Shown in pieces: positions 1 to 64,000 of a stretch of DNA of 64,000 nucleotides. The stretch covers positions 3,026,195 to 3,090,194 of the forward strand of contig FN649738.1 of assembly GCA_000310025.1 (NCBI GenBank), read 5' to 3'. The stretch is from Ectocarpus siliculosus (taxonomy: Eukaryota; Sar; Phaeophyceae; Ectocarpales; Ectocarpaceae). Below the pieces are notes generated by a model. It did no database searches. It saw only the letters and a program-made list of their open reading frames with translations, and was not told the DNA's origin. Position numbers and translations under genes: made by a program. Every line of letters begins with the position of its first letter. Within the stretch, counting starts at the first letter, position 1.

Positions 1-113
1 GAAACAGAGAGAAGCGGAATGGTCTACTTCGTATTGTTCAGGTAGCCTGGAAGAAGCGAAACATATTATTACTGAGCGACTTGCGGGAAGAGTCGAATCA
101 GATGAGGCACTTC

Positions 114-2416
114 CTACGGAAGAAAGGAAGTGCAACTCAAACGCTCAATCACCTCCCAGCGGGAGTCATCTTCGTCGGCCGTGTAAGAATCCTCGAAAAT
201 CGAACCAGCGTCGCATTTGTAGTCGTGCTTGTGGGCTGTCCATCTGCTTCCTGTCACCCCCTCCCCCCCTGTTCTGCCCCTTGCAGGTTCATCGTTAAAA
301 TACGAATGATAAGGCCGATTCCACAGCCCCAAACCGCCACGCTCTTCATCGTCCCCAGCCGGTGATGTGTCCGTCCCAGACGTAATAACGTTCTCCATGA
401 CGCCCGTTGGACTCCAAGGGGGGGACCGGTATTGAACGTTGTCATTGTCGCCACCATGACGGATCGGGGCGATAACGATAGGCACAACATGAGCGGTACG
501 TTCATTATTGCCACCGATGTCACTGCGCACAATTGGCGTTGTATTCCTTAGGATAACGTCCCGCTGTCCCTTTTGCGCTTCCGGTGCGGAGATAGGAAGC
601 ACAGAACCGGCGGTACTTCTTCCAACCCGTTCTTTGTCGTAACCCCTCCTGTGGAAGCCGTCCGTAGCGCCCGGGTCCTTTCCGATGTACCTATTCGACG
701 TAATACCGGCGCTGCCGCCACCTTTGCCGTGCAAGTCACCATCAGTAGCAGAGCCCGTGGCAGCGTTTTCCTGGTATGCGGCTACGCTGGCCGTTTGATC
801 ACCACCACTTTCCCCTCGTTCGTCACCGCCATACTGGGCGTCGCCCGCATCTCTTGGTTGCTTACTGCCGTCCTCGTCATCCGAGTTCCAGAGGAAGCTA
901 GCGATTTCGCTGTAAAGCACTTGCTGTCGCTCAACGGCGGTGTTGCCTTCTTCGCCACCCTTCTGACCCCGGTAATTGCCCACACCAATGGTATCGCCCG
1001 GACATCCCATGGTTCGATGTTGCAGATCTGTAGGCGGCAACTTATGCTGCCGAGGGAGAACGCCACGGTTGTCGTGCTCTCGACGAGCACCCGTGCGAGC
1101 AGCTGCTCCCCGACGGAATTTGCCGGGTTGTACACCAGGGTGACCACTGTGAGAAGCAGCAGCAGTACCACCGCCACTACCACCACCAATAGCACTACCA
1201 CTTTTGTCTCCTCCGCGGTGCCTATCCCTTGGCACGTTTGGAATACCGTCACTGCTGTTGTCGCCATCGTCCGAGAATAAGAAATGGTTGATCAATCCAC
1301 TAGTCTTGCGCTTGAATTCGTCATCAGTGTTGGCTTCACCACTATCATCGTTGGCCCTCGCTGACTCATTGTAGGCAGTGGTTCTGTCTGGGTCAGGGCT
1401 ATCGCCATTACCCGTGGCAGCCCTTTCGTCTCGTCGTGGATTCGTGTGGCCATCACCTTCTTGGCGTTCGTGCTTGTGATCGGTGTCGTACGTACCACCT
1501 TGACTTGTCCGACCATGAATGTTCCTTGCTTCCCTCTTCCCGCGACCGGTTGAATCCAGGCTATTTGCGCCAGTGTAGGTTGCATCCGAACGGTTCGTGT
1601 GGTCACAGCTCCCCACGTCTCCCGCATGCAACTGCTTGTTGTATGTCACCGCTTCCTCTGCGATGTTACCGCCCCCTCTAGGTCCGGAGCCACTACGGTT
1701 CTTGTTGTGACAATCGGAATCTTCGTCGCTCCATAAAAAGCGTTCCATCTCTGAACTCATCGGTCGTTCTTTTTTCGTGCCAACGGCAAAGTTTGAAACG
1801 GCTGTTGCACCTACTTCTGGATGCTGTAGTTGCTGCTGTGTCATGCCGGCGATTGTAGCATCATGGTCGTTGTCGACCGGTTGCAAAGTTATGCTTTCTT
1901 GCTGCGTTGCCGCTGCTTCCGCCGCCGCCACCACGCCACGCTCGCTCTTGCGCTCATCGTCCGTGGAGATAACCTCGTCAATTTCGGGCAGATGTCCCCT
2001 CCAAGCACTAGCCCACCTTAAACTTGTCGCACTGTTCAGGGTGGCCGTAGTAGCTGCCGGTGAGGGTGGGCACGGGAGTCGTGCGTGGATATCGTGACGA
2101 GCAGCGGGGCTTGCGGAATAGTCACACACCGCCGGCGTGACTGGGGGCGTGGGATGGTCCTCTCCTTCGGACAGTACCAGTCGACCTGAGCAATGAAGAA
2201 ACGCAATCACCAAGCAACCAAACGAATAGCGGGGATTAATGCCAACTTACAGTAGTGTGCTTCGACGATGGGAATGCCCAAAAACCCTTCGAAGGAATTC
2301 TTGGACGCGCGCGTTAGCCACCAGCACCACTCACTGTGGCACCGATACTTTCTCGTTTTGGCGAGAGGCTGCTTGGTATGCTCGATGGTCATACTCGCAA
2401 GCAATTTGTCCACCAT
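114..2416 (-). CDS. Low-complexity acidic protein with repeated FLW/acidic motif (two exons)
   Basis: I do not recognise the family. Exon 1 is 2251-2416 and begins at an ATG; it ends in a phase-1 GTAAGT donor. Exon 2 is 114-2185, follows a CTCAG acceptor and runs to the stop. The join keeps frame and gives about 745 aa. Residues 1-56 contain a Trp/Cys-rich patch (CHSEWCWW). The rest is rich in Gly, Asp, Ser, Arg and His and looks disordered. Three short hydrophobic-acidic motifs recur at about residues 202-213 (MERFLWSDEDSD), 354-364 (INHFLFSDDGD) and 481-494 (IASFLWNSDDEDG). A further acidic segment near the C-terminus (TADEDDSRWEV) is looser. No transmembrane segment or catalytic motif is visible. 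An open frame of about 690 codons in GC-moderate DNA, together with the in-phase upstream exon, supports coding. More upstream exons are possible. Confidence 0.62.
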
Positions 2417-4109
2417 GCGCGAGACAAGGGGTGTGTATTGAACTTAACTTGAGAATTGGAAAGCGAAGCAAAGGTAAATTGCTTCGAGAGATTTTCGATG
2501 CGAGGCCTTGGGACAGCTCGGGCAGAGATGAAGAGAGAATTGTGCCCGAGCTGCTGCGTACCTGCCGGCGAGATGAGTCTGTGGGTGAAGCACAGCTAGG
2601 CATATGTGATCGAAAAAACAGCGTGCCACCTGCCACGTAAACGTAGGTCACACAGCCGCTGCATTAACCCAACCGAAACAGCACGGAAAACAAAGAAGCA
2701 GGTGGCCTTCCTTGTTTTGTGACGCGCCTGTGCGCCTCTCCTTCGTAACCGAAAGCAAACGGGGACTCAGGCTTGTTCACAAATACAGATGACGAGAACT
2801 GCATCGGAGAAGGATCGGCAAATGGTCCGGCCCAAATGGTTTAGTAGCTCTGCTACCCCCGTTTAAAAGTTTTTTACTGACTTGATTTACTGCCACGTGC
2901 GGCTTGTTTCGCCCCTGAATGGATTTGATATGACCCCGGATGTCGAGTTGATCGAACGTGTCTTTTCATCCCAAACGCTCTCTGGGATGGCCTACCTATG
3001 CATACAAAGTTAGCATCGCGAGGGCCATCTGTGTCGCGTGACCGCCCCCGCCCCCGACAATCTGGGTGCAAAGGGGAGTGAGTTTGGAGATGTGGACTTT
3101 ACAGTAGACTACCAAAATGACCTTTCAGATCCTCATGCTGTCGGTACATTGGTCTACATGTATAGACACCTATCGCTTTCCTCTCTTCACAGTCACACTC
3201 GTAGGACAATCTCACAGTCCTTAGCCGAAGCTGACAACCCTTCGCACCTCACGGACTATTGAACTGGTATTCACCCCATGTTGCCAAAAATATTTCAGTA
3301 CAGCAGTAGTCTTGAGGCCCTTGCAAACATAGAGCGATCGACTACTGTATGTCTACAAAACCGAAACCCGAAGTACGTCACAAACGAAAATATTTTCTTG
3401 AGAACAAGGATGAAGAGCTCTCACTTTTTATTAAAAACTCTCATGTTGATTAGACTAGGCGTGTTCTACCGATGCTGCATGGTGTTTGCTGAAGTAGCAT
3501 ACAGTCCTTTCATCGTACTGTACACTGTACACATGCTACATAGAGTGCCCGCGTGCACACACACGGCCTCCGCCGCGTGATCACATGCCGCACATACCTG
3601 GATATAGGGCCGACTTGGAGTTCGGAGTAAGCATATCATCGGTCCCGCCGGCAGAGAATTCGAGGTTTTGGCTCTCACCACTCATCACGCGGAGCTCTTC
3701 CTTGTTCCGCGCATGGGAACGGCGAAACGCGTCCGTGTGATCGTCCATCTCTCCTCAGCAGAGGCAGCAGGTGTGTTACTGCTGTCGCGCAGTGCGCTCC
3801 ATTTGTCTTTCCTCTACCCGCTCTGCTCGTTGCAACACTTGGCAATGTATATAACGTTAAGACAAGCGTACTGAGAGGCAGGAGGCACAGGGTTGCGACG
3901 TTGCGACTCGATCGGAGACAAGTTCGACTGAATGTTGTCGTTGACCACCTTCTCTTCGCAATTATGAAATGTCGTTACACATAATTAATTTGAATAACGC
4001 CAACAATGTGGTACGGAAAACCTTCTTTGCCTCACATCCTGCCTAGAGGTGTGAGCTGCTCCAGGCTCTGGTCTCCCTGCTCTCCCTCCTTCTTGCTCGG
4101 TCGGAAAGC
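2417..4109. other. Intergenic, no gene seen
   Basis: This lies between two divergently transcribed genes: the acidic-repeat protein on the minus strand and the ankyrin protein on the plus strand. Only short scattered frames without family character occur, and no repeat or RNA gene was recognised. It presumably contains both promoters; an AT-rich patch around 3960-4000 precedes the ankyrin gene. Confidence 0.5.
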
Positions 4110-7100
4110 ATGGCCCGCAAGAAAACTGGCAGCGTCGAAGAAGATGAAGGAGCTGCGTTGGAGGAGCGGCGGCGCGTGCTCTTCCACGCTAGCTCTTTGA
4201 ATCGCTCCGACATTATCAAGAAGGTCGTATCAGCAGCAGCGTCAAACAACGATACGACAATTGGTGCCGTTGCTTCTGGTTCGTCTTCGAGCACCAGCGG
4301 AGACTGCGACGTCGAGCGCGAGGTGCTAGGTCATGTGGATGAAAATGGGTTGACTGCCCTCCACCACGCCGTGAAGAAGTCCTCGCTGGATGTAAGGATT
4401 GCAAGTATTTACTCCGTACTTCAGTAGCATGCGTTCCGTGTCCGTGTCCCGCAAGTCCGCCGCGTATCGCGTTTTGTGGGGTTCCGGGTTGTCGGGCGGT
4501 ATAGGGTGGGCTCGGTGTGCCGTCCCCGCACAATAGCGGTAGCGGGCATGAGCCATGTGAAACGCCCTGATCACAACATGGTTGCGCACGTCGTCAATTC
4601 TTGTGTTCACGCAGCGGGCACACGGCGCAGAGCAGTATCCCAGCGTATTGGACTATGATGATGCTGTTTGTTGCGGTACAACCCGCCACCCCATGCTACC
4701 TGCCGATCGCGACATCGCGACGGAATGGACGAAAGCCCACGGAGGGAAGGTGTTGCCGGTGCAAGAATTGCATAACCCAGTTGACCACGCAGTCTTGTTT
4801 TTCCTTCGACAGCAGGACATCCATCTATCGCCCGCCGCATCCTCTCCCCCCCACAGCCTTGCTACTCTCTCAACTTGGAGGTAACCGTCCGACACGCTGG
4901 CAGGTGTGGGATGACCCGTAGCGACAAGAAGCTCGGCTGTGTGCTCCATTCCAACGCCCTCATGCCATGTCCCTTTGCCTGCCCCTCCCCGCTCTGGTAC
5001 AACGCTGGCCTGGTCCGCGAAACTCTACCCCCATTCGTGCCTATATCACACGAATGAGGAGGTCTAGCATATGCATACTCAAATATGCATATGTAGTCAC
5101 AGTCAACACTCGACGATACCGCCCACCTCGCTCGCCGTACTTGTACCCCGCCGCGATACGTGCGTAACCCCTTTCATTTTTCTTTTTTTCTTTTCAGGCC
5201 ATTCGCGTCCTGTTGCGTCTTGGTGTGGACGTTACCGCAAGGGGAGGGGCACAAGGCCCGTTCCCGAACCTCACCGCATATCAGGTGAGTGTGACGGCGG
5301 GAACGTGCTTCATGTGGTTGCCACTGCCGTTCGCTTTGTTGTTGTCATCTATTCAAGCCGACACCAAACCGCTACTAGACTAGTCAGCGCTGAATAGTCC
5401 AATGATCAACGGTGACTAATCTAATGGTTTGATTTCAGCTTCTATTTTTCTGTTGTTGTTAAATGTTGACGATCACGATGTTGATGGTGATACGGCGGTG
5501 TTCCTCTTGGTGCGCAGGTGGCTCTGTCAGGCGGGTGCAAGGGCAACCCGGAGGAGATAAAGCAGATTTTTCTCACGGAGGCGGTGCAGGTGAGAGGGAG
5601 AGATCACACCCCTCTTGCCTCGGTCCATTGAAACAATGATACCCGTATTCTCTGTCTGAGTCTGGGTGCGGTACAACTTCCGACCGTTTGCCCGCGGTCA
5701 AGTCTTCTTTTCCCCCTTGCCTTGGTAGATGCTTCTGTTGCTGTTGAGGCACGTTTTGCCTCCTCCTCCTCCTCCTCCTCCTCTTCACATGTACTGCCCG
5801 GTCTTGACTTGAATTAGGCGTGGCTTGACTACGTACCTTTCCCACGCACATTTGGTTCAGATCCCCTTTCTTTGTACGTTGGGCCCGACCTACCTCCAAC
5901 GGTATCATCGCACATCAGTAAAGCTCCACCCCGCCCCCAAATGCCTCCCGACCCACCCTGAACGCAGGATCCCGCCCGTCTCGCAAGCCTTTTTGGCGCG
6001 ATCTACTCCTCAAAATGTATTTTTTACCCATTCTCACCTTTCAAACCAACGGCACAAACAAGAGTACCGGCGGCGGGGCCACACAGATCTGCGTGAGACC
6101 TTATCGGGGAAGCGTCTCTGACCCTCCTGCCGCGTGCATGCGACACCTTCCAGTCCGTTTTTGGTGATATATTTTCACGCTTGGTCTTGCGCATGTTGGG
6201 TTTGACGTCTAGGCCATTGCCGAAGGAGATGCGGAGAGACTCGGGGAGTTCTTGGACGCCGGAGTAGAGGCTTCGTCCGAGTACGGCGCCGACGGGGGGT
6301 GAGTTGTTGTTGGCGTTGTCGTCGTTGCCCCCACAGCCGTGCGGACCTGTCTGAACGATTGAAGATACCGTAGCTCTTTCCCCCAAACGGATGGGGAATA
6401 CATGCAGAAGAACTTTTTAATACCGTCACCTAGCAAACATACGCACGACGGAAATGACGTGCTGAACTCGTGTGTTTCACCCGGGAATTTATTTCTCCAG
6501 TTGCGGAGAGACGAGAAATTCAGGTGTATTTTTTATGAAGGCCACTTTTTTTGCGCAGCAATCCCTTCACGTCAAGATGAGAGTGCTCTCATGGCGACAC
6601 CAAAGGCACTATGTACCGTAAATGACACAAGAAAACACACACCCTGGACCGATTTTCAGAGCTCGATTACTCCACGACGAAGAGGATGCATAGACGAAAG
6701 GATACGTTTTCAGAGAGCTCTCGACCAAACGGCTTCAACGCCGCCGTTTTCGGCTCTGCGACTGTTGCTGCTGTTGAAAAATCGAGCTTTGAAAATCGGT
6801 CCAGGGGGTGTGTTATCTTGTGTCATATACGGTAGTTGGACATGGCCAAGAGTTCCGGCAGGATCCTTACGGCCCACCGCTCGCCCTTTCCACTTTTTGC
6901 GTCCAGCAGTGGAGAGGGAGGCAGCAGCACGTCCCTGGCAGAGTGGGCAGAGCAGCTCGGACAGTCGGACATGCTCGCCTCGCTCTCGGCCTCCCTTTCA
7001 AACAACAACGCAACAATCCGACGTCTTGACGACGGCGAGGCCAGCAACCCCAACGCGGAGACTTCGGCTCGGGGGGGCATGGGGGAAACTGGCCCCCATG

Positions 7101-10100
7101 GAGCGGAGGAAGCTGAGGCGGAAGGATCGAGGGTTTGGGATGACGGCGGCAGGGGTGCGGCGGCGGACGACGTGGGGCTGTTTGTGGGAGAGCTGAGGGT
7201 GGGTAGTGCTGGTGTTGACGTGCCGGTGGTGTTGTGGGCGGTCGTGGTGATGATGGTGTGTTTTGTCGTCGTCGTCGTCCTCGTCGTTGTTGGTTGCTCA
7301 TTGGGAAACGCTGCGTAGCTGATTCGCTTGTCTCTCTTCCACGACCGCCCACATGTTCCCAGGAAGCGATCGTGGACCTGACGGCCGAAAGCGAAGAGCT
7401 GGAGGAGGAACTGGCGCACAGGGGGACCTTCGGCATCATCAAGGTTTGTTCTCGGTGTTGCTGTCGTTGTTGTTGGTCTCTTTGTCGTATTGTTGTTGTG
7501 TTGTTGTTGTTGTTGTCGTCGTTGGTCGTTTTTTACTCAACACTTGGCGGTAGTAGCTCGACCACACAGACGAACGAAGTGGTGGATGGCCTTGTGCTGT
7601 CCGCCAGCAAGGAGCGTGTTTGCCTGTGCGGTTTGTTGCGCGGGTGGCTTCGGATGTACCAGCCTCCCAACCCTGCATTATTTCGCTGCTCGTTGTTTCC
7701 GATCGACCGTGCCTGTACGCACGTCCATACCCCTGTTTGTGCGCTCCTGTAGTGCAAATTCGGTGTGCACATGCGGTCGTGGTTCGAGGACGTAGCAAGC
7801 ATTCGTTGGGTTCGCCGTATCCTATCCCGCCACATTCTGTAACCCCTCCCGCTCCCGCGCGTGTAATCCCCTGTAACTTGCCCACCTCTCACACTCAGCG
7901 AGCACGACAAACTCGGCAAGACTTGATTCTCGCCTCTAGCGAAGTGGACACGGCCAACGCCCTGTGCGATAAGTGGAGGGCGGAGGAAGATGCAGCCTCT
8001 GAAGACAACGCGCGGTTACAGGTAGAGATTGTCGTCTATGGTATCACTCACTCCTCGGGGCCGTTTTCATGTGGCTCACGGAGGAGCAAGGGGGGGGGTC
8101 GGGTCGGGACGCTATCATCGACGTGCGCATTTTCTGTTGTTTGATCCGGCCTTCGCGTAGTGCCAAGCACACGCGTAGCCGTGATCTTCGCCCCTCGCAG
8201 ACTTCTCGCGCTCGCAGTTCAGTACAGAGTTGGCAGTCCTTCTTAGCCGTCCTAGCTGCCACGGAGTTCAGTGGCAATCACCCGTCGTACACGCAGTCAT
8301 GGTCATGGCCGATATTAGGTATATTTAGATCCCCGCCCAATAAAGAAAACGGGATCTTGGACGTTTCGTTTTCCTCATTGTTCTATGGCAAAGTGTGTGC
8401 CTCGCAGTAGTTTTACCGAGTAACCGGCTTGCCTCTGTGCCCTCTCTCCGCACTCCTAATCCCCTCCCCCCCAGGCCCAAGTGATAGAGGCGCAGTTGGC
8501 GGTGCAGCGCCACAGGGCTGGATTGCAAGGCAGTGACGGCGACGATAACAGAAGTAGCCCGATCGCACGCGGGGAAAAAACACCACCGCCGTCACCCGCG
8601 CGGGATCGACCGGAGGCGCAAGCCTCGAAAGCCTCCGCTGCGGGCGAGAAAGAACGAACCAAGAACAACTCCTCATCGTCGCCGCGGACACAGCCTTCGC
8701 CGGAAAATATGACGGTCGCGGGCGGAGACGTTAGGGCGGGAGAAGAAGAAGGCGACGCAGATTTGGAGAGGGACGGCGGCGTTGGTAACCCTGGTGGGAC
8801 CGAGGACTCTAGGAGAACGGAAGAAGCTGAGGCCCTCGGGTCGCAGCTGCAGATCATTGCGATGCACCTGGTGAGAGGCGACATTGGTTGGGCTCAAACA
8901 TCGAGGGGATAAACGAAAGAGGGCTTTTGTGCTCAGCCTTGCTGCCGCTGCTGCTGCTGCGGCCGTGATGGTTTTATAGCGGAAAAAAAGTTCCAAAGCT
9001 GCTGGGGAGTCCGGGGTCAGTGACAACAAACACGTCGGCCTCTCTCATCGCCCGTGGCGTAGAACTCCAACACAGCTGTTCCGTAAAGGGGCCCCAGAAT
9101 AACCTACCTTCGAGGGCCCTTACTGACCGAAAGTTTCTGGAAGGTGCACACAGCAGGAGCCTGCCCTGCTCACTCTTGAATCCCCAAGAGGAAGAAGAAG
9201 CACCGATCGTGGGGAGTCTTTTTGTCCAAAGTAGGTCTGAGCCGGGGTGGGTGGGCTATGGGGCCAAACGCTGACGGCCTGTTTGGAATGCGTTTTTATG
9301 TAGATTTCCCGCTCTATTCGTTGTCGCTGAATGTGCTTTGACTGAACTTTGCCTTCTGGCCCCTTCTCCAGGAGGACGAGCTGCGGATGATGCGAAGTCT
9401 GATCGACGGGGAAGGTGCCGTGGGCGTCGTGCGGCGCATACGCGCTCTCCGGGAAGAGATCGAAGCTGCGGAGGAGGAGGCCCGCCAGACGTACGCCGTG
9501 TCGAGGTGCGTGTGCAAGGCGCTCTTGACCCTTCCTCTTTTCTGATTCCTCCCGCCGACATCTTGCTTCTCTCTACTATCCTACGCCTTCTATATCTCTT
9601 GTTCATCTGTGCCGGTCTGTGGATAGCGGTGTCTCTGTTGTCTTCTAGCTTCCCTCGTCAAGATTCAAGCGCAGGTTGCACCCCCCCCATACCTGAATTA
9701 GCCATGCCCCATCGTGTCCGCACGAATCGTCTGGTCGCGTTCAAGGAAAAAAAAAATCCATGCCCCCTTTCTTGACCCAACAGATACCTGCAGGCGCGGG
9801 TAATTGTCCTCCACGAGGCCGGCAACGAGCTCTTCGCCCAGCTAGACAGGCTTAACGGTTACCTACGCGAACCACCAGGGGCCGCCCTCCTCGCGAACGG
9901 TGAGCCTCCACGAGCGGCAAACAAGGAGGACATCGACGACGACGATATTACGCTGGAGCGCGGCCACTACCACAGCGGTCCTGTGCCTTCGGGCAACGAG
10001 GAAGGGAATACCCTGGAATTGCGCAGTATCAATGGTGGTGAGGATGAGCGCAGCGAGGAGAACATGACGCAACCGCACGCCCCGCCCGACGAAGATAGCC

Positions 10101-10588
10101 TAGCCCCGGCGGAGGAAGTGGCAGCCGAAGGCTCTGCGGCGGGTAGCACGTCTCCGAGACAGGAAGGCGGCGGTGGCGGTGGCCATGAGGAGGGAGGGGA
10201 AGGAGAAGGCCCGGTTTTCGTTCGGCCGCAAGAGTTGCCAGAAGCCGGAGTGTTTGACATCAGTGATGCAGGAGAAGTGCAACCACCGTCGCCGGCCAAT
10301 TCTGTGGGAGAGGGAAGCGCGGCCGCAACGGAAGAATCAGACACGGCAGGAGGAAGCGGAAGGGAAGGGAGAGCCAGGGCCCTCCTGAACGCGCGGGGAG
10401 TTGACACAAGAAGCACGGCGCGGAACGCGAAGAAAGTTACCGTCGTCCAGGACGTCCTCTCGGTGCTGTTCGGCTGGGAAGTGTCCTCCGATGCGGAGAG
10501 AAAGGCAGCGCGTGGCGAGCTCGAGGAGATGGGGTCGGGAGGGAATTTTGGCGGAAGCGGTGGCATGGCCGGGGTTATGTTCGCATGA
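4110..10588 (+). CDS. Ankyrin-repeat and coiled-coil protein (ten exons, about 800 aa)
   Basis: Exons: 4110-4391, 5198-5284, 5518-5589, 6213-6298, 6862-7198, 7363-7443, 7899-8021, 8475-8870, 9372-9505 and 9784-10588. All have GT donors and AG acceptors, and the phases agree throughout (mostly 0; phase 2 after the fourth and ninth exons). The start is the ATG opening MARKKTGSVEE. Residues about 76-110 form a clear ankyrin repeat (DENGLTALHHAVKKSS, then AIRVLLRLGVDVTAR across the first intron). Exon 4 (AIAEGDAERLGEFLDAGVE) looks like a second, degenerate one. Charged helical segments at about 289-370 and 489-550 look like coiled coil. The C-terminal 230 residues are acidic, Gly/Ser-rich and probably disordered, ending GGMAGVMFA. 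Ankyrin repeats mediate protein binding; the partner is unknown and no enzymatic domain is seen. Confidence 0.75.
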
Positions 10589-13197
10589 TGGCGTGTTGGG
10601 GGGGAGGGGGCAAGACGCCACGGCATGTGTATGTACTTGTACGGAATAGATATGTGTTTGTCGTTGTTCTGGGGTAGATATGTTTGGAACAAAGCGCGGT
10701 GCGGTGTATGTATTATATACTGTATGCTGGTTTTGCGTGGCCCCTGGTGTTTGCAGATGCGCACGCAACATCTCTGCCAAAGAGTGTGTTCACGTTCGTC
10801 CCTCTGTTGTGGGTGAGCTCTTTTTCGACTGTGTTGTGCATGTAAAACAGCAGTATGTAATGAAATGAACTTTTAAGGGTCTTGTTGTCGTTCTCGACAA
10901 TGTGGACGGCAACAAGCTCCGCTGGGCAGAGAGTCAACTTCTATGACGAAGTGTACACCTACCTGATTCTTTATGGCTATCCAAAAGTTGAAGAGCTGAA
11001 GCACGACTTGAACACCTTCAACAGGGTAGAAAAGAGGCAGCTCGCCCTACAGATACAGCTTTGTAACGATGGACCTTCAATCAGACAGGATCGAAGCGAA
11101 TATATTGCTTAAGTCAGACTGTCCTTCTCCGGCCGACCCAGTATATGCCATAGAATATCTGTCGTTGATTTCTATTGACTTGCGGACCCCTCGGGGCCAG
11201 TTTATTTGAGTGTACCTTTTTAGGGTAAGTTAACCTGTGACCACGGGAATCGACCGCGTCGAGTGTTGGATCAGTACGGACATACGAAGGTACTGGGTAG
11301 AGAGAGATCGGAACGGTTTTTAATGTGAAGACAACAACAATACCAGCACCCCCAGGAGCTGAAATTCATGGAACATCGAGGACCCGTTTTTTGTTTGTGG
11401 AATCCTGAAGGTCCCGGAGTCTTCTTAGCAAATCGGTTATTCAAACAACGAGTGTTCGCCTCAGAGAATGACCTGAGGAAAATGGAATGAATCGCGATCA
11501 TGCACATGCATCTCACCACGAGAGTTCTGTTGTGCCGGCTTCAAAGGGTCGTCCGTCATGACATTCTAAGCCAATCCTTACTCGACACATGATTCGAAAG
11601 AAATAATGTAGGGATTGATTAACTCGCTCGATGTAGACGCCGAGGACTACCTAGATTTGCGAACATGCGAGCCTGGGGCCGAAGCAACTTTGCCGCCGGC
11701 ACAACCACAACCCAGCAGTCACTTTTGTATGACGAACATCTTCCATCCTTCTGGGCATACAGCGATAGAAATCACGTAGGACATCAATAAATACTGACTT
11801 GCTTGAGTAGACTAGATGGTATGACGCCGCAATCAAAGCATGCAAGTAGGTAATTCGAATAGAAAACTCCCACTCTGCACCCAGAATTTCTTTCAATGGA
11901 CTAGGAAAGCAAGCTGTTAGAAATGCGGCTTCAACTTGTCGGTCGTGCAATAGATACATCTGTAAAAAAGACGGAACGACCAATCAATGCTCGCCCAAGT
12001 CACAGAGAATCACAGAGCAGCAGCCACCTCATCCTACACCCCCTACACCAAATGGCGTGCTCAAGAGCACTGAAACTTCAGTCCCAGGCGGAGTAACGCG
12101 AGACCATTGGTTGGGACACGCTGAACCCCGAAGAAAGCGTCAGGTCAAAGGTGGTACCACCAAAGCGCGAAGCCAGGCATTGGAGCAAAAAAACGGGGTG
12201 GACGAAAACTTACACCTTCTTCGTTGTCCCACATAAAACAGCCCTGACCTCCACCCAGCATCTTCTCTATCTACTTCTATTTAAAACGACAAATTGGTTC
12301 CGTGGAAGTACGAAACATGACGGAGAGGAGGTTGTTATCTACAATGAGGTAGTAATTGACATTTCAGCGCCAAAACGACAAACGTCTGAATATCCACATT
12401 CGCTCGTGTACAACTTTGTCCCTGGTACATTCTCGTGCATGCACATGCAATCGCAGCCACATCTGTGCGGCAAAAATATAAAAACTCTTTAACACACACA
12501 TGTTGACAGGCAGTACATACATGTGTACAAAAGGGCGAAGATGACGACCGAGGTCATTTCCCAGAATGACAAGTTTCCCAGATTGCCAAGTTGCTCATCT
12601 CGGTGGTCATTCTCGGCGTGACTCTAGAGAACCTCGACACGCCGTTGTGCGTCCAACGACAACAACTTACGAGATACCGTGTAACGTTTATCTATAGTAT
12701 GCAACATAAACAAAGGACCCAAGGGTCAGCAACGTTTCAGACTACTAATATAAAATATTGACTTCGAATTGGCCATGCTATTTCCATGTATCATTTCGAA
12801 GCGAACGGCTTGACCAACCTTCACGGGTCTTTTTTTCATGACACTTTTTTTTTCGTACCCCTACCCGGAATGATTTTGACGAACTTGTCTCCATATCCGC
12901 TCGTAGAGAACCGAGAACCACAACACGATGGTGACATGACGTGTTGAGGCCAAGACGTTGACGGTGATGGTTAACGTTCGATCTTGACCGAGGCGTGGGG
13001 CAGGTGCCTCTCGAGGCTCTCTTGTGATCTTGTACAATCTGAGCAGGGAAGTCATCCCGTAGCACGGCAGGCATGGGCGGTGCATGTGCTGGTTTCACGG
13101 ATGTCCCGGCGAGGCGTCCGCCGGGGTCAAATGGGGGCAATCACACAGGGCCGAAATTATATGCATACGAATCCACCCAATCCGAACACCACTTCCC
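10589..13197. other. Intergenic, no convincing gene
   Basis: This separates two convergent genes. A 76-codon frame at 10882-11112 (+) and a 110-codon frame at 11651-11983 (-) have reasonably protein-like composition, but they show no recognisable domain or flanking splice structure, so they are not called. The first 300 bases probably hold the 3' UTR of the ankyrin gene. Confidence 0.45.
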
Positions 13198-16100
13198 TCA
13201 CGCAATCATCAATCGATTCGTGTTAGCTTTGACACCATTCTGCATCGGCCCACCCATCTCCGCAATCACCATTAAGGGTTGGTTTGGGTTGTCTAGGCCG
13301 CCACGGATGCCACCTGCTCTGTTCGATGACATTTTCAACACAACCCTGCAGTCAGGCACACGACACTTAGTTTCGGTTCATCAAAGCGGTGTTCCACCAC
13401 GCGGGCTTGTACACTGTCACCTATAATCCAAGCCCCTGTTCATCGTTGACTAACATCCACTAAGACCTGCTAGATAGTGTGCCAATCTCGCATGATGGCT
13501 GGATCTTGTAACCGCTCTGCTTCGCAACGGGAACGAAGCAAGAAAATTCCGAGTGACGCACGCGCATCTCTTTGGAAAGATCCCGGCAGAGAACATGATG
13601 GTGTAAAAACAACGAGCATCCTGTCGGCATGGAACGCTTCGCCACTATCTGCTTTTCCTGTGCGATACAGCCGCATTCACGGCGATTGTGAAAGAGCTGT
13701 ATCAATCAGAAGACAAGAAACGCCGAAGGTGAACTGTCCATTCGGTTCACTACACGATAGCTTTACGACAACATAGTACATCATACCTGGCTCTTCGAAT
13801 CGGTTGTCGCTGATGTCGAGCTCGGTGAGGTTGGTCAGCTTTGAAAGCGCTTCTACAGGAATAGGACCTGCGCCGGACGCAGCCACCGGCCGAAGAAATA
13901 ACGAAATCAAGCCAATCTATCCCGCGTAGTTGCACTCCTGTCGTCGTCACGTGTGGGCACAGGCTCTACAAGGGAATGGGCATTGACCCATGCTTACTGC
14001 TCGGACGAACTCGCCCACAGAGGTGTTTATGTCTGACCACCGGGCTTTGAATCCCGTCTCCACATTTGATAAGGGCGCGCAAGAACGAATGCTGGAAGTG
14101 TGGCTGGCGGGTCGATTATTACCGAGACGGCACGTAGCTTCTTGTCTGATGTCGACGGCCACGCCCGTGGTCAAAGCAACAACAGCATACCGAACAGCAT
14201 ACACCGAACCACGTGAAGGACGAAGACACTTAGGCGGTAACGAATGTTCTTGGTTCTTACCTGAGAGCTCGTTGTTAAAGAAGGACAGTTCCTTAAGCTT
14301 CACCAGCCGGCTCAATTGTGGCGGAATGCTACCTGCGACCAAGGAGGGGACCGAAGCCGAGAAAAAAGCATTCCAATTGAATTCCCTCACCAACCTACCG
14401 TTGCCAGTCGTATGTAGCAACGGCAGAAAGTTAGAATAAAAAAACAAGGACAACCATCGGAAAAACCGCGACCTTGTTTCTTGCGGTAGAGCATACTTTG
14501 GCACGTGGCGAAGGTACCAACAGAAACAGGTTCTTCGTAGGTTCAACAAGTAAGCATGCAACGATCGCTTCCCATTCAAAGCAAAGCAGCAGCGTTTCAG
14601 TGGTCATGGTCTACAAACGTAGAATGTACCTGCGGGTACAGTAACAACCGCGAAAACGGTGCAGGGTAGTGACACCGCAAGACTTGCTCCTCGGCAGTTA
14701 CTCGCGCGTTTTGTTGGTTGATTTTTGGATTTTTGGGATCCCACCCCTCATTCCGTCCAAGTTTATCTTGTGGCCAGGGGTCGTACTGTCAAGAATCATG
14801 GGTAACGCTTCCCGACTGATTCGAATACTGTCGAAATACCTAAAACCGCGAAGAGCAAAAGTCACCTGTAAGACGACTCTTGCGAATGAACAGCTTCGTG
14901 AGATTCGTCAAGTTTGCCAGTGTCGCCGGCAGGGCTCCTGCACGATGAGAAAAGCACGTCGGAAACCCATGATGGTGCGAAGAGGGTGGGAACAGATTGT
15001 CGGCAGTACGAATCGCAGGGTTTAGCTCGATAACGCCTCCTATTATCCGCGGGCAGAGCAGCGTGGCCATCGCGCCGCGGCAACCACGCGCTTCAATTAT
15101 TGACACACCATCCCAATCAACGCTGGTGGCATTTCGCCGAATACAGCGGGCATCACACCGCCTGAACCGGGAAAGCTTCCGTTTCCAGGCAATTCTACTC
15201 ACCGTCGATGCGATTGCTGGAAAGAATCAGCCTTTCCAGGTTCGTTCTCGTCCCCAGTGTGTCCGGGATAGGACCTTCATGGCGGAAGAACCAAGCGCAC
15301 ACAAACGAATTAGAAACCCAGGGTGGCGAGCCAACAATCAGGGCGCACTCGAACTTAAGGTTTCGGTATTCATAGAGTAAGACGGTCTTGATCAATGTAG
15401 CTTTCACTCTGAGGAGATGTAGCAAGCCGTCGACTTCTATTTACCTTCGTCCTTTCGTACCACCATCGTCTCACCCGTGAGCTCGTTGTTCCAGAGATCC
15501 AGGAGCTTGAGAGAGGCAGGCACGACCGATGCTGACGGAACCGGTCCTATTGATAGCAGGATTCAAGAAACTGAGGAGTATTAAAAGAATATCGAATCTG
15601 TTTGGCGGTCTCCTTTTCAAATCTCTTTCATCTGGCTCTGCCCACCATTTGCAAGAATCCGCACGAAGTTGCATCGGCAGCTCAGTCGGTCAATGTCGAG
15701 CCTTTGACGCAGTCTAAGGTGCAGCACAACTACTCCCTACGGCAAACGTTAAACCGACCCGCAATGGTACGCCAGGATACAGCTGGTGGGACAAGCTTTG
15801 TTGTTCGGATCAAATACCAGAAGTGTTCACTCACCAGAGAGTTTATTTTGCTGTAGGTGTAGCCCCACAAGGGAGGGCATTTCGCCGAGTCGAGCCGGTA
15901 TCGGCCCTGGTCAACAAAATCATCGCGTGGTGGCGTTGATGCTAGTGTAGGCAGAAATGACTCGGGAACCCGGCCGTTGTTTACTTGATACCCGGATCCA
16001 TCCCGCCTAGGATTTGTACCGCAACGACCACGATGTTCTCAGGTCCCAAACAGGTCTTCGATCCCTGCCGCAACAACAATGCTGACATCTCCGTGGACCG

Positions 16101-18564
16101 ACCGCTAGCGGAGGCAACGCCTCTGGAGAAGCACCCAAACTGTGCTCTACAAAACTAGCTCATGCTTCCCTGCCCGCGGTACGTAGCGGTGACGTCACGA
16201 GGCGAACGCTATTCGTTTGGCGCACGTTACACAGCCACCAAATACTTGCTACCCGTACCCGGTTGAGGTCCTGACGGTATCGATAGAGAATGCGCGGACC
16301 CGGTGCTTGCTCATTCGGATCATTGTAGTCGCGCTCACCATTGAGGCTGTTGTTGTTCAGCATCAGAGTCTGTAGGCGAGCAAGCTGGATCAATTCGTTG
16401 GGGATGCCACCTGCCGGCATTCGCAAACGAGCACGAGATTGACGTGCCATTTTCGCATCCCACCACAACACGAAATCGCCTCCTTACAGAACACAGCACC
16501 GGGGTACTGTTAAATCTCACACTGCCCACCTATCAATCACCCGAATCGTACTGGACCCACGTTTTTGCCCCACGCATCATCACGGGCGCAACTTCGACAT
16601 GACGACCTCGGTTTCCATCTATGCAAACAGGCCGCAAGCATGAAGGCGGAGAAACCTGAGGACGGGTGTATTCGAGGTCGTGTTCACCTCCAAACGCGTG
16701 TTCCCTCCAGTTATTTCTGCTCCAACGGCATTTTGTTGATTTTTCGGTTCTCGATTTCATGTCATGACACATGCCATGTTGCCACCCACGCATATCTTCG
16801 CACTCCCCTCGACAGATGTGGCAACAACTTATGTGCAAGAAATAAATCCGAAAATGTTTGGTGTGTTCTCCTCTGGTGGCTGAGCTCCAAATCAATGCAC
16901 ACCATCTCGCGTGTCGCAAGGTCCCCCCGTACAAAACCCGGGTTGACAGGGCTAAAAACCCGGGATACATCAATACTCACACCTTAACGCATGTACCCTA
17001 CCGCAAAAATATTTACCCGGGCAAGTAGGAATTCAACAGCCTCTATTTTTCTGCCTCTTTGCGCATATCTTTCACCAAAGACCCGGACTGCACTCTACCC
17101 GCGGCGAAGCGTATCCAACGCGATGGCAAGCCTTGACAAGCTCAGGTCGGGAAAAAAACGCATACGTACCTAGCTGAACACTTTCATCAACAGAAGCCGT
17201 CCTCGAACACACAACTCTGCTGTTGTGGACCAACAAAACAGTCAATTGTTGTATCTGACTCATGTTGAGGAAGCAACAGGGAATCTCAGTTGCCAGAAAG
17301 AACAGTTTCATGAGCGAGCCACTCACCGGTGAGGTTGTTCCGAGATAGGTTCAGGGTCTCCAGGTTGGCCAATTCGCCTAGTTCCAGCGGGATGGAGCCT
17401 GGACGTTATGTAGAAAAACGAACAAGTTGAGTTGACACGGATAGCCTCGGTAAGGCTTTATGCCCTGAGGCACAAGAGTCGGAATGAAGCTCGTGGGCGT
17501 TCACGACGATTCTCCATGTATATTGTAAGATAACCACGACCAACTCCCCACCGCAGAGCTCGATCACAAAACACCACCAACCTGAAAGGTTTTGTCTCTG
17601 AATGCAGAGAGTCACCAGCTCCTTCGCCGCACCGAGCCCCTTCGGGATTCGACCTGGGATAGGGATCAATCATACTCATCAGTCAAGCTCGGATCAGGTG
17701 TGAACTGTACCCTTTTTATGGCATGTGCATGCATATCTGTGAACTCATCTCACCTTCCAGAAACGGAAACGAATGGTCGCTTTCCTCCGAAATGAACTCG
17801 ATCTTCGACAACTGTAACTGATCCGCCCACCAGTGGTGGTCGCGAGCTACCTCCCAGGCCATCCTCATAGACTCGGGCTCATCCGCGTTGGCGCTTGAAA
17901 TCAACGGAGCGAGCACCTCAGCCTCCTGTTTCTTTCCCAGCAGTGCGTTCTTCAGCTCAATCACAGACTCCACCCTCCCCTTGGCCGTGGCCGCCATGTG
18001 GAACATCCTAGGTAAATCGTCCTCTTCGAGGCTGGCGAGAGCCTCGGCCGCCTTGGCCAAGAACGAGAACACCGACGCGGCGATGTTCATGGCTCCAGCC
18101 ACCGTGGTGAAGCCTGTCGTCATGCCGGTGATGGCCAGCTGCGGCAAGTCCTCCAGAACGACGTTTAGTAAGGGCCACGAAAAGTAGCGCCCAGCGCGCC
18201 CCGTGGTATCGGGGCAGGCCCCGTTCCTAAGCCATCCTGGGCAGTCCGTGGCCAACAGCACCCACGTGAGCGTCCCGAAGAGTGTGAAGAACAGGGACGC
18301 TTCTTTGAGCCCCTCGAACGATGCATCGTTCTGGACCTCGTCGGAGAAATAGAAGAACCAGTCTGTCACGACGTCAATATCGGCGGCAATCGAGCTAAGG
18401 GCCAGCGAGGAAGAAACCGTGTCCCTCGTCAAGCGTGCCTTGAGCTCTGGAACTTCCCACTTCCTGCGTGGGGTTCCGACAGCGGCGGTCTCCGCACGGC
18501 AGAAAACGTCGCACTGCCCGCCATTCTTCTTGTACAGGAACGCAAGGTAGAGGAGGCGAAGCAT
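13198..18564 (-). CDS. Multi-pass membrane protein with nine single-exon LRRs (membrane-LRR gene 1)
   Basis: Exon 1 (17754-18564) encodes 270 residues and a phase-1 donor. Segments of about 91-106 and 152-172 are strongly hydrophobic. Conserved signatures are DIDVVTDWFF (62-71) and LLNVVLEDLPQLAIT (132-146). The D-x-x-x-DW and ED-x-PQL motifs recall the XK-related (XKR) membrane family, which is inference. Exons 2-10 each encode one LRR of the plant-type GxIPxxLGxLxxLxxLxLxxNxLxG pattern: 17582-17653, 17327-17398, 16339-16410, 15835-15906, 15475-15546, 15203-15274, 14866-14937, 14261-14332 (72 nt each) and 13787-13867 (81 nt). All introns are phase 1. A possible terminal exon is 13198-13313, after a CAG acceptor and ending in TGA; this is weak. 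With it the product is about 527 aa. There is no kinase, ROCO-GTPase or NB-ARC domain. The gene is paralogous to the one at 50997-55060. Confidence 0.83.
13787..17653 (-). repeat. Array of nine single-LRR exons, gene 1
   Basis: Nine exons, eight of exactly 72 nt and the last of 81 nt, each begin and end inside a glycine codon (G|GN). Each encodes one 24-residue repeat such as GSIPLELGELANLETLNLSR followed by NNLTG. They are separated by introns of about 180-920 bases. Because lengths are multiples of three and phases identical, exons can be skipped, duplicated or exchanged without a frameshift. The last repeat is extended by three residues (DNRFEEPG). Confidence 0.88.
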
Positions 18565-21388
18565 ATTGGAGAGATGGCGCAGTCCACTTCCTGTTCGTTA
18601 GGAAAAAGGGTCTATTGTATATATGAACAATATTTTTCGCTGTTGCCTTGGCTGATGTTGCACAGTATAATCGAATAGCACATGTCTCGCCTAAAATAAC
18701 GGCAACGTACCTGCTCGGCCTGCTCAATAACCCGCAAATATCATTGTTTGACGACGTATTTCTCTAGGCAGCATCGACCGCGCCGGGATTATATGACCAG
18801 TTCTGGGTGATACCTTTCCGGGTACACCAGTAACCAGCATCGGTTGCACTGGAAGGTCGAGATGCCAGCGGGAGTTGTACCCGATAGAGTTTTTTTTAGA
18901 AAGGTTTCTCCAGTGGGTAAATACGATGATGGTGTTTTGGCCAATCAGCTGGCTGCCTTGGAGTGCATGCTGTGTTGATTTCTACTGTTAGTTTTTCGCT
19001 AAATGGTGATAAATCGCCCGGGTTGCCGTTTCTGGTTACTGAGAGACGAGGGAGAATGCCGATATGGCGATTACTCGACGCGATGATTCCCGGTTTCGAA
19101 AGCCTAGCGGCCCCGAGAGGAGATGGAACGATGGAACCATGGTGCCCCGCAGAATGTGAAAATACCCCCAGGGGAGGAGCAACCAAGCTGGAGCATGCTA
19201 TTGTATAGCTGATAAGCTGGAGCATGCTATTGTATAGCTGATTCGCTTGCATGCAGCATGTAGAACACGTTGGCTGTACGGCCTAAGATATAACAATACC
19301 AAAATGCCAAATCGTCCACATCACGTCTATATACCGATGCCCTGATCTTTCACGTTCGCGTCCCTGTTGGCGTTGCATGCAGGTTTGAAATAATAGCGGC
19401 AAAGTACGTCCATGCTCATGATCGCTGAAAACCGGCAGCAACTCCTTCGTCCGTGTACTGGGTCTCCGGCATCTAAATAGACGATACACCACACCATAAT
19501 TTCTATGAGTTGCTGGTGACTCCCCAAATCGAGCATGAATCTCGAGTCGAGAAAGCCCGCACCTGAATAGCGCCAGCTGGGTGAGGTGTCAGACAGATGG
19601 AGCAGGGAGGTGCGGCAAACAGGGCGAGGATTGTTGCACATCTCCGGAGATTTACAGCTGCGTACCGTCGCGCGTCATGAGATGTAAAAAAAAAATGTGG
19701 GCATATGCATACAGTTAGTACTCGAGTATCCAGCCAATGTTCACAGCAGTCCAATCACCCTGACCCTCCAAGACCCTTACAAGACCACAACGCCACTGCA
19801 ACACCTGTGCTAGAGTACATTGGCTGCTTAGGACGTGGCACTCTTGAAAACTATGGTAAGTGGCGAGTGCCAAGATCTGCCCAGCCCTCCGGGTTGCCAT
19901 ACATACATCATCGCGAGACTCGGCGCGTGTTCAACCACAGGCATCATGTTTATTGATTGTTCTCGTACAGCGATGATAAACCCCGGCTAAATGACGACCA
20001 CAGCAGTACTGCCGTAGACGACAGACACATGCATAGGGAGTTGCGATGGGACATGCAATGATTCGTACCACGCCCCATCACTGCTGTATGTGCGTATGTA
20101 CTTGTACAGTCCTTTGCGAACATCGTCATCATCAGATTTTTGTCTTGTCTCTGCGCGTTGGCGTCAACACGCCATCCTTATTTTTTTCCATATATACTCC
20201 GTAGTACAATGTATAGTAAGGGGGCATTCGTCGACATACGTCATCTGCCGTGATTTGCCATATATATGCACAATCACAAAAAAGAGTGCACCACAACGTG
20301 TCACATGCCCAGGCGGTCAGTGGGTAACGTCGTAAATCTGCATGCTACCACAGTAGCAGTAGTCCCAGGTGCAGTGGGTTCGAATCTCTCTCTCGGGAGT
20401 GAACAAGTGCAATACTATGCTTGTGGGAGTACTGCGGTAAGTAAATACCTGCTTTAGTTCAAAATTCCAAAATTCGTGAGTACCCGCACACACCGGCCGG
20501 TCGCAAGTAGTCGCAAGGAGCCCGTTGATGTACTTGTACTGCTTTAGGAAAGAATTCGTGTTCAGTGCGCGTTTTTTTTTCCCGGTGTACAGCAGTATAG
20601 GAAGTAATGTGTCATCTGATCTTCCCGTTGCCAAAACCCAGAAATTTAGCCGTGTAGATTACGTAACCACCTACACCCACCTACACATATGCATATTATC
20701 AACAGGGACAACCCCATGCACATACGGCAGTGTAATGTTAGTGGTTCCCTGTACAATATAAGGCCGCATAGATAATGCCGGGCCTGGGATTTTGACATGT
20801 GCATGCGTCTTATGAGGGCACCCAGCCTTGAAGAATACCCCCTGTGTACAAGGCCGGTGAGGCCGGTGCCGACAATATATACTACTTAAAGTATTATTGA
20901 AGCCTAAGAGAGTTCCTTGTGGGGTTGTGCAACCCAATATTCAAGCTATGCATACTACTTCTGTAGTTCGCCGCAAAAAATCATGATGACAACTTAGTCA
21001 AGCTCGTTACTGGACCCCAGGATGGAGGAAAAAGGTAGCTAGGGGGAAAGATTTAGAAAGAGCAGGGCGGTGCCACAAGTGGTCCGTCCGCTCTCCAAGT
21101 TGCATGTAGAAGATCCGTATGCATATATCCGTGTATCCGTCAGAGTGGTCTCCCGAGTTCCCATGTTTCCCATGGTCCTCGGAACGATTCTCACAATAGT
21201 CCTGTCTATGATAGAAGGATCGATTCTTCCTTCGCCTTGAATGTGTTGCGCATGGAACAGATCGTTGTTGACAACGTCATGAGAATAGGTGTTGATAGTA
21301 TGTATTTGTATCCTGTTTGTTTCACCGTACGCCCTTTTGCTGCTCTCCCCAATTCGTTCCGCCGTGTGGATAAACTTCGTTCCCCGAA
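18565..21388. other. Intergenic, promoter side of two divergent genes
   Basis: This lies upstream of membrane-LRR gene 1 (minus) and the V-x-LIP...WW gene (plus). It holds a perfect 29-bp tandem duplication at 19185-19242, several TATGCATA and GTACTTGTAC palindrome-like words, and an isolated tRNA B-box-like sequence (GGTTCGAATC at 20377-20386) without a foldable tRNA. No protein gene is supported. Confidence 0.5.
19185..19242. repeat. 29-bp perfect tandem duplication
   Basis: Two adjacent identical 29-base units, 19185-19213 and 19214-19242, each begin AAGCTGGAGCATGCTATTG. The absence of any difference suggests a recent duplication. They lie about 0.6 kb upstream of the start of membrane-LRR gene 1. 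Confidence 0.9.
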
Positions 21389-22545
21389 ATGCGTCAGGCG
21401 GTAGTACTGCACTGCCCTACGGCTGCGACGATGAACGCGACGCACTCGACTAATTTCCACCACAAGCACCACCAACATCGTGCTGGAACGATGTTCTTCG
21501 AAGCTTCTGCTCCAGGCGTGAATGCCGCCGCAGACACGGCACCAACAATAGAAGTGGTAGAACCAGTAGCAGTAGCAGCAGCAGCGGCAGCAGCAGCAAC
21601 GGCTTCATCAGCGGCAGCCGCGTTGGCGGCGTTAGTCCTCCAAGTTTCGACGAAGGACAGTAGTAGCTCTGCTGGCGCAACTGAAGCTGCAGTGATTGGT
21701 CTAAACGCCACCAACGACGACATCATCAAAAGTAGCAGCAGCAACAACAACGTCAACGGCGATGGCGGCGAGGACAACGCCGATGCCGATACCGATACCG
21801 CAACTGAGAGGGGGCTGGAGAAACGTTCCGTAGCTAAGACCAGCAGCAGAGACAGCAGCGTCGTCATTGGTAACAGATGGACGAGGAGAAAGAGAGCCGT
21901 CAGGTTCTGCACTGTGCTCAAGGTTTACCTCATTCCACGCGCGAAGGACTACAGCGAGAGGTACGATATTGCTCGCGATACGCCGGTTATCCATACGTTT
22001 TCGCTCATTTGCCGGCCGTTCTTTTGTATTGCTAGGGGCAGCCGCCCGCCCGACCGGTGGGTGGAGCGGCCAATCCGCGTCCTTGATCGCGGACAAGCCG
22101 GGAGTGCATTTGCCATTCGACACGCTTGCGCAGAGTTTTGCTAAATCGTCTCTTTCCCCGGACCTCGCTTTCCGATCCCAGTGACGCCAGCAGATGTTGG
22201 TGGTCAAGGGCACAGCTCGACCGGAACCTCCGCGAGTTTCAGGAGTCTCGCTTGTTGGCGACCGTGGCACCGACGACGAGGAGAGCAAGACGAACGGCAA
22301 CAACGCTGACCACCACCACCACCGCCACCGCCACCACCACCACCACCACCACCACCACCCGTACAACGGCAGCCACCGCACCCAGGAGCGGCTCCGCCGT
22401 ACTCGGTTCCGCCGTCGGTTTCCGGCGCCGACGGCCGAGGGACCGCTACCGGCAGCAGCAGCAGCAGCAGCAGCAGCTGCAGCAGGGGCGGTCGTTCGGT
22501 AGGAGTTTTGTCGGCCCCGGTGGGGTGGATAACACCAGTTGGTGA
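21389..22545 (+). CDS. Low-complexity protein with V-x-LIP...WW module (two exons)
   Basis: Exon 1 is 21389-21960 from an ATG to a phase-2 GTACGA donor. Exon 2 is 22182-22545 after a TCCCAG acceptor, ending at a stop; the joined product is about 311 aa. Residues about 50-90 are Ala-rich, followed by Ser/Asn-rich and acidic stretches. At the splice junction lies the only globular-looking part: RRKRAVRFCTVLKVYLIPRA, then KDYSES, joined to DASRCWWSRAQLDRNLREFQ. The VRF-...-V-x-LIP-x-x-x-DY...WW pattern resembles a short module I associate with stramenopile low-complexity proteins, and RAVRF fits the PP1-docking RVxF consensus; both are inference. The C-terminal half is Thr-rich, Arg-rich and poly-Gln, encoded by CCA and CAG microsatellites. 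A later start at 21431 is possible. The module spanning the junction is the best argument for this intron. Confidence 0.55.
22310..22359. repeat. CCA/CCG microsatellite inside coding exon
   Basis: This near-pure CCA triplet run, with a few CCG units, falls inside exon 2 of the V-x-LIP...WW gene. It is read as poly-Thr there, as poly-Pro/His in other frames, and poly-Trp/Gly on the other strand, which explains several long spurious frames. Confidence 0.85.
22454..22486. repeat. CAG microsatellite inside coding exon
   Basis: A run of CAG units encodes a poly-Gln stretch in exon 2 of the 21389-22545 gene. Similar CAG runs occur at 22637-22672 and in the poly-Q tract near 40556-40590. Confidence 0.8.
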
Positions 22546-25500
22546 ATACAACTAAGCCATGGCGACGCCCAAACCCCAGAGGTAAATTTATGATGGTCGC
22601 TTGGGTACTGATTTTCCGGGCGGGTACATACGGGGGGGCACAGCAGCAGCAGTGGCAGCAGCAGCAACGAAAAGCAATACATGAACTCTGAATATATGGG
22701 CATTTCGGCGGTTTGATAAAGGAGGAGAGGCGAAGAAAGTGTTTTTCTATCTCTTTTCATTATGTTGGCGCCGCGTTATACGACACTGCACCTCGAGCTC
22801 CCCGACCGAATGAAGCACAGCTGGTGTATTTCTGACACATGATCTGGTGTAACGGCAAAGGACGCAGGAGGGTGGGGGATTACAATCGATCGGAGGGAAT
22901 ATGAAAGGGGGATGGTATTTAAACACAAACCGCAGAAAAAGTGGGAGCATGATTGCTTGTTGCCGTTTCGCGTTCAATCCCTGCACCTACTAGCGGAGGG
23001 TTGTGACGAGAACGGGTTGTTTATCTGCCGCCTTGAACGAAGAATCGTCCATGTGTGGAACCATGGGTCTGTCATGGGAATAAAGGTTTTGTTCTTTTCA
23101 ACTTACGTACATTGGCGTAGTGTAAAATACATGTCTTGCTTCCATTGTGGTACTTAAGGTTGTGCAGGTGTGCGTTGGCCTTTTTTGTGTGCGTGTGTGT
23201 TTTGGGTTTGATCGAAGATATTCGATACGGTGGTGGTTGATGCGTTTATTTTGTGTTTTGCGGCCGGAGGTGGGGGCACTCGTGGTTTCGAATGGTTAAA
23301 GGGGAAACTGAGTAGCACTCTGAACGATGTTCTCAAGAATCATAGGCATTTTAGTTCGTACTCTGCTTGGGCTTTATTGGAGCATATATGGCCGGTGGCT
23401 TGAATATTTAATGGCTTGGATGCGCACCCCCTCCTCTTCGTGCTCAGTGCGTTGTGTGTTTTATCTTACGGTAACCTCATGTGGGCTGCTGTCTGGGAGT
23501 ACTCTGTTGGCGTTGAAAGTCTCTCTCCGTTGGCTCTGTCGATTATTTCTACATGGCTGACGGCATGAGAAATGTTTTTCTACCGTACCGTTCGAGTTGA
23601 TTTCCGCGTCGGCCCTATCAAACTTACATATATGGCTGATGGTGTGAGAGTTGTGTTGTGTGATTTCAAATTGTTTTTTACGAGTTGGCCTCCCGTGTGA
23701 CCCGGGCTTACGCGTCCAGAGAAAAAAATCCGAAACGTGTAAAATAGACCACCTTCCGCACTGAATGGGACGATACACACGCATATTTTCACACTGTGTA
23801 CAACGGTGGTTTAAGTGTTGTGCCGCAGATTTCTATCCCCGTCGGCTCTATCATATTGTATGTAACTGATGGAGTAACAGCCTTTGGGGTAGTGTAAGGC
23901 TTTCGGGCGGTTCCTACCCGGCTAGACTCTCGTACTGCATGCGCTCGGGTAGCCATGATTGAAAGTTGGAAAGGGGAGGGTGTCGCACTCATGTGGCAAA
24001 GAGTTCCGTGTTTTATCGTCTTTGATGCAAGACTGATTCACCCCTCTGGTAGAAGCGGTTTTCTATTGAATTGACGAGGGGGTTGAGGGGGTTCGAAAAA
24101 ATTGTCGACGATGTAATGCACCTTGTTTCGATCGAGGCACGTGTCACGTTTCGGAGCTTGTTCTTCGAAATGTGCTTTGTTTTCTTGCTGCTGACCAATT
24201 CCGCACATGTCGGCGCCAAGCAGAAGTGCATGAGTTGCGTGAGCTGGGATGTTTGAGGCTTTATGGGCCTGCGCATGCACGCACGCCTGCGTGCGCTAAG
24301 TATGTTTCATAGGATATACACAGGTAGGTATCATCACCACGTGCAACGCTCGCTCAGAGCAACGACAATGCGTTGTGTCCCCCTAGGCGGGAAAAGTAGA
24401 GGTTGGAGCGAGTCAGCAAGGATAGAAAAAGCCTCGAGTGGCTGTTGAACACATGGACGCGATCGGAGGAAAGGAGATCCATTCTGCTTCTAGAACGCGG
24501 CTGAGGGCAAGGCCATGCGTCTCTCTGTCTCTCTCTCTTGAACGCCTGTAGTTGAGACAAAAACCGAGGAGATGCAAGAGGAGGAAGAAAGGGTATTTAT
24601 TGTTTTGGAGACAACACAGTTGATGGGAAGATCCTGTGTTTGTCTGAAGAAGAGCCGTAAGATGGGGCAGGCTGTAGTTCTTGTCGTGCTATTTGATATT
24701 CTACCGAGTCCTCAATAACTTTGAAGGCTGGTCTTTTCGATTTCATGTCCCGCGTTCGCTTTTTCAAGAAGAAAGCATTTGGTAGTTAGATACTGTATCC
24801 TGTTCATTAGATTACGTTTGCAATAATTCTGAGTGGCAGTGGCGTTTGTTTTTCGGACGGTCGTGAGTAAGTTCCGTTACCAGTCTCCGTATTTGTTCTT
24901 TGTGCGAACGAGGCTGTACAGGAGCAAAAAAGGGAAACAAGCTGTTCTGATCACGCCTCGCTGTAGAGATCCGTTGCCCGCGGAACGACGAGCGTCATCC
25001 ATCGATAAGCTGAAGCAGATGGGACCGGATTTTTCGTTCAAAAGAAAGTGATTGGCAAGAATGTTGGTCGGGAGGAATGGGAAGAGAGGGCGGAGGACAC
25101 CAAAAGAGACCGCAGTGGAACACTGCTGTGTAGGCAAAGGCTGTCCGCAACGCACGTTGGAGGAACAGTCTGGGGGCAGAAGTAAAGGAGAGAAAAGAAG
25201 GGACTATAGGCGTCAAGAGAGAACGCCGTCAAGGGACCGTAGGTAGGGTAGCGAAACCCTGCGACGTGAACGTTCGAACGCGGCAATGGCACCCCTGATG
25301 GAATGCGCGTTTCAGAAGAATTTCGAGTTCCGAGCAGAAACATGGTATATTAGTCGGTAAAGCGGGAAAGGAGGGGTTGTGCAAAGGCATGGTCATGTGG
25401 CGAGGCAGAAAAAAGTAGTATTGAGAGGGGAGCAGCAACCCCTCAGGAAGTTAAGGACGCCTCCTTGAAAAAGGGATCGGCATACTAGACGGACATGGCA

Positions 25501-27179
25501 CGGTTGGTTGCGGAATGTGAGAACCTAATAACGCAGAAGTCGTTGGTACATGCGTGATGAATCAACGTACGAAACAATATGGGATATGATCGAACGTTCT
25601 ACGTGGGGTACTTCGAGGGACGATCGGAAAATGGGATGAAGATAGCAAAATCGTTGGTATTATGCATGTGTGTATTTTGTGTCAGAAATCTATGTGTTCA
25701 AAAGACTATCCGAACGTTGACGGCTTCTTCTGTTAGGGGGGAGGCACGATGCTCCATCTCGAAGGGGATCGAGCTCAACTGTCGAATGATGATCAAGAAA
25801 CGACACAACGAGTCTCGTGAATCGCCTGAGTTGGTACAGACGGGCATATGGAATTTGCTGGTGAAAGAGAACGCTTCGGGGGTGATCTTAAGAAGGGGAT
25901 GCGACCATTCCGTAAGAAGAGCAATCAATAATCACCCCGGAGTCTCTTTTTCCACACGCACAAAACACCTTTGCCGCGAACTCTTGCACTGGGACCCGCG
26001 ATGTCGGACCTAAACAAACCAATGAGAATTGAGCGAGAAACGTTAAGGGCGATTGGGGCAGCTTCCCCTGGTCGCCGCCGGGGGGATTTTCTGCGAACGC
26101 TACCGAGGGGCGGTCACAGAAACAAGGTGGTAAAGAACGCGGGGCGAACTGATAGATGTGGAGGCTGAAAAAAACAAACCAAACCAAACCAAACCAGAAA
26201 GATGTGGGCGTCAACTCAATTTTGGGTGATTCGCCGGCCGTAACTTGGTTTAGTGGGAGGCAATTTGTGAAGTGGGAGGCAAATACACAAGACGGGGGGC
26301 TAAGTCAGAGGATGTTACGTACGGTGCATTCCCTTTTCACGTCAGCATTTTTTACAGCAACAATACTATCAACGTTCACCCATCGCACGATTAACAGGCT
26401 TGCATGCGCTTTGATCGTTGCCACGTTGGCCTTCTGCGGTTGCCTCAGGTTTGCGAGTCCTTCCTTCATTTCACAGAATTTCTCCTGATCGTGCACCGTG
26501 AAGGGGAAAACGCAAGGGTATTCACGCCTCAGCTTGTTTTCCTCGACTTCCAACATTTCTCACAATAATGTGAGGCCACGCCATGCGCATGTTTTCTATT
26601 ACGTCGTGATGTTTGAGTTGGGCGCACGATCAATCTCACACCAACTCAGATAAGGTTGAATCCCTGCATACCGCCCATGCTCCCCAGAGTTGAGAGCCTT
26701 TCCTCACCCGAAGCACTAGTCGAACAGCGCGCTACAAACAGGAGATTGTCCTCCACACACAAAGAAACACACGCCAACGCATTCGAATACCCTGAATCGC
26801 CCATCACCATTCTTCCTGTTTTATACGTCCCAGCAAGCCCCACACGAACCATCATCGTCGTTGAAGCTTACGCAGTGTAAAAATCATAATTTTCCTCTCC
26901 CATCCAAAAGGAGTGGTGCCGAAAAAGAGCCCCTTTCTCGTCTACACCTACTCGCCTGTTGATCAGCAATCGACCACCGGTACCATGTTCTTTGCAACCT
27001 TATTGTACTGCAGATGAAAGCGTAGTTGCTTTTCTGGCAATTCGTCCGGCCCCTTTTGTGCCACACTGCATAGATTCCCATGTCCAACCAAGGCAAACTA
27101 ATTTTGCGTGTCGCACATCCTCCCCTCTTTCCTACTTTCGTATTACTGGAAGACCATGTGTCTTAACTCTATCTGGTTG

Positions 27180-27330
27180 TGCCTCTGCCCCATTCTCTCA
27201 TATCTCATATCTGTCCTTGTCTCTGTGCTTCTGGATGTCTATGTCTATGTCTCTGCCTCTCTCTGTCTCTCCCCCTCCCCCCCCCCCTCTCTCTCTCTCT
27301 GTCCTTTCGCATTTTGGGGGGCATCCTATC
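27180..27330. repeat. CT-rich simple sequence
   Basis: A pyrimidine-rich stretch dominated by TCTCTG, TCTATG and CTCT units, including a C-run followed by CTCTCTCT near 27280-27300. It produces artefactual Leu/Ser/Pro frames on the plus strand. Confidence 0.75.
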
Positions 27331-27598
27331 TGTCTCTCTCCAACGCACACAACGCCCCTCCGCGACCTGCTAGGGAGCCGACAGAGGGGTTGCTCGCGTT
27401 TTGTCACGCTTGAAACGTCAATGATATGCCGGCTAGCACCGCCAATGCTGAATGCAAAAAACACACATACACACCATTCAGCAAAATACTTCTGCCGATG
27501 GCCTTGAGCCAAAATCGGCTAAGCCACTCAGCCCCCTCTTACCCCTTGCGAGGTCTGGAAACAAGCTCGGGGAAAGCCATACGCCGCAAATGTGTCAT

Positions 27599-27667
27599 AC
27601 CACGGCAACTGCTGCAACTGCTGCTGATGCTGCTGATGCTGCTGATGATGTCGCTGCTGCTGCTGCT
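27599..27667. repeat. CTG/ATG triplet repeat
   Basis: Imperfect CTG-type trinucleotide repeat (CTGCTGATGCTGCTGATG and similar). It lies in gene-poor DNA and is not part of any supported exon. Confidence 0.75.
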
Positions 27668-28561
27668 ACGCGGCGGATGACGACGGCTTGCCAGCATCTT
27701 CCACCAGATCAAACATGACCTGCGACAACAGCAAAACACAGACGTGTCGCCGCATGACATGCCATTCCAATGACGTCATTGCACAGGCGATATCAGCGGT
27801 TCCCAAACTGTCGCGCGAAGGGGTGGGGGTTGCACTCATTTCTTGGTTGACGTGCCGCCGTTGCTCCTCCCAACCAAACCACCACCCACATTTGGGCGGT
27901 CTCTACACACGCGTGTGTCTGTGAATTGTACGAGGGGGAGGGGCGCGGGGTTACGTTGCCATGCATGGTCGCAGTTGGCGGGGAGAAGGACATCAGGGCT
28001 AGCAGTTCGCCTGAAAACGAAAAGCCAGTAGGATGTTCGGCGACAGTGATGTGAACATCGAGCTACCCTCCTAAGAAACGAGCAAAACGCAGAGTTCTCG
28101 GCACTCTGTGCCTTCTCAAACTCGTGTGGATCCCCCCCTAGAAGTACCGTCATGTACACGGCGCCGCGGCGGTACTTAGACTAGTCTCACGTATTGGATC
28201 ATCCAGGGAATGCGCCCGGCTTTTCGCGAAGCGTTTGCACAGCTTGAGGGGGGGGAGGGCGTCGCGGGTAGATCGTTGGAGAGCCCCGGATAGTGTGTAC
28301 CATCGAGACAAAAATATTACGAATTGCAAGTCGACAACAATGTTTAGCCCTGGTGATAAAACGGAAGTGTCGTTGGCAATGCTTGGCAACACAGGAAGAA
28401 CAACCCCTATCACGACAACAGCACCTAGCACACCGGTTTCACCACCTCCCCGCCGAGACACAACCCACCAACAACGAAAAGTTGACCCGGAAACCAACCA
28501 TTCGCAAACGCCATTTATCTCAACGGTGGAGGGCGTGCCTGCTCACAAGGGCGCGTAAACA

Positions 28562-31500
28562 TCACAACGCAAGCGCACCCACAGCCGACGGAGAACGCAC
28601 CTTGATAGCATCCCCCCCTCCCGCGGACACTTTGAAGCCCTCGTTGATGGTGTCTGAGGTGAAGTTCGTGGCGAGGCTGAAGCGATGGGTGATGAGAGGC
28701 TGCACGTCGATTGCGCTGGGCACGAATGGAGAATAGCGCAAGAGGACGCGAGAGTGAAAACACGCCCGGCTTGGTCTTGGTGTTGTGAAGCGGAATACGG
28801 GGGGGGGTGTACTCATAGCCGTACATGTCGTAGTCGCTAGACCATTGACCTCGCATTCCTACAAAGCCGGGGCGGAGCACGCCGGGTCTTCACCGGACGG
28901 ACCAACCGTACATGGGGGTGAAATAAAACACGAGCTGAAGGTTAGAAAAAACTCTGTCTGAGATTGCTTGAGTAGCTCCGATGTGCACATGCGTATAGTA
29001 TCACAGAAGGCAGAGCCGCAGCACAGCAAAAACACGCGTAAACGCGCACATCTTTTTGTAGTCACCACAAGGGGTAGCACCCACCACGTTGTAGCAGTGA
29101 GATCTCAACCACGACCCCCACCCATCTCAATACTCACCCCGATCCAACGAGATGAATTGCTGTAGGATAGGCGTCCCTGTAGCGGAACACGCCTACCAAG
29201 TCGACCTCCCGGGCGGCCGAAGCAGTGATCGGCAAGCTCATGATGATGTGACCCTACACCACCATCAGCGCCAGCACGCAAAGCAATTGCATGGACGGAG
29301 GGGGAGAAATCGTGTGATCGGGGGATGGAGGGGTGGGAAAGGGGGGCGGGGGCCGATGAAAAAGTTGGCTTCAGTGCCTTTCAATCCTGGGCTGGTTTTT
29401 AAGATGCGATCGAAAAATCCCTTCTTACATGATCAATCATCGTCGCCACAACCACAAAAGTGGACAACACACAAAAAAAACTCAAATCATCACCCGAAAA
29501 ACAATAAAAAAACAAACCTCACAGCGAAAACCCCTCATTTTCCCGCGATTTCCACAGCTGCCTCGGCTGTCGCCATCACCACTGGTACACCAACACCCAA
29601 ACGCTGCGGCACATAGTCTACACAAGCGGTGTAGGAAAAACGCGTGGGCGATGACCGATGCAAAATCTCACCATCCCCACGAGGCAAACCTTGCCCCCGC
29701 TCTTGGCGGCCGCCAGAGCCGTCGCCACGCTCGACTCAAACCCGCAGCAGTCCACGCATGCGTCCGGCCTGCGACCGCCATCTCCCACTACCTTGTCAGC
29801 GGCCTCCGCGGGAGAGAGTCCTTTCACGTTGACCGCAACGTCGGCTCCGAGCTGGTTTTTGTGTCGTGTGCAACAGGCGTGTGGGCGGGAGTGGAGACAT
29901 CTCACCAATATATATCGAATGAGAAGGGGCAGGGGGGGCGGGAGGCATGTTGGCAGTGTTTTTTGTAGGCGGGCAGGGGGGTGTAGTCGTTCTCCCTCTT
30001 CTTCGTGGGGTACTTGTGTGTGTTGATCGTTCATTGGTCGAGGCCGCATCTCCCGCGCACCGAGCCTTGACCAACCGCTCGAAATACGAGAAAACCAGGA
30101 CCCTTGATGTTTTGCCGCACACAAGTTGACTTACCAAAACCTCCAAAGTACCCTGCGTGGCGTGCAAACGTGTGTGAAATAATGCGCCACGTACGGCTTT
30201 TTGGTCCTTCGCCAGACATCGTCGGTGACCACCACCGTCATTGTAAGCCAAACCTCACGCCTTCGGCGACTACCATCGAGCCATCAACACGGGTCAGCGA
30301 TTCAAGAACATACGCTTGATTTACCTTCAACGAAAAGACCTTGATCGTTGGCGTACAAACAGCAGTGCGTAGCCCAAGGGAAACATAACTCTCACCTCTA
30401 TGGCGACCTTCAGCCGTTCGTCCGAGACGTCCGTGACAACCACCACCGCCGCCCCGAACGCTCTGGCGACCATCATGCTCAGAAGCCCGATAGGCCCGGC
30501 GCCAAGGATGGCGACCTTCTGCCCGGGCTGCGAGTAGATAAGGTTAAGGAGGGGTTTGGGGGGGGGGGGGGGGGGGGGCGTACTCTTCTTATGTTTTGCA
30601 TGCCTTAGCGGTTAGACTATTGACCACGCGTCCTCGAGAGGACGGAGCATTGTTCCCACAGGACCGATCACCGATGGTCAATCGTTCCTTCCTACTTTGC
30701 CAAAGGTGACTCAAAAATGTCTTCCCTAGTCTGTCTATCCTAACGATATCCCTTGCCGCCTTTTCAAACCACTTCCTACTCCCCAGTACAGCTACCGTCC
30801 TCTCCTCTGTATTCCATGCCTCAAACATCTCCCTGGACGTCCCTTGTACTTTTACCAGATCAGTCATGTACACTTCCCTCTCCTTATTGTACAGCCGACA
30901 TAATGCGACTACATGAACACGGTCTTCGCATTCAAAGCCGCAATCACATTTGAACTTGTCGTCTTCGTCGTCTACCGTCCTATGTCTTCGCCGACGTTCT
31001 CGAAGGCCTATGTCCCCGATCTTGAATATGACCTTAAGCTTTGTCCCTGAATCCATTGGTCCATGTAGGGAGTCCTTGAACCCTATTCCTTCTTTCAACA
31101 TTCCGTACACTTCTAGACCCTCCTTATCCTCGGGTTCTTTCCTTAGATTCTGTTCTTCTCTCTCGGCACCAGCAACAGATATCTTCTCCTTGAAACCCTG
31201 TAGACCCTCCGTTTCTAGCGTTTCATCTTCGTCGATGTCGAACCCCTTCCATACGTCCTCTACAACCTTGACCCATTCCGTGGGTTGTCTACCCCTCTTT
31301 TTGTTTGCCCACTTCGCCTCCCATACTGTTCTCGGCAACCTCTCCTCTCCCATCCCGCACCTGCGATACTGCCATGTCAACTTCCTTGCGTCTCTTCCCG
31401 ACCGTAGGGATTGGATCCCCAATTCTGCCCTGACGGCTGCATTACTTGTGCGTATGGAGCATCCTAGGATGATTTTCGCTGCTTGCATCTGCGCCGCCTC

Positions 31501-34500
31501 GAGTTCTTTCACTACCTTCTTGTTTCCTTCCCATACGTCTCCGGCGTACTCTAGCAGCGGTACGATTACGCTCTTCAAAACCGCCAATTTGATGCGTGTA
31601 TCGAGATGCCGGTTTGCGAGTATTGGGTGCAGCTTCCCTGCTCGTGCTTTGCCCTTTTCCGCTACCTTGGACATGTGTGCATTCCACGAGTAGTCTGTTG
31701 CGATCTCTACTCCGAGGTATGTGTACTGGTCCACTACTGCAATCTCCCGATCCCCCACTTCCATCTATGTTCTACTGGTTCCTCCCTGACCTTGTTGCAT
31801 ACCATGACGGCACTCTTCTTCTTAACGTTGGCAGACAATCTCCACTTATCAGTAAACTTCTTCGCCGCGTCAATTTGTAGTTGCAGTCCCTCAGGGGTGT
31901 CCGACATACCAACAAAATCATCCGCAAACAGCATTCCTGACACCGAAGTTTCCGTGTCCCCTACTTTTACTCCCTTCCGGACTGCCTCTACGACTTCCAA
32001 CAGATCGTTGATGAACACCTGGAACAATGTTGGGGACAGCGTGCAACCTTGTGGGACCCCGTGTTCAATGTTGGGGGGGGGGGGGGGGGGGCGTATTGCA
32101 GCCTTAGCTACTAGACCACACGTGCTCGAGAGGACAGAGCGTTGTTCGCACAAGACCGATCACCGATGGCCAATCGTTCCTCCCTACTTTTGCCATAAGT
32201 GGGCAACATTTGTGTGAAGACCGAACAGATGTTTGTTGAGGGACAACCGAACGTTACGAGTGGGCTGCGAGCACCGCTGGGGCAAGGACGAGAGGGAAAA
32301 GTGCAACTGAGAAAAACAACAAGTGTGATGCCACACGTCGATTCTAGAATAGGAATGGGTAACAGACACAGAGGATCGGGCAGAGTCACAAACTAGAATT
32401 CGGGTCCATAATTCCCGACCCGAAATAATGCCGAGCTCCGCAGGAAATATCGAAATTTTTTTATGTTCTTGTCAACCACCTCGCGCTACTCCGATACGTT
32501 TTTGCTAGCCACAGCAAAGCGGAAGGAAGAAATATTACGTCCAACCTGTAGCATCTGAAGCCCCGTCCTCCTTGTAAGCGTGGCTTCGATGTGTCTACTC
32601 TTGCCCCCAAGTCTGTCTATCAATTCGCCAAGAACCACCCTCTTTTGCATGCTTCATTCGTGGGTGCAACGTAGCACAATGCGCCAAGACTCCTCTCTAG
32701 ATTCTTCATTCATGACGCAGCGTCAACCTTCGCTCGGCGTCAGAGAGCTATCTTAGCACACTTGCCGCTATCCCGGCCCTCCTGCAAGCGTGGACGCCGA
32801 CCGACACAGGCTCGCACATGGCTCCCTCCTCCAGTGACATTCCGTCGGGGATCTTGTAGCAGAAGTCCGACGGGTGCGTCACAAATCGCGCCAACGAGCC
32901 GTGGACTGGCTGCATTTGTGTTCGTGTAGGAAGGGATAAATGCACAGTCGCCAACGACGTTATAGCAACAAAGGAGCCGAGGGCTTGTTACGGCTTGGTG
33001 TACGAGACAGGGGGAAACACGACCATCGAACCACTGAAACAGCTTCCCGTTATTTGAAGTGCCAAGCGCCACGGACCACAAGCACGGGACAAAGCGCAGA
33101 TTTTCTTCCGTTGTGTCTCCTCCAAGAAAATCTTTGGATAAATCACGGCAAACAGCAACAACACAGCACGCCTCCATGGTGGAGACTATCTTCTTTTTGT
33201 GTGTGTGTGTGTGGGGGGGGGGGGGTCACCCGTTCTAGACACAAAAGCAAGGACCAGACACCGCGGTGTTGTCATACCGGGGTAGCATGGAACTCCATCT
33301 TCTCGCACAGGTTGTAGGAGCCGGTCTTGCAGTGCTCGCACAATCGGCACGGCACGCCCGGCTCGAGGGCAACGGGGTCCCCGCACGCCAAGCCTCGCAC
33401 CGCGGACCCGACCTGCCGCCGGCGTTTACGATACCAAATGTGCGTGCGCGTGAAGGACGGGCGCACACGAGGGGGATCATGATCGTGAGTGCGTCAGGTT
33501 TTCGAACGTCGGCCCTTCGAGCAACACCGGGGGGGCTCACGTCCCTGGTTTTTTCCGATCAGGCTCGATGCGCCTCTGCCTCCTCGGGGTCCAAGATCAC
33601 CTTGCTCTTCTTGATGTAGCGACGCAAGGAAGGAGACTTACGGCACGGCATCTCTCAGCGCGCACATTTTCACGGACAAAATGCTCTGGACGTATTTCCT
33701 CCGACACGGGGAGGCGCGAGCGCGCCGTGCCGAACGGACCGAACCATTGGAACGCCGCCGCATTCGTAATCTCGCATCCGTAATCTCTGTAAATAAATAA
33801 GATGCCTGCACTACCTCGATCGCGCACGTCTGACAAAAGAATTACAGACATGCGCAAAACTCTTTTCCAGAAAAAACGAAAATAAGCAATGGACGCGTTC
33901 CGTTCATGTAACGCGTGGTGCCCATCGCGCTGAAACAAGAAGCGAAAAGTGCCGCACCTACCTCGACAACAACACCGGCGGCCTCGTGCCCGATGACCAT
34001 GGGCTGCTTCACCACGAAGTCGGCGCACCGCATGTGCTTGAGGTAGTGGACGTCGCTCCCGCAGATGCCCACGGCGCCCACCTGGTTTGGTTGGAGAAAG
34101 GAGAGAAGGGATTCATCTGGTGTGGTACCTGCGAGACTATTCCGGGATCATCATGTTGTAATGACCGCGTTGCGGTAGAGTGATTGCAAACCAACACAAG
34201 CGAATCAGCCCCCCCGTGCGGAGGGAAGTACTAAGGAGGCATTTAACTGGAGCCAGCTGGGTAACTCCCCCCTCGCTGCAGTTTCCGCTCTCCCCTCAAT
34301 CTTGCCTCCCCCCTTCTCCCCGTCTCTCCCCTCCCTCTGTCCCTCCGACCCTTCCCTTTCTCCTACCCTGACTCGAACATCGTTGGGCCCGAGCGGCTTG
34401 TCGACCTCCGCAGGGTGTGGCTCGACGCGTAAATCGTCCACCCCGTGGAGCCTGTGTGTGTGCAATGAGGATGGATTGTCGTTATCGCCGTACTTCTGTC

Positions 34501-34549
34501 CGTCCGGTGTCATCGTGAGTATTGACGCGTTCAGAGGACAAGCGGGCAT
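28562..34549 (-). CDS. SORD: Zinc-dependent polyol (sorbitol/xylitol-type) dehydrogenase, eight exons
   Basis: Medium-chain dehydrogenase predicted to oxidise a polyol to a ketose with NAD. Exons: 34367-34549 (ATG), 33962-34081, 33278-33412, 32760-32909, 30396-30527, 29672-29851, 29138-29253 and 28562-28715. The first six junctions are phase 0 and the last is phase 2. The product is about 389 aa (usual about 350). Catalytic-zinc residues are visible: Cys68 (GICGSDVHY), His93-Glu94 (GHEAAG) and Glu179 ([15 protein letters not shown]). Four structural-zinc cysteines lie at 123, 126, 129 and 137. The Rossmann motif GAGPIG is at 205-210, with Asp229 after the second strand, favouring NAD over NADP. 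Exon 7 has [13 protein letters not shown] and exon 8 THRFSL, both typical. The end is uncertain: an AAG|GTGCGT donor near 28585 could lead to another short exon instead of the stop at 28562. Intron 4 hosts a LINE, and its donor (GTGCTA) is weak. Confidence 0.9.
28799..28891 (-). mobile_element. SINE-like element with poly-C tail in dehydrogenase intron 7
   Basis: Read on the minus strand, the segment contains AGGTCAATGGTCTAGCGACT and ends ATGAGTACA followed by nine C. It closely matches the segment at 60489-60587 and, over its last 50 bases, the 3' end of the LINE at 30579-32072. It lies wholly within the intron between exons 7 and 8 of the dehydrogenase. The 5' boundary is approximate. Confidence 0.6.
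30558..30578. repeat. Poly-G run (21 bases), poly-C tail of the LINE
   Basis: A pure G run on the plus strand, equal to a poly-C tail directly after the LINE 3' sequence GAGTACG read on the minus strand. It lies in intron 4 of the dehydrogenase, 31 bases from exon 5. Confidence 0.85.
30579..32072 (-). mobile_element. Truncated LINE (non-LTR retrotransposon), RT and C-terminal region
   Basis: Minus-strand coding in two frames. 31734-32072 carries reverse-transcriptase motifs [17 protein letters not shown] and the catalytic FADDF. 30589-31764 carries the thumb and C-terminal part ([23 protein letters not shown]), including a Cys/His zinc-binding signature (C-x-C-x3-C...H-x4-C) typical of non-LTR element C-termini. 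The two frames overlap around 31755-31764, where one frameshift separates GIGRLQ-stop from [10 protein letters not shown]. Everything upstream of GVPQG (endonuclease, N-terminal RT) is missing, so the copy is 5' truncated and inactive. The last frame ends SLTAKACKT and is followed by a short 3' end GAGTACG and the poly-C tail. It sits in dehydrogenase intron 4, same strand as the host gene. Confidence 0.88.
32073..32091. repeat. Poly-G run (19 bases), poly-C tail of second LINE copy
   Basis: A pure G run on the plus strand between the RT-bearing LINE fragment and a second LINE 3' end. Read on the minus strand it is the poly-C tail after CAATACG of the second copy, immediately followed by the truncated RT at ATTGAACACGGGGTC. 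Confidence 0.85.
32092..32215 (-). mobile_element. 3' end of a second LINE copy
   Basis: About 120 bases closely similar to the 3' end of the neighbouring LINE. The peptide [20 protein letters not shown] matches [20 protein letters not shown] of the first copy. It is followed by its own poly-C tail at 32073-32091. Similarity fades upstream of about 32215. It therefore represents a separate, strongly 5'-truncated insertion abutting the first one. Confidence 0.8.
33213..33225. repeat. Poly-G run after GT repeat in dehydrogenase intron 3
   Basis: A thirteen-base G run follows a short GT dinucleotide run (33197-33212) in the intron between exons 3 and 4. It may be simple sequence or a remnant of a poly-C-tailed insertion; no element body is recognisable next to it. 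Confidence 0.6.
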
Positions 34550-37054
34550 GATGGGGAGAGATCGTTGTCTACTCAGGATCGGGGGGAGACGGGGGGGGGT
34601 ACGTAGCAGAGCCGTCTCTCCGCTTGACCTAGAACTTTCGGGAGAAAATTGATGGGTACATAGAACGTGGATGATTATTGTAGTGCTCGCTCGTTGCCTT
34701 AAAACGCAAGTGTTTGGTGCCGGTGGTTAGGCTCAATATTCCAACAAGGGAGGCGTTTTCTTCCCGATCGTGACGCGTGATATTGTAGACTGCTGTTGGC
34801 CTTGAAAAGCGACTCTCAGGGGTCCCCCATAAAAACTGGTTGACCCCAGGGTGAATTGCCTCCCAACTACGGAACACACAAGATCATTGTCCCCGTGGTT
34901 TCCACACCAAGTTGCACGCATTCACGCCCCCCGTGGGACCCTGGACAGCCGAACGTCACGCGCCGGTTGTTTGTTTGCTGCCGTCGTCATTATCAAAACC
35001 ATTCTGACCTACTACCGAGTTAACCCAGCTACCAGAGTCCGTAATCGTATTATCCAATAGGGCAAAGGCACCAATTTCCGGCATCGCAAGCGGACCCGCT
35101 GGGACGTCATGCACTGCTGTCCTACGTACCAACACGTTCTGGCCGACCAGGTGGGATGCATACACGTGGTTTCGAAAAGATATCCAGGCCTGGGGTGAGC
35201 GGAGGGTTCTCAACGGTTCCCGGTCGCAGGACCCCTTGCTGGAGCGCCGTGTGTACTCATCAGTCATGTCACCGCATGCCAGCAAGCCATTCGACGTACA
35301 AATAGTATTCTATTATTGGGAGAGCGTGATGAGCGGCAGATGATGTTTTCGAGGCCTCCGAGGACAAAGAAATTAAAGCGTGTAATACTCCGAAGTAAGA
35401 TCTATGTCATTTCCTTACAGCGTACATGTAGTCTTCTACGTGCGAGGTACTGTAGACTACGTACAGTACGGCGGTAGACTATGTATACACTACGGCAGCA
35501 GCAGCATTAATTAGCCAGAGAGAAGGACGATGGTGCAACAATGTTGTTTCGGCGTAAACACGAGAATCCGTGCTTGTCGGCTTCGTCATGTTACAACGAA
35601 GGACAGAGTGGGGAAACACACCCAAAAGCGTGCACGCGAACGAGGTAGGTAGCTACTAGCAAGACTACAGTAGTACTCCACAGGTTGCAGTTGAAGTTCG
35701 ACACACAGGCATCGTCAACATACGCGCTCTGAGAACAAATCACATAGATTCACAAAACTGGTCTAGAATCCTGGCGGAGACTGGCGAGCTTCAAATATGC
35801 TACAGCAGTGTGCGACCCGCCAAGTGCAGCAGGTATTGCTCCACAGCAGTAGCTGAAGAGGTCGAGTCCTTGCTCTACCTCCGTCTCGGCCTACATTCAA
35901 ATTATTGAAGAACATGCAGCGTACCCACAGGCGTTCGTTGCTCACCATGCCGCCATGTTGTCGCCCCCGCAGCACCCCGCCATTATATTATGCTATTCTC
36001 TAGCTCAGAACACACACAGCGAGGTGGTATTGTTGTCGTGTTGAGCTTGTTTGCCGTGTGTTGCAGTTGGTGTGGCGTGGACAGTAGTGAGTGCGGAGTG
36101 CGGAGTTGTTTCGTTTGGTGATTGGCGACTCGAGAGGCTCCGCGGAATGAAGAGGACACCCTGGTGAGGGGGTCTCGCAGAAAAAGATTTTACCCGTCGA
36201 AAAAAACGTGATCAAGATATCAAGATTATCAAGAAGACTACAACAAAATTCAAGATGCCAAGATCCGAGGACAGAGCAGGCTCCCCCCGGGGCTACACGC
36301 GATTCATCGAAACGTAAAAGCTTGTGGAACACAGAAAACTGACCTCAGTGTAACTCGTGTCTATGTAGCGGCTGACACCTCTCGGAGGTCGGTGTTATAG
36401 TAGCGGATGGGATAGGGTGGTCTGCTGTTGCTGCCGCTGCTGTGATGTGTGTGGGAAAAAAAAAAAATCGGTACGAGGCTACTGCTGCTGTACATGCATG
36501 CAACAAGCGAGCGGACTACATGCAGTAGGCGGGGGGGCGGTTTAGCGACCAATACAGCAACCGTGTCACAACGAAATGCGGCCGCTATCAGCGTCACTAA
36601 AAAAAAAACGGGAGCCTCAACGGCGACCACACGATGAGCCGCTAAAAACCGGGGGGAAAAGTCCCAAGTTTGCAGAATAAAAAGAGGCAGAGGAATCACA
36701 AAAAGCTCTTCTTGACGAGGCAGGGTCAAGCGTGTGTCTTGTTGCAGCTGTGACAAGAAGGTAGACAAAGAAGTAGTAACACCTGAGGGTGGACAAGCGG
36801 TACTTTGGATTACCGCGTAGCGTTTGCACGAGCCAGCGTTATATACTTCCCGTCGCCAATTGGTTGAAGAACGGCTGTCATATGTCTGTGCCTACTCTGG
36901 AACAAACAAACTGCTGATCGTTACCATGTGGACTACAAGAAATCAACAAGAGGGTGCTTGCCATGCCTGCCCTACACGCTTTACACGCAGCGATGCCGCC
37001 GACATGACCGAACGCCATCTTCAACCCTCCTGCTACCGCGCACGAACAGTGACA
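34550..37054. other. Intergenic, no gene seen
   Basis: This lies upstream of the dehydrogenase start and downstream of the coiled-coil gene; both genes read leftward. It includes an inverted repeat at 35447-35469 (GTACTGTA, 7-base loop, TACAGTAC) and CAG/GCAGTAG-rich words near 35810-35860 and 36421-36495. The dehydrogenase promoter should lie in the first few hundred bases, but no recognisable element was identified. Confidence 0.45.
35447..35469. repeat. Inverted repeat with 8-base arms
   Basis: GTACTGTA and TACAGTAC are perfect reverse complements around a 7-base loop. It could form a hairpin or be a dimeric binding site; there is no functional evidence. Confidence 0.5.
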
Positions 37055-40000
37055 CTATGTCTTCTGCTCCCGCCACCGCTTGCTCGACTCTGCCGGTTCT
37101 TGCTCGGCAGCCGTATCATCCCCCGTGGCTTCCTCCAAGGCGCCCGCCTGGGGCTCTGTCTCCTCGTGTCTGATACAATCTGAACCTGCGGGACATGCTG
37201 GTGTCACAGCAACGAATCCCGCACGCCCTTGATTCGCATCGTTGCCATCGCCGTCTGCTGAACTCCGTTTTCCAAGGTCAGGGTTATCATCGGCACTACG
37301 GCCACTTGTTCTGCCCCTTCCTGGAAGGTCAAGTAGTTGCTCCCCTTCCTCCTGTTCGTCTTCCCCTCTCGAAAGAGAGGCTTCGGCAACTGACGCCGTC
37401 ACGACCACCCGACCTCTTCGAGTGCTTTCTTCTGGGGACTGCCCTTCAGGGTCGCCTACGCTTGGCCGTCGCGGTCTCTTGGCTTTGTCCCCGTCAGTGT
37501 CACCTACTCCGTTGCTTGGACCACTGTCGAGCAAAGCGCTCGTCAGCTCACTCATGCTCATCGGCGCATCGTTGTTCGCCAATGCCGCATCCATGTTGGC
37601 GGCACCAGTCTGGGCGATCTCAGGCGACCCTTCCCGCCTCTCCGAGCTCGGTACATCATCAAGGTGTCTGAGTCCTGAAGAGGCGCTGAGTTGCTGCCGC
37701 ACGGGGGTTGTGTCCGGTGGATGCGGCCGAAGCTCCGGATTTTCTGGCGAGTCTAGGTGTGCTGTTGCGTTTGTTGGTGTCACCGATGTGTCCACCGCCT
37801 GCTCTGTGCTTGTCTGCGGTAGTACTCCTGTTGCATCGATCGCTCCTGCGGCAAGCGCTTGAATCGTGGCCTTGATTTCCTGGATTTCGCCCAGGAGAGA
37901 GGTCGGCACTACGGTCGGCTCTGGATCTGCCTCTCTACCGGCTGTTGTTGATTCCGCCGCCTCGGCAGAGCTGTTGACCTCTTCTTCTGGTCGCGCTTCG
38001 GTCGGCGCGATTAGCGAGAACGAAGCACAGTATAAGTTCTAGGAGCTCGATCGTGAAGAAGCATGCTCAGAGGCTCACATCGAGTTAAAGGCGAAACACC
38101 ATTGATGATCGGGTTTAATGCGAAACACGATTTGCTGGCTCCTATATTAAAAATGGTCTCTGAGCTTTTCCCGGCAGTCTGAAACAAATTCCTTGCGACT
38201 GCAAAATACTTTCGCGCAGATTGAACGATGCTGGACGGAAGGCGGAGGCTATTTGTTGCACCAACTGAAACAACAAGCCGTATTTTCACATTGGTGTCCC
38301 GGTGCACACAAACATGCTGCCCGAAGGAAAATAGAGTAAATCTTACCGCTTTCGCCGTCTTGTTCCGCTGTGTCCGCTTGCCCGCCCAGTGCTGCTACTG
38401 GGAGGTGCTGCCTTGGAGACGAGACCTGAAGCACCACCCTTCGACCGTTCCATTCCCACACCTCACTCTTCCCCTCTTCCGCATTACCACTACCGCAATC
38501 GTCGTTTCCACTCGTATGTACGCGGTGCCACCCAGCCGGGGGCTTGTCGTAGTACGTTGTCAAACTACGTGCGCTACGACCAGCGGCGGCCTGCGGAACG
38601 TATCGGCGGACCAAATCACAAGCGTTTGGTGCCAGCACCATCTCTGCCGATGTCGGCCCGGGGCCCCCGGCTGACGGGCGTGACACACGCCGGCCGTTTA
38701 GGTTGTTGTTGTTGCTTCTACTTCTTCTGCTGCTATTGCTGCTGCCGACTATGCTGCTGCTGCAGCTGTTGCGGCCGATGACGACAGGATCATTGGAACC
38801 TCGGTGGCGTGACCTTTGCAATGCTCGAGACTGAAAAGCACCATCGGAGCCCCGACGTCGTGGTGTGTTCCCTACGGCTACGGCAGCAGTGGCGGAGCTC
38901 CTTCGAGAGCTGACCGCAGCGGCAGCGCTAGTTTCCGCGACCCCAGAAAGTATTCGGTCATAATTTCCGCCATCCCATACACCGGTGCGGTTGTGCTGGC
39001 CACGGACGCGGTTCGTCGTCACCCTTTCCGTCGGCGACATGAGAACGTCCCGTGGTGATGGCGCATTGCTTACGTTGTGACCACCTTCCCTCCGCCCTGG
39101 ATTTCTTGTCGTCACGACGGCCTCGCTTGGTTGTACCCACGCGTATTGCAAAAACTTGTCGGTAGATCCTTTCTCTCCGAAAGGTGCTGAAGCCGCCCCT
39201 GTGGCCGCCAGTCTGCGTTTATCGTTATGGTGCACAGCAGAAAGGGGTGGGGGAGCGGGGGTGTCGTCAGGCAACATGTGGTGGTTGCCTACGGTACACG
39301 TGATCACGGGGTAGATGCAATGCAAAGCAAATGTGTGTCTACCCGCGGAAGCCGTAGCTCTTGACGTTCACGGGACTAAAGACGAGGCAATTCTGTGCCC
39401 TAATAGTTCCGTAACTTAGTGGAGAAGGAAGCCACAACACGTGCGGATGGTGCTGCACCCAAAGACGGAGGAAATCGTTCCGCACTTAGTCTAAACTGCC
39501 GAGGACTGTGTCATTCCTTCCTTTGTACCTTTGTGTAGCGACAAGGTTGTCCATGACTAGCTGTGACTGCGCCTCAACAGCCCGCTGTAACCCTTCGAGG
39601 TCGCGAGCGCGGTCCGCGTCCTCGGCCAGTCGTCGGCGGTCCCACTCCCACCTTCAACGCACGTTCCGAGAAAAAACTTTTTTATCATTTCTCGACCACC
39701 ACGATGATTTTGTTGGTATCCTCGCATACCTTCCGTGATTGGAAGTACGACTCTCGATGAGCTGCGTGTATCCCGCATTCCGTACCTACCTACAGTATCT
39801 AGTTATGAACTGTAAGTGCACACGGCGTGTGGTTTTCGTGTACGAGCTCGTTTCATATATGCTCTTTTTGACTATTGACCCCGCCAGAAATGAAGTACGC
39901 CCTCGACGTCTTTCTGCATTGGATCAGTTTGTTTTTGTTTTTTTTCCTTCGCTGCTAGGTACAATATTCATTCATCGTTTAAGAATCACCTTCAAGCCCG

Positions 40001-40774
40001 TTGAATATCAATTCTCACGAGCAACAACTGGTACAATTTAGGTTGCTAATCTGGAAGTGCAAAGAGATTTAATGATCCACACTCATGGTTAAAGAGCCGA
40101 CGAGCACGAACAAGCATTCCACCCAACCGAGATCAAGAATCTGGACCATCGCCCACTAACGTTGTTCGGGACCACATATGCATACATTAGGAGGGCGAGC
40201 ATGAGCGATCGTGGGTGCATCACACACCTCTCTCTTTCTCCGGCGAGGCTTGCCAACTGTCTCTGAAGACGGCCACACTCGTCCCTCCAGAAAGATTGGC
40301 TCCTACCATCTCCACCGACCTCGTCTTCACCAGGTAGTCTGGTCGTGTCAGCAAAGGACACAGCTGGACGCACGTCACCACCAGCAGCAGCGCCAGAATC
40401 AGAATGAGGCGGCCTTCGCCATACAGTGGCATCCTCCGCCGCACGTAGCTCCTGCTCTCGTTGGATAGGATCGCCGAGCAAATCTTGGTCCAAAGACGAG
40501 TTGGGTAGGTCACCGAACATCCGTCTGGGATCTCGCTCGCGTACAACTTGCGGTTGCTGCTGCTGCTGTTGTTGCTGCTGCTGCCGTTGCTGAATTCGGC
40601 CTGCTTCGGTAACGGCCTCGACTTCAGAGGTAAGTTGGCTTAGGCGCCGGCTGGTGCCGCCTGACGGCGAGAGCTGAGCGTGGGTCGGGTTTCCGTCATC
40701 ACTCTTCGCCTCATCGCCTACCCACCATGACCGACCTGCCGCCCACTGTGGAGTTGGCGTGCTCCTCTCTCCAT
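37055..40774 (-). CDS. Coiled-coil, poly-Q low-complexity protein (at least four exons, N-terminus unresolved)
   Basis: I do not recognise the family. Four exons join in frame: 40228-40774 (phase-1 acceptor TTGCAG, phase-2 donor), 39529-39651 (phase 2 to 2), 38347-39338 (phase-2 acceptor GGGTAG, phase-1 donor) and 37055-37986 (phase-1 acceptor, stop). Together they encode about 863 residues. The first exon has a helical region with a Gln run (QQRQQQQQQQQQQPQ) and RMFGDLPNSSLDQDLLGDP. The second is pure charged helix (DRRRLAEDADRARDLEGLQR). The third is Ser/Arg/Asn-rich, the fourth acidic and Pro/Ser-rich with GEIQEIKATIQALAAGAI. The N-terminal exon is probably between 40850 and 41060 but none of its frames joins cleanly, so the start is not called. 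It would be divergent from the dynein-docking gene starting at 41114. Exon joins are supported by phase only, so confidence is moderate. Confidence 0.48.
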
Positions 40775-41113
40775 CTGCAAGATTCATCACAGGTTGCGTC
40801 CACCACAAGAATAAACTTAGAGAGAGGTGAGAGGAGAGATCAAAACTCCACCTCTTGTCCCTCCTCGGTGAGACAAGTGAAATGCGGCGCAATCTCCCAG
40901 AATTGGTCGAACAGGAACATTTTGATTTTGTAACGGCTGCTGACGATCCGACCGCCTCGAACAAATACTTTTTTTACGGCATCTGCGGGCTGTACGGGGT
41001 TTTGTCCCCTTTGGCGTTGCACCAGAGGATGCGTACACCGTGTGAGTAAAACGGGGAGGAAAATCAGGTCAAAGCCGCAAGGTCTACGAGAGTAGTCTAC
41101 CTGGTGCAGCCCG

Positions 41114-44100
41114 ATGGCGTCGGCGTTGGCGCGGTCCGCGGGGGGGGTTCAGCCCCCGCAGGGAGACGCTCAGCGTGTGCAGGATCTCCAGCAGCTGCAG
41201 CGGGAGTACAGGCACATGGAGCTTAATAGACGGGCGTATGCAGAAGAAAGCCAGCAGCTTCTCCGCAAGCAACAGGTAGAAGGACGAGCTGTCAGGGCTC
41301 GCATTCTGCACACGAAATATATCATCGGTGGAGATTTTCTACACCTCGATACGTATCACACATGTACGGCATTACGAGCCCGTATCATCCCACTTCATGG
41401 ATTTGAGTTTAACGCACATCTGCTGCAGAGTGCCGCGTACATGAGAGTGTTCGCCTTTAGCTCACGAATATGGCGATGCAAAGTCAGGTTTATTAGAGTG
41501 CAGGAACCCTGTGCCTGGTTGTGTTACCCAGTAGTGCGACTAGCTGCACCCATATTTCATTGTGCTTTCAGTAGTCTAGCAGGGATCGGACGTTGGAGAT
41601 TTGCAAATGTTGTGGCTCACGTAGCACTCTCTAATGTAATAGACTTTACAACGAAAGTATTAAAAATGAGTTTGAAATGGCGTATGTATAGGCCCGCCCG
41701 CTAAAGCCCGCCGAGCGCCCCATTCCTGGTGACCGATGCTTGCTTGTTCATCATACTCGGAGTACGAAACAAGTGAACGCAGATTGAACGACCGTCTGTG
41801 CGAGAGTCGCTTGAGCATTACATGATCTTCCCGCTTGTTGCGCTTTTAAAGGTCTCAACAGACCATTTGTTCACCAAACAAATGTGGTACTACTGCACAG
41901 GTAGGTTGACTTAATCGTGTAGATACATACAAATCCGTTGCGAAATTAGTAGACCTTCCGGTTTTCGGTGAACAACGTTTTTCGACCGATGACGTAACAC
42001 AACCCGGAGCTCGGGAAGTGCAATGGCTGCAAAGGGAATGATCTATGCACACCTATGGTAAATCCCGAGATCAATACGACAAAAAAGCGGCCAACAAGAA
42101 GCAAACAAGTGCGTTACTTGGTCGAGCCTACGTGTGCCACAGTACCAATTGCGTGCCATGGAATAGGAGCCCAGTTCCGCGCTGAGCTTTGGGTGCACAA
42201 CATGGGCTCTTTTCTCGAACAGGTTTCGGTAACTCTAACCCCTTGTTCATGTTTTCACGACAGGCGAACATGGAGAAGCTGAGGCGTGAGAACAACAGCC
42301 TCAAGACGGAGCTGGCCATGGAGTTTCGTCAGTTCAGGAAACCGGTCGATTCCAGTTCGGCTGACCGAATAGCACAGGTTCGAAGCAACACACGTCGGAA
42401 GGACGGGCACGAAATTTATATCTCACCTTGTTGCACCTTTGGCAGTAAACGTAACCCGCTGCGGAAGAGCGTGAAAGCCTATGCACAAGTGAGGGTACCG
42501 TTGTTTGGTGGCTGTGAGACGATGCGTCACAACCAGAGAACAGGACTTCGATTCTCGTACACATGGCATGCACGGCATCCATGAAGGGCTATCTTGGCCC
42601 GAACATCGTACGCACACACTCAAGTTGTCTCCATGTAGCATACCGTCGAACTTCGTCATCCCTCAGGTGCGCTCCCACCCCCCGCCCTACCGACCGAAGA
42701 TCCGATCAAGCTTGCTGTTACGACCTACGTTCTCGATCCACACAACAGTTGCAAGAACAGGCTGATCATTTCCTGGCGTTGATCGAGACCGAGAAGAGGG
42801 CGATAGACACGGTGGCCGAGCAAACGGGAATGATGAAGCACAAGATTCTGCACCAGCGCAAGATGATGGGAGGGGTCAACGCCGCCATGGAGAACGAGTA
42901 CATGGTTCAGAAGCAGGTACAATAGTGCCACCACCCGACTATTTTTAAGATTCAAACCGCGGAGCTGCACACGGATGCCGTCGTCCGTTAACCCTCCAAC
43001 GTCAACGCAGGCATAAGAACCACCTGCTTCTGTTGAATATTCAATATCTCCGATGAGCACCCGCTTGTTCGTCTCAGAAGCGCCTTTTTTCTTCTGGCAC
43101 AAGCTTTTTCTATTTCCTCACCTCACGGATGCCTATGTGCATATCGTTTTCGTACGTTTATTTTATCATGTCAGGTCAGAATCTTGGAAAACCGCTTGGA
43201 CAAGGCTCTTACAAAGTTCAACGAAGCCCTGGCCCACAACAAGACCCTCCGGCAGGAGGTGAGTGAGTAAACATATACCGCAGCAACATGGAAGAGGGCA
43301 ATAGGGCAATGCCGCTTCTTTGGACGATAGATATACGTCTTGACTGGAAGCCCCACAGGTTTCAAGTTGCGAACGTGAATTACCACCACCAGCTGCTCTT
43401 GAACCGAGCCGATCACATGTACCGCCAGATCTCGGCCACGACTAGCTACAAGTCGGTGTAGTGCACCTGGCATGTCCATGTTAGACTGAGACGGACTGCT
43501 GTAGGTTGTCGAGCAGGGGCAGTCATGCCAACAATCAACAATGGAACAGACTACCGTCAAGAGATCCGTTGAACTTCAGGTTGTCAGCCACATGGGTATT
43601 GACTGCATCGACCGATCCTCCTCAAAACCGTTTCATGTGCCGCTGATGTTGCCACCGACAGATCGATGACCTCCGACGAGAACGCGTGCTCTTCGACACA
43701 ATCTACAAGAAGATGGAAAGGGAGCTCTCAGACCGCAAGAAGATGATGGCCAACGTCATCGAGGTAGGTCTTCGCCGGCAATAACTCGCTTATCATTGGT
43801 CTATTAAGTGTCCTGCGGGCCCGACGCTCTCGGTGCCTTCTTGTTTGAGGTCAGCGTGTGACCACATAAATACTTCTGTTTGCCTTTAAATAATGTCGAA
43901 GAGGAGGTAGGTAGAGGTCATAATTATTTTTGGTGCGGAAACAGCAGCAAAACACCTACCCCCCTCTCCCAAGCTCCGTGTAGAGCGGGATGCGTAGTCT
44001 GTGGCAAAAGACTGTCCAACGATAAACAATGCCGTCCACCCCCTTAGACAGTATTTTGTATACTCTGTCCCATAGGGATGTGTGGCCGAGTTTTTATCTA

Positions 44101-47100
44101 TCTCCTCCGTCCCGTACATCTCCACCCCATATCTATGCTGTGTCTGTTGCCTCCGGGTTTGTGCTCCGCCCAGACGCCTGCCTACTACCTACATGAGCCT
44201 TGCGTTCTGTGTCCCAACTGCCAGGCCTATCTGCGCCTCAAGCGTTCTCTCTCCCGTCCTTTCCCCACCCCTCGCGTGCTCATTCCGTGCCCGGTGTGTG
44301 CACGATTATACGTACGTGAAATACGCCTGTGTTGGTGGTCGACGTCGACCAGCTGAGCAACGTGAATTATGAGCAGAGAGACAACTTTCAGATGGAGATC
44401 GCCGCCGTGGAGCAAGCAAACCGGCGAGAGCAAGACGACTTCGAGAACCAGGTGACCACTTTTCGTCGGGTACCCGTCATCGCTTGTTGATGTTACAACA
44501 TACGTGAGATGGGCTTGGTTGTCATCTGGAAATGTTCTGGGCACTCCGAAAGTGTCGCTGTGTACACTTAGTCAGAGAAGAAAATAAGTGGAAGTAGAGG
44601 CCTTCTATGAGAATGATCATAAGCCGCTGGTTGCCGTTCTTCTTCTTGTTCTTCTTCTTCTTGTCCTTGTAATTCTTCTTCGGTTTCCTGTTCTTTGCCG
44701 GCGAATCACACAAAAGCGATAAAAAAAACGCATGTATGTTGTTACGTCGCAATCTTTGTGGGAAAATGATCCCCTACTTGGAACTTGTCTGGCCGATGCC
44801 GCTCTAGTCATCGACAGCATATCGCCCATAGAACCTCTACGCCTTTTTTCGCCGAAGCTCCGCAAATATCACGATACATTTTACAGCCGTGGCTGCACCA
44901 ATCATCTTACGCACCCTCGCAGATGCTCGAGCTAGGCCGACAGATGGAAGCGGAGCTGCACACGGGGGCACTCGGCGCCCCCGCTCCCACCACCTCGGCA
45001 GCCTTGGGGATGGGTAGGGGCAAAGGCGCCAGGGCAGGGACAGCGGGTGCTACAGCGACGGGGTTGGGAGGAGCAGGAGGAACCGGATTTCGGGCTGGAG
45101 CTGGGGCAGAGACAGGGGACTCAGGGAAGCACCACGCAGGGCTCTTAAGCGAGACGGAGGAGTCACGATCGAGAACTCGCGGGGCAAAGGTTGGTTGCCG
45201 GGTTCACGTGCCACCACTCGCTGATAAAAAGTTGATGCTTTGATCACCGCCAATAATAAAAGGAATGTAGAACACCATAGTCCTGCTGCCGACGGCAGTC
45301 ACCAAGCTATTCATGTGTGCCAAAACGCACGTCTTGATCATTCGATTCGGGAACCTGGTTGGATCTTGAAAAAGCGCCCACATGGTTTGTGTGCCATCCG
45401 GGCTCGAGGATGAAATATTCCAAGAGGACCATCGATCAAAGTAACAGACCGTTTGAATCACTTTGGCAAATCTAAACAAGTCCGCTCCCCACAGCATAAA
45501 CAAACGCCCGTTCACAGCCACAGCATTGCCTTCTAGTACAAACGGTGACAGCGCAAGACGTCCGTGCACCGTAGCGGCAACGGGAACCTTAACCCCGTCT
45601 TGTTCACGCCCCAACCTCCGGAAACCCACACGCTTTCCCGAACTGGAAACACCCAAACGCAGACGAGTGGAGTAGTCTTGGCGCTGATCCACAGCGACAG
45701 CCGTGCCATTTATTGTTTGTACAAACGGTGACAGCACATGACCTCTGTATGTACACCGTGCGTCTGGTTCAAGCCCCAACCTCAAGCATCGGAAATCCGT
45801 GCCCCGCCCCGTACTGGAAACGCCCAAAACGCAGACAAGCGGAGCGGTATTGGCCAACAAGACCGACGCGCAGGCATCCCTAGAGCGGATACAAAACTTC
45901 GAGGAGGCGTTTGCGAGGATCAGATCTGCCACCGGAATAGAGGACATAGAAGAGCTGGTGAGAGTGAGACTTACGGAAGAGCGGTGCTTGCCAACGCGTG
46001 CGCGGTTTGCTGCCTCCATTGAGGAAAATCAGAACGCGTTGCACCGTAGCTGGCGTGGAGAAGTACTTCTAGCGTCAGGAAGGCCACTCACGGAGAGCCT
46101 GGGCGTTGGGAGTGCGCGGCTCAAGTTTCGCATAACAACACAAGTCTATAATAGAACGAAGCTAAACCAATAGGCAGTCGAGTTCAACCCCGCCTGCTCC
46201 GTCAACTTTAGAACTCAAACAAGCTGCTGTAGCTTCCCCCCCCCGCGCGCACGCCCTCTGTTCCCTGCGCTCCGACCACAGGTTCGAACGTTCGTGAAGA
46301 ACGAGGATCAGAATTTCTCCCTCTTCAACTACGTGAACGAGCAGCAGAACGAAGTGGAGAAGCTGGAGGAGCAGCTGCACCAGCTCCAAGAGGAGGAACA
46401 GAAGTTCACCCAGGTATGTAGGCGAATCATACAATAACCATGCTGCTGTATTTGTAACGTAGTACCACTACGCTCGGAGGGCTCCCACATTCGACCCGTG
46501 TGGTTCTCGATCGCTACGTCGGCGGAAGTATCATATGCACATGGTAGTCTCGTAGATGCCCAGCGCAAGCGGGGCCGGCCATGGGGGATTCAAGCAGAAA
46601 TAAACAAGCAGGAGGATACGCGGTGCATTCCATCGTCCACACCTCTGCGGAAAGAACAGAGATCTTGTACATGTGTGACGGAACAACCAGGAACAAGTTG
46701 AGAAAGGATTGGTTGCTAGGAAGGAATGCCTTTGACGGTCGACTCCGGCGGTGGCGTGTGATGCTGTACAGGAATCTGGCAGCGACGTCCACCAGCACAA
46801 GCAGGCGCTCAAGGACCTGGAGGCAAAGCTAGTGGTGAGGCACGAATAGGGTAGTACCGCGCTCAGACGTCGTGTGGACTGATGTTTTTGATGAAGAGAA
46901 TCAGGCCGACACGAACGATGTGTTTCATCGATATGTACTTCAAAGGTCAAAACTTGTTTTCGACTGCAATGCTTGGCTCCATCGTCAATCGGCTATATCT
47001 CAGCCGTGTGAACGTGATTGCAGCCAAGAGCATCGTGGCAATGCCCCGCAGTTTGTTTCAATAAGGTGTTGCGGTAAGGAAGGGTAATAAGCCTACGTTT

Positions 47101-49174
47101 GTCGAGTGTTCGGCCATGTGTGCCTCGGAGCCCATTGTTCTAAGTTCTCGTCAAGTTTGGCAATGTATAGCGGCGAGTTTTCCTCCCCCTGTTCCGTCGT
47201 GAGTAAAAACGATGCGAATGCCGTCTTTCGTTTGTGTTCAGATACATGACCCTATCAGCATGGACCGGGCAAAGTTTGGCAGGGGTCGCTTGCAACGTGA
47301 TTCTGACGTACATGTTACAATGTTTGAAGAACTGTCTCTCTGTCCGGCTGTGCCCCTCGCGCACTACCATCTCGTGTGCTTTCGTTTCGCCTTTGGGGTC
47401 GCAAACCGTTTCATAGCACACGGAAGCTGCTTCCGAAAAGTACGAGGTACGCTGTTCGGAGGCAAGCCTGACGATAGACGCCCTCAAGGTGAGGACAAAC
47501 AACAAAAATGGTGGGCCTTTGTGGTGGTATGAAATAGCTGCCTCTCGCCGTAAAACGAACCTGCTCAACCCAGCGGTGCACCACCACATACAGATCAGAG
47601 GGAAGTTGTGAGAGGAGGATGAGCGACAGTTCCCTCTTCGGCACAGAAATCTGGCACCAAGTTCACACATACCGCGATAAGCCAGCTTTGGGTAATGATA
47701 CAAGCCGTCGACCTTGCCATTGACTCTATCGTCCTTCCGGGTGACATGCAAGCCACAGCGAGCCCCGAATGACTTGGTCAATTGTTCGGTAGGACTCGCG
47801 CTTACAAGATGTTCACATTTGCTCGCCACAAAGATTTCTACAGATTTTTCACGAAGAACTACTGCACACAAAGGTTAAATGTACTCTCAGGAACAACGTC
47901 AAGTCTCGCGACCGCCCTCCCTTCTCGTCACTTACCACGAGAATGGTTGACCAAAACCACGAAAGTGACAGAGAACTTCTCTCCTGCGCTCGGGGGCGGG
48001 TGGGCAGCGCGTTTCTACGCTAATCCCTGAGCAATATCTGCAGTACTGCAACGAACCCTCTATCCGATTCACTGCAACAGGACGGAGTGCAGAACCTATT
48101 CGGCCGCGTGTTCGGGGGCGAGGCTTTGCCGGAGACGGTGAGCGGCGGCAGCGTGACCGACTCCAACATGATGACCTTCCTGGGGATGATCGAAGAGAAG
48201 ACCAACAGTCTCTTGCAGGTGTGCCGATGGCGACGCTCTTGATCCTTGTATCCTCTCCTATCTGCTCTGCATGTGTAGACAAACCGCCGGATAAGCTCGA
48301 GGAACACTCTCAACTGTGTACTCTCGCGTCACGAGGACCCAGGAATCTTAAAAGGCGTGTGTGCAATCCCGAACCGAGGCTCCTCGGTTAGAGAGCAAGG
48401 CCGTACGTAACTGCAAAATCAACGCTCATAAATAGGGTGACGAATATCATCTCTGAACAACGAGCCTTCCCCCCTGATCCCTCCAACTGGGTGCTTCCGC
48501 AGGCGTTCGCCCGCGCAAAAGAGAGAGAGAAAGTCAGAGCAAACGCCGCGGCCGCCTTGATGGCCAGCGGAAGCGAGCACGGTGGAGGAGAGGACGATCT
48601 GGGTATGGGGAGGACATTGGCGGTGGGCGGCGGGAACGGGGGTGGAGGGGCCGCGGTGGCGACGGTCTTAGGGCATGGCCCTCAGACGCCCATGCGCCAA
48701 GTGAGACTTCCGGGCGCGGGTGTTGTGTATGGGATTATTTATTGTTGCCACGAGGGCAAGGCCAAACAGAGCGGCTGGACACAAACCAATTTTTCTTGCG
48801 GTCGAAATTGGGGTGGCGAAGCTGCCCCCAGCGGTGAATTGGGAAAAGGGTTATCGAGGGACTTTATATCACCACCACCAAGCCTCCCCCGATACCTCAA
48901 CCACACCCCGTATGCCTGACTACCAACGACAACCCTCTACCCGCCCCACCCCTTTGGCCGTGCACGCTCTTGGCAAAACCTCTAGGAATTGATCCACGTG
49001 AACCCTCCAAAGCTTGAGGACTTCTCCTCCTCAGAGGAAAGTGGGAGCGATGACGACGATGCACGCCCGTTGACCAGGGACGAGCTCAAGGGTCGCACGC
49101 TTAACAAGATTCAGAGAAAAAATGCCAGGGAGGGGGGTGGCAGGGGCAAGGGGAGGGGGGGAAGGGGGAAGTGA
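41114..49174 (+). CDS. ODA1: Outer dynein arm docking complex protein (ODA1/DC2, CCDC114/CCDC63 family)
   Basis: Coiled-coil subunit of the complex that anchors outer dynein arms to axonemal doublet microtubules. Exons: 41114-41275, 42264-42377, 42749-42916, 43175-43258, 43662-43763, 44353-44451, 44923-45189, 45874-45957, 46282-46413, 46772-46834, 48081-48218, 48503-48700 and 48986-49174. Every intron is phase 0, giving about 599 aa (family about 550-670). Family hallmarks are the N-terminal heptads (LQQLQREYRHMELNRRAYAE), KNEDQNFSLFNYVNEQ in exon 9, NMMTFLGMIEEKTNSLLQ in exon 11, and the acidic tail NPPKLEDFSSSEESGSDDDD then RPLTRDELKGRTL. Exon 7 contains a Gly/Ala-rich insert and exon 12 a Gly-rich one, both unusual. 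The 1.25-kb gap between exons 10 and 11 may hide one more coiled-coil exon. Brown algae make flagellated zoids, so the gene is expected. Confidence 0.86.
45513..45846. repeat. Diverged tandem duplication (period about 183 bp) in docking-gene intron 7
   Basis: Two units, about 45513-45673 and 45690-45846, share GTACAAACGGTGACAGC, GCCCCAACCTC, ACTGGAAAC and a terminal GCAGAC-AG-GGAG. The second unit ends within 30 bases of exon 8. A minus-strand frame remains open across both copies, giving a twofold peptide repeat (LGVSSTG... and LGVSSSGKRVGF...), but it also runs antisense through exon 8. Confidence 0.7.
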
Positions 49175-50996
49175 AGAAAAAAGGCAGGTAGTAGGAGTTG
49201 ACCAGCCGAGTGTGTACATAATTCGTCTGGTTCGCGCTCCTAGTATTGGCCGTCTTGCTCTCAATAACAGGACGACCTTAGTGGACTGTGTTGAGTCGTT
49301 TGGACTCCTTTTATTCTGGCTGTAGAGCGGTTTAGGGATCAAACCCGACAGCTGGGATTATGCTTCACGCGCACTGGTTTTTCCTAGACCACCATAAGAT
49401 ATACGGCATCAAACTCCACTCTTGGACATGAATCGTGCACACTTACCTTCACATCAAAAAAAACTTCAAAGGTGCGGGGCGGAAAGGGTTTATGGACTAT
49501 GACCTACCTAAGGAGAAGGGAACACACTCTTCTTGTGCGGTTCAGCGTATGGTAGCACGCACTGTCCCTCACCTGTGCAACTTGCATCGATTCTAGACCA
49601 CAAACACGCTTCTCTCAAGCGAGTCAACAACGTTAGCAAGGCCTGCAGGGTCGCCGGGTGTCTTTTGTGCATGCGATGTTGTCCAGCGACGCTCGTGTGC
49701 CAAGCTGATGGACGATCGCTCGCTCACAGAAACGACACATACTTGTGTAACTTCGCTATTAACATCGGAGCACTAGCGATAGGGTTAGGATAATTCGAAT
49801 TCTCATAAGTACACAGCTGCACCGTACCAGATTCCCATATCCACTTCAGCGCAGTGTGTAGAGCCAGCTTCTCCCCAACTTCCAACAGTTGAGTATTTGT
49901 TGGGCGTACTGGGCCACCCAAAGTACTATTTCCCGTGAACGCGTGGTATTGTTCTCCGCGAGAGTCAAGCACAGCTGGTACCTTGTCAAACGAATTCAGG
50001 GTGAAAGGCACCCAGGGTATTGAAACCCACCTTAAAACACAGCAAACGGATCTCGCACCCCACTTCTCGCTTTAGTGATACACCCAAAGCGCGATGGGGT
50101 TTCGGAAAGAACGGAATGGGTTGTCTCAGCGCAGAGTTGTGAACAGAAGCAGATGATTTATTAAACCGGGACGTTGCTATGTGCCGAGCTCCGGAACGGT
50201 TCTCACTTTCATCGTCAAGCAGCCCTCCACGGTTCCGCAGTAACAATCGCGATGACAAAGGCGCGTTTCCGCGGAAAGCTGCCGCGTGCCATCGACAAAC
50301 CACCGTGACAAGTGACAGATTCGTCTCTCTCTTTCTATTCGATGCGTGAGCCATCTTGCGCTAATCATTGCATGTACAACATGCGCCAAGCAGCACACAC
50401 TTCGACGACATCATTGCCGCAACTCTATGCCAGCCTACATCAACATAGTCGTCACTTTCGTCACCCCACCGCTAACCGCGAATAAAAAAAAGGAAACTCT
50501 AAAAACCTCTACCGCCGAGAATTGGTTGCTTGTCAGCCAGCAACCAAAAGATCCGCTGCAATTCAGCCAACCTATTTTTCGCTGATCCTAAAGAATCGAC
50601 GCCTGTTTTGTGTCCCAGTTATCTCTGGAAGACCGCAGGTCACACAGAAGTTTTCATCTCCCTGAGTCCCCCCCACCTCTACGAAACTTTCCTTCAGCGT
50701 CACCGCAAGAATCTACGTGTATGCTACAGTTGGCAGCAAATACCCCGCAGTCGGGCCGGCAATAAACATACTTACAACACAAAGGACACAGCCGCCACCA
50801 CCCGACGCTCAGTGACCGATTGTTCCTGGAAATAGCTTTTGGTATCCTATGTGCTTCTGGCCTTGATATCTGTAATTTCACAAAACAAAACAAAAGAACA
50901 TACTGCTGAAATACGTGGCAGTCGTATCCCAGCCAAGCACAAAAATTGGTCCATGCACAAGATTTTCCCAGCTGCCGCTTCTACGATCCTCTCTAT
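49175..50996. other. Intergenic between convergent genes
   Basis: This holds the 3' ends of the dynein-docking gene (plus) and membrane-LRR gene 2 (minus). Short frames occur on both strands without domains or matching splice sites. No repeat or RNA gene was recognised. Confidence 0.45.
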
Positions 50997-53900
50997 CTAT
51001 CCCCACTCGTTCGTCCAGCTCGCTACTGATATTTCGCAGTTCGGGAATAGCTGCCCAAGCCTCTCTTCGTCCTCCACCCCTGTTGTAGAGCAGGTCACAT
51101 TGGGCGAAGCGCAACAACGGTAAACGAGGAAGGACATGTTGGGTATAAATGAGCGGAGAACTACATGCACTCGCCCTCCCTCTAGTACTTGAGCGCAATG
51201 TTCTGAGCAAAGGGCTGCAGATTTTAGAGGGATTTTCGCGAGGGCTTCTACAGGACGCGACAAGATACAGTGAAACGCCGCCCTTGTCCTGCCGTCGCTT
51301 CCTGGCAAAAATTCCGAAATTCATGCACAAGAAACCCGGAAAGCGAATGTTACTCCGAAACTGCTGCCGATAGGGCCTTCAAATATTGTTTGCCCCCTCT
51401 CAGCTCGGAAGTGAGTGCTCCCAAGATTTGGTTGCTACACCCCGCCGTGCCGTGCAACAATCCCCGCACATGTTCATGACCGGATGCATCCACAAAGCGT
51501 GGGTCAGCAGCAGCTTTATCACTTCCAATTTACTTGCCTAGGAAACAAAACCGCTCTCCGCCTCTCACCTCGCAGCTGACCCGTCGCGAGATTTAGTTGC
51601 TGCAAATCGGTGAGTGCCGCCAGCTCCTGGGGGATCTCTCCTGCGATCGCGACCGCGGAAGGGAGTCGGGGTGGTTGAATCCAACAAGAGTTACGGAGCT
51701 ACCAGCAAGGGGTGTACGGTTTTTCGGGCGCCAAGCCCAGCTGAAGTATGGCACCTGCAGCCGGGCTTGGAGTGGACGCACATCGAGAGTCCAGACGGCA
51801 GGCGCACGCTCGAAGACCGAGTCGGCTCGATGTAGTCGCCCGTGGCAGGGAAAAAAAAAACGAAATAAGGTCTAACGTGACCCAAAACACGCAAGCGAGG
51901 GGCGGCGTGTGAGCATGCGCACGACGAGCGGTGAAAGGGAGCTCAACTCTGTTTCGAGATCCCCGCACCTGTGACAAGGTTGCCGCCGAGGTAGAGCACC
52001 CGAAGGGCGCGGAGTGTTCCCAGTTCCCGGGGGAGCGCGCCTGCGATGGCAGTTGTTGGAGGCGACCAACGCTCAGAATCATTCTTCTGGTGGAAAGTTA
52101 CCGTCTGAAATAGGACCCATTCGATTCTCTCGTTTCGCGACCGACTGTTGTGAGATAAGCCGGGTAGGTTGGATAAAGCTTGCCCTCAGACGAATGAGAC
52201 ACGACGGACAACCGGTAAACATGCTGTCACAAATCCGACTTCTGGCGACAAACGGGAAAAAAACGCCTCCCCAGGAAATTTTACACGCTGAGGCTTCGCG
52301 CGGGTCACTCAAATCGTTACCAATGTCGAGAAGATACTTCGCGGTGGGGTCAAGAACTACGGATAAGAAGAGGCCGCCATGTTTGAGACTCACCACCCAG
52401 CTTGTTGCGATCCAAGTAGAGCCGCTCAAGCTTGCTCAGGTTCCCAAGCGCGGCAGGGATGGTGCCTGCCAACCATAGCCAAGTTACAACCGCACGAAGG
52501 TGAGGCGGAGTAGCGAAGTCTGGATTAGGCTGACGAGAGGAGAGACCACAAGTCAAGGTGAGGCGTCCTTGTCGGATTTAGGTTGGAAGGGTGGAGAAAA
52601 AGTGCCCGGGGTGCAATAAGTCGGATAGTGATTCTCATCGCTGTACAGAGTAGCGGATGCAAAAGCACATTCCGTGAACGGCCGAACAGGGTGGCGTAAT
52701 TGGCAGGCCGAGTGTTGTGTCGCGATGGGAAGTGGTAGCGTTAGCAACTTGTGTCGGGCATGTCATATAGGCCCCATCTTGACAAAACTAATACCGATCC
52801 TCGTCACTAATACCGATCCTCGGCTCCGTACTGATTTGTTCTCGACACCACCACCGCCAAACTACATCGAAAACCTCCCTTTGCGGAGCAAACATCTCAC
52901 CCGTAAGCTCGTTGTCTTGAAGGTTCAGCTCCCGCAGCTCTCGGAGGCCGCCCAGCTCCGGAGGTATATGACCTTCCCAGGAACATTGAATTCAGAGGGT
53001 TAAGGTCCACCGTGCGAATTTCGGTAGGGGACAAAACCGGTCGAGTTCGGCTTGAGGAATCATGAGCCCATAGAAACTTGGCTGCGTCACACTGCTGTTC
53101 CAATGTTTTTCAAGGTACTACCGACCCACGGAACAGAAGCTCACCGACCAGTCTGTTGCCCCCGAGGTTGAGCGTGGTCAAGGCGGTGAGGTCCCCGAAA
53201 CTCCCCGGGATGACTCCTGAAAAACGTGAGGCCGGAGAGCAGAGATTTCGAGCTCCGAATCGTATCCGGTACGCTGCGGGTCGCGCCTAAAGAGACACCT
53301 TCCGACTGTGCGAGGTAGAGTGAGAATTGGCTTGACGAAGAGTCCCTGCGCACTATGGCCGTTCTAACTGCTTCCGAACCAAGCTCGGTAGGGTGATTAC
53401 GGCGCTGCTTCTGTGCTCGACAAGCACAACCACCAGAAAAGCGACAACGACGGAAACGAAACCGCAAAGGTTGCCGCTCTCATTGTAGGCTGCAGTTATC
53501 ATCGGACAGTTGGCACGGATCGGAGAAGTCGGAGAGTTGGCACCACAGCAGTAGTGAGACAAAAAAAAAAGATAGTGCCCATGACCATTGATTGTCCCAT
53601 CCAATCCCCCCACTGGTCGGGAGGACCGAGGGAAGGACGGTCTCTATCTAGACCTTGCTGGCGAATCTTGATTCCGTCTTCACTCACCCCCGAGTGCGTT
53701 TCCATTGAGGTCTAACTCTGTTAGCTGCAGCACGTCTCCTAGCGAAGGTGGGAGCGATCCTGCACAAAAAAAGCGCGGAAAACTGGTCAGAACCGTTTGG
53801 ACAGCTGTTTGTGAAAGCGACGCAACTGCAATGCGGCAGGGGGTCCGGCAACCACGTCCGGACACCCGTTGGAAGGGCTACGGCGAAACGCTCACATGAG

Positions 53901-55060
53901 GTCAACTTCTAGGTATCCCAACGCTACGGCCGAGCAAGCCGAGACCCCAAGAAACACTCCTTGCCTTTCAGTCCAAAACGCCCGAGGTTCAACCTTGAAA
54001 CTTCCAGTTTCTCTCGAATGTAGCCCAACTCTCCGTTCAAGAAGCCGGGGTCCACTTGCATGACTTGGAAGGCGGTTGCCAGGAGACGCTTGGAATTTCT
54101 CTCGGTAGGCATTGCGGCATTCTCCGCCCCAAACCTGTTCACGAGGACTGCGAGACTAGCCGCGTTGGCAGCCAGCTCCTCGGCCTTGTGTCGGGCGTTC
54201 AGCAGGTGCTGCACAACCCCGGGGTCCGTGTCTATCATGCGCAGCTGCGACGACATGGGCAGATCCGTCCGGGTCGCGAACCCCTCCGCCATCTTGGCCA
54301 GCAGCGCGAACCCAGCCGTGGCGATGTTCAGCACGCCGGCCACCGACGTCGGAGAGGTCACCCAGGTGATCACGAGCTGCGGGATGTCTTCGACGACCAC
54401 GTTCAGTAGCAGCTGCCAGCCCAGGGGGACGTGCTGCAGAGGGCTGAGGGCCCTACCCCTTCGGCACCACGTCCACGCTTCGCTGACGGGGTGAAACTCC
54501 AGCGTGAGCAGGACGTACATGACGGTGCCGACGACGGTGAGCACGAACGCGACGTCAGCGACGAGCTCCTGCGCGTCTTCCAGCCCTTCCTGCAGGAAGT
54601 ACCAGTCCGCGAAGAGGTCCAGGTCCGACACCACCGACGTCAGGACCGTCAACGGCGTCACCTTCTCCCAAATGGCGCTCCTTTTGAGGGTCCTCCTGAG
54701 GTCTTCCGAATTGCCACCGGCATCCGTGAACGGTGAGCCCATGCTGTCTTGCCCTGCCGGAGAGGGACAGACCTCGAACGGCGACGCGCTATTTCTTTTC
54801 GCCCCGGCGTGTCGGCTACTACCGGTGGTGCCGTGTGTGCGGTACTGGCCCTGGCGCTTCCGCTTGACAAGGTCTGCCGGGAGAGCTGACGCCAGCGAAG
54901 CTTGTGCTGATGCGCCATGGTCTTCTTCGTCCACGCGGGTATGTTCGCCACTCAATTCGCCCACGCATGTCTGCCCCTGCGACGCCCGATGCTTGATGTT
55001 GGTCCAGCTGCAAAAATCGTACCACAGATACAGACACGCCAGGTACGCTAGCCGAAGCAT
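50997..55060 (-). CDS. Multi-pass membrane protein with six single-exon LRRs (membrane-LRR gene 2)
   Basis: Exon 1 (53965-55060) starts MLRLAYLACLY, matching MLRLLYLAFLY of the paralog at 18564, so this ATG is preferred over upstream frame. It encodes 365 residues: an extra hydrophilic segment (about 25-125), DLDLFADWYF (146-155), hydrophobic 170-187, LLNVVVEDIPQLVIT (218-232) and hydrophobic 238-257. Its donor is GCAAGG, a GC-AG intron, at the position where the paralog has GTGAGA. LRR exons, all 72 nt and phase 1: 53688-53759, 53145-53216, 52901-52972, 52394-52465, 51969-52040 and 51569-51640. A likely terminal exon is 50997-51079 (phase-1 CAACAG acceptor), encoding a Trp/Cys-containing tail ending SWTNEWG-stop. 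The total is about 536 aa. The architecture suggests a membrane receptor or scaffold with an LRR recognition domain. Resemblance to XK-related proteins is inference; no signalling domain is visible. Confidence 0.85.
51569..53759 (-). repeat. Array of six single-LRR exons, gene 2
   Basis: Six exons of exactly 72 nt, each splitting a glycine codon at both ends and each encoding one LRR, for example GTIPAALGNLSKLERLYLDR followed by NKLGG. Introns are 172 to about 470 bases. The fifth and sixth repeats (LVTG, QLRG ends) lack the usual N-x-L spacing, so the C-terminal repeats are less canonical. Confidence 0.88.
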
Positions 55061-56655
55061 CAACGTAGATCGTAAGGGACGTAAACGCTCGCTCCTCGCT
55101 TTTCCCTGTTGCCAGAAGGAGCAGGAAAGAAAGAGGAAGCGGAAGTTGTCACACTGCGTTAAAATTGGCACCGAAGACGGAAGCCTGCAAAACTCAGATT
55201 GGGGCTGGGGAGCCAAAAGACTGCTGTGATCAACAGGAAACAAAAAACGATTAGGTGTTTGTTGCCCGGAAAAGCGGGAATTGGCTCTCGTTTGGAGAAA
55301 TATCAAATGCACCGATTTTCGGAAAACGGGAAGAATATTATAGATTGGGATCGCACCCCCCAGTTGGTGACCTCAATGTTAGAGTCTTCCTCGGCAGGGC
55401 CGCATACACTAAAAATAGCAAGCTTGTCGTGCAGCACCCACGTGTCGCCCGCTACCTCCATGTGATTGATTGTGTGCGCGTGTCAACCTTTCACTCCCCA
55501 TAATATGCGCTGTACTGCTGTAGAGAGCCAACGGCCGGCAGTGCAAAGTTTGTGGTAGAACAAGGCTGAGGATGATGCTTGGACCACTGGCATAAAATCT
55601 GATGCTCAGCAATCGTCATGTGGGTTGATTTGTTGTTACAACTCCCCGTGTGGTAAACGTGGTCTATCGCTCTTGGCAGCCCCTCTACACCTCCCGCCAG
55701 CAATTTTGAATCTCAAGCTAGCCAATGTGGTTGCACATTTAGTACTACATAAATACAGGTCTTTTAGCCTATTTCGCCAAAAAAGCTAGGTGGTTGACTC
55801 CTCCAGATGACCTTAACCCTTATGTGACTGCAAGGCCGATTCAGCTCCGTTCTCAGCTCCGATCACTTTGCGTGCCGAAAGATCGCCGTTGTGCCTCGGC
55901 TAAGAGCAAAAAACATACATAGAGACCAGCAGGGAGACACAGGCAGTCCACCCTAAAAGCACGCTTATCAGCAATGCGCACAGGACTCACATAGTACAAT
56001 ACTATTCACCCATGCCTAATCTCTCTGACGTGGGGCAGATATCCTTTCCAGATCCAATCTACTGCCTACCGGCTGTCCAAGATTCAAAACCAAAATACCA
56101 CCACTGGAGGGTACATACAAGTACAGCACCCTGAACATGTGATCAACCCGGTGCCGCATCCGCGTGGGAGAGCAGAGAAAGCGCACACCGGAGCCGATGC
56201 TAACGTACTGCCTCGGTGCTTGATGTTGTTGTGATTGCGGTGCGTGTGGTTCCCAATATTGGGAGTGAAGGGTGGTTCGTCTGCTGTGTGCGAAATTTCG
56301 CTCAAAGGCGAGAGTTTTCGGGACTACAGCTCCGATCACAGCTCCGATCACAGCTCTCTATTTGTAGTACAGAATAGTTAAATTTATCACGATTTTTATG
56401 CATTTTGTGTGATAGTGGATGATGGTCTCGATTCTCTGATGAGCGGGCCGGTTTTTTGTCGATCTGGCGCTTCTGTGAGGCGGTTTCCCGTCAGCGTCTT
56501 CGCATCCTAGCGCCGCTAGCATTTGCGCTTGCCGTATGTTCTGTCCAAGGATGAGGTGGAGAAGATGTGCCAACAGGTATTGCTTGCACAGGTACATCCT
56601 CTGTGCGGATGGTTGCTGTCGGAGACAGGCATGCACACCTCCTCAGAAACTACTG

Positions 56656-56669
56656 CTGCTGTACAGCAG
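56656..56669. repeat. 14-bp perfect palindrome CTGCTGTACAGCAG
   Basis: A perfect palindrome. About 30 bases further on, 56693-56716 is an inverted repeat with arms TACTACTG and CAGTAGTA. Related CTGCTGTAC/GTACAGCAG words recur in other intergenic stretches of this window (36479-36493, 20582-20592). Confidence 0.6.
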
Positions 56670-58584
56670 TCTATTTCTCTCCGCATAGCTGCTACTACTG
56701 CTGTACAACAGTAGTACTACTGTACTCCTGTTCGTCACCCTTACATATACCGCGTCCCCATCCCTGTGAGCCCCACACATGGACCCACTGCTGCACCATC
56801 CTTGCCGCCGTGATTTACGGGTGTACACGCATGGTTGGAAGATCTTTGACCGCAGAGAGCCAGTTGTGGGGAAAAAAACAAAAAAATTCAAATTAACCCA
56901 GTCACCTAAGGGTTAGACTAAAGCAGTCCCTAATGGGCATGGCGGGATGTGGTCGTACAGCAAAAGGTAGTGTATGTAGTGGGTGAACCTCGGGTTCAGG
57001 AAACTTCCGCTGAATTTATTTTGTCGGGGTATGGGGATAACATTCGGTTCACCCACACACGCAGGACACAGGCACAACTTCCGAGACTGCATCCGTCTCG
57101 GCCAGCGATCACCGATCTATCTTATTGTACTCGACAAAACCAAAACCATACCACCTTACATGCCTCAAATCTGCGATATCCAATTTACTGACCAGACGTG
57201 TGTCAAGTCGGCAAGCACATCTCAGAGGAGAGAATACCTGTATCTCCACAACTTGCCACAACCAAAAGCAGTCATACCTGGGCTGGAGATGTGGCTCGCG
57301 CCCACCGCGTAGGAAAGTCTCCTCTCTCTCTCCCTCTCCACCATACGATGAGTTGCGCGCTGCTGTTGGTGTGTGTGGTATGGTGCTCTTTGCCGGGTGG
57401 TCCACAGCAGCACCTCTAGCAACCCGATGACCCGATTGGCCCTTGCACCGCGACTGTGCCGTCATCGAAAACGCCTCCGTTCACAACTTGTTGATTCTGT
57501 TCTTATATCCCCCCGCTCAAAGCTTTCGAAAGCGGCGCCGCGCGGCGGTGGGTGTGCGAGCGATATCAGGAGGAGGTTGCGAGTTTCGGGCAACATTGGT
57601 TGAGAGTAGCATGGAACTGTCGGAGCTGTAACTCACTTCCCGTAGTAACAACCGGCTGCTGTGTTGGCTTTTTGGTTTCCCACAATCGACACAGTGGCAA
57701 CACCTTCATTCAGGAATTCCCGGGGTGGGGATGATGACATCAATGTAAGCTGCGCTTGTTCCGGTAGGAACAAGGTTTCCGTGTTTTTCTCATGTTCGAT
57801 TAAGGTGTTTTCATGATGCGCGGAATGGTGCGAGACCCGCTGTTGGTGATTCGGATACAATACGTTTTCGTAACTTATCTCAGGCATTGCAAGCAAACGA
57901 ACACGGGTTGTTCATCATCATCAAACGAATCACAGAGCGCCGAGAAAAATGATGAGTACAGCAGTGCTCGGGCGTCTCATTGTACAGGACCCCCTTTGTG
58001 ATAAGTTTTTATCGCATTCGACCCCGTGATGCGTGTGATCGCATTCGTTCTCAACTACAGTATCAACGCCCACCGACGATTTCCTTTCACAATATATTTT
58101 ATTGGTGAGCCTGCTACGCTGGGTCAGACGGTGCATGCATTCAAGACAAAAATTAGGTTAGCCGACGCACACAAAATTAACAAAACTCCAGCACCCAACC
58201 GCGTTCGGGCGAGGCAAGCCTTTGGCTTTGCACCTCGCATAGAAGCACCGCAATCCTTTTAACCCAGTAGTGTGGTTCACACACAGCGTGACGATGTCAA
58301 TCAAGCAGATGGAGGTACCTAGATACACAGCTATAGCACACCTGATCTCGTGCAAAATTGGTTGGAACAACATCAACAACACGGAAAAACGACACGGCCG
58401 CCAGACAGGAGCGCGAACGACGCTTCCTTCCTTTCGATCCCATCGCCTACCAGCACAATGCTACTTCTCGTCGAGGAAATAAGCGCGCCACGGGGTCATG
58501 CACACCAGCAGAGACGCCAAAACAAATACAAATGAAAGCAAACCACCCCGACAGCTTAAGACACAAAAAGGAACCTGAGAACAG

Positions 58585-58770
58585 CCCACCCACTACAATG
58601 CACACGAACACCTCTGCAACTCCCAGCGTCAACTCCCTATCGCCCGGATCACCACTTGCTCGTCGCTGCTTGTGCCCCACCCACCCACTAAATGCCGACA
58701 AACACCTCTGACCCCCCCGCCGCAGCGCCAACTCCCTATCGCCCGGATCGCCACTTGCCCATCTCGATCT
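58585..58770. repeat. Diverged tandem duplication, period about 95 bp
   Basis: Two units share CCCACCCACTA, AACACCTCTG and CAACTCCCTATCGCCCGGAT followed by CCACTTGC. They begin near 58585 and 58680. No coding role is evident. Confidence 0.7.
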
Positions 58771-60158
58771 CCTCTTCGACGGTGTTTGCGCCCCCCTCCC
58801 CTATGACGACACATACGCACGTCCGTCCATACATATATACATTACAATAAACACTAAGGGTTTTACCCGAACCACCTACCACGGAGTGGCGGTATATCGT
58901 CCAGGCCTCCCGTGCCGCCCACCGCCGCGGGCTCTCCGATTGTACCGCCCGTGCATGCCGTTCGCAAACAACCACGTCCCTCACGATTACACTGCGTCCG
59001 CCAAGACAGACTACACTTGCGCTGTTGCATGCCAATGACACCGTCATCAATACTCTGGCACGCATCGAACTCCGAAAATTCCTCGAGCAATACTTCCATC
59101 CATCCTGTAGCGGCAGTACTTCACAGGGGAACTAGTTGTCTGCTCAAGGAAAAGCCACACCTATCGTCGTTGTAAATCACCCCCATGTGCCCACGCCGCG
59201 CGCTCCCTGTCTCGACTTACCCTTTATCTCTGATGCTCCAACACAATCCTCAAACACAGGAGAAGCAAAGGTGGACCACGCTACCTAGCTGTCGAAGAGC
59301 GACAGGCCGAGGGATCACCGCATCATATGCACCAGCATCCATCTCTTCCACACCCTCCTTCGAGCCTTATGGACCCACCGCCGCCTCATCAAGCAGACAA
59401 AAAACTACGTGGACCCCTTCACACCAAGCCATAATAAACACCTGACACTCACGCATATTCGCATCTCTTTGGTGGGTGTTGCCCTCGACTCAACTCTTCC
59501 CCTTTATCGTTGCACCCGCAGAGACAAAAAACACACAAAGTTCACCACCCCGAACCCCTAGCAAACCTGCACCGACCTCTTCGGCCATCGGTTCGCGTGA
59601 TAAATAGTTCGCCCTCAACACTCGGCCCTAGCTGCTCTTTACACTCGCCCTCACAGAGGTTTGTTTTCTCCTCCCCCTCTCCTCTCCATTTTCACAAACC
59701 CAGGGGCCTTCCGCCCCCCCCGGTCGCACCATCACTTTGCTCTATCCAACAGGTATCGTGCATGTGTTCCCCTGCCGGCGTGCTGCTTTCGCCCCCGGCT
59801 GCCGGGACGGTGTCGACAAAAAACGGCACAGTGTCAACACTCCCCGAAACGCCTGCCCTTCGGTGGCGGTGGACGTACTCCCCGCAGGGTAAAAAGCGCC
59901 TACAAACGTCCCCCTCTTTTTCCAAAAATGCCTGTACCTTTTGCCGGAAGATGTTCCGTCACGACCATAAGCTAAACGAAGAGAAAGGACCGCACAAATG
60001 AGTCTGGAAAGCGCCAACACAGCAGTCCGTCCGTCCACACGCGCGCCTAAAATTATTCACCCACATGGCCGTTTGACGAGGCGAAGCGCCCGCCGCCTCA
60101 GACCGTCAGCACCTCGGAACACATCTCGCCACTTCTCTCCCGAGAGGGAAAAGCGATC

Positions 60159-63100
60159 TCACGCGCCGACCGCCACCGGATCCGCCGCCGGAACCGAGTC
60201 TCTAGAACCCCGGTGCGATTTAACGCCATTTCCCCCACTACCACTACCACTACCACCGCCGGTGCCGCCTGCAGCGGCTCCGACTGGCGGTGCTTCTGCC
60301 GCCGCCGCTGATGCCGCCGCTGCTGCCGCCGCCGCCAGTGCGGCCAGTTCCACGTTTTGTATGAAGTCGATGGCGTTCTTGGTCGAAACCCGGTCGGCGA
60401 TCATGACAGGCACCCCGTTTGAGACGATGTGGTTCACCTGGGTAGCGACGCGATTGGAGTGGAAGTAATTGTGTTGATTGGTTGGTGTGGGGGGTGTGTG
60501 CTCATGAAAAAACGCGTGCCGTAGTCGTTGGACCATTGACTTTGCATCCCTACCAATGCCGGGACGAAGCGATATGCCAGGTTTTTCCGCAATTTGGGGG
60601 GAGGTGGGGGGGCTTCAGAGCTCGAGGAAAGCTCGGACATATCTCGGCTGCTCCAACGAAGCAGTGCCTGTGCTTTTTGCGTAGCACCGCCTGAATAAAG
60701 TTCGCGCCCTCTCCACGCTCAAGAAGACAAATGATCAATCTGAAAAAATGGGGGCCCAATTTTAAGAATTCCAACTCCAAAAAATTCGTTTGCGACAGCA
60801 GTTTGAGCGAAATTTCCTGGTTAATTCTGCCTCACACTCTCGCCACGTTAACTCATTTGTTCGCCAATCTATCAATCTGTGGTGACACCGGTCATTTGAC
60901 ACACATGTCCTGGTTGTGTCGATTTCAAATTAGCTTTACTCATGATGGTGGCAAGGCTACGGTCAAAGCCCTGCCCCGGCTCCCGGCTCCCTCCCTCGTA
61001 CCTAGGCTAACGTTGATGGTGAAACAACTCAGGGGGCCACGAAAAGAGGTGGGACTGCCGAAGATTGTGCACGAAAAACATCGGGCGAAAACGCAAAAAA
61101 ACGCCCAGCGGTGTCTCTGTTTTGGAGCCAGGAACCATTACTACGTCCATCTTGAACGAGAAGCGTTAGCAGCGTGTAAAATGTCACCGCCTGGCACTGC
61201 TGTTGTTTGATACCCCCCTCTCCTTCTCGCCGCTCCGTCCTCTCGAGGACGCGCGGTCAATGGTCTAACAGCTAAGGCATGCAAAACATGAGGAGTACGT
61301 CCGTCTCCTCACCGTGGTCATCTCGGTCCGGGTAGGGTCGCCCTTGGCAGGCCTTAGAATCGTCACCCCGAGCAGGATCTCGCTCCTTACGTGACCGTCT
61401 AGCAGTGGCGCCTGAAGCCGGAACATCCAGGAGGGAGGAGGGGGAGAGGGAGAGGGAGAGGGAGAGAGAGATGGGGAGAGAGAGAGAGAGAGAGAGAGAG
61501 AGAAGCGGTGTTAGACCAACACACAATCGGCAGCCAGAATAAATAAGTTCGTCAAAGGGCGTCATCGAGGTCTGGGCAGCGGTTAGAGGAGTGGCCGACC
61601 CAGCGTGAAAAAGGCAGAACGAATAAGCACACTAGAGGGGATCATCAGGATAGAGGGGGGCGACGGATTGATTGGCATGCATGACGACAGCATCTGCTAG
61701 CACAAAGACAATGCTTCACGTATCCCGAGTCTTGCCAGCTATCCCCACCCACCCACCCATCGGAACAGGGCGGAACACGCCCCACGAGCTCAGAATAAAT
61801 CCCATCTGCGTGAGCCCCGCCCTTCACGCCCAGCAGTAGAGCGAACGTTGCACCAGATACTCACGATATCCAGAAAATAAGAAAGGAGAATAAAAGAAAA
61901 AAGAAAATAAATAACAAACGGAAACAAACGATACAGCCGACCCGTCCGACCCGTCCAACCCGACCTACCTTGGGGTGCTCCGTGGCCCGGGTAATGAGCA
62001 TGAAGGACCCTTCCTCGTCGTCAAGAGGCTGCATGTGCATCAGGGTGCAGAAGTCGTGGAGCTTCTTGGACAGGGGCGGCTGCGCCTTGTTCCAGACGAT
62101 CTTGGTGTGCGGGCCGAGGTGCTCGATGTCCGTCCTCCCCTTGCTGTACCTGACTCGTTTTTTTTACGGTGTTGGTGGTTGGTGCTCTAGCTTCTTCGTC
62201 ATCGTGTACGAAGTGCATCTTTAGTGGTCAGCACTACATGCTGCCGTCGTCTGCAACTTTTACTCCCGCGATCTCTGCCTTGATTTCCAAGGGCTCAGGC
62301 CCGGGCTCGTAAAGAGAGACCCATCCCTCCGGGTGATGGTCCGCACCTACTTTTACGGATGTCTCCTCTGGCACATGGTTTGGAAGCTCCACCGATGTCA
62401 ACTCCGACCCTCTGTGCGTCTTGTAGCTCCCCTTCAGTGGTCGGGGCGATGAACACTCCGATATCAACGCCATGTAACCTCCGGAATACAGCCAGCTCTT
62501 CTCCATCGCAGACTATCAAGAATCTAATCTCCTTCCCAGAACTGTGTATATGGTACGTCTTACCCCGCTACGTGTTTGTTGTGCGGTGGGCTACACAGCT
62601 CGTGCAACAACCACCACCACCTATGGAGAGACGGCAACCAATCGAAACAGCAGCCACGCGACGCGCGCCTCACCTGTTGTACTCCAGGACACGGGTGGAG
62701 TCGACGATCATGCTCATCACCTCCGCCGCGGAGCCCTCGATGATTCCGCGGGCCTTCACGCAGGGATACTTGTAGCCGTACTCATCCTGGCCGCGCCACA
62801 GCAGCAGCGAAAAGCAGCAGCAGTAGCAGCAGCGGCGGCGGCGGCAACCCAGCAGCAGCAAACACGCAAGACACAATAGCAAGCGTTAGGGCGTCTTGAT
62901 CTTCTGCAAAACATAACGACAGCAACTACAAGTACTGAGAGGACGACCACAACAACAAGCCAGCCAGCAGCAGCAGAAACAGCACCTCCACCACCACCAC
63001 CACCACCACCACCACCACCACCACCAACAGTAACAGCAACATCTGAATCGTCGGGACCACCGCACCTTCGGGAAGTACTTCTTCCAGACCGTCACCCCGC

Positions 63101-63539
63101 CGCGGTGGGCCACCTCCTCCCATCCGGGCGTGCCTAGGGCCCTCTCGGCGCTTTCCTGCAACGTTGCCATGCACACACAGACAAGGGTTTCAGGATGATA
63201 CGACGTGGCAAGCCGGACCAAGAGCAGAGCGGCACCCACGAGAGAAAAAACACAAACAACAAGAACAACAAGAACAACAACAACGACAACGACAACGACG
63301 ATGACACCAAGAGAAGAATCGCGGACACGATGCCACCACACAAGCGGCGGACCAAACAACGTCGCCGCGGTGAAGGAGGAGGGAACAGCAAGCGAAGCAA
63401 CAAGCACACTCACCTGAGCAAGCTGGAGCTCCGCGAGATACTTGGTGGTGCTCTCCGCCTCGGGGGAAGCCTCCAGCTCTCTCTCGCCCCCTTTTCGCGC
63501 GATAACCGCAAAAAACCCACCCACCTTCCTCGGCAACTC
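60159..63539 (-). CDS. START-domain lipid-transfer-type protein (six exons seen, 5' end incomplete)
   Basis: START domains bind a lipid in a helix-grip cavity and act in lipid transfer or sensing. Exons: 63414-63539, 63066-63155, 62674-62786, 61969-62149, 61313-61411 and 60159-60437. Phases match (0, 0, 2, 0, 0) and give about 295 aa from the first seen exon. Hallmarks in order: ESAERALGTPGWEEVAHRGG, VTVWKKYFPK, VKARGIIEGSAAEVMSMIVD, DIEHLGPHTKIVWNKAQPPL, HDFCTLMHMQPLDDEEGSFM, ILRPAKGDPTRTEMTT and VNHIVSNGVPVMIADRVSTK. After the domain, residues rich in Ala then Gly/Ser end at the stop at 60159. The first exon follows a GGCCCAG acceptor, so the start codon lies further upstream, probably beyond 63550. 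No mitochondrial targeting or membrane segment can be judged without it. The last intron carries retroelement fragments. Confidence 0.86.
60489..60587 (-). mobile_element. SINE-like element in START-gene last intron
   Basis: Read on the minus strand it contains CCCGGCATTGGTAGGGATGC, then AAGTCAATGGTCCAACGACT, and ends ATGAGCACACACCCCCC. It matches the copy at 28799-28891 and the LINE 3' end over its terminal part. The short poly-C tail (six bases) points toward exon 6. It is 50 bases from the exon 6 acceptor. Confidence 0.6.
61232..61299 (+). mobile_element. LINE 3'-end fragment next to START-gene splice donor
   Basis: Plus-strand sequence from TCCGTCCTCTCGAGGACGCG through GGTCAATGGTCTAACAGCTA to GAGTACG is nearly identical to the last about 65 bases of the LINE ending at 30579. 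It has no poly-C tail. Its end lies only 13 bases from exon 5 (61313), inside the intron and in antisense to the START gene. Confidence 0.75.
61430..61502. repeat. GA-rich microsatellite
   Basis: GAGGGA units grade into a pure GA run (about 61475-61502). In the START gene this is the polypyrimidine tract of intron 4 read on the minus strand, just upstream of exon 5. Confidence 0.85.
62987..63027. repeat. CCA microsatellite in START-gene intron 2
   Basis: Pure CCA repeat between exon 2 (63066-63155) and exon 3 (62674-62786). It yields artefactual poly-Trp/Gly/Val frames on the minus strand. Confidence 0.85.
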
Positions 63540-64000
63540 CTGGGCCACAAAAAAAAAGACACGTGACGCACCCGTGCTTCAGCCTGTATGGAAAATCTCT
63601 TTTTCGCTATTTTGTGTGTGTTGTGTATTCGTCTCTGGCGCCAGGCTACCGTACGAGGCGGAGAGATGGCACCCCCCCCTAGACCGATTTTTCATGCTCC
63701 ACAACTGAGGGACCGCCTACGCAGGATTTTAAGAGTATCTAGAAAAATAATAGGGAGGGGGGCACGCAGACCCTATCCCTAACCCTAACCCCAAAGCACG
63801 GATTCAATACTTTATCCCATATGTTTGCTTAATCAATTTTGCTGCGTAGACTACTGCAACCAAGATTGTTCCAACAACGATGATGATGTTGGAACCATCT
63901 CGTCGGGGGATCTCCGTACAACTATCGGGCACATCTCCGCGCCCCGTCGGTTGTGGAGCAATCGACGTTTGAAAGTCGACCCCGGGGGGGGGGGGGGGGG
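63540..64000. other. 5' side of START gene, telomere-like motif and poly-G end
   Basis: This should contain the missing first exon or promoter of the START gene, but no frame clearly qualifies. It holds a short CCCTAA-type sequence (about 63771-63792) and a terminal run of at least 17 G (63984-64000) at the window edge. Confidence 0.4.

Follow-up and report, generated by a model that had tools for sequence, protein, structure and literature searches.

The locus considered here, in the brown alga Ectocarpus siliculosus, raises the question of what kind of protein is encoded when a multi-pass membrane domain is followed in phase by an array of plant-type leucine-rich repeats (LRRs), and of how such a protein might act. 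All coordinates refer to the window, the whole stretch of 64,000 nt that was analysed (contig FN649738.1, 3,026,195-3,090,194). The gene, here named A, is predicted to be a single unit on the reverse strand, extending from 18564 to 13677. Its 811 nt first exon (17754..18564) maintains an open frame from the hydrophobic N-terminus MLRLLYLAFLY to FLEG, encoding a four-segment membrane domain with the motifs D62-x-D64-x-x-x-D68-W69 and LLNVVLEDLPQL, then a helical linker, and ends in a phase-1 GT donor. Nine LRR exons follow on the same strand (17582..17653, 17327..17398, 16339..16410, 15835..15906, 15475..15546, 15203..15274, 14866..14937, 14261..14332 and 13677..13867), the first eight of which are exactly 72 nt long, with GT-AG boundaries and phase 1; the fifth encodes an irregular repeat that failed the strict test for such exons. 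The ninth is taken here as terminal, ending at the stop at 13677, the other option being a GT donor after 13787. The original prediction had the gene spanning 13198 to 18564: the start was retained, whilst the end was not, as gene A can be placed to 13677 at most.

Across the whole window 13 strict 72-nt phase-1 LRR exons were detected, seven of them in gene A and six in a second gene, B; by comparison, each of 40 windows simulated with a first-order Markov model contained either none or one. Gene B (55060-51569, reverse strand) is a paralogue of gene A, with 31% identity (E 4e-19). Its first exon (53965..55060) begins with MLRLAYLACLY and has a long insert as well as the four-segment domain of gene A; the proposed GC donor, AAAG/GCAAGG, on which the model of this gene depends, preserves phase 1. 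All six LRR exons found in gene B are 72 nt long (53688..53759, 53145..53216, 52901..52972, 52394..52465, 51969..52040 and 51569..51640, all reverse strand). The third member of the family, gene C, lies on contig C18, where six of the seven LRR exons found are of this length. Searches downstream for where B and C end revealed nothing convincing. At least three genes in the genome thus appear to have this domain in common, together with its position ahead of the LRRs and the type of exon. A match on contig C458 to gene B (E 5.5) was dropped as chance, and none of 52 pattern matches to possible relatives in viral contigs was confirmed.

The predicted splicing of the hydrophobic exon, with its motifs, to nine LRR exons therefore held up on exon reconstruction, simulation and the discovery of two paralogues of equal architecture in this genome. 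Exon 1 of gene A could, however, continue in frame for around 12 codons beyond its donor before reaching a stop, as might be expected if it were a separate short gene and the LRR exons belonged to another. Such an error in the gene model is very improbable, given that the same neighbourhood and phase recur in three paralogues, and that a half-repeat, clear in both B and C, spans the junction between exon 1 and the LRR exons.

The repeats encoded by A, B and C fit the consensus LxxLxxLxLxxNxLxGxIP, and are thus of plant type. When spliced, the three genes exceeded the Pfam cut-offs for both LRR_1 (E 1.1e-21, 2.9e-21 and 2.9e-22, respectively) and LRR_8. The best PDB matches of the LRR part were to plant LRR receptor kinases (GSO1, PEPR1 and FLS2), with the cytosolic LRR scaffold SHOC-2 matching less well. 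As anticipated, Pfam searches with a threshold of E<=1 detected neither ROC-COR nor NB-ARC domains in what could be spliced of the three genes, B and C lacking their 3' ends, and there was no Pfam match to a kinase. A COR-A search of the genome gave a single match, although searches of this type may overlook matches.

The original prediction also envisaged a receptor with shufflable LRRs. Recent shuffling is not supported for gene A: none of 20 LRR exons from A, B and C exceeds 64% identity to another exon among the 42 compared, for which the mean over all pairs is 51%. This is unlike the expectation for fast-evolving recognition proteins, and would suit a protein in which the four-helix domain is merely a membrane anchor and the LRRs form a scaffold for protein contacts in development or signalling, with no direct output at the membrane. 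The similarity to SHOC-2 points the same way. However, conservation in the domain is strongest at charged positions inside its helices, which is beyond the needs of an anchor, and we regard this explanation as rather less likely than not.

The orientation of the protein in the membrane was considered from the distribution of charged residues, using segment borders drawn by hand. In gene A the ratios of K+R to D+E are 10/5 for the N-terminus, 1/5 for loop 1 and 3/2 for loop 2; the equivalent figures for gene B are 17/14, 0/4 and 3/2. These loop charges favour an arrangement with both N and C termini inside, in which the LRRs would be cytosolic, making a membrane receptor with external repeats doubtful. 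The opposite topology, in which the LRRs are extracellular like those of plant LRR receptors, would agree with the top PDB matches being plant ectodomains and with the C-terminal tail of gene A being acidic (9 K+R against 20 D+E), contrary to the positive-inside rule for a cytosolic tail; that of gene B is nearly balanced (13 against 12). Set against it are the loop charges of both genes and, by analogy only, the ROCO proteins LRRK2 and MASL1, the LRRs of which are described in PMC11378527 as suggested cytoplasmic receptors. We consider external repeats decidedly unlikely.

The identity of the membrane domain itself was approached from several directions. In each of A, B and C it consists of four hydrophobic segments with charged residues conserved inside the helices, D-x-D-x-x-x-D-W being in helix 1 and E-D-x-P-Q-[LF] in helix 3, whilst hydropathy by itself detects two segments in A, three in B and four in C. 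No significant match to the domain was present among Pfam, NCBIfam or PDB sequences. A Pfam BAGE match to gene A (E 2.5) and matches to four virion RNA polymerase chains (E 0.29-0.4) were dropped as chance. AlphaFold models of the domain were poor (pLDDT 44), hence the fold searches, made with one of two models, were uninformative, and the lack of XKR chains among the hits listed carries no weight.

A resemblance to XK-related (XKR) proteins, which include the scramblases XKR8 and XKR9, had been suggested on the basis of the helix 3 motif. This likeness was found to be specific: the domains of A, B and C and those of XKRs share D..[STA]D followed by an E[SD].PQ[LF]-like motif, in the same order and with similar spacing (74-76 residues in A, B and C; 84-90 in four XKRs and the XKR-like protein on C28). 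The pattern [EQ][SDN].P[QM][LF] occurred 15 times in 486,930 six-frame residues of the DNA collected, representing nine distinct places, all of them belonging either to one of the three genes or to XKR-type domains, in a search for which the patterns were picked after the sequences had been seen and the loci had been collected for having such domains. Profile comparisons did not extend the likeness to membership of the family. PF09815, the XK-related profile, matched neither A nor B at E<=10, nor spliced C at E<=1, and its 17 matches in the genome at E<=10 exclude all three genes. Alignment of the domain by hhalign to the genome's own XKRs gave probabilities of just 0.4, 0.8 and 2.1%, and shuffled profiles did equally well in 5 of 60 and 3 of 120 cases; reversing the profile as a control lowered the score from 17.7 to 13.4. 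The C-terminal half of XKR aligned at 0.2%, a value equalled by 20 of 60 shuffles. The XKR exon on C8 has no PDB match at E<=10 by phmmer, indicating that such a search lacks the power to recover even genuine XKRs.

The XK-related label is consequently not established, although the domain may be a distant, halved relative of these lipid scramblases. It is possible, though rather less likely than not, that the domain is a true, diverged half of an XKR and that ligand binding by the LRRs triggers lipid scrambling by the protein, which might act as a dimer. Alongside the shared motifs, this would fit with the fusion of real XKR domains to LRR exons of the same kind elsewhere in the genome; against it stand the PF09815 and hhalign results, and a downstream search that recognised no second XKR half.

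These fusions are found at four of the five loci in the genome exceeding the PF09815 cut-off. In each of the four (on C8, C476, C477 and C16) the XKR exon begins with half an LRR and is preceded by 72-nt LRR exons, such that the LRRs come first and the XKR last, the reverse of the order in A, B and C. Under an identical rule, the gene strands of these stretches have 6, 4, 7 and 4 strict LRR exons. Six 10-kb stretches chosen around LRR_1 matches, from 65 listed, have 2, 2, 0, 0, 0 and 0, implying that the 72-nt type is not general among the LRR loci examined. Recent exon duplication is evident in the C8 and C477 genes, some exons being 81-90% alike within a gene, whereas none is seen in A, B or C. 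A search ahead of the LRR-XKR genes for an N-terminal exon common to them produced only LRR and XKR-exon matches; one match of 38 residues resembles an LRR exon in another frame. PF09815 matches below the cut-off on C361, C206 and C6 were inspected and yielded nothing useful. Our literature searches found no published account of either four-helix-LRR or LRR-XKR fusions; among the papers listed, judged by title and opening of the abstract, PMC11378527 alone was relevant to shuffled LRR exons.

The presence of both types of fusion in one genome suggests sensors coupled directly to the membrane. We propose that the products of A, B and C form a small group of LRR sensors anchored in the membrane, with cytosolic repeats, a reading that we judge about equally likely to be right or wrong. 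The four-helix membrane domain would be connected through the helical linker, and in B and C the half-repeat, to the plant-type LRR array, with one repeat per 72-nt phase-1 exon. With both termini in the cytosol, the LRRs would bind an intracellular ligand and signal straight to the membrane domain, where any transport or lipid-scrambling activity would presumably reside. A broader, speculative extension, which we think unlikely, is a class of brown algal intracellular LRR receptors carrying exon-per-repeat arrays on XKR or XKR-like domains, in both orders, in which the ligand would switch scrambling or membrane leak with no kinase, GTPase or NB-ARC relay.

Multicellularity evolved separately in the brown algae. 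The orphan four-helix domain and the true XKR would represent two further output modules on one LRR exon type, which would point to the 72-nt LRR exon as a recognition cassette of general use, and would open to testing the idea that recognition is coupled directly to the lipid asymmetry of the membrane.

Plant LRR receptor kinases, which have a single membrane helix, share the LRR consensus with A, B and C; these differ in having no kinase match, and in a membrane part that comes first and comprises four helices, with the LRRs predicted to be inside. XK-related proteins share the two motifs, with their order and similar spacing, yet A, B and C mirror them only as far as the second motif, after which the LRR array follows. 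The LRR-XKR genes have the same 72-nt phase-1 exons and related membrane-domain motifs, but their XKR exceeds the Pfam cut-off and sits last. According to Teng 2024 (PMC11378527), the candidate immune receptors with exon-per-repeat arrays in brown algae are LRR-ROCO and NB-ARC-TPR proteins; that paper also describes 15 non-ROCO S. japonica sequences with LRR exons of the shuffled type, mostly composed of LRR motifs alone, amongst which relatives of gene A may lie. In the LRR-ROCO GTPases, the same paper reports, each LRR is encoded by one 72-bp exon, of which nucleotides 3-71 are coding. A, B and C have LRR exons of the same length and with an identical codon split; unlike the LRR-ROCO genes, they exhibit no recent LRR exon duplication and, rather than matching ROC-COR, carry a membrane domain instead.

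Much as originally predicted, the minus strand carries an 811-nt exon with hydrophobic segments that is followed in phase by nine LRR exons, with borders and phase read from the sequence of predicted gene A. Exon 1 (18564-17754) ends in GAA G before gtgaga, and the first eight LRR exons (17653-17582, 17398-17327, 16410-16339, 15906-15835, 15546-15475, 15274-15203, 14937-14866 and 14332-14261) are each 72 nt long, phase 1 and bounded by AG and GT; the ninth (13867-13677) either runs to the stop codon or uses an alternative donor after 13787. The predicted spliced frame comprises 525 residues. A strict test for LRR exons identified 13 in the whole window, seven in gene A and six in its paralog, gene B, compared with none or one per window in 40 simulated first-order Markov windows. 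Apparent exons of an unrelated gene with a low-complexity tail were seen by eye between the two (48085-49170, plus strand), and a 391-aa open frame at 30592-31764 (minus strand) resembles, judged by eye, part of a non-LTR retroelement polymerase.

Searches of the same genome recovered two paralogs. Exon 1 of gene A matched one further locus at E<=0.001 in 189 Mb, inside the same window: gene B (55060-51569, minus strand), the domain of which is 31% identical to that of A over 189 aa (E 4e-19) and precedes six 72-nt LRR exons. Its N-terminus, MLRLAYLACLY, is the same kind of start as that of gene A, and a GC donor is required at exon 1 for the phase to hold. Gene B as query gave five matches: itself, gene A, two pieces of a third paralog on contig C18, gene C (E 3.6e-23 and 5.9e-5), and one on contig C458 that was rejected as being at chance level. 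The weaker gene C match contains one internal stop and extends beyond the proposed exon border. The gene C domain is spread over several exons, and seven LRR exons come after it, all of 72 nt except one of 75 nt; its likely start exon, MMYLVFLAFLYKL, lies upstream with an N stretch adjoining directly after it (L009:721-820, near gene C). By eye, the N-terminal piece ends in a half LRR leading into the array, SRLNLGRFGLKG in B and SRLYITASSLTG in C, which argues for one continuous protein; this half repeat is less clear in gene A.

Four hydrophobic segments are common to the three genes in alignment; a simple hydropathy cut-off alone detects all four in C but only three in B and two in A. Segment 1 has D.D...DW.F among its invariant columns, and segment 3 has NV..ED.PQ..IT. 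Basic charge in the N-terminus and loop 2, together with an acidic loop 1, favours a predicted topology with both ends inside, against which stands the acidic C-tail of A. AlphaFold2 placed helices where expected in the two window sequences (A and B), with a pLDDT of only 44, and Pfam and NCBIfam searches with the domain returned nothing significant.

The proposed link to XK-related (XKR) scramblase-family proteins was not established: the Pfam XKR profile, PF09815, had no match to A or B, and its 17 genome matches include neither of these nor C. Profile alignment of the A/B/C domain with hhalign gave 0.4% against the genome's own whole XKRs, 0.8% against their N-terminal half (5 of 60 shuffled profiles equally good), 0.2% against the C-terminal half (20 of 60) and 2.1% against XKRs together with an XKR-like protein on contig C28 (3 of 120). 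Motif order and spacing do agree, with 84-90 residues in four XKRs and the C28 protein compared with 74-76 in A/B/C, and the pattern [EQ][SDN].P[QM][LF] occurs in 15 rows, at nine distinct places in the 486,930 six-frame residues of the window and fetched loci, all within A/B/C or the XKR-type group. As the patterns were fixed after inspecting the sequences, and the loci fetched for having such domains, this resemblance is suggestive only, and it is at that level that it keeps the idea of an XK-related origin alive.

Five loci exceeded the PF09815 cut-off (24.8 bits), three long XKR exons scoring 53.9, 56.0 and 57.8 bits. In four of the five, on contigs C8, C476, C477 and C16, the XKR exon opens with a half LRR (e.g. 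GPIPLEV) directly after an AG, and the stretch from there back to the preceding in-frame stop contains no methionine; the first methionine of the exon falls at helix 2 or later in three of the four, and before helix 1 in C476. Within 10 kb upstream, on the gene strand, lie seven, four, seven and four 72-nt LRR exons respectively. Hence predicted fusions with LRRs in front of a true XKR domain very probably exist in this genome. The fifth locus, on contig C30, is a fragment with a stop in a longer match and no LRR exons upstream; a further broken C30 match below the cut-off likewise lacks them. Stops occur in some matches among the C30 fragments (L022, L016 and L030), which are probably decayed copies. 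On contig C28 (803200-809600, minus strand), an XKR-like domain scores 20.7 bits, under the cut-off; the same gene region has a hydrophobic segment, a proline-rich linker and repeats that by eye resemble beta-propeller units, pointing to a possible further sensor coupled to a domain of this kind.

Pfam LRR_1 and LRR_8 exceeded their cut-offs on spliced A, B and C. The gene A repeats matched 336 distinct PDB sequences at E<=0.001, plant receptor kinases leading the best 60 of these, with GSO1 at the top. Some LRR exons of the C8 and C477 fusions are 81-90% identical within the gene, a sign of recent duplication, and a three-exon block in C8 appears doubled. The original proposal was of a new membrane receptor whose LRRs can be shuffled. 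A, B and C share the predicted join of membrane domain and LRR array; they show no sign of recent LRR duplication, no compared exon being more than 64% identical to any other of 42 (mean pairwise identity 51%; the comparison left out the terminal exon of A and the 75-nt one of C). The genome also contains at least 150 motifs (150 of 880 candidates scored) of the EsV-1-7 family, which is typical of brown algae.

The A/B/C proteins may be membrane-held sensors facing the cytosol and acting via the membrane domain, conceivably through a lipid or ion activity. A literature search covering a minority of subscription journals found no paper on XK-related proteins with leucine-rich repeats in algae, XKR scramblases in stramenopiles or XK-related proteins in Ectocarpus, and none was among the papers listed by further searches. 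Parts of these architectures may already have been seen, undescribed, among 15 non-ROCO sequences with such LRR exons in one kelp, as given in PMC11378527. The same paper describes brown-algal ROCO genes with 72-nt LRR exons of a given codon split, and A, B and C have the same exon with the same split. The simplest account is a single LRR exon cassette with several outputs in this lineage: the published ROCO proteins, true XKRs and the orphan four-helix domain of A/B/C.
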